The position numbers and the translations under genes are program-made. Below are positions 1 through 64,000 of a stretch of DNA of 64,000 nt, piece after piece (the stretch's first letter is position 1; every line of letters begins with the position of its first letter). The notes below the pieces were generated by a model, which was not told where the DNA came from, did not search any database, and saw only the letters and a list, made by a program, of their open reading frames with translations. The stretch is taken from the NCBI RefSeq assembly GCF_013409365.1, contig NZ_JACCBA010000001.1, forward strand, positions 4,216,001-4,280,000. The letters run 5' to 3'. The stretch comes from Actinomadura luteofluorescens. Lineage in GTDB: Bacteria; Actinomycetota; Actinomycetes; Streptosporangiales; Streptosporangiaceae.

Positions 1-75
1 CATGTGCTGCCTTTCCGTGGCGGATGGCGGTCACCTCGTATCACCCGGAACCCCTCACCGCTTTCGCGCCGCGGC

Positions 76-3000
76 CTACCGGACCCGGTAGGCGCGGATG
101 ATGCTCTGGTCGACGCCGCTGCCGCCCGCGTCGTTCGCGGTGACGCGCAGCGACACGGCCTGCCCCTTGACCGGCGCGGGGAGCGGCGCGCTGAACCGCC
201 CGCCGCCGAGGGCCTTCACCTGGACGGCCCGCCAGGTCCCGCCGTCGTCCGCGGACGTCCAGAACCGCAGCCCGGTGACCTCGGCTCCGCCGGAGCCCGC
301 CATCCGCGCGACGGTGAGCACGGCGGGCTCACCGGACGGCTGGTTGCGCAGGTCGAGGTTGAGGTCGTAGTCGACGAGGAGGAGCGGGAGGTTGGCGCTC
401 TTGTGGCCGCGCGGCTCACCGGAGCGGAACGTCCACGACGTCGACGTGCGGGTCGACACCGGCAGGAAGGCCGACGCGTCGTTCTCGTACGTCAGCCGGT
501 ACGCCGCCTCCTTGGACGGGACGGTGAACTCGGCGAACGGGCCGTTCTTCTCACCCAGCTTCTCCTCCCCCGCGAACAGCGCCATGTGTCCCTTCACCTC
601 GTGCATGGCGCAGTCGAAGCCGTCCGGACGGGTCTGGAGGTCGACGAGCGAGACGCGCATGCTCTGCCCGGTGCGGGCCGCGGGGTACCGGGCGCAGCCG
701 CTGGGCGTGACCCCGGTACCCGAGTACGGGCCGGGACGCAGCGGCTGGCGGCCCCAGCGGTCGGAGACGCGCTCGCCCGGCTCCAGCGCGCCGAAGGGCC
801 CTTGGTCCACCCAGAACTCCTCACCGAACTTGACGAACCCCTCGTCGCCCCACAGCAGGCCGGGGCCGGTCGAGACGTAGTCGGTCCGGGACGTTCCGGG
901 CTTGACGTCACCGCTCCCCTCGAAGATCAGCAGACCCTCCGGGCTGATGCCGTAGCGCTTCTCGCTCATGGGGATGCCCGGGTCCCCGTCGAACGCGGCG
1001 AACTCCTGGTCGACCCGGGTCATCCGCTCCAGCTCGGCGCCGGTGACCACGTGCGTCAGGTCGGCGGGGATCCCGGCGCCCAGGGGGTGGAGGACGTCGT
1101 AGACCGTCCCGGGCGCGGTGAGCCGGTGGTTGGTGTAAGCGCGGAACGTCCCGGTCTCGACGCCGTCCATCGGCTGGGCGTACACGGGCGCCTTCGCGGG
1201 ATCGAAGGAGTAGGCGCTGTACCACCACAGTCCCTGGCCGGCGTCGCGGACCATGTCCGCGGACAGCATCGCCTGCTCGGTCTCGACGCCCTCGACGCGC
1301 GCGCCGACCCGCACGGCGGCGGCGCCGTCGAGCGTGACGGACGTGGGCCCGTCGACGACCACCTCGGGGTCGCCGGCCAGGGCCGAGCGCCAGTCGCCGA
1401 AGTCGTCCACGTTGCCGAGGACCGCGTAGCGGCCGTCCGGGACGCGGACCTTCGCCGTCCCGGTGGCGTCGACCCCCTCGGCGAACAGCGCCATGTCGGC
1501 CAAGTCGACCACGGTGGCCGAGGCGGAGAAGTTCGCCGGGTCGGTGCCGGGCAGCGGCGTGGCCTTGATCGTGAGGTCGTGCGACGGGGGCTCGACGTAG
1601 AACGTCACGGGCGTTTCGAGCGTGGCGCCGCCGCCCGTGGCCGTCACCACGGCCGTGTACAGGCCGGGACGGCCGGCGAGCCTGGCCGCGTCGACGGTCA
1701 GCGCGGCCTCGCCGGTGCCGCCCGCCGGGACGTCCACGGCGGGCGGGACGCTCGCGGCGCCGTCCGCCTCGCGACCGCGGCGGTCGACGACCCGCACGCC
1801 CAGCCTCATGCGGACGGGCCTCGGGGCCTGGGACGTCCAGCCGAGCTTCGCGGACAGCGCACCGTGCTCGGGGAACCGCGACGTGCCGAGGTCGACGATG
1901 CTCTGCGTGGCGAGGACGGGGCTGGTCGCGGCCTCGCCCGCGTCGAGGCGTCCGGCGCCGCGCTCGTAGGCGTCGCCGCCGGTCGCGGGGTCGGCCGTCC
2001 CGACGAGGGCGGCCTTGAGCCGGGAGGGCCCCCAGTCCGAGTGCCGTGCGGCGAGCAGCGCGGCGGCGCCGGCGACGTGCGGCGCGGCCATGGAGGTGCC
2101 GGACGCCTTGGTGTAGTTCGCCCCGGTCGGGGTGCCCATGCCGGTGCCCTCGGCGCGGGCCGCGATGATGTCGACGCCCGGCGCGACGATCTCCGGTTTG
2201 GCGGTGTGCCCGCGCGGCCCCCGGCTGGAGAACTCCGCGAGGCGGTCGCGGGCGTCGACCGCGCCGACGGTCAGCGCGGCGCCGGCCGTGCCCGGCGAGC
2301 CGACCGACCCGACCAGGCCCTCGTTGCCCGCGGCGACGACGAACAACGTCCCGTGCCGCTTCGTCAGGTCGTTCAGGGCCAGCGAGAGGGGGTCGGTGCC
2401 GTCGGTGGGGGCGCCGCCGAGGCTCATGTTGACGACGTCGGCGCGCGGCGCGGCCCACTCCATCCCGGCGATCACGCTGGAGTCGGTGCCGGAGCCCTCG
2501 TCGTCGAGGACCTTGCCGATCAGCAGGTCCGCCCGCGGGGCGACGCCCCTGCGCTCGCCGCGGGAGGCGGCGCCCGTTCCGGCGACGGTCGAGGCGACGT
2601 GCGTGCCGTGCCCGACCCGGTCGGCGGCGTCGGCCGACTCGGAGAAGTTCCGCGTCTCGGCGATGCGCCCCTGGAGGTCGGGGTGCCCGGCGTCGACGCC
2701 GGTGTCGAGGACGGCGACCTTCGCGCCCTCGCCGGTGTATCCGGCGCTCCAGGCCTGAGGCGCGCCGACCTGCCGCAGGTTGCGGTCCAGCCGGCCCGCG
2801 CCGGGGGCGGCCGCGGGCGCCGCGGCGGCCGGGGCGGAGTTCGCCCTGACCTTGCCGTCGAGCCAGATGTGCCGGATCCCGCCCGTCGCCTTCAAGGAAG
2901 GGCCGCGCATCCCGGCCAGCGTCCTGCCGAGGACGCTCGCGCCGCCCTTGGGCTGCCGCACGGCGACGGCGCCGATGCTCGGCAGGTCCCGCGTCTTGTC

Positions 3001-3444
3001 GAGCGTTCCTCCGAGCGCCGGCAGGGGGCGGGCGTCCTTGCCGCCCTGGACGATCAGCGGCAGGTCCTTGCTGCGAGCGTCGTCATAGCCCTGATCGACC
3101 AGGGCGGTGACGTCGAAGAGCTCGGGGGCGATCACCCGCCCGACCAGGCCGGCGACGTCGATCGGCGTGACGACGACGTGCCCGTCCGGGCGGACCTCCT
3201 TGCGGAACGAGCGTTCCTCCCTCCCGGCGGCGGGGGTCACCGAGACCAGGGGCGGACGGCCCTTGACCGTCCGCACTTCGACCACGTCCCCCGTCAGGAG
3301 GGTCACCTTCCAGGAGTGGCCGGGGGCGAGCCCGCCCGGACCCCCGGGTCCGGGGGGTGATGCGTGCGCCGGGGGCGCCGCCGCGAGCGCCCCCGCCGTG
3401 AGGACCGCGCCGAGCAGCGCCCGGCTCCAGCGTCCCTGTGTCAT
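76..3444 (-). CDS. Secreted S8-family (subtilisin-like) serine peptidase
   Basis: 1,122 aa, much longer than a basic subtilase. An N-terminal signal peptide (basic MTQGRWSR, hydrophobic stretch, AHA-type cleavage near residue 28) indicates export. A propeptide-like region occupies about 40-220. The catalytic domain shows Asp247 in VAVLDTGVD, His279 in GHGTHVAST, oxyanion Asn374 in AAGN and Ser451 in GTSMAAPHVAG. About 600 residues follow, with beta-rich, probably substrate-binding or wall-associated domains. The ATG at 3444 has an AGGAG ribosome-binding site six bases upstream. It is divergent from dnaK and shares the 277-base intergenic region. Family and export are well supported; the substrate is unknown. 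Confidence 0.95.
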   Translation of the reverse strand: MTQGRWSRALLGAVLTAGALAAAPPAHASPPGPGGPGGLAPGHSWKVTLLTGDVVEVRTVKGRPPLVSVTPAAGREERSFRKEVRPDGHVVVTPIDVAGLVGRVIAPELFDVTALVDQGYDDARSKDLPLIVQGGKDARPLPALGGTLDKTRDLPSIGAVAVRQPKGGASVLGRTLAGMRGPSLKATGGIRHIWLDGKVRANSAPAAAAPAAAPGAGRLDRNLRQVGAPQAWSAGYTGEGAKVAVLDTGVDAGHPDLQGRIAETRNFSESADAADRVGHGTHVASTVAGTGAASRGERRGVAPRADLLIGKVLDDEGSGTDSSVIAGMEWAAPRADVVNMSLGGAPTDGTDPLSLALNDLTKRHGTLFVVAAGNEGLVGSVGSPGTAGAALTVGAVDARDRLAEFSSRGPRGHTAKPEIVAPGVDIIAARAEGTGMGTPTGANYTKASGTSMAAPHVAGAAALLAARHSDWGPSRLKAALVGTADPATGGDAYERGAGRLDAGEAATSPVLATQSIVDLGTSRFPEHGALSAKLGWTSQAPRPVRMRLGVRVVDRRGREADGAASVPPAVDVPAGGTGEAALTVDAARLAGRPGLYTAVVTATGGGATLETPVTFYVEPPSHDLTIKATPLPGTDPANFSASATVVDLADMALFAEGVDATGTAKVRVPDGRYAVLGNVDDFGDWRSALAGDPEVVVDGPTSVTLDGAAAVRVGARVEGVETEQAMLSADMVRDAGQGLWWYSAYSFDPAKAPVYAQPMDGVETGTFRAYTNHRLTAPGTVYDVLHPLGAGIPADLTHVVTGAELERMTRVDQEFAAFDGDPGIPMSEKRYGISPEGLLIFEGSGDVKPGTSRTDYVSTGPGLLWGDEGFVKFGEEFWVDQGPFGALEPGERVSDRWGRQPLRPGPYSGTGVTPSGCARYPAARTGQSMRVSLVDLQTRPDGFDCAMHEVKGHMALFAGEEKLGEKNGPFAEFTVPSKEAAYRLTYENDASAFLPVSTRTSTSWTFRSGEPRGHKSANLPLLLVDYDLNLDLRNQPSGEPAVLTVARMAGSGGAEVTGLRFWTSADDGGTWRAVQVKALGGGRFSAPLPAPVKGQAVSLRVTANDAGGSGVDQSIIRAYRVR

Positions 3445-3585
3445 CGAGACTCCTCTCGTCGCTACTGATCAGCCGGAGGAGCCGATCGCGTTCACGAGAG
3501 AAGTCCGGAGCATCCAGATATCACGGGCATCGCCGGGAACCGGAATAGGGCGCTCACTCGTCCTGTTGTAGAGGTCGTCAGCAAA

Positions 3586-3606
3586 GTTGAGTCCGGTCGA
3601 CTCAAG
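3586..3606. promoter_or_regulatory. HAIR element (HspR operator) upstream of dnaK
   Basis: Inverted repeat gttgagt-N7-actcaag. The actinobacterial HspR-binding consensus is cttgagt-N7-actcaag, so it matches at all but one arm position. It lies just upstream of the -35-like ttgaca at 3611, and the operon encodes HspR, so autorepression relieved by heat is expected. It also sits about 140 bases from the divergent peptidase start. Confidence 0.88.
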
Positions 3607-3610
3607 TCAT

Positions 3611-3639
3611 TTGACAAGGACGAGGTCGCCGGGCAACCT
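3611..3639 (+). promoter_or_regulatory. Probable housekeeping-type promoter of dnaK operon
   Basis: A perfect -35 hexamer ttgaca (3611-3616) is followed after 17 bases by a weak -10 (caacct, 3634-3639). It lies immediately downstream of the HAIR element, the usual place for repression by HspR. The -10 is poor, so the assignment rests on the -35 and position. Confidence 0.5.
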
Positions 3640-3721
3640 AGCGGGCAGAAGACTCAACCGGCCGCGCCTCGGGGGCGACCGGGGCTGCGATAACCACCGG
3701 ATACGACGGAGGACGAGAAAC

Positions 3722-5579
<1,858 letters not shown>

Positions 5580-5587
<8 letters not shown>

Positions 5588-5735
5588 CCGCAGCGAAGCG
5601 AGGATCTTCGGCCCTCCACCCCGGGGGTCTGGGGGGCGTCCCCCAGAAGGGCGGTGAGCCGATGACCGCAGCGAAGCGAGGATCTTCGGCCCTCCACCCC
5701 GGGGGTCTGGGGGGCGTCCCCCAGAAGGGCGGTGC
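5580..5735. repeat. Two tandem 78-bp units carrying a G/C hairpin (family A)
   Basis: Units at 5580-5657 and 5658-5735 are identical except for about one base. Each contains a perfect 8-bp stem, tctggggg and cccccaga, with loop gcgt. The first unit covers the dnaK stop codon and the second ends just before the grpE GTG. Related hairpins occur at 8111-8194 and, with changed stems, at 23055-23660. A role in mRNA stability or differential expression within the operon is inference. Confidence 0.9.
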
Positions 5736-5738
5736 GTC

Positions 5739-6392
5739 GTGACGTCCTCTCCCAACGGGGGCGAGGAGAAGGAGGGCCCGGTGATCCGCGACAAGCGGCG
5801 CATCGATCCCGAGACGGGGGAGGTCCGGGCGCAGGCGGGGGAGACCCCGCAGGCCCAGGAGGCCCCGGTGGACGGGGGCGGCGCCAAGGCCACGGGTGAG
5901 GAGGACTCCGCGTTGAAGACCCAGCTGGCGGAGCGGCTCGCCGACCTCCAGCGCCTGAAGGCCGAGTACGACAACTACCGCAAGCGCGTCGAGCGCGACC
6001 GGGTCGCGGTCCGCGAGCAGGCCCTCGGGCAGGTGCTGACCGAGCTGCTCCCGGTGCTGGACGACATCGGCCGCGCCCGTGACCACGAGGAGCTCACCGG
6101 CGGGTTCAAGTCCGTCGCGGAGAGCCTCGAGGCGGTCACCGGCAAGCTCGGCCTGGAGCGGTACGGGGAGAAGGGCGAGCCCTTCGACCCGGTCGTGCAC
6201 GAGGCGCTGATGCACTCGCATTCGGCGGACGTGACCGAGACGAGCGTCACCGACGTCCTGCAGCCCGGCTACCGGATCGGCGAGCGGGTCCTGCGGCCCG
6301 CCCGCGTGGCGGTGGCCGATCCCGCTCCGGACTCCGGAGCCGGCGAGTCCGGCGACGGGCCGGGCGAGGCGGACGGCGAAACGGACGAATGA
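5739..6392 (+). CDS. grpE: GrpE nucleotide exchange factor
   Basis: 217 aa. GrpE releases ADP from DnaK and resets the chaperone cycle. An acidic, disordered N-terminus (about 1-55) precedes the long dimerising helix ([20 protein letters not shown]) and the C-terminal beta domain with [13 protein letters not shown] and [18 protein letters not shown], both family signatures. The GTG start at 5739 directly follows the tandem 78-bp repeat, so the usual leader space is taken up by the repeat. It lies 151 bases after dnaK and 85 bases before dnaJ. Confidence 0.97.
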
Positions 6393-6400
6393 TCCCCAGG

Positions 6401-6426
6401 GGGGCCCGCCCGCGAGGGCGGGCCCC
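6401..6426 (+). terminator. Strong hairpin between grpE and dnaJ
   Basis: A perfect 11-bp stem (ggggcccgccc with gggcgggcccc, loop gcga) starts nine bases after the grpE stop. There is no U-tract. Inside an operon it more likely causes partial termination or protects upstream mRNA than ends transcription. Confidence 0.6.
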
Positions 6427-6477
6427 GCAGGGGCCTGAAGACATGTGGCAAGTGGCGATAGCAGAAGGCGGGGCGCC

Positions 6478-7653
6478 GTGAGCACCAAGGACTACCTGGA
6501 GAAGGACTACTACAAGGTCCTCGGTGTCGCGAAGACGGCCTCCCAGGAGGAGATCAAGAAGTCCTACCGGAAGCTGGCCCGCAAGTACCACCCGGACGCC
6601 AACAAGGGCGACTCCGACGCCGAGGACCGCTTCAAGGAGGTCTCGGAGGCCTACGACGTCCTGTCCGACGAGAAGCGCCGCAAGGAGTACGACGCGGTGC
6701 GCTCGATGCCGGGCGGCTTCCGCGGCCAGCAGGGCGGCGGCTTCGGGTTCGACCTCGGCGACCTGTTCGGCCAGACCGGCGGCGGGACGCAGCCGGGCGG
6801 CGCCGGGGAGCGGATCGGCGACCTGTTCGGCGGCCTGTTCGGCGGGCGCGGCGGCGGCGGGGCCACCCGCACGGCGGGGACGCGGCGCGCGCGGCGCGGC
6901 GCGGACGTCGAGACCGAGGTGACCCTGTCGTTCGGCCGCGCGATGAACGGCGTCACCGTACCGATCAAGCTGACCAGCGAGGCGGCCTGCAACGGCTGCC
7001 GCGGGACGGGCGCCAAGGCCGGCACCGTGCCGCGGGTGTGCCCGAGCTGCGAGGGCACCGGGCACGAGACCCGCAACCTCGGCAACTTCGGCTTCCAGGA
7101 GCCGTGCAAGGAGTGCCGCGGCCGGGGCCTGGTCGTGGACGACCCGTGCCCGATCTGCCACGGCAGCGGCCGCGCGACCGGCACCCGGACCATCCAGGCC
7201 CGCATCCCGGCGGGCGTCGCGGACGGGCAGAAGATCCGGTTGAAGGGCAAGGGCGCGCCCGGCGAGAACGGCGGCCCGGCCGGCGACCTGTACGTGAACA
7301 TCAAGGTGCTGCCGCACCAGGTGTTCGGGCGCAGCGGCGACAACCTGACGCTGACCGTCCCGGTGACCTTCCCCGAGGCGGCGCTCGGCGGCGAGATCAG
7401 GGTGCCGACCTTCCAGGGGCAGCCCGTCACGCTGAAGCTGCCCGAGGGCACCCCGAACGGCCGGAAGTTCCGCGTGAAGGGCCGGGGCGCGCCGCGGCGC
7501 GACGGCACGAAGGGCGACCTGCTGGTCACCGTCGACGTGCACGTCCCGCAGAAGCTCGACGAGCAGACGCGCGAGGCGCTCGACCGGCTCCGGACGGCGG
7601 GCGCGGGCGAGGACCTGCGCGCCGACCTCCTCCAGCAGGCCAGACAGGAGTGA
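6478..7653 (+). CDS. dnaJ: Chaperone DnaJ (Hsp40), type I
   Basis: 391 aa co-chaperone that stimulates DnaK ATPase and delivers substrates. J domain at the N-terminus with the HPD tripeptide in KYHPDANKG, a Gly/Phe-rich linker (about 75-145), four zinc-binding CXXCXGXG repeats ([32 protein letters not shown]) and the C-terminal substrate domain. The GTG at 6478 is chosen because the J domain begins there; an earlier in-frame GTG at 6445 would add an 11-residue extension without similarity. Followed by hspR after five bases, the order seen in M. tuberculosis dnaJ1-hspR. Confidence 0.97.
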
Positions 7654-7658
7654 TCTTC

Positions 7659-8105
7659 ATGGATCCCTTCGGCGACGACACTCCGGTCTACGTGATCTCC
7701 GTGGCGGCGCAGCTGTCCGGGCTCCACCCGCAGACGCTGCGCACCTACGACCGGATGGGCCTGGTGTCCCCCGGCCGGACGGCGGGCCGGGGACGCCGCT
7801 ACTCGATGCGGGACATCGTGATGCTCCGGGAGATCCAGCGGCTCTCCCAGGAGGAGGGCATCAACCTGTCCGGCATCAAGCACATCCTGGAGCTGCAGCG
7901 CGACAACGTGCGGCTCCGCGAGGAGCTCGCCAAGGCGCACGCGGCGCTGGAGGACCTCGCGAACGAACTCGAATCGACCCGTGCGGTCGCGGCGCGGCTG
8001 GCGCAGCAGCGGCGGCACGGCGAACCGGGCGGCACTCCCGGCGCCGACCTCGTACCCATCAGGCGCACGAGTGTCGTCGTGTGGCACGAGCGCAACTCGG
8101 ACTGA
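7659..8105 (+). CDS. hspR: HspR, MerR-family heat-shock repressor
   Basis: 148 aa. The N-terminal MerR-type winged helix ([25 protein letters not shown], then the wing [13 protein letters not shown]) is followed by a coiled-coil helix (about 70-115) and a short tail. HspR binds HAIR sites and represses dnaK and clpB operons, with DnaK acting as co-repressor in Streptomyces. The near-consensus HAIR at 3586-3606 makes autoregulation likely. The gene is translated five bases after dnaJ and followed by tandem repeats and clpB. Confidence 0.96.
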
Positions 8106-8110
8106 ACAGG

Positions 8111-8194
8111 GCGGTTGTCGGGGGTCTGGGGGTCGTCCCCCAGAAGGAACAGGCGGTTGTCGGGGGTCTGGGGGTCGTCCCCCAGAAGGAACAG
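8111..8194. repeat. Two tandem 42-bp units with family A hairpin
   Basis: Units 8111-8152 and 8153-8194 are identical. Each has an 8-bp stem tctggggg/cccccaga with loop tcgt, the same stem as in the 5580-5735 repeat but a different loop. They fill nearly all of the hspR-clpB gap. The surrounding unit differs from the 78-bp repeat, so only the hairpin core is shared. Confidence 0.9.
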
Positions 8195-8209
8195 AGCACG
8201 GGGTGGGGC

Positions 8210-10837
<2,628 letters not shown>

Positions 10838-10856
10838 TCTGAACCTGACGAAGTGA

Positions 10857-10897
10857 CCGTGAAGGCGGCCCCGGGCTCCCCGGGGCCGCCTTCACGG
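10857..10897 (+). terminator. Rho-independent-like terminator after clpB
   Basis: Long stem: ccgtgaaggcggccccggg pairs with ccggggccgccttcacgg across a short ctc-type loop, with no pronounced U-run. It lies 20 bases after the clpB stop, where the chaperone operon meets the convergent Roadblock cluster. Confidence 0.85.
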
Positions 10898-10936
10898 TTC
10901 TGCCGCTGTTCGCTGTGAGACGGACTCCGCGGCGGG

Positions 10937-11308
10937 TCAGACCTCGAGGCTTTCCTCGATCTCGCGGAGGCGGTGACGGGCCAGCGCCAGGTTGCCGCGG
11001 GCGCGGTCGAGGGCCATGTAGAGGAACAGGCCCTTGCCCTTGCGGCCCGTGACCGGCCGGATGACGTGGTACTGGCTGGAGATGCTGATGAGGATGTCCT
11101 CGATCTCCTCCTGGATGCCGAGCTGGTCCATCGTGCGGAGCTTGGCGCGCACCACCTCGGTGTTCCCGGCGGCCGCGACCTGGAGGTCGAGGGTCTTGGA
11201 GCTGCCGAGCTGGCCGAGGGCCATCCCGCTGTTGTAGTCGACGACGGCGACGCCGATGGCCCCGTCGATCGTCATCATGTCCTTGAGGGCGAGGTCGAGG
11301 TTGGACAT
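10937..11308 (-). CDS. Roadblock/LC7-domain protein
   Basis: 123 aa, about the length of a single Roadblock/LC7 domain. Such proteins (MglB-like) usually bind or regulate small Ras-like GTPases. The start MSNLDLALKDMMTIDGAIGVAVVDYNSGMALG and the later ILISISSQYHVIRPV match the fold's helix-strand pattern. No signal peptide or membrane segment. Last of four co-oriented genes; the gap to its upstream neighbour is 69 bases. No GTPase gene is present in the window, so its partner is unknown. Confidence 0.85.
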   Translation of the reverse strand: MSNLDLALKDMMTIDGAIGVAVVDYNSGMALGQLGSSKTLDLQVAAAGNTEVVRAKLRTMDQLGIQEEIEDILISISSQYHVIRPVTGRKGKGLFLYMALDRARGNLALARHRLREIEESLEV

Positions 11309-11377
11309 CGTGCTCCCCTTTCCTGGTCGTGAATGTCGTGTTCTCGTGGGTGTGCGCTGTCGGGGGGCGGCGCGCCG

Positions 11378-11863
11378 TCAGGGGCGGCGCGCGCCCGTGA
11401 GGCAGGCGGCGATGGCGCGGGCGGCGGGCCGCGACTCCAGGTGGAGGCGGCCCACGTTGACGTCCGGGTCGGCGAGGACGGTGAGGGACGCGGTGGGGCC
11501 GGCCGCGTAGATGACCACGTAGCCGTCCACGCCGCGGATCACGACCTCGTGGAAGGCGCCGCCGTGCGCGGTCTGCGCGATCCGGTGCGCGAGCGACAGG
11601 CCCGTCGCCGTCACGGCCGCCATGCCGGCGGGTTCGACCGACCCGGGCAGGTCGTGCGCGATGAGCAGCCCGTCCACGGAGGCCACGAGGCTCCCGCCGA
11701 GCTGCGGGACGCGGGCCCGCAGCGACCTCAGCTCGCCCGCGACCGCCTGCTCCGTCGCCCGCGCCGCCGCCGCGCCCGCGGCCGGTGCGCCCGGCCCCGC
11801 GGCCGGCGTGCCCGCCCCCGCTCGTCTCGCCACCTTCGCCAGCCTTTCGATCAAGTGAGCCAC
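11378..11863 (-). CDS. Roadblock/LC7-domain protein with Ala/Pro-rich N-terminus
   Basis: 161 aa. Residues 1-45 are basic then Ala/Gly/Pro rich and probably disordered. A Roadblock-like domain follows (LRARVPQLGGSLVASVDGLLIAHDLPG to about 150), with the typical VVIRGVDGYVVIYAAG strand. In Streptomyces conservons (cvn) a Roadblock protein sits beside a DUF742 protein, a sensor kinase and a GTPase; here only Roadblock and DUF4388-like genes are present, so it is not a canonical conservon. Separated from the DUF4388-like gene by 16 bases. Confidence 0.8.
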   Translation of the reverse strand: MAHLIERLAKVARRAGAGTPAAGPGAPAAGAAAARATEQAVAGELRSLRARVPQLGGSLVASVDGLLIAHDLPGSVEPAGMAAVTATGLSLAHRIAQTAHGGAFHEVVIRGVDGYVVIYAAGPTASLTVLADPDVNVGRLHLESRPAARAIAACLTGARRP

Positions 11864-11879
11864 CCGGTCCCCAGCACGG

Positions 11880-12608
11880 TCAGCGGAGCTCCACCAGCGC
11901 CGCGTGGAGCCGGACGAGCAGGTCGTGGTCCGTGGGCGCCCAGTCCGCCGGCGCCCAGCCGGCGGGGACGTCGTCGCGGACGGGCGCTGCGGGCGCTGCG
12001 GGCGCTGCGGGCGCCTCCCGGACGGGCGCGGCGCCGAACCCGTCGGGCGGGCCGATCCGGAGCAGCGACGCCGCGGCGAGCCCGCGCACGGCGAGCAGGC
12101 ACGCGAACACCGTCCGCCCGAGCTCGCGGGCGAGCTGCGGAGGGGTGCGTCTGCCGTCTGCGTTGAGCAGGATCTCCGCCTGGAGGCCGGTCAGGATGAC
12201 GCGCTGCCGCGTGACGCGCCGGACCGGCACCACCGGGGCGACGTCCACGCTCCCGTCGGGCCAGGCGGCGTCGAGGAGGGCGCGGCGGCGGCGCTGCTCG
12301 TGGACGAGCGTCGCCACCGTCACCCGCCGGGGGCCGCCGCCCGGCGGCCCCTCGGTGAACTCCGGCTCGGCCCGCGAGGCGAGCAGGAGGCAGGCGGCGT
12401 CGAACATCGCGAGCAGCGCCGCCAGTTCCGGGTCGGGCCCGTCCGGCAGGTCGCCGGGCCCCGGCGCGTGCCGGCTCTCGGCGAGGGTGACGGCCCCGCG
12501 GTCGACGTGGAACGCGCCGTCGGCGCCCACCCGCAGCAGGCCGGTGGCCTTTTCCCGTTCCAGGGACGCCAGGGCGCCGGCGACCCGTCCCGCGTTCGCG
12601 TCCGCCAT
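11880..12608 (-). CDS. DUF4388 (PATAN)-like protein
   Basis: 242 aa. The N-terminal half has the pattern of DUF4388/PATAN domains: GALASLEREKATGLLRV, FHVDRGAVTLAES, then a helical region. DUF4388 proteins are often found with Roadblock/MglA-type GTPase systems and two-component genes. The middle (about 100-180) is helical with a winged-helix-like stretch (ILLNADGRRTPPQLARELGRTVFACLLAVRGLA), and an Ala/Pro linker with APAAPAAPAAP precedes the C-terminus. One base separates it from the upstream Roadblock gene. The domain assignment is by pattern only. Confidence 0.65.
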   Translation of the reverse strand: MADANAGRVAGALASLEREKATGLLRVGADGAFHVDRGAVTLAESRHAPGPGDLPDGPDPELAALLAMFDAACLLLASRAEPEFTEGPPGGGPRRVTVATLVHEQRRRRALLDAAWPDGSVDVAPVVPVRRVTRQRVILTGLQAEILLNADGRRTPPQLARELGRTVFACLLAVRGLAAASLLRIGPPDGFGAAPVREAPAAPAAPAAPVRDDVPAGWAPADWAPTDHDLLVRLHAALVELR

Positions 12609-12609
12609 G

Positions 12610-13083
12610 TCATCCGCCCGTGATCTCGCCGAGGAGATCGCGCATGCGGAGCCGGGCGAGCGCGATGTTCCCCGTTTCCCGATCGAGCAGTAAATGGACG
12701 AAGAGATGTCCGTCGAGATTCGCTTCCGTAAGGACCATCAAGTGATATCCGTCCGTGCCGCAAACAATGATCTCCTCGACGTCGTCCCCCGCCGCGGTGG
12801 CGCTGAGCGCCGGCGACGCCAGCACCGCCCGCACCACGTCGGTCGCGCCGGCCGCGTCCTCGTGCTGGTCGAGGACGTCCTCCCGGCCGGCGGCCGCCAC
12901 GGCGAGCCCGCTGGCGCAGTCGACCAGCGTGACCCGCCGCGCCCCCGGAATGGTCATCATCGACGCGAGGCATCCGTCAATGCCCAAGCCCGTTTCCCCA
13001 CCGAATGAGAGTTGCAAGAACTCGACCATAGCCAGAACATTGCCGCCCGCAACGCCAATCCGTAAATTTCCCGCGACAATCAT
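12610..13083 (-). CDS. Roadblock/LC7-like protein, first gene of cluster
   Basis: 157 aa. A Roadblock-like domain spans about 35-150 (GIDGCLASMMTIPGARRVTLVDCASGLAVA, then EEIIVCGTDGYHLMVL and ALARLRMRDL, which resembles the C-terminus of the gene at 10937). The ATG at 13083 lies seven bases after a -10-like tatacc, fitting a leaderless mRNA; an internal ATG at 13029 would give 139 aa. Both ends use noticeably more A/T codons than neighbours. No membrane segment. Function is inferred from the cluster only. Confidence 0.75.
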   Translation of the reverse strand: MIVAGNLRIGVAGGNVLAMVEFLQLSFGGETGLGIDGCLASMMTIPGARRVTLVDCASGLAVAAAGREDVLDQHEDAAGATDVVRAVLASPALSATAAGDDVEEIIVCGTDGYHLMVLTEANLDGHLFVHLLLDRETGNIALARLRMRDLLGEITGG

Positions 13084-13089
13084 CTATGG

Positions 13090-13120
13090 GGTATAAATAC
13101 CAACCGGTATGACGGGCGGT
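13090..13120 (-). promoter_or_regulatory. Possible leaderless promoter of the Roadblock cluster
   Basis: On the reverse strand, tatacc (13095-13090) ends six bases before the ATG at 13083, the spacing of a -10 for a leaderless transcript. The region is A/T rich compared with its surroundings. No convincing -35 is seen. Confidence 0.4.
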
Positions 13121-13195
13121 CAGGGTCGGTGTGGAGCACCGCCCCCCGGAATCGGTTCCCTCCGCGCCGCCGGTTGGGGGTCGTCCGCAACCGCG

Positions 13196-14440
13196 TCAGC
13201 CGGCGCGCCGGACCTCGCCGAGGCGGCGCGCCAGGTACCGGCGGTCGGCGTCGGCGCGGGACAGCGCGAGCGCCTCCCGGTAGGCCGCGGCGGCCTCCTC
13301 CCGCCGGCCGAGGCGGCGCAGGAGGTCCGCGCGGGTGGCGTGGAGCAGGTGGTAACCCTCCAGGCCCTCGACGCGGTCGACCAGGGCCAGGCCCGCCAGG
13401 GCCCCGTCCGCCATCGCCACCGCGACGGCCCGGTTGAGCCGGACGACGGGCCCGGGGCTCATCGCTTCGAGCCGCCCGTACAGGGCGGCGATCTGCGGCC
13501 AGTCGGTCTCGCCCGCCGTGCGCGCGGTGCCGTGGCACGCGGCGATGGCCGCCTGCACCTGGTAGGGGCCGGGTTCGCCCCGGCGGAGGGCCTCGTCCAC
13601 GAGCGCGGCGCCCTCGGCGATCGCCGCGCGGTCCCAGCGGCTCCGGTCCTGGTCCTCCAGGGCGACCAGGTCGCCGGCCCCGTCCGTCCTGGCGGCGTGC
13701 CGGGAGTGCTGGAGCAGCAGGAGCGCGAGGAGGCCGGTGACCTCCGGGTCGTCCGGGGCCAGGTCGTGCAGGAGGCGGGCGAGGCGGATCGCCTCCCCGC
13801 ACAGGCCGGAGCGCACCGGGTCCGAGCCCTCGGTCGCCGCGTACCCCTCGTTGAACAGCAGGTACACGACGCCCAGCACGGACGCGGTGCGCTCGGCCAG
13901 CAGGTGGGCGGGCGGCACCCGGTACGGGACGCCCGCCTGGCGGATCTTGCGCTTGGCCCGGACGAGCCGCTGCGCCATCGCGGGCTCGGCGACCAGGAAC
14001 GCCCGCGCGATCTCCCCGGTGGTCAGGCCGAGGACCGTGCGCAGCGTGAGCGCCACGCGGGCCTCGACCGGCAGCGCCGGATGGCAGCAGGTGTAGATCA
14101 GCCGGAGCCGGTCGTCGGGTAGACCGCCCTGGTCCGGCCGCGCCGACGTGTCCGCCATCGTCCCCAGCTCCCTGAGCTTCGCGGTCTCCGTCTTGCCGCG
14201 CCGGATCCGGTTCAGCGCGTGGTTGCGGGCCGTCGTCGTCAGCCAGGCGCCGGGCCGGCGCGGCACCCCGTCCCGCGGCCAGCGTTCGAGGGCGCGCGCG
14301 AACGCCTCCTGGGCGCACTCCTCGGCGAGGTCCCAGTCGCCCGTCATGCGGATGAGGGTCGCGACGACCCGGCCCCACTCCTCGCGGAAGGCCGCCGCGA
14401 CCGCGCGTCCGGTCTCCGTCAGTCCTCCCCGAACGGCCAC
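13196..14440 (-). CDS. ECF42-type RNA polymerase sigma factor
   Basis: 414 aa, twice the usual ECF length. Sigma-2 region (VVATLIRMTGDWDLAEECAQEAF), sigma-4 region (LTLRTVLGLTTGEIARAFLVAEPAMAQRLVRAKRKI), then a DUF6596-type segment and a helical TPR-like C-terminus (about 200-414) typical of ECF42. ECF42 factors lack a classical anti-sigma factor and are genetically linked to DGPF/YciI proteins, as here. The GTG at 14440 overlaps the end of the YciI gene by 22 bases, indicating translational coupling. The usual target of this group is its own YciI operon. Confidence 0.92.
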   Translation of the reverse strand: MAVRGGLTETGRAVAAAFREEWGRVVATLIRMTGDWDLAEECAQEAFARALERWPRDGVPRRPGAWLTTTARNHALNRIRRGKTETAKLRELGTMADTSARPDQGGLPDDRLRLIYTCCHPALPVEARVALTLRTVLGLTTGEIARAFLVAEPAMAQRLVRAKRKIRQAGVPYRVPPAHLLAERTASVLGVVYLLFNEGYAATEGSDPVRSGLCGEAIRLARLLHDLAPDDPEVTGLLALLLLQHSRHAARTDGAGDLVALEDQDRSRWDRAAIAEGAALVDEALRRGEPGPYQVQAAIAACHGTARTAGETDWPQIAALYGRLEAMSPGPVVRLNRAVAVAMADGALAGLALVDRVEGLEGYHLLHATRADLLRRLGRREEAAAAYREALALSRADADRRYLARRLGEVRRAG

Positions 14441-14769
14441 AGCGGCCGTACCTCGATCGACCCGAGCCGCGCCGACGGGTGCCGGGACGCGATGTCGAGC
14501 GCCTCCTCCAGGTCGGCGCAGTCGATCAGGTCGAAGCCGAGGATCTGCTCCTTGGTCTCGGCGAACGGCCCGTCCGACAGCAGCGTCTCGCCGTCCCGCA
14601 CGCGGACGGTCGTCGCGGTGCCGGTGGGGCGCAGCCGGTCGCCGAACCTCCGGACGCCCCGGCCGTCCATCTCCTTCACCCACGCCTCGGTGTCGGCGAT
14701 CACCGCGGCCAGCTCGGCGGGGGACGGCTCCCACTCCTCGTTCCCGCAGATCAGCATCAGGTAGTGCAT
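14419..14769 (-). CDS. YciI-family DGPF-domain protein
   Basis: 116 aa. Starts MHYLMLICGNEEWEPSPAEL and contains LLSDGPFAETKEQILGFDLIDC, the DGPF motif that names the family. The biochemical role is unknown; DGPF proteins are the standard partners and targets of ECF42 sigma factors. Middle gene of an MFS-YciI-sigma operon: 10 bases after the MFS stop, and overlapping the sigma start. Confidence 0.93.
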   Translation of the reverse strand: MHYLMLICGNEEWEPSPAELAAVIADTEAWVKEMDGRGVRRFGDRLRPTGTATTVRVRDGETLLSDGPFAETKEQILGFDLIDCADLEEALDIASRHPSARLGSIEVRPLWPFGED

Positions 14770-14779
14770 CGTTCCTCCT

Positions 14780-16180
14780 CTATCGGGTTGTGACCTTCAC
14801 CGGCTCGGAAACTCGTCGCCGGGCCGGCGTCCTGAGCAGGGCGGCCGCGACCGCGGCGCCCGCGAGGGCGATCCCGCCCGAGGCGGCGAACGCCGCGCGG
14901 AACCCGGCGTCGGGCCCGGTCCCGTCCGCCCAGGACAGGACGGCGGTGGACGCGACGGCCACGCCGAACGCGCCGCCGAACTGGAACGCGGCCGTGTTGA
15001 TCCCAGACGCCAGGCCCGCGTCGCCCTCGGCGCCCCCGGCCAGCGCGGCGACCGACCCGGCCACCCCGGACGCCCCGAGCCCGAGTCCGAGCAGCGCCAG
15101 GCCGGGCAGCAGGACGCTCGCGTAGCCGCCCGCGGGCACGCGGGCCAGCACGAGGCAGCCCGCCGCCATGACCGCCAGCCCCGCCGGCGCGACCGCCCGC
15201 ACGGTGGCCCGCCGGAGCGCCGCCTGCGCCGCGGCCGACCCGGCGACCGCCGCGAGCGGCAGCACCGCCGTGGCGAACCCGAACGCGAGCGGCGAGTAGC
15301 CGAGGACGTCCTGCGCGTACCGGGACAGCGCGAGCGACGTCCCGAACACCGCCATCGCCGCGGCCAGCGTGACCACGTTCCCGCCGGTGAGGCGGCGGGA
15401 ACGGAACGTGCGCAGCGGGACGAGCGGCGCCCGCGAGCGCGACTCGGCGAGCACGAACGCCACCCCGGCGACGACCGCGACCGCGAGCGACCCGGCCGTC
15501 CAGGCGCTCGTCCAGCCCGTCTCGGGGATCCGGACGACCCCGTACACCGTCGCCGAGGCCGCGAGCGTCACGGTCAGCGCGCCCACCGGGTCGTAGCCGC
15601 GGCGCGCCCCGCCCCGGCTCTCGTCGAGCAGCGACGGCCCGAGGGCGAGCAGCAGCACCGCGGCCGGCACGTTCAGGAAGAAGATCGACCGCCAGCCGAG
15701 CCCGCCGGTGAGCGGGCCGCCGACCAGCAGCGCCGCGGTCGCGCCGAACCCGCCCACACTGGCCCACACGGCGATCGCCCGGTTCCGCGCCGGCCCCTCG
15801 GCGAAGGTCGCGGTCAGGATCGACAGCGCGCTCGGCGCCATCAGCGCCGCCGACACCCCCTGCGCGACCCGGGCGCCGATCAGCGCCCCGCCGTTCCAGG
15901 CCGACCCGCACAGCAGCGACGCCACGAGGAACAGCCCCGTCCCGGCGAGGAAGGTCCTGCGCCGCCCGGCCAGGTCCGCCGTCCTGCCGCCGAGCAGCAG
16001 CAGGCCGCCGAAGCCGAGCAGGTAGGCGCTCATCACCCACTGCGCCCCGCCGCCGGTGAACCCCAGGTCGCGCTCGACCGACGGCAGCGCCAGCAGCACG
16101 ATCTGCGAGTCGAGCACCACCATGAAGTTCGCCGCGCAGAGCAGCCCGAGCGCCGCCCACCGGCGCGTGTCCGCGTCCAT
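14780..16180 (-). CDS. MFS transporter, DHA2 (14-TM) drug-efflux type
   Basis: 466 aa integral membrane protein with about 14 hydrophobic segments. The first carries FMVVLDSQIVLLALPSVERDLGF, close to the LDxTIVNVALP motif of DHA2 exporters, and GGRTADLAGRRRTF matches the loop 2-3 motif. The ATG at 16180 (MDADTRRW) is preferred to a longer ORF because it directly precedes the first membrane helix. Proton-driven efflux of a small molecule is expected; the substrate is unknown. It leads the ECF42 operon, so it may be part of that stress response. Confidence 0.9.
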   Translation of the reverse strand: MDADTRRWAALGLLCAANFMVVLDSQIVLLALPSVERDLGFTGGGAQWVMSAYLLGFGGLLLLGGRTADLAGRRRTFLAGTGLFLVASLLCGSAWNGGALIGARVAQGVSAALMAPSALSILTATFAEGPARNRAIAVWASVGGFGATAALLVGGPLTGGLGWRSIFFLNVPAAVLLLALGPSLLDESRGGARRGYDPVGALTVTLAASATVYGVVRIPETGWTSAWTAGSLAVAVVAGVAFVLAESRSRAPLVPLRTFRSRRLTGGNVVTLAAAMAVFGTSLALSRYAQDVLGYSPLAFGFATAVLPLAAVAGSAAAQAALRRATVRAVAPAGLAVMAAGCLVLARVPAGGYASVLLPGLALLGLGLGASGVAGSVAALAGGAEGDAGLASGINTAAFQFGGAFGVAVASTAVLSWADGTGPDAGFRAAFAASGGIALAGAAVAAALLRTPARRRVSEPVKVTTR

Positions 16181-16316
16181 GTCTCCCCCTCCGCCTGCAT
16201 CGCCTCTCTTCCTGTCGACACTTCGCACCCCCTGTTTTCGACACCCGGCGGGAGGAGATTTCGCGAGAAGGGGCTCGGCGGAGGCGCCTCTTTACGCTGT
16301 GAGCGTGCAGCCGTTC

Positions 16317-16334
16317 CGTACAGAACGTACAGAA
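16317..16334 (+). repeat. 9-bp direct repeat upstream of epimerase gene
   Basis: Two adjacent copies of cgtacagaa, 16 bases before the ATG at 16350, in the gap between divergent genes. It could be a binding site for an activator or repressor; nothing else supports this. Confidence 0.45.
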
Positions 16335-16349
16335 GGCAGAGTTCACCCC

Positions 16350-17336
16350 ATGAGGCTTCTGATGCTGGGCGGGACGGAGTTCGTCGGACGGGCCATCGCC
16401 GAAGAGGGCCTTGCCCGCGGCTGGGACGTCACGGTCTTCCACCGGGGTCGCCATGAGCCGCCCCAGGGCGCCGGATCGTTGCACGGCGACCGCACCGCGG
16501 AAGGTGGTCTCAAGGCACTCGAGGACGGGGAATGGGACGCCGTCGTCGACACCTGGTCCGGCGCACCGTCCGCTGTCCGCGACACCGCGCGCCTGCTCGA
16601 AGGACGTGTCGCACGGTACGTCTACATCTCCAGCCGTTCGGTGTACCGGTTTCCGGAACCGTCCGGGCTCGGCGAGGAAGCCGAGGTGGTGGACGGCTCC
16701 CCGGACGACGGCGAGGTCGACTACGCGGCGACCAAGCGCGGTGGGGAACTGGCGGCGCTCGACGTGTACGGGGCCGGCGCCCTCCTGGTGCGGGCGGGCC
16801 TCATCCTGGGCCCGTACGAGAACATCGGGCGGTTGCCCTGGTGGCTGACGCGCATGGCGCGAGGCGGCGACGTCCTCGCGCCCGGCCCGCGCGACGCCGG
16901 CCTCCAGTACATCGACGTGCGGGACCTCGCCATCTGGACCCTGGACGCCGTCGAGCGCGCGCTCGGCGGACCCTACGACCTGGTCAGCCCGCCCGGCCAC
17001 ACGACGATGCGCGAACTGCTCCAAACCTGCATCGACGTGACCGGGGCGAGCGCGAACCTCGTCTGGACGGCCCCGGAAAAGATCCTTGAAGCGGGCATCG
17101 AGCCGTGGACCGACCTTCCCGCCTGGCTCCCGCCTGGGGAGACCTACGACATGCTGCACCAGGGCAACGTCGGCAAGGCTCTGTCCGCAGGGCTGCGTTG
17201 CAGGCCCGTGCAGGAGACGGTCGCGGACACCTGGGCCTGGCTCCAGTCGATAGGCGGCACGGCACCGCAGCGCCCCGACCGTCCCGTCCTCGGCCTCGCC
17301 CCAGAGAAGGAGAACGAGGTCCTGGGCTCCCGCTGA
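16350..17336 (+). CDS. NAD-dependent epimerase/dehydratase (extended SDR)
   Basis: 328 aa. Rossmann start MRLLMLGGTEFVGRAIAEEGLARG, a variant of GxxGxxG, and a YAATK active-site motif (Y-x3-K) around residue 130, preceded by VYISSRSVY with the catalytic Ser region. These belong to atypical/extended SDRs acting on nucleotide sugars or related substrates. The ATG at 16350 is the start that begins the Rossmann strand. Monocistronic, followed by a tandem repeat and a very strong hairpin. Confidence 0.88.
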   Translation: MRLLMLGGTEFVGRAIAEEGLARGWDVTVFHRGRHEPPQGAGSLHGDRTAEGGLKALEDGEWDAVVDTWSGAPSAVRDTARLLEGRVARYVYISSRSVYRFPEPSGLGEEAEVVDGSPDDGEVDYAATKRGGELAALDVYGAGALLVRAGLILGPYENIGRLPWWLTRMARGGDVLAPGPRDAGLQYIDVRDLAIWTLDAVERALGGPYDLVSPPGHTTMRELLQTCIDVTGASANLVWTAPEKILEAGIEPWTDLPAWLPPGETYDMLHQGNVGKALSAGLRCRPVQETVADTWAWLQSIGGTAPQRPDRPVLGLAPEKENEVLGSR

Positions 17337-17353
17337 CCTGTGGTGTAGCGCGC

Positions 17354-17439
17354 CCGGGTCAGGCGAGCTGCGCGGACATCCGGGTCAGGCGAGCTGCGCG
17401 GACATCCGGGTCAGGCGAGCTGCGCGGACATCCGGGTCA
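17354..17439. repeat. 26-bp tandem repeat, three full copies plus part
   Basis: Units begin at 17354, 17380, 17406 and 17432 (partial), consensus starting ccgggtcaggcgagctgcgc. No spacers, so not CRISPR. It lies between the epimerase stop and its terminator. The copies are essentially identical, suggesting recent slippage. Confidence 0.9.
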
Positions 17440-17485
17440 GCAGGGCCCGCAGCAGGGCCAACTCCTCCCGGCAGCCCTCACCGCC

Positions 17486-17528
17486 CACGCGGCCCGGTCG
17501 CATGCACGGCATGCGACCGGGCCGCGTG
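17486..17528 (+). terminator. Perfect 20-bp hairpin after epimerase gene
   Basis: Arms 17486-17505 and 17509-17528 are exactly complementary with a three-base acg loop. No U-run. It is placed to separate the epimerase from the PhoD gene that starts 39 bases later. Confidence 0.85.
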
Positions 17529-17566
17529 TGGACACACAGGGCGCCCGTCCGCTAGAGAGGCGTTCT

Positions 17567-19192
17567 ATGACCGCTTTGGTACTCGGCCCCCACCTCCGGC
17601 ACGTGAGCCACCACACCGCGACGATCTGGGTGGAGACCGATCGTCCCTGCGAGGTCAGGGTCGTCAACCGGGAGCAGGGGGTGGACGCCGCCGCCCGCAC
17701 CTTCACCGCGCACGGCCACCACTACGCCGTCGTCGAGATCGACGGGCTCGCAGCAGGGGCGCGGATCCCCTACGAGGTCCTGGCGGACGGCGAGACCGTC
17801 TGGCCCGAGGCCGGCGCAGGGTTCCCCCCGTCCCACATCAGGACGTTGCGCGAGCACGGTGAGCTGCGCATCTCCTTCGGCTCCTGCCGCCGCTCACCCG
17901 GCACCGTCGAGGAGTACGGGCACGACGCCCTCACCGCGTTCGCCGACCGGCTCCGGACCGGCGGGGAGGACACCGTCTGGCCGGACGTCCTGCTCATGGT
18001 CGGCGACCAGGTGTACGCCGACGAGCTGACCCCCCAGATGCGCGAGTTCATCAGCGGCCGCCGCGCGCCGGGCTCGCCGCCGGACGGCGAGGTCGCCGAC
18101 TACGAGGACTACACCCAGCTCTACAAGCTCGCCTGGCACGACGACCCGGCCGTCCGGTGGCTGCTGTCCACCGTCCCCACCTTCACGATCTTCGACGACC
18201 ACGACATCCGCGACGACTGGAACACCTCGTACACGTGGCGCCGGGAGATGTGGGCCCAGCCCTGGTGGAAGGCGCGCATCACAGGCGGCATCGGGTCGTA
18301 CTGGATCTACCAGCACCTCGGGAACATGTCGCCACAGGACCGGGCGTCCGATCCCGTGTTCGAGGCCGTCCGGGCGGCCTCCGAGGAGACCGGCGACGCG
18401 GGCGCCGTCCTGGACGCGTTCGCCGAGAAGGCCGACAAGCAGCCCGAGACCATGCGCTGGAGCTACGCCCACGACTGGGCCGGCACGCGCCTGATCGTCG
18501 TCGACAGCCGGTGCTCGCGCCTGCTCACGGCCGACCGGCGCGGCATGCTCGACGACGAGGAGTTCGACTGGCTGGACGGCCGGTGCCAGGGCGGCATGGA
18601 CCACCTGCTCATCGCCAGCTCGCTCCCCTACCTGCTGCCCATGGCGATCCACCACGCCGAGTCGTGGAACGAGGCCGTCGCCGAGGGCGCGTGGGGCAGG
18701 CGCGGCGCGGCGGTCGGCGAGAAGATCCGCCAGGCCGCCGACCTGGAGCACTGGGCCGCCTTCGAGCGGTCGTTCCGCGCCGTCGCCGCCGGCGTCGTCG
18801 CCGTCGGGCGCGGGGAGCGCGGCCCCGCGCCGGCGAGCATCTCGTTCCTGTCCGGCGACATCCACTACTCCTACCTGGCGAGGATCACCGAGCCCGCCAC
18901 CCAGTCGAAGATCACCCAGATCGTCTGCTCGCCGCTGCGCAACCCGCTGGAGGGCAAGTTCCGGTGGGCGAACCGCATCGCCTACTCGCGGTCCGCCGGC
19001 CGGCCGTTCCGCCTCCTGGCGAAGCTGGCGAAGGTGCCCGCCCCGCCGATCCGGTGGCGGATGACGAACGGCCCCTGGTTCGACAACGCCATCGCCACCG
19101 TCGAACTGTCCGGACGCGAGTGCGGCGTGCGGTGGGAGACCCCGGGGACCGGCGGCACGATGTCCGAGATGGGACGCGCCGGCATCACCTGA
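17567..19192 (+). CDS. PhoD-like alkaline phosphatase / phosphodiesterase
   Basis: 541 aa. An N-terminal Fn3-like domain (LRHVSHHTATIWVETD) precedes the metallophosphoesterase core with GSCRR, MVGDQVYADE (metal ligands), FTIFDDHDIRDDWN, WAGTRLIVVDSR and FLSGDIHYSYLA. These are PhoD family hallmarks (Ca/Fe-dependent hydrolysis of phosphodiesters or monoesters). No signal peptide or Tat motif is visible, so unlike secreted PhoD it is probably cytoplasmic. ATG at 17567; it ends at a 13-bp hairpin. Confidence 0.92.
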   Translation: MTALVLGPHLRHVSHHTATIWVETDRPCEVRVVNREQGVDAAARTFTAHGHHYAVVEIDGLAAGARIPYEVLADGETVWPEAGAGFPPSHIRTLREHGELRISFGSCRRSPGTVEEYGHDALTAFADRLRTGGEDTVWPDVLLMVGDQVYADELTPQMREFISGRRAPGSPPDGEVADYEDYTQLYKLAWHDDPAVRWLLSTVPTFTIFDDHDIRDDWNTSYTWRREMWAQPWWKARITGGIGSYWIYQHLGNMSPQDRASDPVFEAVRAASEETGDAGAVLDAFAEKADKQPETMRWSYAHDWAGTRLIVVDSRCSRLLTADRRGMLDDEEFDWLDGRCQGGMDHLLIASSLPYLLPMAIHHAESWNEAVAEGAWGRRGAAVGEKIRQAADLEHWAAFERSFRAVAAGVVAVGRGERGPAPASISFLSGDIHYSYLARITEPATQSKITQIVCSPLRNPLEGKFRWANRIAYSRSAGRPFRLLAKLAKVPAPPIRWRMTNGPWFDNAIATVELSGRECGVRWETPGTGGTMSEMGRAGIT

Positions 19193-19196
19193 CGGC

Positions 19197-19237
19197 GGGT
19201 GCGTTCGTTCCACCCCCTCGATGAAACGAACGCACCC
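19197..19237 (+). terminator. Terminator hairpin after phoD-like gene
   Basis: Perfect 13-bp stem gggtgcgttcgtt / aacgaacgcaccc with a 15-base loop, starting five bases after the stop codon. Confidence 0.85.
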
Positions 19238-19374
19238 CCCGCGTGGACGACCCCGCCCAGACGCCGTCCACACCCCTCCAACGGCGCGGTGTCCCGGCTA
19301 TGACGCGACTCGCGCAGAACATCTGTGACCAAAATGAGCGACAACAGGTGGTCAATCAGTCACAATGAGCAAGC

Positions 19375-20748
19375 ATGGAGCCAGGGGACGATGTGACGGA
19401 GGCCGGCGACGCCGGGCCCAGCGACGCCGCGCTCATCTCCCGGATCCGCGAGGGCGACGACGCCGCCTACGGAACGCTCTACGAGCGGCACCTGCCCGCC
19501 GCGCGCGGGCTCGCGGGCCATCTGGCCGGCCGCGAGGCCGCCGAGGACGCCGTCCAGGACGCGTTCGCCAAGGTCCTCTCCGTGCTCAAGCGCGGCGGCG
19601 GGCCCGACACCGGGTTCCGGCCCTACCTGCTCACGGCCGTGCGGCGGACGGTCTACGACCGGCAGCGCGCGGACCGCCGCGTCCACCACACCGACGACAT
19701 CGAGGCGTACGACGTCGAGGAGCCCTACGCCGACCCCGCGGTCGACGAGTTGGAACGTTCGATGGTCGCGCGGGCGTTCCGGTCGCTCCCCGAGCGGTGG
19801 CAGACCGTCCTCTGGCACACCGAGGTCGAGGACGCCAAGCCCGCCGACGTCGCCCCGATCCTCGGCCTGACCGCCAACGGCGCCGCCGCGCTCGCCTACC
19901 GGGCCCGCGAGGGGCTCCGGCTGGCCTACCTCCAGATGCACCTGAACGGCCTCGACTCCGGCGACGCGTGCCGTCCCGTCCTGGACAAGCTCGGCGCCTA
20001 CGTCCGCGACGCGCTGCCGGGCCGCGACTCCCGCAGGGTCGAGCGCCATCTCGACGGCTGCAAGCGCTGCAAGGGCCTGCACGGGGAACTGGCGCAGGTG
20101 AACACGGCACTGCGCGACGTCCTCGGCCCGCTCGTCTTGGGCTCGGCGAGCACCGCCTACCTGGCGTCCAAGGGCGGCTTCTTCCTGTGGGTGCGATATC
20201 TGCCCAAGCGGCAGCAGCAGGTGCTCGCCGGGTCGGTGGCGGCCGCCGCCGCGGCGGCGGCACTCGGCCTGATGCTCGTGTCCGACGACCGGCCCGTGCC
20301 CGTACCCGCACCGCGCACCCCGCCGGCCGCCGCCGAGCCGGCCGCCCCGCCCGCCGCCCGTCCGCCCGCCGTGAAGCCACCCGCACCTGGGCCGCCCGCC
20401 GCGAAACCGCTCGTGAAGCGGCACGTCGCCGTCCGCCCGGTGGCGGCCGAACCCCGGGCCAGGCCGCCCCGCCCGGCGCCGAGGCCCCACGTGAGACCGC
20501 CGCGCGTGGAGAGGCCCTCCAAGCCCAGCCCGGCCCCGCCTCATCCGATCGACCGTCCTGGAGGACTGCTGGTCCACATCGAACTGCGGGTGCCGCTGCT
20601 GTCGGCCGAGGTGCGCGTCCGCCTCGGCACCGACACGCCGCGCGGCGAAATCCGCTCCATACGGCACCGCGCCGCCTCCTACGGCACTCCCCACGGTCAC
20701 GCCCGTCTTCCGGGGTTGAAGCGAGGGTCGCGGGCACGCCTGGACTGA
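19375..20748 (+). CDS. ECF sigma factor fused to zinc-finger anti-sigma and membrane anchor
   Basis: 457 aa. Sigma-2 (about 20-90, DAVQDAFAKVLSVLK) and sigma-4 (about 125-185, FRSLPERWQTVLWHTEVEDAKPADVAPILGL) are followed in the same chain by HLDGCKRC (H225, C229, C232), the Hx3Cx2C zinc motif of ZAS anti-sigma domains. A hydrophobic helix follows (about 283-302), then a long Pro/Ala/Arg extracellular-type tail (about 305-400) and a small C-terminal domain. The polypeptide should tether its own sigma at the membrane, so release may need proteolysis. The ATG at 19375 is not unique; nearby alternatives exist. Confidence 0.88.
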   Translation: MEPGDDVTEAGDAGPSDAALISRIREGDDAAYGTLYERHLPAARGLAGHLAGREAAEDAVQDAFAKVLSVLKRGGGPDTGFRPYLLTAVRRTVYDRQRADRRVHHTDDIEAYDVEEPYADPAVDELERSMVARAFRSLPERWQTVLWHTEVEDAKPADVAPILGLTANGAAALAYRAREGLRLAYLQMHLNGLDSGDACRPVLDKLGAYVRDALPGRDSRRVERHLDGCKRCKGLHGELAQVNTALRDVLGPLVLGSASTAYLASKGGFFLWVRYLPKRQQQVLAGSVAAAAAAAALGLMLVSDDRPVPVPAPRTPPAAAEPAAPPAARPPAVKPPAPGPPAAKPLVKRHVAVRPVAAEPRARPPRPAPRPHVRPPRVERPSKPSPAPPHPIDRPGGLLVHIELRVPLLSAEVRVRLGTDTPRGEIRSIRHRAASYGTPHGHARLPGLKRGSRARLD

Positions 20749-20999
20749 ACCCTCCACCTGATTCTTCCCGTAAAGATCCTTCGGAAGGGCCGGACGGAGC
20801 CTAAAGGGCTGGTAGCGTCCGCCGCGGCTCCGAATCCTTGTTACCGAGGAGTCGCCAACCGGCGGCTTGCCATGAAAGAGTGGCGAATCGCCGTAACGGC
20901 CTACCGGGCAGACGGGCTTCACTACGCTATAAGCGCCCGGTGTCGCTACGCCGAAATGGGCACGCTGTGAGCTCCCGTGTTGAGGAAGGACGGTGCCGC

Positions 21000-22319
21000 A
21001 TGGATCGCTGCGCGCTGTTCGTGGACGCCGGCTACCTGCTGGCCGACGGTGCCATGGCGGTACACGGCACGCGCCATCGCGAGACCGTCTCGTGGGACTT
21101 CGGCGGCCTCCTGCAACTCCTCGGCAACCTCGCCAGGGAACGCACCGGCATGCCGTTGCTGCGCTGCTACTGGTACGAGGCGACGGTCGAGGGGCGCCGC
21201 AACCCCGAGCACGACGCGCTGGCCGACCTGCCCGGCCTCAAGCTGCGGCTCGGCCGGATCCGGCCCGGCCGCCGCGAGGGCGTCGACACCGAGATCCACC
21301 GCGACCTGATGACGCTGGCCCGCAACGACGCGCTCGCCGACGCCGTCCTGGTCAGCGGCGACGAGGACCTCGCCCAGGTCGTCGCGGACGCCCAGGACCT
21401 CGGCGTCCGCGTCACGGTCGTGCACGTCGCCGTCGACGGCAACTGGACGATCTCCCGGGTGCTGCGCCAGGAGTGCGACGACCTCATCGAGATCGGCTCC
21501 GGCCACCTGCGCCCCTACGTCAACCTGCTCGCCGGCGTCGACGGCGGCTCCTCGCTCGGCACGAGCCCGCTGTCCAACGGGCACGGCGCCACGAACGGGC
21601 ACGCCTCCTCCCTCGGCCCGCTCCAGAACACCTCGAACAACGGGCCCCCGCCGTCGTCGCCGCTGAGCATCCCGCCCGCGACGCCCGCCCCGTCCCCGGC
21701 CGTCCGCGACCTCGGCCCGGCCATGACCGGCGGGCTCGGCGGCGGGTCCTCGCCGACCGGCGGCACCGGCCTCGGCACCGGCCCCATGTCGCTGCCCGGA
21801 GGCACGGGCGGCGGGCTCGCCGGATCGTCCTACGGCAGCGGCGGGCTACCGCTCCCGCAGCACCCCGCCCCCGCGGCCGGGCCGTCCTCGACGCAGGCGC
21901 CGTCGATGCCCGCGCCGCCGCCGTCCCCCAGCCCGCAGTACACCTCCTCCCCGATCCCGGCGCCCTCCCCGCCGCCTCCCCCGCAGACCATCCAGTCGCA
22001 GGCGGCGCCGTCCGGCCAGCACGGCCCCTACACCGGCCCGCAGCAGATCTCCCCCCTCCCGGTGCAGCAGACGCCGACCCTCTCGGACGCCGTCAAGGCC
22101 GCCCATCAGGAAGGCCAGGACTTCGGCGAGTCCGTCGCCCGCGACGCCCCCGCGCTGTGGCTGGAGGCCGTCCTCGCCCGCAAGCCGCGCATGCCGTCCG
22201 ACCTGGAGGCCCGGCTCCTGCAGGGCTCCTCGCTGCCCATCGACTTCCTCCTGCACGACGAGGTCCGCCACGCCCTGCGCCGCGGCTTCTGGGACGCGCT
22301 CGAACGTTCGCGCAGGTGA
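21000..22319 (+). CDS. NYN (PIN-like nuclease fold) domain protein with Pro-rich linker
   Basis: 439 aa. The N-terminal NYN domain (about 1-180) has CALFVDAGYLLADGAMAV, GRREGVDTEIHRDLMTLA and ADAVLVSGDEDLAQVV, matching the acidic metal-binding residues of the family, which includes RNA nucleases. A 180-residue Gly/Pro/Ser-rich linker (about 180-365) leads to a conserved helical C-terminal domain (SDAVKAAHQEGQDFGESVA to the end). The ATG at 21000 has a GAGGAAGGA site upstream. Not in an operon. RNA cleavage is inferred from the fold. Confidence 0.85.
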   Translation: MDRCALFVDAGYLLADGAMAVHGTRHRETVSWDFGGLLQLLGNLARERTGMPLLRCYWYEATVEGRRNPEHDALADLPGLKLRLGRIRPGRREGVDTEIHRDLMTLARNDALADAVLVSGDEDLAQVVADAQDLGVRVTVVHVAVDGNWTISRVLRQECDDLIEIGSGHLRPYVNLLAGVDGGSSLGTSPLSNGHGATNGHASSLGPLQNTSNNGPPPSSPLSIPPATPAPSPAVRDLGPAMTGGLGGGSSPTGGTGLGTGPMSLPGGTGGGLAGSSYGSGGLPLPQHPAPAAGPSSTQAPSMPAPPPSPSPQYTSSPIPAPSPPPPPQTIQSQAAPSGQHGPYTGPQQISPLPVQQTPTLSDAVKAAHQEGQDFGESVARDAPALWLEAVLARKPRMPSDLEARLLQGSSLPIDFLLHDEVRHALRRGFWDALERSRR

Positions 22320-22405
22320 CCTGACGTCCACTCATTAGCACCGGTATTCCACGATCATCATCGATTCGCCCGCTTCGGCCGGGCGGTGCCGGGTAGCGTT
22401 GAACC

Positions 22406-23054
22406 GTGACGCATGTGACGGAAGACGATCTCGACGACCTGGAGTTCGACACCCTGCGCACCGGCGATCACATCTCGGCGGCCCGCAGGCTGACCGAGCT
22501 GGCCGAGTCGGTGTCCGGTGGAGTGTCACGCGCGAACGTCCTGCTGCGCGCCGGCGAGCAGTGGCAGCACGCCGGCGACCACGCCAGGGCCGCCGAGCTG
22601 TACCGCAGGGCCATGGAGGACGGCGGCGAGACCTACGGCGACCCGCGCGCCTACCTCGCCGACGCGCTCTTCGAACTGGGCCGCGGCGACGAGGCCCGCG
22701 CCCTCGTCGACCAGATCCGCGCCGACAAGCCGCGCGACCCCGAGGTGTACCGCGCCGTGGCCGAGGTGCTCTACGCCCAGGGCGACGCGACCGGCGCCCA
22801 CGAATGGGCCCACCAGCGGCGCCGACGTCGTCCTGGAACTCCGCGACCGCGCCGTGGGAACCGGCATGGGCGGCGGCCCCGACGAGGCCCCCGCTCCTGA
22901 CGCCGACACCCTCACCCCGGGCCTGGACGACGTCGCCCTCGCCGAGGACAGCCTCGAAGCCCTCCTCCGCCTCCGCTACCGCGCCCGCATAGACCTGGGC
23001 CGAAGCGAAGACGACTACGACGCCCTCCTGGACGACCTCCTGAAGAACTCTTAA
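22406..23054 (+). pseudogene. TPR-repeat protein gene, interrupted by a +1 frameshift
   Basis: Codons from the GTG at 22406 encode TPR-like helices (ANVLLRAGEQWQHAGDHARAAELYRRAM, AYLADALFELGRGDEARALVDQI). At gggccc (22806-22811) the frame must move by one base: beyond it the second frame continues with SGADVVLELRDRAVGTGMGG to the stop at 23054. With one C fewer the protein would be about 215 aa and read ...HEWATSGADVVLEL. Without it, translation ends at 22900 with an Arg/Pro-rich tail. This may be a sequencing error, a recent mutation or, less likely, programmed shifting. Close homologues should show the intact length. Confidence 0.8.
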
Positions 23055-23180
23055 TCCCCAGGGGGGCGACCCCCTGGAACCCCCGTCACGAGCCGGGCGA
23101 TCCTCACGCCACGGCTGAGGCTTTTTGTGCCCGTGCCGGTTCGCGTCGTGTCGCTGCGGTCGCCCGGCTCGACGGGTCGA
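23055..23180. repeat. Family D hairpin repeat, inverted diverged copy
   Basis: Starts immediately after the TPR gene stop. Contains an 8-bp G/C hairpin (ccaggggg with ccccctgg, loop gcga, about 23059-23078). A second 12-bp stem pairs cgagccgggcga (23089-23100) with tcgcccggctcg (23160-23171). It is the reverse-oriented relative of the two copies at 23339-23660, with a changed but still fully paired stem. Confidence 0.85.
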
Positions 23181-23338
23181 GCGACCTCCAGGCGCTTAGA
23201 GCGCCTTCCAGCCGCACGACCCGCGCCCCGGCTCAGGTTCCGTCTCCAAGAGCGTTCGGCGTGGCACATCCAAGAGCCTTTGAACGTGGACGGTTCAACC
23301 CTCTTGGGGCCGTAGCCCTAGCGGGGGCGCGGGCAGGC
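23181..23338. other. Non-coding stretch between family D repeats
   Basis: No credible gene. Contains short inverted repeats (aggcgcttagagcgcct at about 23190) and a Gly/Arg-type open frame on the forward strand that looks like chance. It separates the inverted family D copy from the two direct copies. Confidence 0.6.
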
Positions 23339-23502
23339 GCGTGGAGCGAGTGCAGCGAGCGCAACGCGCATGCCCGCCGACGCAGGCGACCGCAGCGACG
23401 CTACACAAGCCGTCACAGGCACAACCGACCGCAACGGCGGCGTGAGGATCGTCTGCGTCGCAACGGGGGTTCCAGGGGGTCGCCCCCCAGGAAAGACACA
23501 GC
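23339..23502. repeat. Family D hairpin repeat, direct copy 1 (164 bp)
   Basis: Tandem with copy 2 at a period of 164 bp. The 12-bp stem pairs cgacgcaggcga (23378-23389) with tcgtctgcgtcg (23449-23460), with one G-T wobble. It is followed by the G/C-rich ccagggggtcgccccccagg element, whose stem is partly broken in this copy. Confidence 0.9.
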
Positions 23503-23660
23503 GCGTGGAGCGAGTGCAGCGAGCGCAACGCGCATGCCCGCCGACGCAGGCGACCGCAGCGACGCCACGCAAGCCGTCACAGGCACAACTAACCGCAACG
23601 GCGGCGTGAGGATCGCCTGCGTCGCAACGGGGGTTCCAGGGGGTCGCCCCCCTGGGTAGA
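23503..23660. repeat. Family D hairpin repeat, direct copy 2
   Basis: Nearly identical to copy 1. Stem cgacgcaggcga (23542-23553) with tcgcctgcgtcg (23613-23624) is perfect here. It ends in a perfect hairpin ccaggggg/cccccctgg around 23634-23653, six bases before the stop of the convergent gene at 23666. Confidence 0.9.
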
Positions 23661-23665
23661 CACAA

Positions 23666-24190
23666 TCACAACCGGGCTATTAGTTCGCTCAGGGATTGGG
23701 CGGCGGCGGTGGGGGGTTCGTGTTCCGTCGTGGGCCAGCCGCGTAGGCGGGCCTCTCTGATGGCCTGATCGTGCTTGGGGGAGGCGGAGCGGTCCGAATG
23801 GGTGCGGAGGTAGCCGCAGGGCGCCTCGGGCCAATCTGGGGCCGTGGGGAGGTCTTCCTGCGGGGCGTCGTGGTCGTGCCGGGCCGGGCGGGGGAGATCG
23901 GCGTCGACGAAGACGTAGCCGCCCACGGGGCGGTGGGCGGCGCGCTGGGCCAGGCCGACGCCGGGCAGCAGGGGGCCGGCGGCGCCGTGCGCCACGAGGA
24001 CGAGCGGCGGGACCGGGTCGGTCGCGGTGATGGTGAGCGAGACGCGGGCGATGTAGCGGGGGCCCGCGTCGTCCGGGACGTCCGGTGCCACCACGTCCAG
24101 CCCGTACGAGCGGAGCATCTCGGGCAGGTCGCCCCAGGAGGCCGCGGTGGCGCCGGGGGCGTGCAGCAGGACGAGGGTTCCGGGTGTCAC
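23666..24190 (-). CDS. Small alpha/beta-hydrolase-like protein, degenerate active site
   Basis: 174 aa. The start MTPGTLVLLHAPGATAASWGDLPEMLRSYGLDVVAPDVPDD resembles the first strands and oxyanion loop of alpha/beta hydrolases. The expected nucleophile elbow (GxSxG) reads LVAHGAAGPLLPG, with no Ser, so hydrolase activity is doubtful. The protein is short for the fold. GTG start at 24190, divergent from pyrE. Its 3' end abuts the family D repeats. Confidence 0.65.
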   Translation of the reverse strand: MTPGTLVLLHAPGATAASWGDLPEMLRSYGLDVVAPDVPDDAGPRYIARVSLTITATDPVPPLVLVAHGAAGPLLPGVGLAQRAAHRPVGGYVFVDADLPRPARHDHDAPQEDLPTAPDWPEAPCGYLRTHSDRSASPKHDQAIREARLRGWPTTEHEPPTAAAQSLSELIARL

Positions 24191-24249
24191 CCCGCGAACC
24201 GTACACGGCGGCGGCGGAGCGCGTACGCAGGGTGAATAGGGTTCTGCAC

Positions 24250-24786
24250 GTGAGCGATCGTGATGAACTGCTGCAGAAGATCAAGGACAGGGCCGTGGTG
24301 CACGGCGACTTCGTGCTGTCGTCGGGCAAGCGGGCGTCCTGGTACGTGGACCTCCGCCGGGTGACGCTGGACGGGTCCGCGGCCCCGCTGGTGGGACGGG
24401 TCATGCTGGACGAGACCGCCGACCTCGACTACGAGGCCGTGGGCGGGCTGACGCTCGGGGCGGACCCGGTGGCCGCCGCGATGCTGCACGCGGCGGCGGC
24501 GCGGGGCCGGGCGCTGGACGCGTTCGTCGTCCGCAAGGCGGGCAAGGCCCACGGGCTGCAGCGCCGGATCGAGGGGCCGGACGTGGCGGGCCGCCGCGTC
24601 CTCGCGGTGGAGGACACCTCGACCACGGGCGGCTCCGTGCTCACGGCGGTGGAGGCGCTCCGCGAGGCGGGGGCGGAGGTGGTGGCGGTCGCGACGATCC
24701 TGGAGCGCGGCGCCGCCGGCCGGATCGCCGAGGAGGGCCTGGAGTACCGGCACCCCTACGAGGTCGCCGACCTCGGTCTCGGTTAG
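24250..24786 (+). CDS. pyrE: Orotate phosphoribosyltransferase
   Basis: 178 aa. Transfers ribose-phosphate from PRPP to orotate, giving OMP in pyrimidine synthesis. Features: FVLSSGKRASWYVDLRR near the N-terminus, GGLTLGADPVAAAML, FVVRKAGKAHGLQRRIEGP, and the PRPP-binding loop VLAVEDTSTTGGSVLTAVEALREAG. The GTG at 24250 starts the conserved helix SDRDELLQKI. Length is normal for the family. Its stop overlaps the convergent gene by four bases, so the two mRNAs overlap tail to tail. Confidence 0.97.
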   Translation: MSDRDELLQKIKDRAVVHGDFVLSSGKRASWYVDLRRVTLDGSAAPLVGRVMLDETADLDYEAVGGLTLGADPVAAAMLHAAAARGRALDAFVVRKAGKAHGLQRRIEGPDVAGRRVLAVEDTSTTGGSVLTAVEALREAGAEVVAVATILERGAAGRIAEEGLEYRHPYEVADLGLG

Positions 24787-25244
24787 CGGGCCTTCACGAG
24801 CCACTGGGCGCGCTGGCCGTTCGGCTGGCGCGGCTGGAGCCTGCCGTAGATCGCGACCTGCAGGGAGCCGCCGTTCTGGGCGACGACCTGCAGGGGCGCC
24901 TCCTTGAACTGGAGGGTGTCGCCGGTGTTGAGCGTGCTGTTGGCGAGCACCTTGCCGCCGGCGTCGGCGACGCGGACCACCACCGTCGTGGGCTGGCCGG
25001 TCACGCGGATGACCAGGGGGAGCGGCGCCGTGGGCGACGTCGTGGTCTCGTTGCTGCTCGGCGTGGTGCGCCCGGCATCGCCCGACGGCGAGGCCCCCGC
25101 AGGGCCCTTCTTGTCGGGTTCGCTCATGATCGCGTTGACCAGGGCCATGCCCCCGACGATGAGCAGGGCCAAGGCGGCCATCACGGCCAAGGCCGCGATC
25201 AGTATGCGCGCGAGACCCCTAGGGTCCGACCGGTGACGTCCCAC
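24783..25244 (-). CDS. Membrane-anchored protein with RodZ-C-like (DUF4115-type) domain
   Basis: 153 aa. One N-terminal transmembrane helix (LARILIAALAVMAALALLIVGGMALV, about 11-36), a Ser/Thr/Pro/Gly linker (about 40-72), then a beta-sheet domain (PLVIRVTGQPTTVVVRVADAGGKVLANSTLNTGDTLQF) like the C-terminal domain of RodZ-type proteins. Probably extracytoplasmic. GTG start at 25244, nine bases after the DedA gene, so co-transcribed with it. Confidence 0.7.
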   Translation of the reverse strand: MGRHRSDPRGLARILIAALAVMAALALLIVGGMALVNAIMSEPDKKGPAGASPSGDAGRTTPSSNETTTSPTAPLPLVIRVTGQPTTVVVRVADAGGKVLANSTLNTGDTLQFKEAPLQVVAQNGGSLQVAIYGRLQPRQPNGQRAQWLVKAR

Positions 25245-25253
25245 ATGGGGAGG

Positions 25254-25979
25254 TTAGCGATAACTGTCACCGCTGAGCGACGGACGGGACTCTTCCGGAC
25301 CATTCTTATTCGGACCGTGGTCCGCTTTGCGGCCCTTCAGGACCTCCCGAATGATCGGAATGACCGAAAGAATCAGGATGACCGCTACGCCCGGGAGGAT
25401 GTATTTCTCAACGTCGGGCACTTCGGACCCGAGGAAGTGACCGAGGAGGAAGAGGGCGTCCGTCCAGACGATGCCGCCGATCGCGTTCCAGACGAAGAAC
25501 TTCTTCGAATCCATGCCGAGCATCCCGGCGAGCGGGTTGAGGAACGTCCGGACAATCGGGATGAACCGGGCAAGCACCACCGCCTTCGCGGGGCCGAACC
25601 GGTTGAAGTAGTACTCGGCCTTCTCCACCCACTCCTGCTTGAAGATCCGCGAGTCGGGTCTGTCGAAGAGCTTGCGGCCGTAGCGGGCGCCGAGGAAGTG
25701 GCCGAGCTGGGCGCCGGCGATCGCCGCCACCGGGCCGCCGATCAGCAGCCAGGGCAGCGACAGCGGCTGGAAGTCCTGGCCGTTGACGGTCGAGACCGCC
25801 GTGAGGATCCCCGCCGTGAACAGCAGCGAGTCGCCCGGAAGGATGCAGCCGATCAGAAGACCGGTCTCCGCGAAGATGATGGCGAGCACGCCGATCGTCG
25901 CGAACGTGCCGAAAAGCTGCAGCCACGCGGTGGGGTGCAACCACTCGGTGATGTCAAGGGGAAGGGCAGTGAGATCCAC
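25254..25979 (-). CDS. DedA-family (VTT/SNARE-associated) membrane protein
   Basis: 241 aa. Hydrophobic helices with the DedA signature: ETGLLIGCILPGDSLLF (acidic residue plus G.x.PG), GAQLGHFLGARYGR and RFIPIVRTFLNPLAGML, the conserved Arg motif. DedA proteins are involved in membrane-lipid flipping and envelope homeostasis. GTG at 25979. It lies beside fbaA as Rv0364 does beside fba in M. tuberculosis. Confidence 0.95.
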   Translation of the reverse strand: MDLTALPLDITEWLHPTAWLQLFGTFATIGVLAIIFAETGLLIGCILPGDSLLFTAGILTAVSTVNGQDFQPLSLPWLLIGGPVAAIAGAQLGHFLGARYGRKLFDRPDSRIFKQEWVEKAEYYFNRFGPAKAVVLARFIPIVRTFLNPLAGMLGMDSKKFFVWNAIGGIVWTDALFLLGHFLGSEVPDVEKYILPGVAVILILSVIPIIREVLKGRKADHGPNKNGPEESRPSLSGDSYR

Positions 25980-26148
25980 ACCGCGAGCGTACCTTTCCCC
26001 ACGCTCCGATTAGGCGGGATACTGAGCGCGGACGGCATGCCCGACCCGGAAACCGCGTGACCTGGGCACTCCCTGGGTACGCGGACGTCCGGGAGCTACC
26101 GCCCGGCCGGATGCCCGGCGGCACCCTGCGTATGAAAGGACGCTGACA

Positions 26149-27171
<1,023 letters not shown>

Positions 27172-27178
27172 CGGAGCG

Positions 27179-27204
27179 GGCCGGGGGCCGTGCGGCCCCC
27201 GGCC
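27179..27204 (+). terminator. Terminator hairpin after fbaA
   Basis: Perfect 11-bp stem ggccgggggcc / ggcccccggcc with a four-base gtgc loop. Confidence 0.85.
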
Positions 27205-27242
27205 AGCCCGTTGCCTGACGAAACGCGGGTAGGCTCGCAGGC

Positions 27243-27692
27243 GTGGCACTGCCCCGCACCTACGACTCGCAGAACTGCTCGGTCGCCCGCTCGCTGGAGG
27301 TCGTGGGCGACCGCTGGACGATGCTGGTCATCCGCAGCGCGTTCCAGGGCGTGCGGCGCTTCGACGACTTCCAGGACGCCCTGGGCGTGGCCCGCAACGT
27401 CCTCACCGACCGGCTCAACCGGCTCTGCGACGAGGGCATCATGCGCCGCGTCCCGTACCAGCAGCGGCCGGAGCGCCACGAGTACCGGCTGACCCGCAAG
27501 GGCGTGGAGCTGTGGCCCGCGGTCATGACCCTGATGATGTGGGGCGACCGCCACTACGCGCCTGACGGCCCTCCCCTGGTCATCGGCCACCGGGGCTGCG
27601 ACGGCACGCTGACCCCCTCGTTCACGTGCGGCTCCTGCGGCGCGCACCTCGGCCCCGCCGACGTCGACCCCCGTCCGGGTCCCAGTGCCTAG
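27243..27692 (+). CDS. HxlR-family transcriptional regulator
   Basis: 149 aa. Winged helix with the family pattern CSVARSLEVVGDRWTMLVIRSAF, RRFDDFQDALGVARNVLTDRLNRLCDEGI and the wing RPERHEYRLTRKG. Cysteines CDGTLTPSFTCGSCG near the C-terminus could bind a metal or sense redox or electrophiles, as in other HxlR members; this is inference. GTG start at 27243. Its target is unknown; the AhpD-like gene downstream is a candidate. Confidence 0.92.
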   Translation: MALPRTYDSQNCSVARSLEVVGDRWTMLVIRSAFQGVRRFDDFQDALGVARNVLTDRLNRLCDEGIMRRVPYQQRPERHEYRLTRKGVELWPAVMTLMMWGDRHYAPDGPPLVIGHRGCDGTLTPSFTCGSCGAHLGPADVDPRPGPSA

Positions 27693-27699
27693 GGATCCT

Positions 27700-27860
27700 T
27701 CCTCGAAGTCGCCTCGGCAATGCCGCGCGAACGCGTGACCTGGCCGGTGGAGCGACGCCGGAGGCGAGCGGAACCGGGCGGATCGCGAAGCGATGCCGCG
27801 TTCGCCCAGGCCAGGTCACGTAGCGAGCCGCCAGGCGAGCGAAGTGGGCCGGGGCTGAAT
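27700..27860. repeat. Family C intergenic repeat, copy 1
   Basis: About 155 bp shared in reverse orientation with 48950-49117. A 12-bp perfect stem pairs cgtgacctggcc (27734-27745) with ggccaggtcacg (27809-27820), enclosing a small hairpin atcgc-gaa-gcgat. It includes gcgagccgccaggcgag, also found in family B. It fills the gap between the HxlR gene and the next start. Confidence 0.85.
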
Positions 27861-27880
27861 CAACACAGCGTGGTTCGGCG

Positions 27881-28915
27881 ATGAACAGCCATCTGGTCCG
27901 GGCGGCGCGGCGCGGTGCGGAGGCGCAGATCGCGCACGTCTCGCTCGTCCGGCACGCGGCCGCCCAGGGGCTGGTCGCGCGGGTCTACGACCAGGTCGAA
28001 CGGGACTTCGGCATCCTCGCACCGCCGGTGATCCTGCACTCCCCCGTCCCGGAGCTGCTCGCCGCCGTGTGGACGATGCTGCGCGAGACCCTGGTCGCGA
28101 CGGGGAAGGCCGAGCGCGCGGTCAAGGAGGCCGCCGCCGCGGCGGTGTCGCTCGGCAACTCCTGCCCCTACTGCGTGGCGGCGCACAGCACCACGCTGCA
28201 CGGCCTCGTGCGCGGGCGCGACGCCACCGCGATCGCCGCGGGCAGGCTCGACGAAGTTGGCGACCCGCGCATCCGTGCGATCGCCGAGTGGGGCGTACGG
28301 TTCGGCACGCCGGAGGTTCCCGAGCGCCCGTTCCCGCCCGAGCAGGCGCCCGAGCTCGTCGGCACCGCCTTCGCCTTCCACTACTACAACCGGATGGTCA
28401 ACATCTTCCTGGGCGAGTCGCCGTTCCCCCCGAGCGCCCCGGCGAGGGCGCACGGCGCGATCAGCCGGGTGATGGGCCGCCTGATGGCCGCGGGCTCGCG
28501 CGCCCGGCACGCCCCTGGCGGCTCCCTCGACCTGCTGCCGCCCGCGCCGCCGTCCGGCGACCTGCCCTGGACGGAGGGCAACGAGGTGATCGCCGCCGCG
28601 TTCGCGCGCACGTCGGCGGTCATCGACCGGGCGGGCGAGCGGGCGGTGCCGGCGACGGTCCGGGAACTGCTGACCGCCGAGCTCGCCGCGTGGGACGGGC
28701 GCGCGGCCGAGCCTGCGCGGATCGACGAGGCCGTGGCCGGACTGCCCGCGCCGGACCGTCCCGCCGGGCGGCTCGTGCTGCTGACCGCGCTCGCCTCGCA
28801 CCGGGTCGGCCCGGCGGTCATCGCGGAGTTCCGCCGCGACGACGGCGCGGACGCCCGCCTGCTGGAATGCCTCGCGTGGGCCGCGTTCACCACCGCACGG
28901 GCGGCGGCGGCCTGA
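27881..28915 (+). CDS. Carboxymuconolactone decarboxylase/AhpD-like protein
   Basis: 344 aa, about twice the size of a single AhpD domain. The N-terminal domain contains VKEAAAAAVSLGNSCPYCVAAHSTTLHG, the CxxC-x3-H redox centre of the family, which reduces peroxiredoxins in AhpD. The C-terminal half (about 175-344) repeats the helical pattern without a CxxC, suggesting a duplicated degenerate domain. Start ATG at 27881. Downstream genes are MDMPI-type, so a mycothiol or electrophile detoxification context is plausible. Confidence 0.82.
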   Translation: MNSHLVRAARRGAEAQIAHVSLVRHAAAQGLVARVYDQVERDFGILAPPVILHSPVPELLAAVWTMLRETLVATGKAERAVKEAAAAAVSLGNSCPYCVAAHSTTLHGLVRGRDATAIAAGRLDEVGDPRIRAIAEWGVRFGTPEVPERPFPPEQAPELVGTAFAFHYYNRMVNIFLGESPFPPSAPARAHGAISRVMGRLMAAGSRARHAPGGSLDLLPPAPPSGDLPWTEGNEVIAAAFARTSAVIDRAGERAVPATVRELLTAELAAWDGRAAEPARIDEAVAGLPAPDRPAGRLVLLTALASHRVGPAVIAEFRRDDGADARLLECLAWAAFTTARAAAA

Positions 28916-28958
28916 CCGGACGCTTGCCCGGCCTTTTGGAAATTGCGACGATCGGGCC

Positions 28959-29810
28959 ATGGTGGTTCGGCTCACGGAAGAGAACTGGGCGGCGACCCGG
29001 AAGTATCTGCGCGGGACCGGTGACCGGTTCGCCGAGTTACTGACCTCGGCCGGATCCGGGACGAAGGCCACCGCGACCTGGACGGTGACCGATATGGCGG
29101 CGCATGTCGCCACCCTCGCGCGGATGTATCACCAGATGGTCGATCCCGCCGGTTGCGACGATCCGCTGGCCGTGACCGACGACCTCGTCCGGAGCACGAT
29201 CGTCGATACGGTCGACACCGCGAACGAGGAATTGCTGCGCCTTTTCCCCGAGCGCGATCCAGGGGTCCTCGCGGACGTCCTGCTCCGCGATGTCGACCGC
29301 CTTCTGACGGCGACGCGGGACGCCGATCCCGCGATGGCGCTGCCCTGGCTGGGCGGCTCGCACGTCCCGCTCGGCGGGCTCCTGGCGCACCTGCTCAACG
29401 AGCTCCAGATCCACGGCCGCGACATCGCCCGGCCCCTGCGCAGGCGCTGGGACGTCCCGCCTCAGGAGGCGGCCCCGTTCTTCGAGATGTTCCTCGTCGG
29501 GGTGACCGAGTACGGGTACGGGCGGCTGCTGGAGGGCCACGGCCCCGCGCCGACCGGACGGATCACCGTCGAGTTCCGCTCCGATCACACCGCCCCAGTG
29601 GTGATGGCGATGACCGACGGGTTCGTCACCGTGGAAGAGCCCGGCGACCGTCCCGACGTGCGGCTGTTCTTCGACCCGACGGCGCTCAACCTGATGCTTT
29701 TCGGACGGATCGGCAGGGCGCGGACCGTGCTGAGCAGGAAGATTGTCATTCGGGGGCGGCGGCCCTGGGTGCTTCCCGCATTCCTCCGGATCGTGCGTCT
29801 TCCCTCGTGA
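28959..29810 (+). CDS. Maleylpyruvate isomerase-family (DinB-like) mycothiol-dependent protein
   Basis: 283 aa. N-terminal four-helix DinB-like domain beginning MVVRLTEENWAATRKYLRGTGDRFAELL, with WTVTDMAAHVATLARMYH carrying a metal-binding His, and a second conserved His in LLNELQIHGRDIARPL. The C-terminal part is an SCP2-like beta/alpha domain (about 195-283). These are the two domains of actinobacterial MDMPI proteins. The substrate is unknown. ATG at 28959. Confidence 0.82.
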   Translation: MVVRLTEENWAATRKYLRGTGDRFAELLTSAGSGTKATATWTVTDMAAHVATLARMYHQMVDPAGCDDPLAVTDDLVRSTIVDTVDTANEELLRLFPERDPGVLADVLLRDVDRLLTATRDADPAMALPWLGGSHVPLGGLLAHLLNELQIHGRDIARPLRRRWDVPPQEAAPFFEMFLVGVTEYGYGRLLEGHGPAPTGRITVEFRSDHTAPVVMAMTDGFVTVEEPGDRPDVRLFFDPTALNLMLFGRIGRARTVLSRKIVIRGRRPWVLPAFLRIVRLPS

Positions 29811-29917
29811 ACGGCGGCGCCTCCCTTTCACCGGCCCCTTCGAAGGGCGGCCACCGATGACTTCTCGCCGCGGCGAAGGTCTATACAGGTGATCATCCCA
29901 GCGAGGTGAGGAGCCGA

Positions 29918-30523
29918 ATGCGTGAGGCGACCGGCGCATCGGCGCCCCTCCGATCGAACGCGCGCATCCTGGAGCGCTCGATCGGCTTTCTCCTGACCGC
30001 CGTCCAGCCCGTCACGCGGCCGATGCTCACCCGTCCGACACCCTGCGCGGCCTGGGATCTCACCATGCTGCTCCTGCACGTCGGCGACTCCCTCGCGGCG
30101 GTGCACGAGGGCCTGGCGGGAGGCCGGGTCGGCCTACGCCCGGTCGCGGTCGACCCGGCCGACGACCCGGTGTCGGCACTGCGCGTCCGCGCCGCCCGCG
30201 TGCTCCGCCACGCCATGGCCTTCCCCGGCTGCGCCGACCGCGACGCGGGGACGGCGGCGATCGGCGACCTGTGCCTGCCCGGCGAGCTGGTGGCCGGCGC
30301 GGGCGCCCTGGAAGCGGCCGTGCACGGCTGGGACGTCGCGCAGGCGACGGGCGCGGGGCAGCCCATTCCTCCGGACCTGGCCGCCGATCTCCTGGACGTG
30401 TCGAGGGCGCTGGCGCCGCCGTGCGGGCGCCTGCCGCTGTTCGGCGAGCCGCTGGATCCCGGCCCGCACGCGTCGCCCGGCGACCGTCTCGTCGCCTTCC
30501 TCGGCCGCCGTCCGGCGGGCTGA
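29918..30523 (+). CDS. TIGR03086/MDMPI-like metal-binding protein
   Basis: 201 aa. DinB/MDMPI N-terminal helices with PTPCAAWDLTMLLLHVGDSLAAV and a later LVAGAGALEAAVHGWDVAQATG, the usual His ligands of TIGR03086 proteins. It lacks the C-terminal SCP2 part of its upstream neighbour. The ATG at 29918 is preferred over the GTG at 29906 because of the GAGGTGAGGAG site just upstream. Likely a mycothiol-linked transferase or isomerase of unknown substrate. Confidence 0.78.
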   Translation: MREATGASAPLRSNARILERSIGFLLTAVQPVTRPMLTRPTPCAAWDLTMLLLHVGDSLAAVHEGLAGGRVGLRPVAVDPADDPVSALRVRAARVLRHAMAFPGCADRDAGTAAIGDLCLPGELVAGAGALEAAVHGWDVAQATGAGQPIPPDLAADLLDVSRALAPPCGRLPLFGEPLDPGPHASPGDRLVAFLGRRPAG

Positions 30524-30538
30524 GGCGATCTCGCTCAG

Positions 30539-30585
30539 GTTGCTTCACACAACTTTGTGCGCTCCAATGAGTTGTGTGAAGCAAC
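30539..30585. promoter_or_regulatory. Perfect 16-bp inverted repeat spanning the GNAT start codon
   Basis: Left arm gttgcttcacacaact (30539-30554), right arm agttgtgtgaagcaac (30570-30585), 15-base spacer ending with the ATG at 30567. It looks like a repressor operator or an mRNA hairpin hiding the start. It is A/T richer than the surrounding DNA. Confidence 0.75.
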
Positions 30586-31100
30586 TCGATGTGCGCACCG
30601 TCGCCCGCATCCACGCCGTGCTCGACGACGTCCGGATCCGCCCGTACGGCGTCACCGACCGCGACCGCCTCCGCCGGATGTCGGACCGGCTGTCGGCCGC
30701 CAGCCTCTACACGCGCTTCTTCTCCGGCACGCCCCGCATCCCCGACCACTACGTCCGCCTTCTGGAGGGCCTCGACCACTGGCACCGCGAGGCCCTCGTC
30801 GCGCTCGACCGGGACGAGATCCTCGGCATCGCCGAGTACGCCCGCGACGCGGCACGACCCTGGCGGGCCGACCTCGCCGTCCTGGTCGCCGACCCCTGGC
30901 AGCGCCGGGGCCTCGGCAGCGCCCTCGTCGGCTGCCTGTCCGAACTCGCCGGGCGGCGCGGCATCACCGATTTCGACGCGGACGTCATCCTCACCAACCG
31001 GCAGGCGCTCCTGTTCGTCCGGAACGGCTGGCCGGCGGCCCGCTCCACGAGGGACGGCGGGTCCGCCCACTTCCGCCTGCCGCTCCCCGTGCCCGCCTGA
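30567..31100 (+). CDS. GNAT-family N-acetyltransferase
   Basis: 177 aa. GNAT fold with IRPYGVTDRDRLRRM at the start, an ADLAVLVADPWQRRGLGSALVGCL acetyl-CoA loop (Q/RxxGxG/A), and a C-terminal strand. The early LSAASLYTRFFSGTPRIP is typical of the GNAT domain found in Pat/acyltransferase-like proteins. The ATG at 30567 falls between the arms of the inverted repeat; a TTG at 30540 would add nine residues. No Shine-Dalgarno sequence is seen. Substrate unknown. Confidence 0.85.
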   Translation: MSCVKQLDVRTVARIHAVLDDVRIRPYGVTDRDRLRRMSDRLSAASLYTRFFSGTPRIPDHYVRLLEGLDHWHREALVALDRDEILGIAEYARDAARPWRADLAVLVADPWQRRGLGSALVGCLSELAGRRGITDFDADVILTNRQALLFVRNGWPAARSTRDGGSAHFRLPLPVPA

Positions 31101-31139
31101 CCCCGGCCGGTTGAATCCGGACGGGGGCGCCCGCTTACC

Positions 31140-31562
31140 ATGACCGGCATGACCCAGAACCTGCTCGGCGGCCCCGCTCCGACCGAACTTCCGGACAACG
31201 TCGAGGCCCGGACGGCCCTGGAGGAGGGCGTCGACCCGTTCGAGGTCGCCGCGCGCCACCCGGACCACCCGGGCGCGTGGGCCGAGCTGGCCGACCGCTC
31301 CTTCGCCAAGGGCAGCGTCATCGACTCCTACGCGTTCGCCCGCACCGGCTACCACCGCGGGCTGGACCAGCTGCGCCGGGCGGGCTGGAAGGGCCACGGC
31401 CCCATCCCCTGGGAGCACGAGCCGAACCGCGGCTTCCTGCGCGCCCTCCACGCCCTCGCCCGGGCCGCCGCCGCCATCGGCGAGGAGTCCGAGGCCGAGC
31501 GCTGCAAGACGTTCCTCCGCGACAGCAGCGCCGAGGCCGCCGACGCCCTCAACGGCTCCTGA
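31140..31562 (+). CDS. DUF3151 protein
   Basis: 140 aa. A conserved actinobacterial protein of unknown function, comparable to M. tuberculosis Rv0360c, which lies between purA and fba as this gene does. Recognisable segments: NLLGGPAPTELP, LADRSFAKGSVIDSYAFARTGYHRGLD and GPIPWEHEPNRGFLRALHAL. ATG at 31140 or 31149. Its last 14 bases overlap the convergent flavoprotein gene. Confidence 0.9.
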   Translation: MTGMTQNLLGGPAPTELPDNVEARTALEEGVDPFEVAARHPDHPGAWAELADRSFAKGSVIDSYAFARTGYHRGLDQLRRAGWKGHGPIPWEHEPNRGFLRALHALARAAAAIGEESEAERCKTFLRDSSAEAADALNGS

Positions 31563-32985
31563 CGCCACCGATCGAGCGCGCCGCCCGGGACGCCTGGGCG
31601 GCGACGCCGGGGATGCCCGACACCAGGAACGGGCCTCCGCCGGCGAGGTCGCCGGCCACGTGCAGTCGACGATCGGGACGACCTCCGGCGAGGACCCGTC
31701 CCGTGCCGGGGTCGACGGCGAGGCCGCCGTCCGGGTCCAGCACCGCGCCCTCGGCCAGCAGGGACGAGACGAGCGGCTCGGCCGCCCGGGGGACCGCGTG
31801 CGGCGGCGGGTTGACCGCGTTGATCACGATGTCGGCGGCGCGGACGCCCGCCGCGTGCGTGATCTCGAATCCGGACCCCGCCTCGATCTTCTCGATCCCG
31901 GGCAGCACCTCCAGCGCCCCCGCCTCGAACAGCTCCAGCAGCAGCGCGGCGTTGCGGGGCACCATCGGCGAGGCCACGCTCGTGATCGTCCGGAAGTGGC
32001 GGCCGCGGAGCCGCTCCCGGTCACGTGCCCGCAGCAGCCGCCACGCGATCGGACCGGCGGTGTGCGCGGCCTCCTGAACGATCCGGCGGCCGAGCTGCGG
32101 CGCGTCCACCAGGGCGAGCTGCTCGCGCAGGCTCGCCTCAGGGCCCCGTTCCCATGCCGAAGCGATCCAGGCCGCGAGGGCGTCCCAGCTCTCGCCGTGA
32201 TCTGCCAGCTCCCTGCGGATCAGGTCGGTGAACTCCGCCAGCCCGATCGGCCCCTCCAGGGACCGCAGGCGGTCGGGCGCCAGATACCGGAGGCCGGTCG
32301 GAACGGGACGCTGCCAGACGAACGGGAGCGTCCCGCTCCGCGACACCATGCTGATCCTGCCGGTGTGCCCGCGCGCGGCCAGTGACGCCACGATGTCGAC
32401 CGCGGTCAGGCCCGTCCCGATGACCGCCACATCACTTCGGGGCGGGACGTCCGCGAGGGTCCGCCGCAGTGGATACGGGTCGGCGACGAAGCCGGGCGCG
32501 CCCGCCAGCCCGTAGCCGTCGCGGGGAGCGCCCCCGCCGACGCACAGGACGACGCGGTCGGCGGTGTACCGGCGTCCGTCCGCCGTTCGCACGGTTGGGC
32601 GGTCTGCGAGGGACACTCCTGTCACGGCCGCGTCGACGACCTCCGTCCGGGCGAACCGGGCGAGCGCGGCCTCCGCCGTGTCCACCAGGTACCGCCCGTA
32701 CACGGCGCGCGGCGGGATCGGGCGGCCGAGCCGCTCGTCGAGGTGGGTCCCGGCGGGCGCGTCCCCGTCCAGCCAGCGCGCGTAATGCTCCCGGTCCCCC
32801 CACCGGATCGACATGATCTCCGGCGGGGCGTTGACGAGCACGGAGTCCAGGTCCGGCTGGTAGGGACGGCCGTGCCACGGCGGCGTCGCAGGGTCGAAGA
32901 CGGTGACGGACCGGATGTCCGAGGGGTCGAGGGCGTCCAGCAGCGCGACGGCCGCCGCACCCGCCCCGATGATCGCGATGTCCAT
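31549..32985 (-). CDS. FAD/NAD(P)-binding protein (NAD_binding_9 type)
   Basis: 478 aa. Starts MDIAIIGAGAAAVALLDAL, a GxGxxA/G dinucleotide fold; a second, SDVAVIGTGLTAVDIVASL, occurs near residue 200. FVWQRPVPTG and the C-terminal RRLHVAGDLAGGGPFLVSGIPGVAAQ fit the family of adenylate-binding flavoproteins similar to HpyO/CzcO-like proteins. The ATG at 32985 is chosen because the Rossmann strand begins there. Divergent from the LuxR gene; a redox partner is not evident. Confidence 0.85.
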   Translation of the reverse strand: MDIAIIGAGAAAVALLDALDPSDIRSVTVFDPATPPWHGRPYQPDLDSVLVNAPPEIMSIRWGDREHYARWLDGDAPAGTHLDERLGRPIPPRAVYGRYLVDTAEAALARFARTEVVDAAVTGVSLADRPTVRTADGRRYTADRVVLCVGGGAPRDGYGLAGAPGFVADPYPLRRTLADVPPRSDVAVIGTGLTAVDIVASLAARGHTGRISMVSRSGTLPFVWQRPVPTGLRYLAPDRLRSLEGPIGLAEFTDLIRRELADHGESWDALAAWIASAWERGPEASLREQLALVDAPQLGRRIVQEAAHTAGPIAWRLLRARDRERLRGRHFRTITSVASPMVPRNAALLLELFEAGALEVLPGIEKIEAGSGFEITHAAGVRAADIVINAVNPPPHAVPRAAEPLVSSLLAEGAVLDPDGGLAVDPGTGRVLAGGRPDRRLHVAGDLAGGGPFLVSGIPGVAAQASRAARSIGGVRSR

Positions 32986-33067
32986 GCCGCCGAGCCTCGC
33001 CGCCCGGCCGCGCCCGCCCCATCCCCCGCGGGCGAGGGATCGTCCCCGGCCGCGATCCCCCATCTGA

Positions 33068-35599
<2,532 letters not shown>

Positions 35600-35667
35600 C
35601 CTGGCGTTTCCCTTGCGCTCACCCGTTCTCCACCGGGCGTTCGGTGACGGGCGGTAGCGTGCGGTCG

Positions 35668-36510
35668 GTGATCTCTTCCGTCGAGGTGCACGGGCATCGG
35701 GGGGCGCGCGGCCTCCGTCCGGAGAACACCCTGCCCGGCTTCACCCACGCACTCGACCTCGGCGTCGACGTGATCGAGCTGGACGTGGGCCTGTCCTCGG
35801 ACGGCGTGGTCGTCCTCGGCCACGACCAGGTGCTCTCCCCGGCCGTCCTCGCCGACACGGGCCCCGCCTGGCCGGGCGACCCCGCCTACCCTTATCTCGG
35901 CAGGCCCGTCCGCGAACTGTCACTCGCCCAGTTGCGGACGCTCGACGCGGGCCTCAGCTGCGAGTCCGCCCCGATGCCCGGCACCCGCATCCCCACGCTC
36001 GCGGAGGCGTGCGCCCTACTGGCCCCCACCGGCGTCAGGCTCTCCGTCGAACTCAAGACGGACCCGTCCTGGACCGACGAAGAGGTGGAGCTCCTGACGG
36101 CTTCCGTGGCGGCCGTCATGAAGGCCTTCGGCTGCACCGAGCGCTCCCAGCTCCTGGCCTTCGACTGGCGCGTCCTGACCGAGGCCCGCCGCCACTACCC
36201 GGACCTGGGCCGCGTCGCCCTGATGGAACGCAAGACCCTGACCCCGGAGACCGCCTGGCTCGCAGGCCACTCCCCGACCGACCCGGTGGCCGCGGCCCTC
36301 GCCCTGGGCGCCACGGCCGTCTCCCCCGAACACGAGATCACCACCCAAGCCCTGATAGACCAGGCCCACTCAGCGGCCCTCCCGGTCATCGTCTGGACGG
36401 TCAACACCCCCGAGGACATGACCCGCTTCATGACCCAGGGCGTAGACGCGATAGTCACCGACTACCCGGATGTTCTCCAGACCCTCCAAGCACGAACCCC
36501 CGCCGTCTGA
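35668..36510 (+). CDS. Glycerophosphodiester phosphodiesterase
   Basis: 280 aa. TIM-barrel GDPD domain with HGHRGARGLRPENTLPGF (His and Glu-Asn-Thr active-site segment), LGVDVIELDVGLSSDG (metal ligands) and C-terminal VIVWTVNTPEDMTRFMTQGVDAIVTDYPD. Hydrolyses glycerophosphodiesters to glycerol-3-phosphate and an alcohol. GTG at 35668. No signal peptide, so probably cytoplasmic. Two family B repeats follow. Confidence 0.93.
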   Translation: MISSVEVHGHRGARGLRPENTLPGFTHALDLGVDVIELDVGLSSDGVVVLGHDQVLSPAVLADTGPAWPGDPAYPYLGRPVRELSLAQLRTLDAGLSCESAPMPGTRIPTLAEACALLAPTGVRLSVELKTDPSWTDEEVELLTASVAAVMKAFGCTERSQLLAFDWRVLTEARRHYPDLGRVALMERKTLTPETAWLAGHSPTDPVAAALALGATAVSPEHEITTQALIDQAHSAALPVIVWTVNTPEDMTRFMTQGVDAIVTDYPDVLQTLQARTPAV

Positions 36511-36555
36511 CGCACGACGCCCAGCCACCGCCGCAACCCCGCAACAACCTCAAGG

Positions 36556-36708
36556 GCCGCGATCGCGTCCGAAGGCAGGTTCGAGCTTGCGAGAACCTGA
36601 TCGCGCAGCGAGCCGCCAGGCGAGCCGGAGCGATGCCAGCGATCGCCCGCAGTACTCGACGATGGAGGGCCCCCAGGGCCCGAAGGAGGAGAGCACTGCA
36701 ATAAACAC
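36556..36708. repeat. Family B hairpin repeat, copy 1
   Basis: About 150 bp, starting after the GDPD stop. Hairpin 1: caggttc (36576-36582) with gaacctg (36593-36599). Hairpin 2: gggccc (36667-36672) with gggccc (36676-36681), loop cca. It also carries two gcgatcgc palindromes. No coding potential. Confidence 0.9.
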
Positions 36709-36859
36709 GCCGCGATCGCGTCCGAAGGCAGGTTCAAGCGAAGCGAGAACCTGATCGCGCAGCGAGCCGCCAGGCGAGCCGGAGCGATGCCAGCGATCGC
36801 CCGCAGTACTCGACGATGGAGGGCCTTCAAGGCCCGAAGGAGGAGAGAAATGCAAAAAA
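36709..36859. repeat. Family B hairpin repeat, copy 2
   Basis: Tandem with copy 1. Hairpin 1: caggttc (36729-36735) with gaacctg (36747-36753), loop longer by one base. Hairpin 2: gggcct (36821-36826) with aggccc (36830-36835), loop tca, one pair changed from C-G to T-A relative to copy 1. It ends at the corA stop codon. Confidence 0.9.
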
Positions 36860-37945
36860 CTACAACCAGCCGTTGCGGCGGAAGCCTCTGTAGAGGGCGA
36901 AGCAGGCGAGGGAGATGACGCTGAGGATCATGGGGTAGCCGTACTGCCAGCGGGTTTCGGGCATGTGGTCGAAGTTCATGCCGTAGACGCCGGCGATGGC
37001 GGTGGGGACCATGAAGATGGCGCCCCAGGCGGAGATCTTGCGCATGTCCTTGTTGTCGGCGACGGTGACCTGGGTCATGTGCGCCTGGAGGATGGGGTTG
37101 AGGAGTTCGTCGTAGGACTCGACCTGCTCGCGGACGCGGGTGAGGTGGTCTTCGACGTCGCGGAGGTATTCCTTGATCTCGGCGGGGACGAAGCGGCGTC
37201 CGGTGAGGTTGCGCAGGGGGCCGGCGAGGGGGCCGACGGCGCGCTTGAGCTGGATGACTTCGCGCTTGAGACGGTAGATGCGGCGGGACTCGTCGGTGCG
37301 CTCGGGGGAGAAGACGGCCTCTTCGACCTCGTCGATGTCCTCCATGACGGCGTCGGCGACGCCGACGTAGCCGTCCACGACGCGGTCGGTGACGGCGTGC
37401 AGGACGGCGGCGGGGCCGTGGGCGAGGCGGGCGGGGTCCTTTTCGAGGTCGCGGCGGACGGGGCCGAGGGCGCCGTGGGCGCCGTGCCGGACGGTGACGA
37501 CGAAGTCGGGGCCGCAGAACAGCATGATCTCGCCGGTTTCGACGACTTCGGCGCCGCCGGGGCCGCTGGAGACGTAGCCGACGGTCTTCATGACGACGAA
37601 GTGGACGTCGTCGTAGCGTTCGAGCTTGGGGCGCTGGTGGGCGTGGATGGCGTCCTCGACGGCGAGGGGGTGCAGGCCGAAGACCTCGGCGAGGTCGGAG
37701 AGTTCGCCGGCGGACGGCTCGTGGAGGCCGACCCAGACGAAGCCGGCGCTGTCGCCTTCGGGGACGAGCCGGCCGTCACGGACGAGGCGGACGGCGTCGG
37801 CGACCGTGGCGGTGCAGACGCGGTGGCCGTCGATGTAGGCGGCCCAGTCGATGACGGCGGAATCGCGGTTCGCAGCCTGCACGCCGCTGGGGCGGCCGCG
37901 CGTCTTGAACAGCGCGCGGCTGGGGCGGACTCGTGTCATGGCCAT
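36860..37945 (-). CDS. corA: CorA-family magnesium/cobalt transporter
   Basis: 361 aa. A cytoplasmic funnel domain (about 1-290) is followed by two C-terminal membrane helices and the pore signature YGMNF in AIAGVYGMNFDHMPE. Pentameric Mg2+ channel in known members. The ATG at 37945 has GGAG eight bases upstream; an ATG at 37939 is an alternative. Convergent with the GDPD gene across the family B repeats. Confidence 0.95.
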   Translation of the reverse strand: MAMTRVRPSRALFKTRGRPSGVQAANRDSAVIDWAAYIDGHRVCTATVADAVRLVRDGRLVPEGDSAGFVWVGLHEPSAGELSDLAEVFGLHPLAVEDAIHAHQRPKLERYDDVHFVVMKTVGYVSSGPGGAEVVETGEIMLFCGPDFVVTVRHGAHGALGPVRRDLEKDPARLAHGPAAVLHAVTDRVVDGYVGVADAVMEDIDEVEEAVFSPERTDESRRIYRLKREVIQLKRAVGPLAGPLRNLTGRRFVPAEIKEYLRDVEDHLTRVREQVESYDELLNPILQAHMTQVTVADNKDMRKISAWGAIFMVPTAIAGVYGMNFDHMPETRWQYGYPMILSVISLACFALYRGFRRNGWL

Positions 37946-38315
37946 GGGAGGTGCTCCTAACCCGCCGGCCACGCACGCAGTGCGCGCTCAACCCAGGCTG
38001 GTCAGCGAAGGGAGCGCGCGAGGGCGTCGGCCGGGCGCCAGATGGAGGCGGACGGTGGAACAGTCCTGCTCGGACTGTGAGGGTTCTCCGGCGAACTGCA
38101 AGTATCACCAGGACTCATCCCGACCACCTCCTTTCGGGCACCTCGACGCCGGGCGGTCAAGCCCGTGGCAGCCTACCAGCCGATATGTAGGACGCCGCCC
38201 GTATCGGTGAGGTTCACACATCCCCGGTGTGATGGCGGCCTCACCCCGCTGCATGCCCCTTCGCGCAAGGGTTATGCGCGCCCTGCGGGCGGCGGGGGAC
38301 CAGTAAGCTCGCGAC
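37946..38315. other. Divergent corA-purD intergenic region
   Basis: 370 bases without a convincing gene. Contains a perfect 7-bp hairpin acagtcc/ggactgt (38060-38078) and cacac/gtgtg around 38217-38233. An open frame crossing it contains CSDCEGSPANCKY but its start lies inside corA, so I do not call it. Promoters for both flanking genes must be here; I could not identify hexamers. Confidence 0.5.
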
Positions 38316-39566
38316 GTGCGAGTACTCGTCCTTGGATCGGGTGGCCGCGAGCATGCGCTCGCCCGCGCCCTGCACCGTGACCCTGCCGTCACCGCCCTCC
38401 ACTGCGCCCCGGGCAATCCGGGCACGGCAGAGATCGCGGACAACCACCAGCTCGATCCGACGAACCGCACGGCGGTGGTGGAACTGGCCGCGCGGCTCCG
38501 GGTGAGCCTGGTCGTCATCGGCCCGGAGGCCGTGCTCGTGGCCGGGGTCGGCGACGCCCTGCGCAAGGCCGGCATCCCCTGCTTCGGGCCTGACCGGGCC
38601 GCCGCGAAGATCGAGGCGTCCAAGGCGTTCGCCAAGGAGGTCATGGCCGCGGCGGGGGTGCCGACCGCCGACTCGCGGGTGTGCGAGTCGAGCGGGCAGG
38701 CCGAGGAGGCCCTCGACGCCTTCGGCCCGCCGTACGTGGTGAAGGACGACGGGCTCGCGGCCGGGAAGGGCGTGGTCGTCACCGAGAGCCGCGAGGAGGC
38801 GCTGCGGCACGCCGACGCGTGCGACCGCGTCGTGGTCGAGGAGTACCTGGACGGTCCCGAGGTCTCCCTGTTCGCGCTGTGCGACGGGCAGCACGCGGTC
38901 GCGCTGCTGCCGGCGCAGGACTTCAAGCGCGCCTACGACGGCGACGAGGGCCCGAACACCGGCGGAATGGGCGCCTACACGCCGCTGCCGTGGGCGCCGC
39001 CCGAACTGGTGGACGAGGTCATGGCCACGGTCGTCCAGCCCACCGTGGACGAGCTGCGCCGACGTGAGACCCCGTACGTCGGTGTCCTGTACGCCGGGCT
39101 CGCGCTGACGTCCAGGGGCGTGCGAGTGGTGGAGTTCAACGCGCGGTTCGGCGACCCCGAGACCCAGGTGGTGCTGGACCGCCTGGACACCCCGGTCGCC
39201 ACGCTGCTCCAGGCCTGCGCGATCGGCGGGCTCGACCCGGACCTGCGCCTCGAATGGCGGCCGGGCGCGGCCGTCACGGTGGTCGTGGCCGCCGAGGGCT
39301 ATCCGGCCGCCCCGGCGAAGGGCGACGAGATCACCGGCCTGGAGGAGGCCGGCGCGGTCGAGGGCGCCTACGTCCTGCACGCGGGGACCGCGCTCGGCGG
39401 CGAGGGGCAGCCCGTCGCGAGCGGCGGGCGGGTCCTCAACGTCGTCGGCACCGGGCCCGACCTCGCCGCGGCCCGCGCCGCCGCCTACGAGGCCGTGTCC
39501 AGGATCGGCCTGCGCGGCTCCCACCACCGGACCGACATCGCGCTGAAGGCGATCTCCGTGCCATGA
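38316..39566 (+). CDS. purD: Phosphoribosylamine-glycine ligase (GAR synthetase)
   Basis: 416 aa. Joins phosphoribosylamine and glycine with ATP in de novo purine synthesis. ATP-grasp enzyme: N-domain MRVLVLGSGGREHALARAL, AGKGVVVT loop, EEYLDGPEVSLFALCDG, NTGGMGAYTPLP and VVEFNARFGDPETQVVL. GTG at 38316, typical for this organism. Followed by ltrA after 34 bases. Normal length. Confidence 0.98.
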   Translation: MRVLVLGSGGREHALARALHRDPAVTALHCAPGNPGTAEIADNHQLDPTNRTAVVELAARLRVSLVVIGPEAVLVAGVGDALRKAGIPCFGPDRAAAKIEASKAFAKEVMAAAGVPTADSRVCESSGQAEEALDAFGPPYVVKDDGLAAGKGVVVTESREEALRHADACDRVVVEEYLDGPEVSLFALCDGQHAVALLPAQDFKRAYDGDEGPNTGGMGAYTPLPWAPPELVDEVMATVVQPTVDELRRRETPYVGVLYAGLALTSRGVRVVEFNARFGDPETQVVLDRLDTPVATLLQACAIGGLDPDLRLEWRPGAAVTVVVAAEGYPAAPAKGDEITGLEEAGAVEGAYVLHAGTALGGEGQPVASGGRVLNVVGTGPDLAAARAAAYEAVSRIGLRGSHHRTDIALKAISVP

Positions 39567-39600
39567 TTACCTGATTACATCGATACAAGGCGGGTCAGGC

Positions 39601-40738
39601 ATGGCATCCCCTTCCGTGCCGGCGGGCGGAGAGGTCTACCGCGTCACGACGCTGGAGCTCTTCTTCGACCTGGTGTTCGTGTTCGCGGTGACCCAGCTCA
39701 GCCACGTGCTGGTCAAGGAACTGAACGCGCTGGGCCTGGTCCAGGTCGTGCTGATGTTCGGCGTCCTGTGGTGGATGTACGGCGGCTACGCCTGGCTGAC
39801 CAACACCCTCACGCCCACGACGGCGGGGCGGCGCCTGATGCTCCTGGTCGGGATGGGCGGGTTCTTCATGGTGGCCCTGGCCACCCCGACGGCGTTCAAG
39901 GGCGGCGGCGTGCTCTGGGGCTTCGGGTACCTGGTGCTGGTGCTCGCCCATGTGACGCTGTACGCGCAGGGCAATCCGAACATCCTGCGCGTCCTGCCGG
40001 CCAACCTGCTCGCGGCCGTCCTGATCATCATCGCGGGGGTCCTCGACCACGGACCGGCCGTGTACGTGCTGTGGACGCTCGCGCTCGTCGTCCCGATCGT
40101 CCAGCCGTACATCGTCTCGCCGGGCGGGCTGTTCACCATCCAGCCCGCGCACATCGTCGAGCGGCACGGGCTGCTCGTCATGATCACGATCGGCGAGTCG
40201 GTGATCGCGGTCGGGGCGGGCGCCGAGCACGCGCACCTGGACCCGGGCCTCGTCGTCGCCGTGCTGCTCGGGCTGGCGCTCGCCGCCGCCGTCTGGTGGA
40301 GCTACTTCGCCAGGGACGACGAGCGCGCCGAGGAGTCGCTGACCGCCGCCGACGACGTGCGCCGCACGCAGATGACGATGTTCGGCTACTTCTACGCCCA
40401 CATCCCGCTGGTCGTCGGGATCATCGTCGCGGCGGCCGGCATGGGGCAGGCCGTCGGGCACGCCTGGGACGGCCTGCACACCGGTCCCGCGCTCGCGCTG
40501 GCCGGCGGCGTCGCGCTCTACCTGGCGGGCGACGTGGCGTTCCGCCGGACCGTCCGCATCGGGCCGTCCCGCATCCGGCTCGGCGCCGCCGCCGCCGCAC
40601 TCGCGGTCACCCCGCTCGGCCTCTGGGTGGCCGCCGCCGAGATCGCCGCGCTGGTCCTGGTGATCGCCGCCGCGCTGGCGCTCGAACACGCGGCGACCCG
40701 GCCGGACGCGCCGGTTCCCGGCCTGGGACAATCGTCGG

Positions 40739-40746
<8 letters not shown>
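39601..40746 (+). CDS. Low-temperature-requirement A (LtrA)-family membrane protein
   Basis: 381 aa. About 10-12 hydrophobic helices and the LtrA start TLELFFDLVFVFAVTQLSHVL, with MITIGESVIAVG later. First described in Listeria; molecular function is unknown. ATG at 39601. Its last eight bases overlap the purB start, so the two are translationally coupled. This arrangement places an unrelated membrane protein inside a purine gene run. Confidence 0.9.
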
Positions 40747-42049
<1,303 letters not shown>

Positions 42050-42057
42050 GAGGGGCC

Positions 42058-42846
42058 GTGCAGGGGACCCTGACCGAGCTGAACGCCTACCCGCTCAAGA
42101 GCGGCGGCGGGACCGCGCTGCGCGGCGCCGAGCTGACCGAGCGCGGCCTGCCGTTCGACCGCGAGTTCATGCTGGTCACCCCCGAAGGCCGCTTCCTGTC
42201 CCAGCGCGACCACGCCCGGATGGCGCTGATGCGCCCGTCCTACGACGGGACGGTCCTCACGGTGGACGCCCCCGGCGCCCCGCGGCTCGTCCACAAGGCC
42301 ACGGACGAGGGCGAGGTGCGGGAGGTCTCGGTCCAGCGGTCGCAGTGCCGGGGCGTCGACCAGGGCGACGAGGCGGCGGCCTGGTTCGGCGACCTGCTCG
42401 GCGCCGGCTGCCGCCTCGTGCGCTTCACCGGCGCGCGCCCCACGGCCCGGGGCGGCGGCGAGGTCATGTTCGCCGACGGCTACCCGCTGCTGGTCATCTC
42501 CGCCGAGTCCCTCGCCGACCTCAACGCGCGGCTGGACGAGCCGCTCCCGATGAACCGGTTCCGCCCGTCCCTCGTCGTCGAGGGCCTCGGCCCCTACGGC
42601 GAGGACGAGGTGCGCCTGCTGCGCGTCGGCGAGGCCGTCATCGAGATGGTCAAGCCCTGCACCCGCTGCGTCATCACCACCACCGACCAGCGGACCGCCG
42701 AGCGCGGCCGCGAGCCGCTGCGGACGCTCGCCTCCTACCGCACCCGCGACCGCGGCATCCAGTTCGGCCAGAACTGCGTCCCGCGCGTCCTCGGCACGCT
42801 CAGGGTGGGGGATCCGGTGGAGGTCGTCGAGGCCCGCACCCCCTGA
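42058..42846 (+). CDS. MOSC-domain protein (YcbX/mARC-like)
   Basis: 262 aa. MOSC N-terminal beta-barrel (LNAYPLKSGGGTAL, GLPFDREFMLVTPEG), then the MOSC domain with EMVKPCTRCVITTTDQ, where the conserved Cys is the expected molybdenum-cofactor ligand. No ferredoxin domain, unlike YcbX. Such enzymes reduce N-hydroxylated compounds; partner reductase not present. GTG at 42058, after a GGAGG site. Confidence 0.9.
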   Translation: MQGTLTELNAYPLKSGGGTALRGAELTERGLPFDREFMLVTPEGRFLSQRDHARMALMRPSYDGTVLTVDAPGAPRLVHKATDEGEVREVSVQRSQCRGVDQGDEAAAWFGDLLGAGCRLVRFTGARPTARGGGEVMFADGYPLLVISAESLADLNARLDEPLPMNRFRPSLVVEGLGPYGEDEVRLLRVGEAVIEMVKPCTRCVITTTDQRTAERGREPLRTLASYRTRDRGIQFGQNCVPRVLGTLRVGDPVEVVEARTP

Positions 42847-42862
42847 TGATCTTCAAAACCCC

Positions 42863-42912
42863 GGCGGCGGGGGCCCGCCGCCCCTAGGCTCCCCCTGGGA
42901 ATTTTCCCAGGG
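42863..42912. terminator. Two consecutive hairpins between MOSC gene and murA
   Basis: ggcggcggg (42863-42871) with cccgccgcc (42874-42882), loop gg, is a likely terminator. A second near-palindrome ccctgggaa/ttcccaggg (42893-42912) follows. The 263-base gap to murA holds no gene I can support. Confidence 0.65.
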
Positions 42913-43109
42913 AACGCGAACCTTTGGCGTGTTCCGGAAGTCTCAACGAGCAGACTGACGCCCGCGGGGCCCGGGCCGGACGCCACACCTCCGGCCCGAT
43001 GGTTTACTGGGGTCGCGTCGGCAGCGGGGGGACACCGTCAGGCACGCTCGGCCCTCGTGCTCCCAACTGGATCGCACACGCAACCGCACCCGAGAGGAAG
43101 TTAGGCGGC

Positions 43110-44402
43110 ATGAGCATGGGCCACGAGGTTCGCTACCGCATGCGCGGCGGCCGGCAGCTGCACGGCACGGTCTTCATCCAGGGGGCGAAGAACGCCGTCC
43201 TGCCGATGATCGGCGCCTCGCTGATGGCCTCCCGGGGACGCACCGTGCTGCGCAACGTCCCGATCATCGAGGACGTGCGGCGGGCGGTGGAGCTGGCCCG
43301 GGCCATCGGCGCCAAGGCCGAGCTGCACGAGACCGAGCGCACGCTGGTGATCGACGCCTCGACGCTGAGCAGCCCCGTGCTGCCCGCCGAGATCGCGTCC
43401 CGGTTCCGCGGCTCGTTCCTGTTCGTCCCGGCGCTGCTGCACCGCCTCGGCGAGGCGGTCATCGAGGGCGTCGGCGGCTGCAACCTCGGCAGCCGCAACC
43501 TGGACTTCCACTACAACGGCTTCAAGCGGATGGGCGCCACGGTCACCGAGCACGTGGCCGACAACGGCGACGGCATCATCCACATCAAGGCCGGCGACCT
43601 GCGCGGCGGCACGCTCTACTGCGACACCCCCTCGCACACCGGCACCGAGAACCTGATCATGGCGGCGGCGCTGGCGCACGGCACCACGCTGATCAAGAAC
43701 GCGGCGCTGGAGCCGGAGGTGCTGGACAACATCGCCATCCTCCAGGCGATGGGCGCCCGGATCAGCGGCGGCGGCACCGGGTTCATCACGGTCGAGGGCG
43801 TCGACGAGCTGACCGCCGTCGAGCACACTGTGATGCCCGACCGGATCGACGCCGGCGTGTTCGTGATGGCCGCCGCGATCACCGGCGGCGACCTCAGCCT
43901 CGTCGGCGCCTCGCTGGAGCACCTCGGCGTCGCGGCCGACAAGCTGGAGCAGATGGGCGTGGAGTTCCACCAGCAGGGCGCCGTCCTGCAGGTGCGCCGC
44001 GACCGCACGCTCCGCCCGATCAACGTCATCACCGACGAGTACCCGGGCTTCGCCACCGACCTGCAGTCGCCGATCATGGCGGTGTCCTGCCTGGCCGAGG
44101 GCCCGTCCTACATCTACGAGCGGATCTTCGACGGCCGGTTCAAGCTGGCCGGGGAGCTGGCGAAGATGGGCGCCGACATCGAGGTGGACGGCAACCGCGC
44201 GAAGGTCAACGGCCCGCGCGGCCTGCGCGGCGCCGAGGTCGAGGCGCACGACCTGCGCTGCGGCAGCGCGCTGGTGCTGGCCGGCCTCGCCGCCGAGGGC
44301 GAGACCACCATCACCTCCGCCTACTACCTCGACCGCGGGCACGCGCACACGGCCGAGCGCCTCTCCCAACTCGGCGCCGAGATCGTCCGGGAAGTCGGCT
44401 AG
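43110..44402 (+). CDS. murA: UDP-N-acetylglucosamine 1-carboxyvinyltransferase
   Basis: 430 aa. Adds enolpyruvate to UDP-GlcNAc, the first committed step of peptidoglycan synthesis. Contains GAKNAVLP (Lys/Asn of the active site), GGCNLGSRNLDFH (the catalytic loop with Cys retained), MPDRIDAGVFVMAAA (catalytic Asp) and TDLQSPIMAV. Cys is the residue alkylated by fosfomycin and replaced by Asp in mycobacteria, so this enzyme should be fosfomycin-sensitive; that is inference. ATG at 43110 with GAGAGGAAG upstream. Confidence 0.96.
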   Translation: MSMGHEVRYRMRGGRQLHGTVFIQGAKNAVLPMIGASLMASRGRTVLRNVPIIEDVRRAVELARAIGAKAELHETERTLVIDASTLSSPVLPAEIASRFRGSFLFVPALLHRLGEAVIEGVGGCNLGSRNLDFHYNGFKRMGATVTEHVADNGDGIIHIKAGDLRGGTLYCDTPSHTGTENLIMAAALAHGTTLIKNAALEPEVLDNIAILQAMGARISGGGTGFITVEGVDELTAVEHTVMPDRIDAGVFVMAAAITGGDLSLVGASLEHLGVAADKLEQMGVEFHQQGAVLQVRRDRTLRPINVITDEYPGFATDLQSPIMAVSCLAEGPSYIYERIFDGRFKLAGELAKMGADIEVDGNRAKVNGPRGLRGAEVEAHDLRCGSALVLAGLAAEGETTITSAYYLDRGHAHTAERLSQLGAEIVREVG

Positions 44403-44521
44403 ATCCCGCGGCGCCGCCCGTCCCGGGTCGCCGTGCGCCGATCGGCCGAATGTGGCCTTAGGCCTGACCAACTCCTGGTTGATCCCTGACGGACCGAGTA
44501 ACGGCCGGCGGCAAATCCGTT

Positions 44522-44555
44522 GAGCCGTGCGTTACCGCCTGGTTACGCACGGCTC
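44522..44555 (+). terminator. Probable murA terminator
   Basis: Perfect 11-bp stem gagccgtgcgt / acgcacggctc with a 12-base loop, 120 bases after the murA stop. No clear U-tract. Confidence 0.6.
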
Positions 44556-44828
44556 GGACGGACCTTCCTTACCACGCGAAGCTTGACTCTCTGACCTGCG
44601 AAGTCATGCGTGGAACGGTCCGAATCGACCGGACCGTAACGCGGTAAAAAATCACCGGCGACCCCCGGCCGCGCGGTCTGGACGGATCACTCGTCTTTCC
44701 GGAGCAGGTGAGATCGGGTCGCCGGATTTCGGCCCTCGCGTAAACCAAACGGACGCCGCAGGGGTCCCTCCAGTACGTAGGAGCGTCAGGAAGGGACCCC
44801 CGCCGTGATTTCGGGTCTTGTTTTTCAA

Positions 44829-44844
44829 CTTCGGACATCCGAAG
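44829..44844. promoter_or_regulatory. Perfect palindrome cttcggacatccgaag, operator-like
   Basis: 7-bp arms separated by ca, preceded by a T-run (tttttcaa). It lies 345 bases before the regulator gene start and could bind that regulator; not testable from sequence alone. Confidence 0.45.
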
Positions 44845-44982
44845 ATGCAGGATCAAGGCTGGCCGATTGGTGACAAATTACTGACCAGGGGGTCGCGTAG
44901 GTTACTTTTTCGCCGCACTCTTGATTCGATTTCGCGTCTGGGTGTCACATCATGTAGCCCTGACCCGATCTGCCAGCTAGAA

Positions 44983-45052
44983 GGAGATCTCCTCCGCTTC
45001 GCCGAAGCGGATGGGAGCTCGGGCAAGAAGGCCCACCTCCGCTTTCCGGAGG
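44983..45052 (+). promoter_or_regulatory. Candidate structured 5' leader
   Basis: Three palindromes in a row: ggagatctcc (44983-44992), ccgcttc-gcc-gaagcgg (44994-45010) and cctccg-ctttc-cggagg (45036-45052). They sit about 140 bases before the start of the downstream gene. They resemble no riboswitch I know. Confidence 0.45.
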
Positions 45053-45188
45053 CGGGTCGACCGGAAGTCGAATCGCACGGGAACTGCGGGTGCTGGGTCA
45101 GAAGGCAGGGGCGTCAAGCCATGAGTCAACCGTTGGGCGGAACGTGCGCGATCAGATGGCCGGGGCGGCGCCCCCGCCGAGAGGCCGG

Positions 45189-46541
45189 ATGGGAAGCGAG
45201 CGATCACCGATGACGGCGGCGAGAACGGGGTCCGTCACCCCCGACCTCACGATCGGGGTCGTGGGCCCCCATGACCTCGTCGAACGGGTCATGCTCATGG
45301 GCCATGGCCCGACCCCCGTACCGAGCAGGCTGGTGGCCGCCGCGTACCGCGACGAGCAGGAGGCGGCCGACAAGGTCGTGCGCCTCGGCTCGGGCGTTGA
45401 CGTGTGCCTGTTCGCCAGCCCGGTCCCCTACGACTTCGCGCGCAAGGCCGGCGTCCTGACGATGCCCGCCACGTACGTGCCGCTGAACGGCGCCGCCCTG
45501 CAGGGCGCGCTGCTGCGGGCGTCCCTCGACGAGCGCTTCGACCCGGCCAGGGTGAGCATCGACGTGCTCGGCCGCGCCGAGGTCGAGGAGGCCTACTCCG
45601 AGATCAGCCTCGGCACCGAGCAGGTGCACCTGCGCGAGGAGGCCGCGGGCCCCGGCACGCTCGCCGCGTTCCACGAGCGGCTCTGGCGACGCGGCGCCAC
45701 CACCGTCGCGATGACCTGCGTGCACGCCACCGCCGAGCGCATGGAGATGGCGGGCGTCCCGACCATCCGCGTCCGGCCGACCGGCGCCGCGATCCGCAGC
45801 TCCCTGCAGACCGCCGCGCTCCTCGGCGCCCACCACCGCCTGGAGGAGTCGCAGCTCGTCGTCGTGCTGGTCGACGTCCCGACCCTCCGCGAGACCCCGC
45901 GCCGCGTCACCCCGCGCTACTGGCGCGACGAGCTGAAGCTGGCCCTGCACCGGGTGCTCCTCCAGGAGGCGCACCGGATGAACGCCTCGGTGTGGCCCGT
46001 CGACGACCACAGCTACCTCGTCATCGCCACGCGCGGCTCGGTCACCGCGTCCACCGAGGGCTTCCGGACGCCGCCGTTCGTCGAACGCGTCCGCGAGGAG
46101 CTCGGCCTGGCCATCGAGGTCGGCATCGGCATGGGCCGCACGGCCCACGAGGCGGAGAACCACGCCCGCGCCGCCCTGGCACGCTCCCAGAGCTCCCAGC
46201 GGGCGCAGGGCTTCGCGCTGGACCGCGACGGCCGCGCGCTCGTCCCCGCGCCGCGCACGCCGCCGCGCGCCCAGCCGCAGGCCAAACCGAAGGGCCTGGA
46301 GATCCTGGCCCGGCTCGCCGACAAGCTCGGCGACCAGGAGCAGCCCCTCATCGTGGACGCGGAGAACGCCGGCAAGATGCTCGGCGTCACGCCCCGCACG
46401 GCCCGCCGCCTCCTGCGCACGCTGGTCGAGGAGGGCCTCGCCTGGCCGCTCCCCCCGAACCGCACCCCCCAGCCGGGCCGCCCCCGCCAGCTCTACCGCC
46501 TGATCGTCGAGAAACTAGGGCCCGCGGCGAAGACGAGTTGA
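45189..46541 (+). CDS. Two-domain sensor/winged-helix regulator of unrecognised family
   Basis: About 450 aa. Residues 10-200 resemble receptor-like Rossmann domains (LTIGVVGPHDLVERVMLMG, later AAFHERLWRRGATTVAMTCVHATAERMEMAGVPTIRVRPTG). Residues 205-330 look like a GGDEF-like or nucleotide-binding fold without the GGDEF motif. The C-terminal 90 residues form a winged helix (NAGKMLGVTPRTARRLLRTLVEEGLA). Start choice is open: ATG 45189 has GAGAGG upstream; ATG 45210 begins nearer the conserved core. It was not identified with confidence; a DNA-binding signal sensor is the reading I favour. Confidence 0.7.
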   Translation: MGSERSPMTAARTGSVTPDLTIGVVGPHDLVERVMLMGHGPTPVPSRLVAAAYRDEQEAADKVVRLGSGVDVCLFASPVPYDFARKAGVLTMPATYVPLNGAALQGALLRASLDERFDPARVSIDVLGRAEVEEAYSEISLGTEQVHLREEAAGPGTLAAFHERLWRRGATTVAMTCVHATAERMEMAGVPTIRVRPTGAAIRSSLQTAALLGAHHRLEESQLVVVLVDVPTLRETPRRVTPRYWRDELKLALHRVLLQEAHRMNASVWPVDDHSYLVIATRGSVTASTEGFRTPPFVERVREELGLAIEVGIGMGRTAHEAENHARAALARSQSSQRAQGFALDRDGRALVPAPRTPPRAQPQAKPKGLEILARLADKLGDQEQPLIVDAENAGKMLGVTPRTARRLLRTLVEEGLAWPLPPNRTPQPGRPRQLYRLIVEKLGPAAKTS

Positions 46542-46695
46542 TGGCAGTGCCCTCCTCCTTCGGGCCTTGGCGGCCCTCCATCGTCGGGCACCGCGGGCGA
46601 TCGCTGGCATCGCTTCGACTCGCCTTGGCGGCTCGCTGCGCGATCAGATTCTTGCTTCGCTCGAATCTGCCTTCGGACGCGATCGCAACGTCGAG
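46541..46695. repeat. Family B hairpin repeat, copy 3, inverted
   Basis: Reverse-oriented relative of 36556-36859. Hairpin 1 here is cagattc (46645-46651) with gaatctg (46663-46669): compared with copies 1 and 2, one pair changed on both arms. Hairpin 2 core gggcc/ggccc (about 46564-46578). It lies between two convergent gene ends. Confidence 0.85.
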
Positions 46696-46736
46696 GACGG
46701 TCGCGGGACCGGGAGAGGGCTGGGGCGGGCGGGCGG

Positions 46737-47810
46737 CTACCGGTTGAAGGTCTTGGCGACGGTCAGGAAGGCGTCGTTCTCCTCGGGGGAGCCTATGGAG
46801 ACGCGGGCGCCCTCGCCGTCGAAGGGGCGGACGCTCACGCCCTGGGCGTCGCAGGCGGCGGAGAACTCCATCGTGCGGTCGCCCAGGCGCAGCCACACGA
46901 AGTTGGCCTCGGTGGGCGGGACCGTCCAGCCGTCGGCGAGGAGGGCGGCGCGGACGCGGTCGCGCTCCTTCACCGTGCCCTCGACGCGCTCCATCAGCTC
47001 GTCGGTGGCGGCCAGGGACGCGACGCCGGCGGCCTGCGCAACGGAGTTCACGCTGAACGGCAGGAACGTCTTGCGGATCGAACCGGCGACGAGCGGGTGC
47101 GCGACGAGATAGCCGATGCGCAGGCCCGCGAGGCCGTAGGCCTTGGAGAACGTGCGCAGGATCGCCAGGTTCGGGCGGTCGCCGTAGAGGGTGAGGCCGT
47201 CGGGGACGTCGCCGTCGCGGACGTACTCGCGGTACGCCTCGTCCAGGACGACCAGGCAGTCCGCGGGGACGCGGTCCAGGAACGCCTCGATCTCCGCGCG
47301 GCCGACGGCGGTGCCGGTGGGGTTGTTCGGGTTGCAGACGAAGACCACCCGCGTGTTCTCGGTGATGGCGTCCGCCATCGCGCGCAGGTCGTGGGTCTCG
47401 TCCCGCAGCGGCACCTGGACGCTCGTCGCGCCCGACAGCGACACCAGCAGCGGGTACGCCTCGAACGACCGCCACGCGTAGACGACCTCGGCGCCCGGCT
47501 CGGCGACGGCCTCCAGCAGCATCTGGGTCATCCCGACGGAACCGCAGCCCACCGCGACGTGGTCGGCGGGGACGCCGCAGAACGACGCGATCGCCTCGGT
47601 CAGCGAGGTCGCGTTGTTGTCCGGGTAGCGGTTGATGTTGCGCGCCGCCTCACCGATCGCCTCCACGACCGAGGGCAGCGGCCCGTGCGGCGACTCGTTG
47701 GACGACAGCTTGAACGAGCGGCCCTCGGGCGACACCACGACCTTGCCGGGCCGGTAGGCCACGAAGCGGTCGAGGACGGAGCGGAAGCGGGGTGTGGTTG
47801 CCTCGGACAC
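46737..47810 (-). CDS. Class I/II aminotransferase, histidinol-phosphate/aromatic type
   Basis: 357 aa PLP enzyme. [16 protein letters not shown] at the N-terminus, [28 protein letters not shown] (PLP-binding Asp and Tyr) and the Lys motif [16 protein letters not shown]. The pattern matches HisC and the actinobacterial aromatic aminotransferase Pat, which are hard to distinguish. No his genes nearby, so the aromatic enzyme is favoured. GTG at 47810. Convergent with the regulator across a family B repeat. Confidence 0.9.
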
Positions 47811-47849
47811 CGTTGTCCTCCAGATTGCACAGGGGTGATGGGCCCCAGC

Positions 47850-48143
47850 CTACGCAGCGTTCCTCATCATCCAGCAAACGGCCACGATCCGGACGAACTC
47901 CCAGTCCTGGGTGTCCCGCGGCCACCATCCCCGGTTGAACGCGTCCTCCGCGAACCCGTGCAGGTACCCCATCAGCTCGTCCGCGCCGGGCGGTTCGCCG
48001 GGCGCGCCGAGCTCGTCGCGGAGGCTGGCCACGTGCTGGTCGACGGCCGCCGCGAGGCCCGGGGAACCGGACATCTCCGCGACGCCCGCCTCTCCGATGT
48101 CCCGGACGAGCAGGCCGAGAACTTCGGGCGAGTCACCGTTCAT
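47850..48143 (-). CDS. Small hypothetical protein
   Basis: 97 aa. Helical, acidic, with MNGDSPEVLGLLVRDIGEAGVAEMSGSPGLAAAVDQHVASLRDEL and a Trp-rich C-terminus (FNRGWWPRDTQDWEFVRIVAVCWMM). It resembles small Streptomyces proteins annotated near natural-product genes (DUF6401-like), but I cannot confirm this. The ATG at 48143 is preferred over the upstream TTG. No ribosome-binding site is clear. Confidence 0.55.
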   Translation of the reverse strand: MNGDSPEVLGLLVRDIGEAGVAEMSGSPGLAAAVDQHVASLRDELGAPGEPPGADELMGYLHGFAEDAFNRGWWPRDTQDWEFVRIVAVCWMMRNAA

Positions 48144-48200
48144 AGGGGGTGAAACTAGCAACGGTCAGGCGCTGCTCGGAACATCGCCCCAGGTAAAAGC

Positions 48201-48875
48201 TCATCCGCGGGGCCGCAGCATGGGCGGCCTCAGCTGCTCGGCATCGCCCCGGCGGTAGAGGCGCGCGGGCCGTCCGCCGTCCCGGGTCGTCGTCCGGTCG
48301 GTCGGGATGAGGAACCGGTCGGCGCCGGTCACCTTCCGGTGGAAGTTCCGCGGGTCCAGGGTGGTGCCCCACACGATCTCGTAGACGCGCCGCAGCTCCG
48401 CGACCGTGAACTCGGGCGGGCAGAACGCCGCCGCCAGCGAGGTGTACTCCAGCTTCGCCCGCGCCCGCTCCATCCCGTCGCCCAGGATCCGCCGGTGGTC
48501 GAACGCGGCCCGGTCGTGGTGGAGGAGGTCGTCCACGGCCGTCCACAGCACCTGGGCGCGGCTGGAGGCGGGCAGGTCGGGCGCCAGCCCCAGGTACGCG
48601 ACGCTCACCACCCGCTGCCGGGGGTCGCGGTCCGGGTACCCGTAGGTGGCGAGCTGCTCCAGGTGGATCCGCACGTCCGCGAGCCCCGCCCGCTCGGCCA
48701 TCAGCCGGGCCGCGGCGACCGGCAGGTCCTCGTCGAGCTGGATGAAGCCGCCCGGCAGCGACCACGCCCCCTCGTACGGCGCCCGGTCGCGCCGCCACCG
48801 CAGGGCGCACAGGCGCTGCTCCCGGACGGTGAGCACGACGAGGTCGACGGAGACGGCGAGCCGGGGCACGGACAT
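48201..48875 (-). CDS. NrtR-like regulator (Nudix plus winged helix)
   Basis: 224 aa. Nudix fold with WSLPGGFIQLDEDLPVAAARLMAERAGL, where several catalytic acidic residues of the Gx5Ex7REUxEExGU box are missing (RLMAERAG instead of RELxEExG). The C-terminal winged helix begins near residue 150 (KLEYTSLAAAFCPPEFTVAELRRVYEIVWGTTLDPRNFHRKV). This domain pair is that of NrtR, the ADP-ribose-sensing repressor of NAD metabolism. A regulatory rather than enzymatic role is expected. ATG at 48875. No NAD gene is adjacent. Confidence 0.88.
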   Translation of the reverse strand: MSVPRLAVSVDLVVLTVREQRLCALRWRRDRAPYEGAWSLPGGFIQLDEDLPVAAARLMAERAGLADVRIHLEQLATYGYPDRDPRQRVVSVAYLGLAPDLPASSRAQVLWTAVDDLLHHDRAAFDHRRILGDGMERARAKLEYTSLAAAFCPPEFTVAELRRVYEIVWGTTLDPRNFHRKVTGADRFLIPTDRTTTRDGGRPARLYRRGDAEQLRPPMLRPRG

Positions 48876-48910
48876 GCAACGAACTTAGCGGGGCCGGCCC
48901 CCCGCCGAGA

Positions 48911-48942
48911 CCAGGAAGGCCCGGCGGGCCGGGCCTTCCTGG
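48911..48942 (-). terminator. Hairpin between flotillin and NrtR-like genes
   Basis: Perfect 14-bp stem ccaggaaggcccgg / ccgggccttcctgg with a cggg loop. It lies downstream of the flotillin gene on the reverse strand, beyond the family C repeat, and upstream of the NrtR-like start. Confidence 0.7.
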
Positions 48943-48949
48943 CCCTGTG

Positions 48950-49117
48950 TTTTCTCAGTCCCGGCCCACTTCGCTCGCCTGGCGGCTCGCTACGTGACCG
49001 GGCCTGGGCGAACGCGGCATCGCTTCGCGATCTGCCCGGTTCCGCTCGCCTCCGGCTTCGCTCCACCGGGCAGCTCACGCGTTCGCACGCGGGGCACGAG
49101 ACCACTTCGAGCCAGGC
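48950..49117. repeat. Family C intergenic repeat, copy 2 (inverted)
   Basis: Matches 27700-27860 in reverse orientation over about 155 bases. It keeps the small hairpin atcgc-ttc-gcgat and gcctggcggctcgc; the long stem is less perfect here. It begins right after the flotillin stop on the reverse strand. Confidence 0.85.
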
Positions 49118-49118
49118 C

Positions 49119-50465
49119 CTAGTCCTCCTTGGGGATCTCGACGGGGACGGTGGCGGCCGGGGCTCCGTTGTGGCCGTTGGCTCCTGCCGGGGCGCTCTGG
49201 GTGTTCATCCCGGCCAGGAGCTGGCGGGCGACGCCGAGGCCGGTGCCGCCGAGCGTGAGGGCCTTGGCGAGCATGTCCTCGACGCCCTGGGCGCCGTTCA
49301 GCACGACCATGTTGTCGACGTTGCCGAACACGCCCGCGCCGGCCTCGACGATCTGCGGCCACTGCTCGGCGAGCTGCTGGGCGATGACGGCGTCGGTGTT
49401 CTCCGCCAGCGCCTCCGCGCGGGCCTTGATCGCCTCGGCCTCGGCCAGGCCGCGGCGCCGGGTCGCGTCTGCCTCGGCCTCACCGATCAGCCGGATGGCC
49501 TCGGACTCGCGCTGCGCCTTCAGCTGGACCTCGGTCGCGGCGGCCTGGGCGTAGGAGATGCGCTCCTCGCGCTCGGCCTCGGCCAGCTTGACCTGCTCGT
49601 AGGCGCGGGCGTCGGCGGGCTTGCGGATCTCGCTCTCCAGCCGCTTCTCGGTGCGCTCGGCCTCCAGCTCGGCGTTGCGGGTCTCCTTGAGGATGACCTC
49701 CTGGCGGGCCTGCTGGGCGGCCTGCTGCACCTGGCCCTCGTACTCGGCCTTCTTCATCTCGGTGTCCCGGATGACCGCCGCGTTCTGCCGCTCGGTCTCC
49801 TGCTCGCGCTCGGTGGCCTCCTGGTTGCGCTCGGCCTCGGCGATGCGGGCGGCGGCGGCGACCCTGGCGGCGTGCGGGCGGCCGAGGTTGGTGATGTAGC
49901 CGGTCTCGTCGTCGATCTCCTGGATCTGCAGGGAGTCGACGACCAGGCCGAGCTTGCTCATCTCGTCGGCGGCCGAGCCGCGGGTCTCGGAGGTGAGCCG
50001 CTCGCGGTTGAGGATCAGGTCCTCGACGGTGAGGTTGCCGATGATCGAGCGCAGGTGGCCGGTGAACAGCTCGTGGATCGCGCCGTCCATCGAGTTCTGC
50101 TGCTCCAGGAAGCGGCGCGCGGCGTTGGCGATCGACACGAAGTCGTCGCCGACCTTGTAGATGACCACGCCGCGGACCTTGACCGGGATGCCCTGCTGCG
50201 TCACGCAGTTGACCTCCAGGTTCGCGGCGCGGCTGTCGAGCCGCAGCCGGCGCGCCGTCTGGAAGCCGGGCAGGACGGACGTCCCCTTACCGGTGATGAT
50301 CTTGAATCCGAGGCTGTCCACCCCGTCGATCGGCTTGGACTTCGCGCCGAGCCCGGAGATGATCAGGGCCTCGTTCGGCTCGGCGACCCGCCACACCATC
50401 TTGAACAGAACGATCAGCACGATGATGGCGACGACGACGCCGATCGCCACGGCGATCACGGGCAT
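49119..50465 (-). CDS. Flotillin-family SPFH protein
   Basis: 448 aa. One N-terminal membrane helix (VIAVAIGVVVAIIVLIVLFKMVW), then an SPFH/band 7 domain (about 30-210) and long Glu/Ala-rich coiled-coil repeats (about 210-380), ending in a glycine-rich tail. Flotillins organise membrane microdomains and signalling. ATG at 50465 with GGAGGAGG directly upstream. The NfeD-like gene at 50611-50820 is the usual partner. Confidence 0.95.
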   Translation of the reverse strand: MPVIAVAIGVVVAIIVLIVLFKMVWRVAEPNEALIISGLGAKSKPIDGVDSLGFKIITGKGTSVLPGFQTARRLRLDSRAANLEVNCVTQQGIPVKVRGVVIYKVGDDFVSIANAARRFLEQQNSMDGAIHELFTGHLRSIIGNLTVEDLILNRERLTSETRGSAADEMSKLGLVVDSLQIQEIDDETGYITNLGRPHAARVAAAARIAEAERNQEATEREQETERQNAAVIRDTEMKKAEYEGQVQQAAQQARQEVILKETRNAELEAERTEKRLESEIRKPADARAYEQVKLAEAEREERISYAQAAATEVQLKAQRESEAIRLIGEAEADATRRRGLAEAEAIKARAEALAENTDAVIAQQLAEQWPQIVEAGAGVFGNVDNMVVLNGAQGVEDMLAKALTLGGTGLGVARQLLAGMNTQSAPAGANGHNGAPAATVPVEIPKED

Positions 50466-50610
50466 ACGGGCCTCCTCCTCCGGGGGTCGGGCGGCCGGCC
50501 CGAAGTGTCAGACCCGTCCGCGTTTCCCATCAGACGCTGCGGAGGCGGATTCGGTTCGGTCTCCGAACCGGATGTTCACGTCCGCATCAGGCCACGTCCG
50601 CGCGGGACGA

Positions 50611-50820
50611 TCAGCGGGCCAGCGCGGGTGCCACGTACACCGTGCGGGGCGGGTGGTACTCGACCACGACGACGATCGAGCCGACGCCGATCTCGTCGCG
50701 CGGGTCGACGGGATGGGCGTAGAACGCCTCCGCCCCGCCGCGAACCGCGATCATGACCTCGCCGACCAGCCCGGGCCCGATCCGGCCGGTCACCCGGCCC
50801 TCTTTGCCGATCAAGGACAC
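50611..50820 (-). CDS. Short NfeD-like protein (flotillin partner)
   Basis: 69 aa. Beta-rich OB-fold sequence (LIGKEGRVTGRIGPGLVGEVMIAVRGGAEAFYAHPVD, then GSIVVVVEYHPPRTVYV) like the soluble C-terminal part of NfeD, without its membrane part. NfeD and flotillin genes are usually adjacent, as here, with 145 bases between. GTG start at 50820. Short length leaves some doubt. Confidence 0.8.
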   Translation of the reverse strand: MSLIGKEGRVTGRIGPGLVGEVMIAVRGGAEAFYAHPVDPRDEIGVGSIVVVVEYHPPRTVYVAPALAR

Positions 50821-50908
50821 CCCCTGGCCCGGTCCGCCCGGAGCCGCTCTCCGCGCCGTGTACGGCGAACGCTATCCGCTGCGCCGCGGGGACGGCGAGC
50901 CGCGGGGC

Positions 50909-51607
50909 TCAGGACAGGACGCGGCCGGCCTGGGCCAGCGCCTCGCCGGCCAGGCGCTCGGCGTCGGCGCGGGTGGCGCCGGGCCCGTAGACCGTGATCG
51001 TGGCGAGGTAACGGCGGCCCCGGAACACGACGTACCAGGTCCGGGTGCGGGCGCCGCCGCCGGTGGTGGCGACCCCGACGGTGCGCGAGCCCTCGCCGAT
51101 CTCGCCCTTGGGCGCCTCGGCCACCCGGTGCGCGGCCCAGGCGGTGCCGACCCGGGTGCGGAACCTCAGGCAGCCGGGAGGGACGCGGGCGTTGACCTGC
51201 TTCTCGGCGTCCGCGGCGGGCATGCTCATGAGGGTCTCGGTCGCGGTCAGGCCGCGCCCGCCGGTGAACGAGACGAGCGCGGCGGGGACGTCGCCGGCCA
51301 CGTCGCCGCCCGGGCGGGACTTCCCGCAGCTGGGCTTGTCCAGGACGGCCTCGCGCTGGAGCCTGGAGGCGTTCTGGATGGCCTTCAGCGAGCCGTACTC
51401 GCCCCAGTCGGGTTCTCCCGCGCGCCGGTAGCCGGACGGCTGCTGGAGCAGCGCCTGCGCCAGCTGGGCGGAGGTGTAGCCGATGCCCGCCACCTCGGCG
51501 CGGGCGGTGCCGCGCACCTGGCGGGCGCGCTCGGCGTCGCCGCCGCACGCGGTGGCCGCGACGGCCGTCGACAGCAGGAGCGTGACCGGGAGGAGCCTGT
51601 GCGCCAT
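50909..51607 (-). CDS. Putative lipoprotein of unknown function
   Basis: 232 aa. Signal peptide with lipobox (VTLLLSTAVAATACGG, Cys21) indicates lipid anchoring outside the membrane. The mature part has Cys94 and Cys144, which could pair, and a C-terminal beta domain (VGVATTGGGARTRTWYVVFRGRRYLATITVYG). No known family recognised. ATG at 51607. Neighbours are NfeD-like and acyltransferase genes, but the gaps are wide enough for independent transcription. Confidence 0.75.
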   Translation of the reverse strand: MAHRLLPVTLLLSTAVAATACGGDAERARQVRGTARAEVAGIGYTSAQLAQALLQQPSGYRRAGEPDWGEYGSLKAIQNASRLQREAVLDKPSCGKSRPGGDVAGDVPAALVSFTGGRGLTATETLMSMPAADAEKQVNARVPPGCLRFRTRVGTAWAAHRVAEAPKGEIGEGSRTVGVATTGGGARTRTWYVVFRGRRYLATITVYGPGATRADAERLAGEALAQAGRVLS

Positions 51608-51659
51608 GGCGGCGACACTACGGCGCGGAAGGGGCGCACCACCCCCGGCGACACGCGGG

Positions 51660-52331
51660 TCAGCCCGTTTCGGCCCGTTCGTTGTACTCCGCGGCGTACT
51701 CCTGGCCGGACATCTTCTGGATCGTCTCGACGATCTCGTCGGTGATGGCGCGGCGGGCCTTGGCGGGCGGCAGGTCCCGGTAGTGGGAGAAGTCCATCGG
51801 CGGGCCGATCCGCACGGTGGGGCGCGGGCCGAACACGCGCGGGAACGCCGCGCCGATCGGCTGGATCTTCTCGGTGCCCTCCAGCGCCACCGGCAGGACG
51901 CGGGCGCCGGACTCCAGCGCGAGCCAGCCGATGCCCGTCCGGCCGCGGTAGAGGCGGCCGTCAGGGGAGCGGGTGCCCTCGGGGTAGATCGCGAACGCGC
52001 CGGCGTTCTCGAGGACCTCGGCGGCCTGCTCCAGGGCGCCCATGGCGGCCCGCCGGGCGCCGCGCCGCACCGGGACGTGGCCGAGGTTGGTGAGGAACCA
52101 GCGGACGAAGCGGTTCTTCAGCCCGCCCCCCTCGAAGTAGGCCGCCTTGGCGATGTAGGTGACCGGGCGCGGGACCGCCAGGGGGATGATGAAGCTGTCG
52201 ATGAACGACAGGTGGTTGCTCGCGACGATGAGCGGCCCGTAGCTCGGCACGTTCTCGCCGCCCACCACCCGCGGACGGAAAAGCAGCCAGAGGATCGGAC
52301 GCACCACGCGCGTCATGAACGTGTAGAACAC
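51660..52331 (-). CDS. 1-acyl-sn-glycerol-3-phosphate acyltransferase-like protein
   Basis: 223 aa, PlsC family. Motif NHLSFID (catalytic Hx4D), PEGTRSPDGRL (substrate-binding), and the central VPVRRG. Transfers acyl chains to lysophosphatidate or related lipids. The GTG at 52331 is chosen because GGGAGG lies five bases upstream; a longer GTG at 52373 is possible. Membrane-associated by an N-terminal amphipathic segment. Confidence 0.9.
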   Translation of the reverse strand: MFYTFMTRVVRPILWLLFRPRVVGGENVPSYGPLIVASNHLSFIDSFIIPLAVPRPVTYIAKAAYFEGGGLKNRFVRWFLTNLGHVPVRRGARRAAMGALEQAAEVLENAGAFAIYPEGTRSPDGRLYRGRTGIGWLALESGARVLPVALEGTEKIQPIGAAFPRVFGPRPTVRIGPPMDFSHYRDLPPAKARRAITDEIVETIQKMSGQEYAAEYNERAETG

Positions 52332-52739
52332 CCAGCCTCCCGAATTTCGCCACCGCCACTGTAACCTCTGCACCGATCCGGGCCCCGGTCAGCATCCTCC
52401 TTTGCCGCCCCAGAGAGGGCCATGAATGGTCCAAGACCTGGTCAAAGGCCGGGTGGACGGGATTCGCGGCCATTTCTTACCGCCAAGTAAGTTTCTGTTC
52501 GGTAAGTTATTGCCCCGTTTAACGGATCTCCCGGGAGGCACCCGGATGCCCCGGGCGCATCGTCAGGTACAGTCGGGACCGGGGATCAGACGGGCGTCCG
52601 GGCCCGCGTTACGGTCCGGGTCACGGGCGGGCGACCTGGTCCTTTTCCCGGGAACTGCTTGGAATGCGGGCACGGGTGCGCAATCCTGAGGAGTCACCTG
52701 AGATGGCCGGGTACCGCCGGAGTGGGGCGTGAGGTGACG
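52332..52739. other. Divergent acyltransferase-STAS intergenic region
   Basis: About 400 bases with no gene. Contains an A/T-rich stretch with repeated gtaagtt (around 52489 and 52502), possibly a binding site, then a G/C-rich run with imperfect inverted repeats. A frame open across it starts poorly and lacks coding features. Confidence 0.5.
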
Positions 52740-53090
52740 ATGGACTTCGACATCAGCCTGATGCGCGACGACCGCTGCACGCTCGTCCGCGTGAAGGGCG
52801 ACATCGACGTGGTGTCCCGCGCGCGCTTCGAGGACGCGCTCTTCGAGGTCGTCGAGTCGGGCGAGCCGATGGTCGTCGACATGCGCGAGGTCACGTTCTG
52901 CGACTCCACCGGCCTGAACGCGATCGTCGCCGCCAACCGCCGCGCCGCCGAGCACGGCACGCACCTCGCGCTGGTGGCGCTGCCGCCGCGCGTCCAGCGG
53001 GTCTTCCGCATCACCGGGATCGACAAGTTCATCCCGATCCACGAGACGCTGCGGGAGGCCATCGTCGCCTTCCCCTCCACCACCCCGTAG
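52740..53090 (+). CDS. STAS-domain anti-sigma factor antagonist
   Basis: 116 aa, the size of SpoIIAA/RsbV. The phosphorylation motif FCDSTGLNAI places a Ser in the usual loop position, with LVRVKGDIDVVSRARFEDAL as first strand and helix. Such proteins bind an anti-sigma kinase when unphosphorylated and free a sigma factor. No kinase is adjacent. ATG at 52740. Convergent with the PknG operon; 23 bases separate the stops. Confidence 0.92.
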   Translation: MDFDISLMRDDRCTLVRVKGDIDVVSRARFEDALFEVVESGEPMVVDMREVTFCDSTGLNAIVAANRRAAEHGTHLALVALPPRVQRVFRITGIDKFIPIHETLREAIVAFPSTTP

Positions 53091-53113
53091 GGCCCGGGGC
53101 CGGCCCCGGCGGG

Positions 53114-53941
53114 TCAGGTGCAGCCCTCGAACTGGGGCACGCTCGTCGTCAGCTTGAGCCCCGACTTGCCGAACCACGTGTTCAGCAGCCGCTGGGCGGT
53201 GCCGTCCTGGTACATGTCCGTGATCGCACGGTTGACCTCCTCGCAGCCCTTCAGGTCCCCCTTCTTCAGGCCGACGCCGTACTTCTCGTCGGTGAACGGC
53301 GCGTTGATCATCCGTCCGGGGCGGCCGGTGGCGAACCCGGCGAGGATCAGGTCGTCGGTCGACACCGCGTCGAGCCTCCCGCCGGCGAGCGCGTCCATGC
53401 AGGCGCCGTAGGTGTCCACCGTGACCGGCTTCGCGGCCACCTTGCGCTCCTCGATCACGCGGCGCCAGGAGTTGGAGCCCTTCACCTCGCAGATCCGCTT
53501 GCCCTTGAGGTCCCGCACGTCCCTGATCGCGGCGGCGTCGGCGCGGACGAAGGTGTCCTGGTGGGCGACGTAGTACGGGCCCGCGAAGGTGACCTTCGAC
53601 TTGCGCTTCGCCGTGATCGAGTACGTCGCGACGATCATGTCGACGTCGCCCTTGGCGAGCGCGTCCTCGCGGACGGAGGAGTTCGTCGTCCTGAACGTCA
53701 GGCGGCTCTTCGGCACGCCCAGCCTGCCCGCGATGTAGGTCGCGACGTCGACGTCGAAGCCCTCGTAGGTCCCGTCCGGGCGCTTCACGCCGAGGGCCGG
53801 CTGGTCCTCCTTCACGCCGATGACGAGGGAGCCCCTGTCGGCGATGGACTGCTCCTCCTCGGCGCCGAGGCCGCAGGCCGACAGCAGCGCCGCCGCGGCG
53901 AGGACGGCCCCCGGGGCGGCGATGGCACGGGTCGCGCGCAT
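53114..53941 (-). CDS. glnH: GlnH-like amino-acid-binding lipoprotein
   Basis: 275 aa. Lipobox ALLSACGLG (Cys23), then a periplasmic binding fold for polar amino acids: SLVIGVKEDQPALGVKRPDGTYEGFDVDVATYIAG, VDMIVATYSITAKRKSKVTFAGPYY, and GVGLKKGDLKGCEEVN. Cys residues may form a disulphide. In mycobacteria GlnH passes an aspartate/glutamate signal through GlnX to PknG. No permease or ATPase gene follows, supporting a sensor role. Last gene of the operon; gap 29 bases from the upstream gene. Confidence 0.9.
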   Translation of the reverse strand: MRATRAIAAPGAVLAAAALLSACGLGAEEEQSIADRGSLVIGVKEDQPALGVKRPDGTYEGFDVDVATYIAGRLGVPKSRLTFRTTNSSVREDALAKGDVDMIVATYSITAKRKSKVTFAGPYYVAHQDTFVRADAAAIRDVRDLKGKRICEVKGSNSWRRVIEERKVAAKPVTVDTYGACMDALAGGRLDAVSTDDLILAGFATGRPGRMINAPFTDEKYGVGLKKGDLKGCEEVNRAITDMYQDGTAQRLLNTWFGKSGLKLTTSVPQFEGCT

Positions 53942-53970
53942 GGCTTGATCTCCTCGTCAGCGGAACTCGG

Positions 53971-55494
53971 TCAGCGGAACTCGGCCAGCCGGGGACGGAC
54001 CCCCGCGATGATCAGTGCGGCGATGACGACGGCGGCCACCGGCGGCACCGCGTTCCAGCCGCGCAGCCCGCCGTCGGCGTCCCTGATCGCCTTGTCGAAG
54101 GCGTCCTGGTGGACGGCGGTCAGCGAGCTCAGCGCCGCGTCGTAGGCGTCGAAGTCGCGGATCGCGTTGGACGTGCGGCCCATCCGCAGGTCGACCGCGC
54201 CCGCCCGGTTCCCCGCCGACGCCAGCTGCCGCATCCGCGCGTCGTTGCGCTGGACGGTCCGGTACGCCGCGAGCGTCCTGGCCAGCGCGTCGCCCTCCCG
54301 GCCCTTGTCCACCGTCCGCGCCTCGTCCCCGAAGAAGCCGAGGAACGGCGACGCCTGGCCGGGCCGGTACGCGCCGGCCTTCTCCTCCAGGCCCGCGTAG
54401 TAGTTCTCCAGGTTCACCGGCCGGTCGCCGAGGTCGGGGTAGATCACCGACAGCGACTTGTCGAGGTAGGTCTGCTCGTAGGTGTCGGCGCGGCCGGGGT
54501 CGAGGAGGTAGCGGCTCTCGTCCCCGAACGCGCTGTGGCTGATCGCGCGGGCCCGCGACAGCTGCAGGATCGAGTCGAAGCCGTCCTCCTTGGCGGTCCT
54601 GATGTGCCCCGCGTGGGCGGTGAGCAGGCCCGCCCCGACCGCGGTGAGGACGACCGTCCCGAGCGTCGCCAGCACCAGCGCCGGGTTCAGCACCCGCCGG
54701 AACGTCCGCACCAGGTACAACTGCGTCGCGACCAGGAGCAGCAGCGCGACCAGCCCGGTGAGGGCGACCCAGGTGCGCCCGGTCAGCACCGCGGACCGCT
54801 TCGTCTCGTACGACTGCCGGACGTTCGCGCCGGTGTCGAGCGTGATGTTGTACGCCTTCGGCAGCAGTTGCAGCTTCATCAGGTCGGTGGCCTGCCGGTA
54901 GGCGTCCAGGACCTGCGCCGGCGTCTCGCCGGGCGCGTGGTTCGACTGCGCGTCGAGCTGCATGGCCTGGCCGACGAGCCGCTCGTACTTGCCGAGGCCG
55001 TCCAGCACCTCCTGGACGGTCCGCCGCAGCGCCGGGTCGCGCCCGGCGAGCTGCGCGGCCTGCACCGCCGCCGCGTCGGCCTCCCCGCGGCGCTTCTCGT
55101 ACACGCGCAGGGTCTCGTCGTAGCCGATGCCGAGGCCGTGCTCGCGGCCGATCAGCAGGATGCTGGAGACCTGCGCGTCCATGTCGCTGAGCGCGAAGTA
55201 CAGCGTGCCGGTCGCGACGACCTGCGGACCGGCGTCGTGCCCGATCGTCTCGACGGAGTCGCGCGCGTTGCCGACGGCCACGGTGAGGACGGCCAGCAGC
55301 GCCACCAGCGCGGCCACGCAGAGCACGACATGCGCGCGGATGCGGCCCGGGATCGTCTTGAGCCATCTGCCGCGCACGAACGTCCTCAGCCGGCCGCCGC
55401 GCCCCGGGTCGGCGGGCGCCCTGTCCGGGGGCTGCGCGGGCGGCGCGGGCGGGCGCGGAGCGGGAGCCGCCGGCGGTGCGGGACTCATCGTCAT
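53971..55494 (-). CDS. glnX: GlnX-like four-helix membrane sensor
   Basis: 507 aa. A Pro-rich cytoplasmic N-terminus (1-55) precedes four membrane helices: about 55-75 (VVLCVAALVALLAVLTVAV), 245-267, 272-292 and near 480-500. The two large extracytoplasmic loops are helical. M. tuberculosis Rv0412c, the PknG-linked GlnX, has the same organisation and the same gene neighbours. The ATG at 55494 overlaps the FHA stop by four bases (ATGA). The stop lies within a 14-bp tandem duplication at 53957-53984. Confidence 0.82.
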   Translation of the reverse strand: MTMSPAPPAAPAPRPPAPPAQPPDRAPADPGRGGRLRTFVRGRWLKTIPGRIRAHVVLCVAALVALLAVLTVAVGNARDSVETIGHDAGPQVVATGTLYFALSDMDAQVSSILLIGREHGLGIGYDETLRVYEKRRGEADAAAVQAAQLAGRDPALRRTVQEVLDGLGKYERLVGQAMQLDAQSNHAPGETPAQVLDAYRQATDLMKLQLLPKAYNITLDTGANVRQSYETKRSAVLTGRTWVALTGLVALLLLVATQLYLVRTFRRVLNPALVLATLGTVVLTAVGAGLLTAHAGHIRTAKEDGFDSILQLSRARAISHSAFGDESRYLLDPGRADTYEQTYLDKSLSVIYPDLGDRPVNLENYYAGLEEKAGAYRPGQASPFLGFFGDEARTVDKGREGDALARTLAAYRTVQRNDARMRQLASAGNRAGAVDLRMGRTSNAIRDFDAYDAALSSLTAVHQDAFDKAIRDADGGLRGWNAVPPVAAVVIAALIIAGVRPRLAEFR

Positions 55495-56255
55495 GACGTG
55501 CCCTCCTGCAGGGACAGCGTGATGGTCGTCCAGGCGCCCACGTGGATGCGGTCGCCGTCACCGACCGGAACCGGCACGTTCACCGGGATCGGCTCCGTTC
55601 CGCCGTTCACCGTGGTGCCGTTGGTCGAACCGGGGTCGATCAGGTTCCAGGCGCCGTCCGGCCGCGCGAGCAGGACGGCGTGCAGATGCGAGACGCCCGG
55701 GTCCTCCGGCGGCGCGCCGAGGTCGATCTCGGGCAGCAGCGCGCGGGAGGCGCTGCGCCGCCCGATCCGGACCTGGCCGCCGAGCAGCGGGACGCGGCGC
55801 TCCGGGCAGTACGGCGGGAACGCGAGCCCGCCGCCGTCCGGTCCCATCTCCGCGACCACCGAGTCGAAGTAGGCGCGGTCGGCCATGACCAGCGCGTGCG
55901 GGCCGGGCGCCGGCACCGGCGCCGGGTGCGGGGCGACGGGCGCGCTGCCCTCCCGCTGCTGCGGCACCAGCGGCACCGCGTGCGCGGTGCCCGCCGGGGT
56001 GAACTCGACGGTGTAGACGGTGCCGGTCTCGAAGTCGTACCCGTCCTCCTCGCAGAAGCGGCCGGAGCGCGGCGTCCCGCAGTGCGGGCAGGCGGGCTCC
56101 TCCGCCGCCGCGGACTCGGCGGGCGGCGCGGGCACGGGCGGGGACGCGGGCGCGGGCTCGGCGAACTCGGCGCGCCGCGCGCCGTCCATGAGGTCGCCGC
56201 ACACGTCGCAGTAGTCGGTGGACTGCGACGTGTGCCCGCTCGGGCAGACCGGCAT
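55491..56255 (-). CDS. FHA-domain protein with N-terminal zinc ribbons
   Basis: 254 aa. Two zinc-ribbon-like stretches, CPSGHTSQSTDYCDVCG (Cys4, Cys16, Cys19, plus His8) and CPHCGTPRSGRFCEEDG, are followed by a Pro-rich linker. The FHA domain (about 160-254) carries IGRRSASRALLPEIDLG, DPGVSHLHAVL and IDPGSTNGTTVNG, the phosphothreonine-binding pattern. Unlike GarA/OdhI there is no ETTS-type N-terminal phosphosite. It likely reads phosphothreonines made by PknG. Confidence 0.92.
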   Translation of the reverse strand: MPVCPSGHTSQSTDYCDVCGDLMDGARRAEFAEPAPASPPVPAPPAESAAAEEPACPHCGTPRSGRFCEEDGYDFETGTVYTVEFTPAGTAHAVPLVPQQREGSAPVAPHPAPVPAPGPHALVMADRAYFDSVVAEMGPDGGGLAFPPYCPERRVPLLGGQVRIGRRSASRALLPEIDLGAPPEDPGVSHLHAVLLARPDGAWNLIDPGSTNGTTVNGGTEPIPVNVPVPVGDGDRIHVGAWTTITLSLQEGTS

Positions 56256-56260
56256 GGGCC

Positions 56261-57580
56261 TCAGCCCCCTGCCGCGTCGCCGTGCCGGGTTCGCACGGTC
56301 CGGACGGAGCGGGTGTCGAGCGACATCTCGTCGGCCTTCGCCACGTCCCGTTTCAGCCGCACGGTGCCGCGCGCCGGGTCGACCACGTCCACGACCTTGT
56401 CGAGCAGACTGGAGATCTGCTCGTTGCCGACCTCCCGCGCCAGCACCACGGCGCGCCCGAGCCGGGCGGTCGCGGTGTCCTCGTCGCCCTCCCGCCGCGC
56501 CTCCAGGCCCTGCTGGATCGCCTCGGCGAGCTCGGACTGCCCGGTGTGGTGCGCGACGCGGCCGTTGATGCGCGTCGACCTGGCCTCGTCGTCGGTCCAC
56601 TCGGCGATGACGTTGCCGGACGCGAGGACCTGGTCGCCCGCGACGAGCTTCACCCACGCGGCCCGCATCTGCCGGCCCACGTCGCCGGGCTGAACCTCCA
56701 CGCACAGGTGGTACTCGCGGTTCTCGTCGCCCCACGCTCCGAGCGGGTAGTCGCCGGTCTGCGGGCCCGACTCGCCCCGGCGGGCGGTGAGGTCCTCCAC
56801 GGCGGGGACCATCTGCTTGACGAACCGCAGCCGCGCCTGCTGCGGCGTCCACACGCGCAGCGTCACGTCCGCGACCTGCTTGCTCATCGCGGCCCGCGTC
56901 ATCGCCAGGAAGTCGGCCTCCAGGTCGGCCGGGTCGGGGACGTCCAGGAACCCGCCCAGCAGCACCGAGGTGATCTTGCGGAGCTCGGCGACGTTCCAGT
57001 CGGTGCCGACGCCGCGCGCGTCGCACAGGAAGCGGCCGGTGCACTGGCGCAGCGCGGCGTCCAGCTCCTCGTCGGACTCGTGCTGGTTCTTGCCGTCGGT
57101 GAGCAGGATCGCGTGCTTGACGGCGCCCGCCGCGACGGCGTCGTGCCCGGTGAACAGCCGGTCGGCGAGCCGCAGCCACGACCCGATCGCCGTCCCGCCG
57201 GCCGCCTCCAGCCGCCCCACCGCGTCCACCGCGCCGCGCCGGGACGCCGCGTCGGCCCGGACGAGCCGCTCCCCCTGCGGGTAGACCATCCGCGGCCGGT
57301 TCGCGCCCGCGACCACCGCGAAGTGCACGCCGTCGCGCAGCACGTTCACCGCCGCCCGCGCCGCCCGCTTCGCCGCCGCCATCTTGCCCCGGTACGACAT
57401 CGACCCGGAGGTGTCGATCATGATGATCTCCGCGGCGGGGGCGCGCCCGCCGTCCGCCGCCGGGCCCGGACCGCCGGACGCGCGCGCCTCCACCGAGACG
57501 ATCGCGTGCATCTCCCGCCCGCCGGCCGGGAGGTAGGGGTTCTGGTCCACCCGTACGGCGAACTCCGGAAAATCGCTCAT
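56261..57580 (-). CDS. VWA-domain protein
   Basis: 439 aa. Von Willebrand A domain (about 40-215) with intact MIDAS loop IMIDTSGSMS and second metal segment HAILLTDGKN. The C-terminal part is beta then helical (about 215-439), ending in a basic tail. VWA proteins bind proteins through metal ions and often act with AAA proteins or signalling complexes. No signal peptide, so cytoplasmic. ATG at 57580 overlaps the PP2C stop by four bases. Confidence 0.9.
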   Translation of the reverse strand: MSDFPEFAVRVDQNPYLPAGGREMHAIVSVEARASGGPGPAADGGRAPAAEIIMIDTSGSMSYRGKMAAAKRAARAAVNVLRDGVHFAVVAGANRPRMVYPQGERLVRADAASRRGAVDAVGRLEAAGGTAIGSWLRLADRLFTGHDAVAAGAVKHAILLTDGKNQHESDEELDAALRQCTGRFLCDARGVGTDWNVAELRKITSVLLGGFLDVPDPADLEADFLAMTRAAMSKQVADVTLRVWTPQQARLRFVKQMVPAVEDLTARRGESGPQTGDYPLGAWGDENREYHLCVEVQPGDVGRQMRAAWVKLVAGDQVLASGNVIAEWTDDEARSTRINGRVAHHTGQSELAEAIQQGLEARREGDEDTATARLGRAVVLAREVGNEQISSLLDKVVDVVDPARGTVRLKRDVAKADEMSLDTRSVRTVRTRHGDAAGG

Positions 57581-58701
57581 CTGCCCCGCTCCCTGCTCGG
57601 TCCTGGCGGCGGGTAGCGAAGGACCGCCACCGTCACGTTGTCGTGCCCTCCCGCGTCCAGCGCCGCCCGCACCAGCCGCCGCGCCGCGTCCAGCGGGCCG
57701 TCCCGGCCGGTGAGCGCCACGGCCGCGAGGTCGGACGGCTCCGGCAGGTCGTTCCACAGCCCGTCGCTGCACAGCACCACCAGCCCCGGGCCCGTCGGCC
57801 GGAACGCCGCCACGTGCGGGTCGAGCGGGCCCGCGTCGGCCCCCAGCCAGGCGGTCAGCACGTGCGCCCGCCGGTCGGCCCACGCCTCCTCGGCGCTCAT
57901 CGCACCCTGCTCGATCATGGACGAGGCCCACGAGTCGTCCGTGGTGAGCCGGCACGAGCCCGCCGGCGAGAGCCAGTAGGCGCGGCTGTCGCCGACCCAG
58001 CCGACGGTGATGCCGCCCGCGTCCACGACGGCCGACACGAACGTGCACGCCGGCGAGGAGTCGGGATCGCCGGGCAGCCCCGCCACGACCTCGCCCGCCC
58101 GCGCCGCCGCGTCGCGCATCGCGCCCCGCGGGTCGGCGCCGGCCGGGACCCGGCCCGTCAGCACGGCCAGCGCCGCCTCTGCGGCCAGCCGCGACGCCTC
58201 CTCCGACCCGGGCGCCGTCGCGACCCCGTCGCACACGACCGCGCACACGCCCGCGGGCAGTTCCGCCAGCGCGAACGCGTCCTCGTTCCGGCTGCGCCGC
58301 AGCCCGAGGTCGCTCACCGCCGCCCCGGACCGCCCGGCCTCGGCCTCGACGTGCTCCCGCCCGCTCGGCTGCCGGAGCCCGCACTGCTCGCAGTACCCGT
58401 CCGCCCCGACGGCGCCGACGCCGCAGTCCACGCAGGCGCCCCCCGCCGCGGTGCCCTCGCCCGGGTCGGCCTGGGGTGCGCTGGGCGGCTGCTCACGCTG
58501 GCGGGGGACCGGGTTGGGCGCGAACGGGGCCGCGCGGGAGGCCGGGGTCGGCGAGGCGTGCGGAAGGGCCGTGCCGAGCGGCGGGGTCCTGGGCGTGGTG
58601 GGGTCGGGGCGCCCGCACTCCTCGCAGAAGCGGTCGCGTTCGTTGACGGGCTCGCCGCAGGTGCGGCAGAGCGCGACGGGGGTGTGCTGATCCGCGTTCA
58701 T
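57577..58701 (-). CDS. PP2C-family protein phosphatase with zinc ribbons
   Basis: 374 aa. N-terminal CRTCGEPVNERDRFCEECG (Cys12, 15, 26, 29) and a second CVDCGVGAVGADGYCEQCG around residue 90, joined by a Pro-rich linker. PP2C core: SRNEDAFA, VVCDGVA, VGWVGDSRAYWL, VLCSDGLWND and GHDNVTVAVL, with all metal-binding Asp present. Removes Ser/Thr phosphates, probably from PknG or its targets. Three bases separate it from pknG. Confidence 0.94.
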   Translation of the reverse strand: MNADQHTPVALCRTCGEPVNERDRFCEECGRPDPTTPRTPPLGTALPHASPTPASRAAPFAPNPVPRQREQPPSAPQADPGEGTAAGGACVDCGVGAVGADGYCEQCGLRQPSGREHVEAEAGRSGAAVSDLGLRRSRNEDAFALAELPAGVCAVVCDGVATAPGSEEASRLAAEAALAVLTGRVPAGADPRGAMRDAAARAGEVVAGLPGDPDSSPACTFVSAVVDAGGITVGWVGDSRAYWLSPAGSCRLTTDDSWASSMIEQGAMSAEEAWADRRAHVLTAWLGADAGPLDPHVAAFRPTGPGLVVLCSDGLWNDLPEPSDLAAVALTGRDGPLDAARRLVRAALDAGGHDNVTVAVLRYPPPGPSRERGR

Positions 58702-58703
58702 GT

Positions 58704-61313
58704 TCAGAAGAGCGTCCTCGGGCGGACGGCGTTGGCCCGTTTGACCATCGCGTGGCGGTGCTCGGCGCCGTCGGCGAGCTTGGCGAGCACGCGGTAGACG
58801 TCCTCCAGCTTCTTGCGGAGGGCCTGCTCGTCCAGGTCGGTGCCGAGGATCTGCTGCCGGACGCCGGGCGGGGTCGTCCCCCGGTCGGCGCGGACCCAGG
58901 TCAGCGCCGCCTCCAGCACCTCGGCGGCGAACGCGGCCGACCGCTCGGTGTCCAGGCGCAGGGACGACAGCCGCCGTCCCGCCTCGACGAGCGCGGGCGC
59001 GTTCAGCTCGGCGCCCCCGCGCCCCCGCACGGCCGTGGCGACGGCGGCGAGCTGCGCGGCGAGGTAGTGGCTGGAGATCCGCGGGACCGAGTCGAGGACG
59101 CGTTCGGCGGACGCCCGGTCGCCCGCCGCGAGCCGAGTTCGGGCCAGCCCGAACGCCGCGCTGACGTGGGTGGGATCGGTCCGCCAGACCGTCTCGTAGT
59201 AGTAGCCGGCGGCGGCCGTCTCGCCCAGGGTCTCGTGGCAGAACGCCAGCGCGAGCTTGGGCGCCTGCTCGCCGGGCGCGAGGTCGTACAGGTCGTTGAA
59301 CACCGCGACGGCCTCGGTGCCGCGCCCGCCGGCGAGGGCCCGCGCGCCCCGGTACCAGTCGACGCGCCAGTCGTCCGGGGCCTCGGCGGCGATGTCCTCC
59401 AGGAGGTGCGCGGCGCCGTCGAGGTCGCCCAGCTCGATCCGGACGCGCACCAGCGCGAGCCGCACCTCGCGGGACGCGACCGGCGCGGACGCCAGCGCCG
59501 CGGCCAGGTCGGCGGGGTCGCGGGCGGTGAGCCCGGCGAGGAACGCGGCCGCCGGGTCGGAGGCGTACACCAGCGGGACGGGCAGCGCCGCCGCGGCGGC
59601 GGCCGGCTCCACCGGGGCCAGGATCGGCGCCGCCCCGCCGCTGCCCCGGGCGCCGTCCAGACCGCCGACGATCTCGGTTCCGGCCGTCTGCTGCTCCGGC
59701 CCGAACAGCGGGGACGGCGCGGGGCGCGGGCGCCCGTCCTCCGCCGACAGGACCTCCCGCAGCACGCCGGTGAGCTGCTCGGCCATCTCGGCGGCGCTCT
59801 GGAACCGGCGGGCCGGGTCGGGGTGCGTGGCCCGGCGCAGCAGCCGGTGGTAGGACTCGTGCCGCTGGAACAGCGGCACCTCCTCGCGCGGCGGCAGGCT
59901 GCGCAGGTGCCGCCCGGTGTAGCCGCGGAACGGGAAGCTCAGCACCGCCAGCGTGCGGCCGACGGTGTAGAGGTCGGAGCTGACCGAGGGGCCCTGCGAG
60001 CCGATCTCGGGGGCCTGGTAGCCGGGCGTGCCGAAGATCGGGCTGTCCGCGTCGAAGGCCCGCCGGACGCCGCCGAGGTCGATCAGCTTGAGCTGCTCCT
60101 CGGACTGGATCGCGTTGTCGGGCTTGAAGTCGCAGTACAGCAGCCCGACGCCGTGCAGGTAGCCGAGGGCGCTCAGCACCTCCAGGCCGTAGGCGATGAC
60201 CTGGCCGAGCGGCAGCGACGCCTGGTCGCCCTGCGCCTGGCGGGCGCTGAGCAGGATGTCCTTCAGCGAGCGGCCGCCGACGTACTCCATGACGATGTAG
60301 CCGGACTCGCCGTGCCGCACGAAGTTGTAGATCTTGACGATGTTCGGGTGCTCGACCTCGGCGAGGAACGCGCGCTCGGCGGTCGCGGCGGCGAGCGAGT
60401 CGGCGTCGCCGGTGTCGAGCAGGCCCTTGAGGACGACCCACCGCTCGCTCACGTTGTGGTCGCGCGCCAGGTACACCCAGCCGAGCCCGCCGTGGGCGAG
60501 GCAGCCGAGCACCTCGTACTGGCCGCCGATCATCTCGCCCGGCTGGAGCTTCGGGGTGAAGGAGAACGGGTGGCCGCAGTTGCGGCAGAAGCCCTCGGTG
60601 CGTCCCGGGCGGCCGCCCCGGCTGCGCCCGACCTTCTCGTCGCACTTGCTGCAGAAGCGCCGGTTCTCCGGCACCTCCGGATTCTCCATGATCGCCGAGG
60701 CGGGGTCGCGGGCCGGCACCGGCGGCACCTCGACGAGCCCCGCGCCGAGCATCCCGCGCCTGGCCGAGCCGCTGGAGCCCGTCCCCCGGGTGCCGCCGCG
60801 CGAGGCCGTCCGCCCGGACCCGACGCTGCCCGACCCGCTCGTCGGCGCGCTGCCGTACGAGGACCCCTGCCCGCTGCGCCCGCTCTGGCCGGACGACCCC
60901 GGCGGCATGCCCGCGGGAGGCGCGGGAGCCGCCGGAGTGGTCACCGGCGCCTGCCCGGGGGCGGCGGCCGGGGCCGAGCCCGGAGGCCGCCCGTATGCGC
61001 CGGGGTAGCCGGGCATCGCGGGCGCGGCCGGACGCACGGGCGCCGCCGTCCGGGCGGGCTGCGCCGGACCGCCCGGCGACGGGCCGATGGGCGCCGGACC
61101 GGTGTGCGACGGATTGATCGGCACTGCGGGATGGGACGGCGCCGGCTGGGACGCGGGCTGAGGCGCCGGCCGAGCCGCGGGGGGCGCTTGCTGGGGCGCC
61201 CGCTGCGAAGACGAGTTCGGTGGCGGTGCCACTGCGGGAGCCATGCCGCAGACGTCGCAGAAGCCGTCCGCCTCCACCTCGCCTGTGCAGCCGGGCTGGG
61301 TGCATCGGTTCAT
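58704..61313 (-). CDS. pknG: PknG-type serine/threonine protein kinase
   Basis: 869 aa. Zinc-ribbon-like N-terminus (Cys4, 9, 19, 22), a Pro/Ser/Gly linker, a rubredoxin-like pair (Cys221, 224, 243, 246), kinase domain (about 266-520) and C-terminal TPR helices to 869. The glycine loop LAHGGLGWVYLA, Lys296 in WVVLKGLL, CDFKPDN (Asp395, no Arg before it) and IDLGG in place of DFG are all PknG features. In mycobacteria PknG controls GarA and thus glutamate metabolism. The ATG at 61313 is fixed by the four-base overlap with the upstream gene. Confidence 0.96.
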   Translation of the reverse strand: MNRCTQPGCTGEVEADGFCDVCGMAPAVAPPPNSSSQRAPQQAPPAARPAPQPASQPAPSHPAVPINPSHTGPAPIGPSPGGPAQPARTAAPVRPAAPAMPGYPGAYGRPPGSAPAAAPGQAPVTTPAAPAPPAGMPPGSSGQSGRSGQGSSYGSAPTSGSGSVGSGRTASRGGTRGTGSSGSARRGMLGAGLVEVPPVPARDPASAIMENPEVPENRRFCSKCDEKVGRSRGGRPGRTEGFCRNCGHPFSFTPKLQPGEMIGGQYEVLGCLAHGGLGWVYLARDHNVSERWVVLKGLLDTGDADSLAAATAERAFLAEVEHPNIVKIYNFVRHGESGYIVMEYVGGRSLKDILLSARQAQGDQASLPLGQVIAYGLEVLSALGYLHGVGLLYCDFKPDNAIQSEEQLKLIDLGGVRRAFDADSPIFGTPGYQAPEIGSQGPSVSSDLYTVGRTLAVLSFPFRGYTGRHLRSLPPREEVPLFQRHESYHRLLRRATHPDPARRFQSAAEMAEQLTGVLREVLSAEDGRPRPAPSPLFGPEQQTAGTEIVGGLDGARGSGGAAPILAPVEPAAAAAALPVPLVYASDPAAAFLAGLTARDPADLAAALASAPVASREVRLALVRVRIELGDLDGAAHLLEDIAAEAPDDWRVDWYRGARALAGGRGTEAVAVFNDLYDLAPGEQAPKLALAFCHETLGETAAAGYYYETVWRTDPTHVSAAFGLARTRLAAGDRASAERVLDSVPRISSHYLAAQLAAVATAVRGRGGAELNAPALVEAGRRLSSLRLDTERSAAFAAEVLEAALTWVRADRGTTPPGVRQQILGTDLDEQALRKKLEDVYRVLAKLADGAEHRHAMVKRANAVRPRTLF

Positions 61314-62524
61314 CGCCGGGTCCCCGTCTCGCTCTCGCACGCCCTGATCGCTCGCTGGTACTCCGCCAGCACCGTGGTCGCCCTGCGCAGATCGCAGGGC
61401 GCCGTCCACAGCACCTCGCGCGCCTCCCCGTACAGCACGGTGAGCCGCTCGTCCTCGGCCAGGCCGAGCCGCGCGGCCTTCGCCCGGTACGCCTCCAGGC
61501 GCCCCCGCAGCTCACCCCGCCGGTCGAGCAGCCCGGCACTGAGACGCAGGTCACCGCGCGCCCGTTCCAGCGCCTCCTCGACGGCGTGCTCCAGCTCGGC
61601 GAAGCGTCCCGCCATCTCCACCCAGCGGCCGGCCTCGCGCAACCGTTCGAGGGCGGCGAGCCGGTCGCGCAGCGCTGCGCCGAGGCCCCGCGAGGGCTCC
61701 GGGAGGTTCGGGGAGTGGATCTTGTCGAGGGCCGTCGCGTGGGCGGCGTGGGCCCGCCGCTCCGTCTCCTCGACCTCCTCGACGGAGGCCGCGACCCGAG
61801 CCACGAGCTCCTCGTAGTCCTCGCGCATCCGGGCGACGCCGGCGAGTTCGTCGCCGAGCGAGGTCAGTATGGCGCAGACGCGGTCGAGGCGGGCGGTGTC
61901 GGCGTGGCCGTCCTTGACCAGCGACAGCGGGTCGGTGCGGACGAGCCGGCCGAGCGCGGTCAGCTCGCGGCCGACCCGGTCCAGCTCCGGATGCCGGGTG
62001 CCGTCGAGCGAGTGCGCCAGCCGCGCCGTCCGGCGCCAGCTCTCCTCGGCGTCCTCCAGCGGCTGGAGCAGCGCCGACCAGGCGGCGTCGGCGGCGGTGA
62101 TCTCGCCCGCGACGAACTCGTAGGCGTCCGACATCATCGCGACGGCCTCGTCCAGCGTGATGCGGCGCTCCTGCGGGCCGAGCAGCGTCCGGTGCTCCAG
62201 CGGGATCTGCCCGTCGGGCAGCTCCACCGACTGGCCCGACAGCAGGCCCGACAGCTCCATCAGCGCGGCCGGGTCGAGCCGGGGCGACCGCTCGCGCAGC
62301 TCGCCCGCCGCGTCCAGGACCCGCTGGTAGGCGTCGAACAGCCGCCACAGCGTCGCCAGCCGGGCCTGCGCAACGTCCCAGCGCCGCCACGTCTCGCCGG
62401 TGAGCCGGGCGCCCTTGAGCAGGCGGCCGCCGTCGTGGCGTTCCAGTTCGAGGAGGTTCGCGGCGATGCGGTCGCGCTCGTCCCGCAGCGTGCGCAGGGC
62501 ATGGTCGACGCCTTCACGGCTCAT
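61310..62524 (-). CDS. Coiled-coil protein, first gene of PknG operon
   Basis: 404 aa. Almost entirely helical with long E/R/L/A-rich heptad-like stretches, for example LRTLRDERDRIAANLLELERHD and VEEVEETERRAHAAHATAL. No catalytic motif, membrane segment or signal peptide. I do not recognise the family. The ATG at 62524 is preferred to a TTG at 62557. Its stop overlaps pknG by four bases (ATGA), so translation is coupled and the product is probably a scaffold or PknG partner. Confidence 0.8.
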   Translation of the reverse strand: MSREGVDHALRTLRDERDRIAANLLELERHDGGRLLKGARLTGETWRRWDVAQARLATLWRLFDAYQRVLDAAGELRERSPRLDPAALMELSGLLSGQSVELPDGQIPLEHRTLLGPQERRITLDEAVAMMSDAYEFVAGEITAADAAWSALLQPLEDAEESWRRTARLAHSLDGTRHPELDRVGRELTALGRLVRTDPLSLVKDGHADTARLDRVCAILTSLGDELAGVARMREDYEELVARVAASVEEVEETERRAHAAHATALDKIHSPNLPEPSRGLGAALRDRLAALERLREAGRWVEMAGRFAELEHAVEEALERARGDLRLSAGLLDRRGELRGRLEAYRAKAARLGLAEDERLTVLYGEAREVLWTAPCDLRRATTVLAEYQRAIRACESETGTRR

Positions 62525-62866
62525 GGGCGCGGCGGCCCCTGCCCCGCTCTGGTCCAACGTCTGCCCCGCGATCGTCTTCTCGGTCCCCCCTGAGCATGCC
62601 CGCAGAGCCGGTCTGGGAGCACGGACCGGTCCAGTATCGGACGTACGCTCTCATACAAGTGTGATCCGTGACACTAACCGAGACAAGGTGCTTTCCGTCT
62701 CGACAGGTCCGCGTCGCGGGACCGCCGCTCTCCGCTGATCCTCACGTGCCCGTACCCTGTGCAGGGGGAACCTCGTTGTCCCTGGTGACGTTACGACAGA
62801 TACGTCATTTAACGAGAGGAGTGGTGAGTCCGCGGTGTCGGACCCCAGTCATAGACCCGGTGCCCC
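62525..62866. promoter_or_regulatory. Divergent region between PknG operon and corC-like gene
   Basis: 342 bases. Holds a candidate SigR/SigH-type promoter at 62766-62792 for the forward gene and a leader peptide frame at 62835-62873. The PknG-operon promoter must lie between 62525 and about 62700; no clear hexamers found. Confidence 0.5.
62766..62792 (+). promoter_or_regulatory. SigR-like promoter gggaac-N18-gtt
   Basis: gggaac (62766-62771), 18-base spacer, gtt (62790-62792). The actinomycete thiol-stress sigma SigR/SigH uses ggaat/c-N18-gtt. It lies 75 bases before the corC-like start. Chance occurrence in such GC-rich DNA is possible. Confidence 0.5.
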
Positions 62867-62873
62867 ATGCTGA
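62835..62873 (+). CDS. Possible 12-codon leader ORF overlapping the corC-like start
   Basis: GTG at 62835 encodes MSDPSHRPGAPC and stops with TGA at 62871-62873, overlapping the downstream ATG (atgctga). The gagagga site at 62814-62820 serves this frame better than the downstream ATG, which has none. Translational coupling is inferred. Confidence 0.4.
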   Translation: MSDPSHRPGAPC

Positions 62874-64000
62874 GCGCGGCACTGGGAGTCCTCGCGGTGA
62901 TCGTCCTCACCGCCGCCACCGGATACTTCGTCGCCCAGGAGTTCGCCTACGTCGCCGCCGACCGCGCGACCCTGGAACAGGCCGCCGAACGGGGCGACAC
63001 CTCCGCCCGCAGAGCCCTCAAGGTCATCGGCAGGGTCTCCTTCATGCTGTCGGGCGCGCAGCTCGGCATCACGATGACGACCCTGGTCGTCGGCTTCATC
63101 GCCAAACCGGCCCTCGCCGAGCTGATCCAGCCGCTGCTGGGCCTGGTGGGCATCCCCGAAGGGGCGACAGGCGCGATCGCCCTCGCGACCGGCTTCGTCC
63201 TGGCGACGCTCATCCAGATGCTCCTCGGCGAGCTGTTCCCGAAGAACCTCGCCTTGGCCCGCGCCGAGCAACTGGCGCGCGTACTGGCCGCGTCCACGCT
63301 CGTCTACCTGACGGTCGCCGGGCCGCTGATCCGGCTGTTCGACCGCGCGGCGGAGCGGCTGCTGCGCGCCGTGGGCGTCGAGCCCGTCGAGGAGCTGCAC
63401 AGCGGCGCCACGCTCGAGGAGCTCGGCGACATCATCGGCAAGTCGCACAGCGCCGGGCACCTGCCCGCCGACCTGTCCGGCCTGCTCGACCGCGCCCTGT
63501 CGTTCGGCGACCTCACGGCCGACGAGGTCATGGTGCCGCGCCCGCACGTCCGCGCGCTCCCGGCGACCGCGCCGCTCGCCGACCTGGTCGCGCTGATCCG
63601 CGAGACCGGGCACAGCGCGTACCCCGTCTACGGGACGGAGGTCGACGACGTCGTCGGCGTCGCGGGCGTCCGCGAGGTCGCCGACGACGCGCTCGACCCG
63701 TCCACCCCGGTCGGGTCCGTCGCCCGGCCCGCGCTGCTGGTGCCCGGCAGCCAGCCGCTGTACGGCGTCATCGAGCACATGCGCGACTCCGGCGAGGAGT
63801 TCGCCTGCGTCGTGGACGAGTACGGCGGGCTCGCCGGCATCCTCACCTTCGAGGACGTCGCCGAGGAGCTCGTCGGGGAGATCGCCGACGAGACCGACGG
63901 CCCCGAGGACGCCCCGAAGTCCGGGCCCGACGGGTCCTGGCTGGTCGACGCCGGCATGCGCATCGACGAGGTCGGCCGCCTCACCGGCCTCGACCTGCCC
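62867..64000 (+). CDS. CorC/HlyC-family CNNM transporter, partial at window end
   Basis: 378 codons, truncated by the window edge. DUF21/CNNM membrane domain with helices at about 1-25, 55-80, 95-120 and 135-155, then a CBS pair (about 200-330: VMVPRPHVRALPATAPLADLV and EEFACVVDEYGGLAGILTFEDVAEELVGEI), and the start of a CorC_HlyC domain at the edge. Family members handle Mg2+/Co2+ or resistance functions. The ATG at 62867 is the only in-frame start after a stop at 62852. Divergent from the PknG operon. Confidence 0.93.
   Translation, partial: MLSAALGVLAVIVLTAATGYFVAQEFAYVAADRATLEQAAERGDTSARRALKVIGRVSFMLSGAQLGITMTTLVVGFIAKPALAELIQPLLGLVGIPEGATGAIALATGFVLATLIQMLLGELFPKNLALARAEQLARVLAASTLVYLTVAGPLIRLFDRAAERLLRAVGVEPVEELHSGATLEELGDIIGKSHSAGHLPADLSGLLDRALSFGDLTADEVMVPRPHVRALPATAPLADLVALIRETGHSAYPVYGTEVDDVVGVAGVREVADDALDPSTPVGSVARPALLVPGSQPLYGVIEHMRDSGEEFACVVDEYGGLAGILTFEDVAEELVGEIADETDGPEDAPKSGPDGSWLVDAGMRIDEVGRLTGLDLP

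Follow-up and report, generated by a model that had tools for sequence, protein, structure and literature searches.

Seven adjacent genes of Actinomadura luteofluorescens, located on the minus strand at 53114..62524 of the window (the whole stretch of 64,000 nucleotides that was analysed), form a conserved cluster that, with a probability of roughly one half, works as one nutrient switch, combining the kinase PknG with an ArnB-like VWA protein, an FHA protein, and a PP2C-type phosphatase. The gene facts are firm: the cluster is an enlarged, conserved version of the PknG system, whose core is likely an ArnAB-like pair. In the 5' to 3' direction, the genes encode a coiled-coil protein, PknG, PP2C, VWA, FHA, GlnX, and GlnH:

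61310..62524, minus strand: coiled-coil, all-helical protein of 404 amino acids, first gene of the cluster
58704..61313, minus strand: PknG-type Ser/Thr kinase of 869 amino acids
60546..60752, minus strand: rubredoxin-like domain of PknG (Pfam PknG_rubred)
57577..58701, minus strand: PP2C-type phosphatase of 374 amino acids (PP2C_2)
56261..57580, minus strand: VWA protein of 439 amino acids with ArnB-like architecture (VWA and VWA_3_C)
55491..56255, minus strand: zinc-ribbon FHA protein of 254 amino acids, candidate reader (FHA)
53971..55494, minus strand: GlnX membrane signal transducer of 507 amino acids (NF058618)
53114..53941, minus strand: GlnH solute-binding lipoprotein of 275 amino acids (SBP_bac_3; lipobox LLSAC)

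The gene junctions, read off the sequence, consist of 4-base ATGA overlaps (61313, 57580, and 55494) and of gaps of 2 bases between PknG and PP2C, 5 bases between VWA and FHA, and 29 bases between GlnX and GlnH. The seven reverse-strand genes and junctions given in a preliminary description of this DNA were thus borne out, and its family assignments hold. Upstream, the set is bordered by a CNNM/CBS gene that diverges from it (plus strand, from 62867), and downstream by a convergent STAS gene that ends near 53090. A scan of positions 52500-63300 retrieved no sigma-70-like promoters or terminators, a result that is uninformative either way in such GC-rich DNA; we infer that the seven genes are transcribed as one unit.

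Conservation was assessed through a census of 141 PknG-type loci, comprising the window, 60 stretches of approximately 20 kb from genome-search matches, and 80 named loci, with profiles for the seven proteins and with a run defined as genes on the same strand with fewer than 450 bases between profile matches. All seven genes were found in one such run in 74 of the 141 loci, and the window genome, which is a single contig of 9.6 Mb, contains a second complete seven-gene copy (L033; G000:C1:2114855-2134820), so that the arrangement is not due to chance. It is real and conserved, and occurs in two orders. The order of the window (CC-PknG-PP2C-VWA-FHA-GlnX-GlnH, with CC for the coiled-coil gene) was displayed by 36 of the complete runs and the order GlnX-GlnH-CC-PknG-PP2C-VWA-FHA by 38 (in two of which one gene was called twice), the latter order being that of Streptomyces, Kitasatospora, Wenjunlia, Phytohabitans, Saccharothrix, and Kibdelosporangium banguiense. 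Minimal GlnX-GlnH-PknG operons were present in 28 loci (18 contiguous and 10 with a larger gap), hosted by the mycobacteria-like family f4, Amycolatopsis, Prauserella, and relatives, and the other 39 loci were partial, cut by a contig end, or paralogs. PknG-PP2C-VWA-FHA was also retrieved in one locus from another class (L091), in a locus of family f8 (L092), and in six out of six further loci (families f113, f108, f90, f94, and f8), although in these six the coiled-coil gene was not found in three and GlnH not in one. Conservation of order beyond glnH-glnX-pknG, on which the preliminary description had made its proposal depend, was hence found across several families, and one genome from outside the class displayed it too. 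A metagenome bin named Amycolatopsis (Amycolatopsis sp. MAG RYN_118; L127) displayed the window-type order versus the minimal operon in the other Amycolatopsis loci, which may reflect mis-binning or transfer.

In a less biased sample, for which 295 genomes were taken evenly across the class, 71 genomes contained the VWA gene (E ≤ 1e-30) and 110 the TPR domain of PknG (E ≤ 1e-20). Thirty of these 110 belonged to the mycobacteria-like family f4, just one of them (G724) possessing VWA, against 69 of the 80 others. Seventy of the 71 VWA genomes contained PknG at the strict cut-off and the remaining one (G295) by a weaker match. Moreover, 76 of the 87 VWA genes were located on the same strand and at most 5 kb downstream of PknG, and at least four of the 11 others involve matches within about 700 bases of a contig start. 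Given this confinement to the PknG-bearing genomes of the sample and this adjacency, the VWA protein seems to be devoted to PknG. Within the order to which the Streptomyces-like family belongs, 225 of 245 genomes possess the VWA gene at E ≤ 1e-100. In G724, of the mycobacteria-like genus g4, an extra PknG-VWA pair (G724:C144:1035-4280) occurs beside the genome's own PknG, through either transfer or contamination.

The PknG tree, obtained by a quick search on kinase and TPR domains only, with 84 rows thinned from the 141 loci, places a minimal Pseudonocardiaceae-type group (13 rows) beside full rows of Kibdelosporangium banguiense, Saccharothrix, and an Amycolatopsis bin, which fits loss of the added genes in that group. 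Two Lentzea rows beside it keep only PP2C of the added genes, and the fork enclosing the minimal group, the full rows, and the Lentzea rows had a support of 87 and was not starred. The tree alone possibly fits gain as well as loss, as it does not separate the two; transfer is possible, and the mycobacteria-like group is left unplaced. The view that the extra genes were an addition built in here did not stand, as, by the census and the tree, the larger set is of wide occurrence, with minimal Pseudonocardiaceae-type operons branching among rows that possess it.

It had also been suggested that the cluster may be a complete module with its own eraser and reader. These genes are indeed present and conserved, but this picture is too tidy, as PP2C was lost or broken in loci of seven relatives, two of which lost FHA. 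Indeed, PP2C is gone in L039, L069, L110, L114, and L115 and broken up by other sequence in L034, all relatives of the window copy, and it is gone in L059 as well; FHA is gone in L110 and L114, both of which keep the VWA tail. Three of the genomes with a lost or broken PP2C (G475, G445, and G515) hold a second full copy (L035, L040, and L070). These losses speak against an invariable seven-part machine; the phosphatase and the reader can be dispensable or shared. Furthermore, five paralog clusters (L081, L083, L042, L045, and L064) contain PknG and VWA without PP2C, FHA, and GlnH, so that the PknG-VWA pair looks like the stable core.

The VWA protein is the ortholog of the solved structure 4fx5, a von Willebrand factor type A protein from Catenulispora acidiphila, the next-best structures being 8s05 (ArnB) and 5a8j (vWA2). 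The gene of 4FX5 itself sits in a PknG cluster of the same kind; no function is assigned to 4FX5 in the accessible portion of the open-licence literature. Both the model of the window protein and the solved ortholog consist of a vWA domain, a split beta-sandwich, and a helix bundle, and, judged from these structures, the VWA protein folds like archaeal ArnB. Of the two proteins that had been left unassigned, the VWA protein can therefore be assigned, whereas the coiled-coil protein is indeed without a family (no match in Pfam, NCBIfam, or PADLOC). The AlphaFold2 model of the latter is nearly all helix (mean pLDDT of 92.7), its gene accompanies PP2C, VWA, and FHA in 78 of the 87 loci that contain these three, and it would probably serve as a helical scaffold for PknG. 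Three segments of the VWA protein are relevant here:

57398..57415, minus strand: MIDAS motif DTSGSM, with Thr130 and Asp162 completing the site
56528..56557, minus strand: VAHHTGQSEL, residues 342-351 at the sandwich/bundle junction, candidate ribbon-docking site
56291..56320, minus strand: C-terminal tail LDTRSVRTVR with a conserved SxxT, candidate phospho-motif

The MIDAS is intact, D56, S58, S60, T130, and D162 being invariant. Residues 342-351 rank first among all 10-residue windows across 96 sequences (mean top-residue fraction of 0.89), and the beta1-beta2 loop, mapped to ArnB via secondary-structure order only, scores 0.72 versus 0.63 overall. If the secondary structures are matched in order, residues 342-351 would lie near the ribbon site of ArnA. 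In the tail, S425 and T428 are kept in 93 of the 96 sequences and R424 in 77, 4FX5 having Val where most VWA proteins have Arg; the three SxxT exceptions (L042, L045, and L064) are paralogs without FHA. A looser text pattern for the tail matched 91 of 100 VWA loci, two of them doubtfully (L042 and L083); on visual inspection, RSxxT is retained in four of the nine loci that it missed (Kibdelosporangium, Saccharothrix, and two Phytohabitans).

Zinc ribbons were retrieved in the kinase, the phosphatase, and the FHA protein:

61248..61304, minus strand: N-terminal zinc ribbon of PknG, Cx4C...Cx2C, residues 4-22 (sequence pattern)
58615..58668, minus strand: first zinc ribbon of PP2C, residues 12-29 (sequence pattern, below the Pfam cut-off)
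58381..58434, minus strand: second zinc ribbon of PP2C, residues 90-107 (sequence pattern)
56199..56246, minus strand: first ribbon of the FHA protein, Cx3H...Cx2C, with C4, H8, C16, and C19 invariant in 21 sequences
56043..56090, minus strand: second ribbon of the FHA protein, with C56, C59, and C68 invariant in 21 sequences

At the fourth position of the second FHA ribbon, the window and four near relatives have Asp. The N-terminal ribbon pattern of PknG was present in all 87 loci with PP2C, VWA, and FHA and in all 14 scorable partial loci (5 not scorable), versus 3 of the 33 scorable loci without any added gene (2 not scorable). Among the same 87 loci, PP2C carried two ribbon patterns in 77, one in 9, and none in 1. 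These patterns suggest that the zinc ribbons may act as the glue of a complex. On the tree, however, only three independent contrasts on starred branches were available for the correlation between ribbon and module, one of which agrees and two of which show no difference, which counts against tight coupling. The VWA tail is missing or altered in each of the five paralog loci that lack FHA. Four of these VWA proteins (L045, L064, L081, and L083) carry a C-terminal zinc ribbon of their own, FHA and PP2C being absent.

The remaining domains match known families. PknG contains the rubredoxin (PF16919; 101.5 bits, cut-off 28.5), kinase (PF00069; 98.5 bits, cut-off 31.7), and TPR (PF16918; 320.9 bits, cut-off 27) domains and matches the solved PknG 2pzi over residues 188-869 (E 5e-166); its catalytic lysine and HRD-like and DLG aspartates (K296, D395, N400, and D412) are invariant in 13 aligned PknGs. 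The phosphatase residues are likewise intact, the PP2C sequence containing the motifs RNED, CDG, SDG, and GHDNVT. In the FHA protein, the phosphothreonine pocket (R166, S189, H192, and N212) is invariant in 21 sequences. A possible identity of this FHA protein with GarA was rejected, the GarA match being just E 0.03 and ETTS being absent from its sequence. A separate GarA gene is present in the window genome (G000:C1:9358595-9359122; L094 and L188; E 9e-49). Its product carries at the N terminus a zinc ribbon that matches that of ArnA (E 1e-10 to 8s05_C), and ETTS is replaced by ESTSTIS; the presence of a ribbon on GarA does not track the added-gene module.

On the sensor side, GlnX matches NF058618, the GlnX family of NCBIfam (320.3 bits, cut-off 250), and GlnH matches GlnH of M. 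tuberculosis (Mtb; 6h1u, E 1e-30). Compared with the seven ligand contacts of the latter, as given in the available text of PMC6069109, Arg147, Thr162, Ser164, Arg169, and Asp250 are kept, and Trp232 and Lys161 are changed into Tyr and Ala, respectively. Arg147 is kept in 127 out of 127 aligned sequences. As far as these residues tell, GlnH would likely bind an acidic amino acid. The ligand pattern of the second copy (L033) is RASSRYD, one residue apart from RATSRYD in the window. At Mtb position 232, Trp occurs in all 20 minimal GlnX-first runs, Gln in 38 of the 43 GlnX-first runs with added genes, and Tyr in all 51 GlnX-last runs, possibly reflecting a shift of ligand preference.

Parts of the cluster recall known systems. 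Like GlnH-GlnX-PknG(-GarA/OdhI) of Mycobacterium and Corynebacterium, as far as described in the accessible text (PMC6069109, PMC9769921, and PMC8546545), it links in an operon a sensor lipoprotein, a GlnX transducer, and a PknG with rubredoxin and TPR domains, and the genome contains a GarA ortholog. Unlike that system, it contains four added genes (coiled-coil, PP2C, VWA, and FHA), an N-terminal zinc ribbon on PknG, a GarA with its own ribbon and ESTSTIS for ETTS, and Tyr for Trp at GlnH position 232. The available text of PMC6069109 reports, on the basis of STRING, a pknG operon conserved in Actinomycetales, its genes being named glnX, glnH, and pknG. No description of PP2C, VWA, and FHA genes with PknG was found in the accessible open-licence PMC text; an earlier print report may exist.

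The added genes rather resemble the ArnA-ArnB pair of Sulfolobus. According to the available text, ArnA, an FHA protein, recognises the C terminus of the vWA protein ArnB, where the phosphorylation sites lie; the two associate strongly in rich medium and no longer do so on starvation (PMC6509490). In the phosphate-free state, the N-terminal zinc ribbon of ArnA alone docks on the beta1-beta2 loop, the alpha5 linker, and the helix bundle of ArnB; phosphorylation by ArnC results in a tight, FHA-bound ArnA-ArnB state, which PP2A reportedly reverses (PMC12852372). As in the pair of S. acidocaldarius, the VWA protein combines a split beta-sandwich, a helix bundle, and an intact MIDAS, and the FHA protein has N-terminal ribbons followed by FHA, a likeness of architecture only, its sequence similarity to ArnA being weak. 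A kinase with a TPR-like stretch and a link to nutrients are shared too. In contrast with the archaeal system, the operon is bacterial, is clustered with a dedicated kinase, PP2C instead of PP2A, and an amino-acid receptor, and has no archaellum; its kinase and phosphatase carry ribbons too, and its VWA protein possesses a conserved SxxT tail, whereas in ArnB the threonines are distributed along an extended pair of helices.

The ArnB-like VWA protein, the ribbon-FHA layout, and the conserved SxxT together point to an ArnAB-like switch in bacteria that PknG and PP2C would operate. By analogy with the mycobacterial and corynebacterial work, GlnH and GlnX would switch PknG on when an acidic amino acid is present outside the cell. 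The tail of the VWA protein would be the target of the activated kinase, and the phosphate placed there would be recognised by the zinc-ribbon FHA protein and taken off again by PP2C. As in Sulfolobus ArnA-ArnB, the ribbons may dock at the sandwich/bundle junction, bringing kinase, phosphatase, and reader together on one hub, and phosphorylation may tighten a complex that is at first held loosely by the ribbons, the FHA domain then holding it. In addition, GarA, whose gene lies elsewhere in the genome, presumably remains a PknG substrate and hence a second output.

A rather unlikely alternative is that this output is the central one, PknG and PP2C setting GarA phosphorylation, with FHA and VWA merely tuning or localising PknG and with no phospho-switch on VWA. 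GarA/OdhI is an established PknG substrate, according to the available text of PMC6069109 and PMC9769921, and, besides its presence in the window genome, GarA was found in 57/57 and 20/20 genomes searched. However, many of these genomes contain GarA without the added genes, indicating that GarA does not need them. Moreover, conservation of the VWA protein is high (mean column identity of 64%, versus 54% for the coiled-coil protein and 34% for the FHA protein, PP2C not being aligned), and its restriction to PknG-bearing genomes of the sample and its SxxT tail also speak against a mere accessory role.

It is improbable that the added genes constitute a separate ArnAB-like regulator of another process, for instance development, merely co-transcribed with GlnX-GlnH-PknG. 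Such independence would agree with minimal operons functioning without them in mycobacteria and corynebacteria (available text of PMC6069109 and PMC9769921) and with PP2C and FHA being lost alone, but not with the PknG-VWA core kept in the five paralog clusters. Least credible is a TerY-P-type module for stress, metal, or phage response that shares its operon with an amino-acid sensor. The TerY-P triad, as given in the accessible text of PMC11090510, consists of VWA, PP2C, and a kinase with a zinc ribbon at its C terminus, and the kinase-PP2C-VWA trio matches this composition; yet it differs in its kinase, which is of the PknG family with an N-terminal ribbon, in its sensor partners, and in its VWA type, which has an ArnB/4fx5 fold and no match in the defence library or to a TerY-named Pfam family. 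Furthermore, no nuclease or Ter gene was found among the four flanking proteins scanned.

In the PknG literature found, as far as accessible, PknG is a lone kinase with GlnH, GlnX, and GarA, described in organisms with the minimal set only. Tentatively, PknG in most PknG-bearing non-mycobacterial actinomycetes may instead be the kinase of a bacterial ArnA-ArnB switch, in which a VWA hub holds kinase, phosphatase, and reader via matching ribbons and amino-acid sensing marks the hub tail, the mycobacterial three-gene operon being a stripped remnant. If so, the VWA protein would be the best-supported new candidate partner of PknG. The cluster also places the structure 4FX5 in a biological context and would allow the ArnAB mechanism to be examined in a bacterium, in tractable Streptomyces strains. 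It is likely an exception to the view, expressed in the available text of the 2026 ArnAB paper, that the ArnB architecture stands mostly outside multi-phosphorylation-dependent processes (PMC12852372). If a dedicated phosphatase, reader, and hub normally accompany PknG, views on how this kinase is regulated and what it phosphorylates in antibiotic-producing genera would need revision, and, if the bacterial ArnAB reading is true, an archaeon and antibiotic producers would share one nutrient-switch design.
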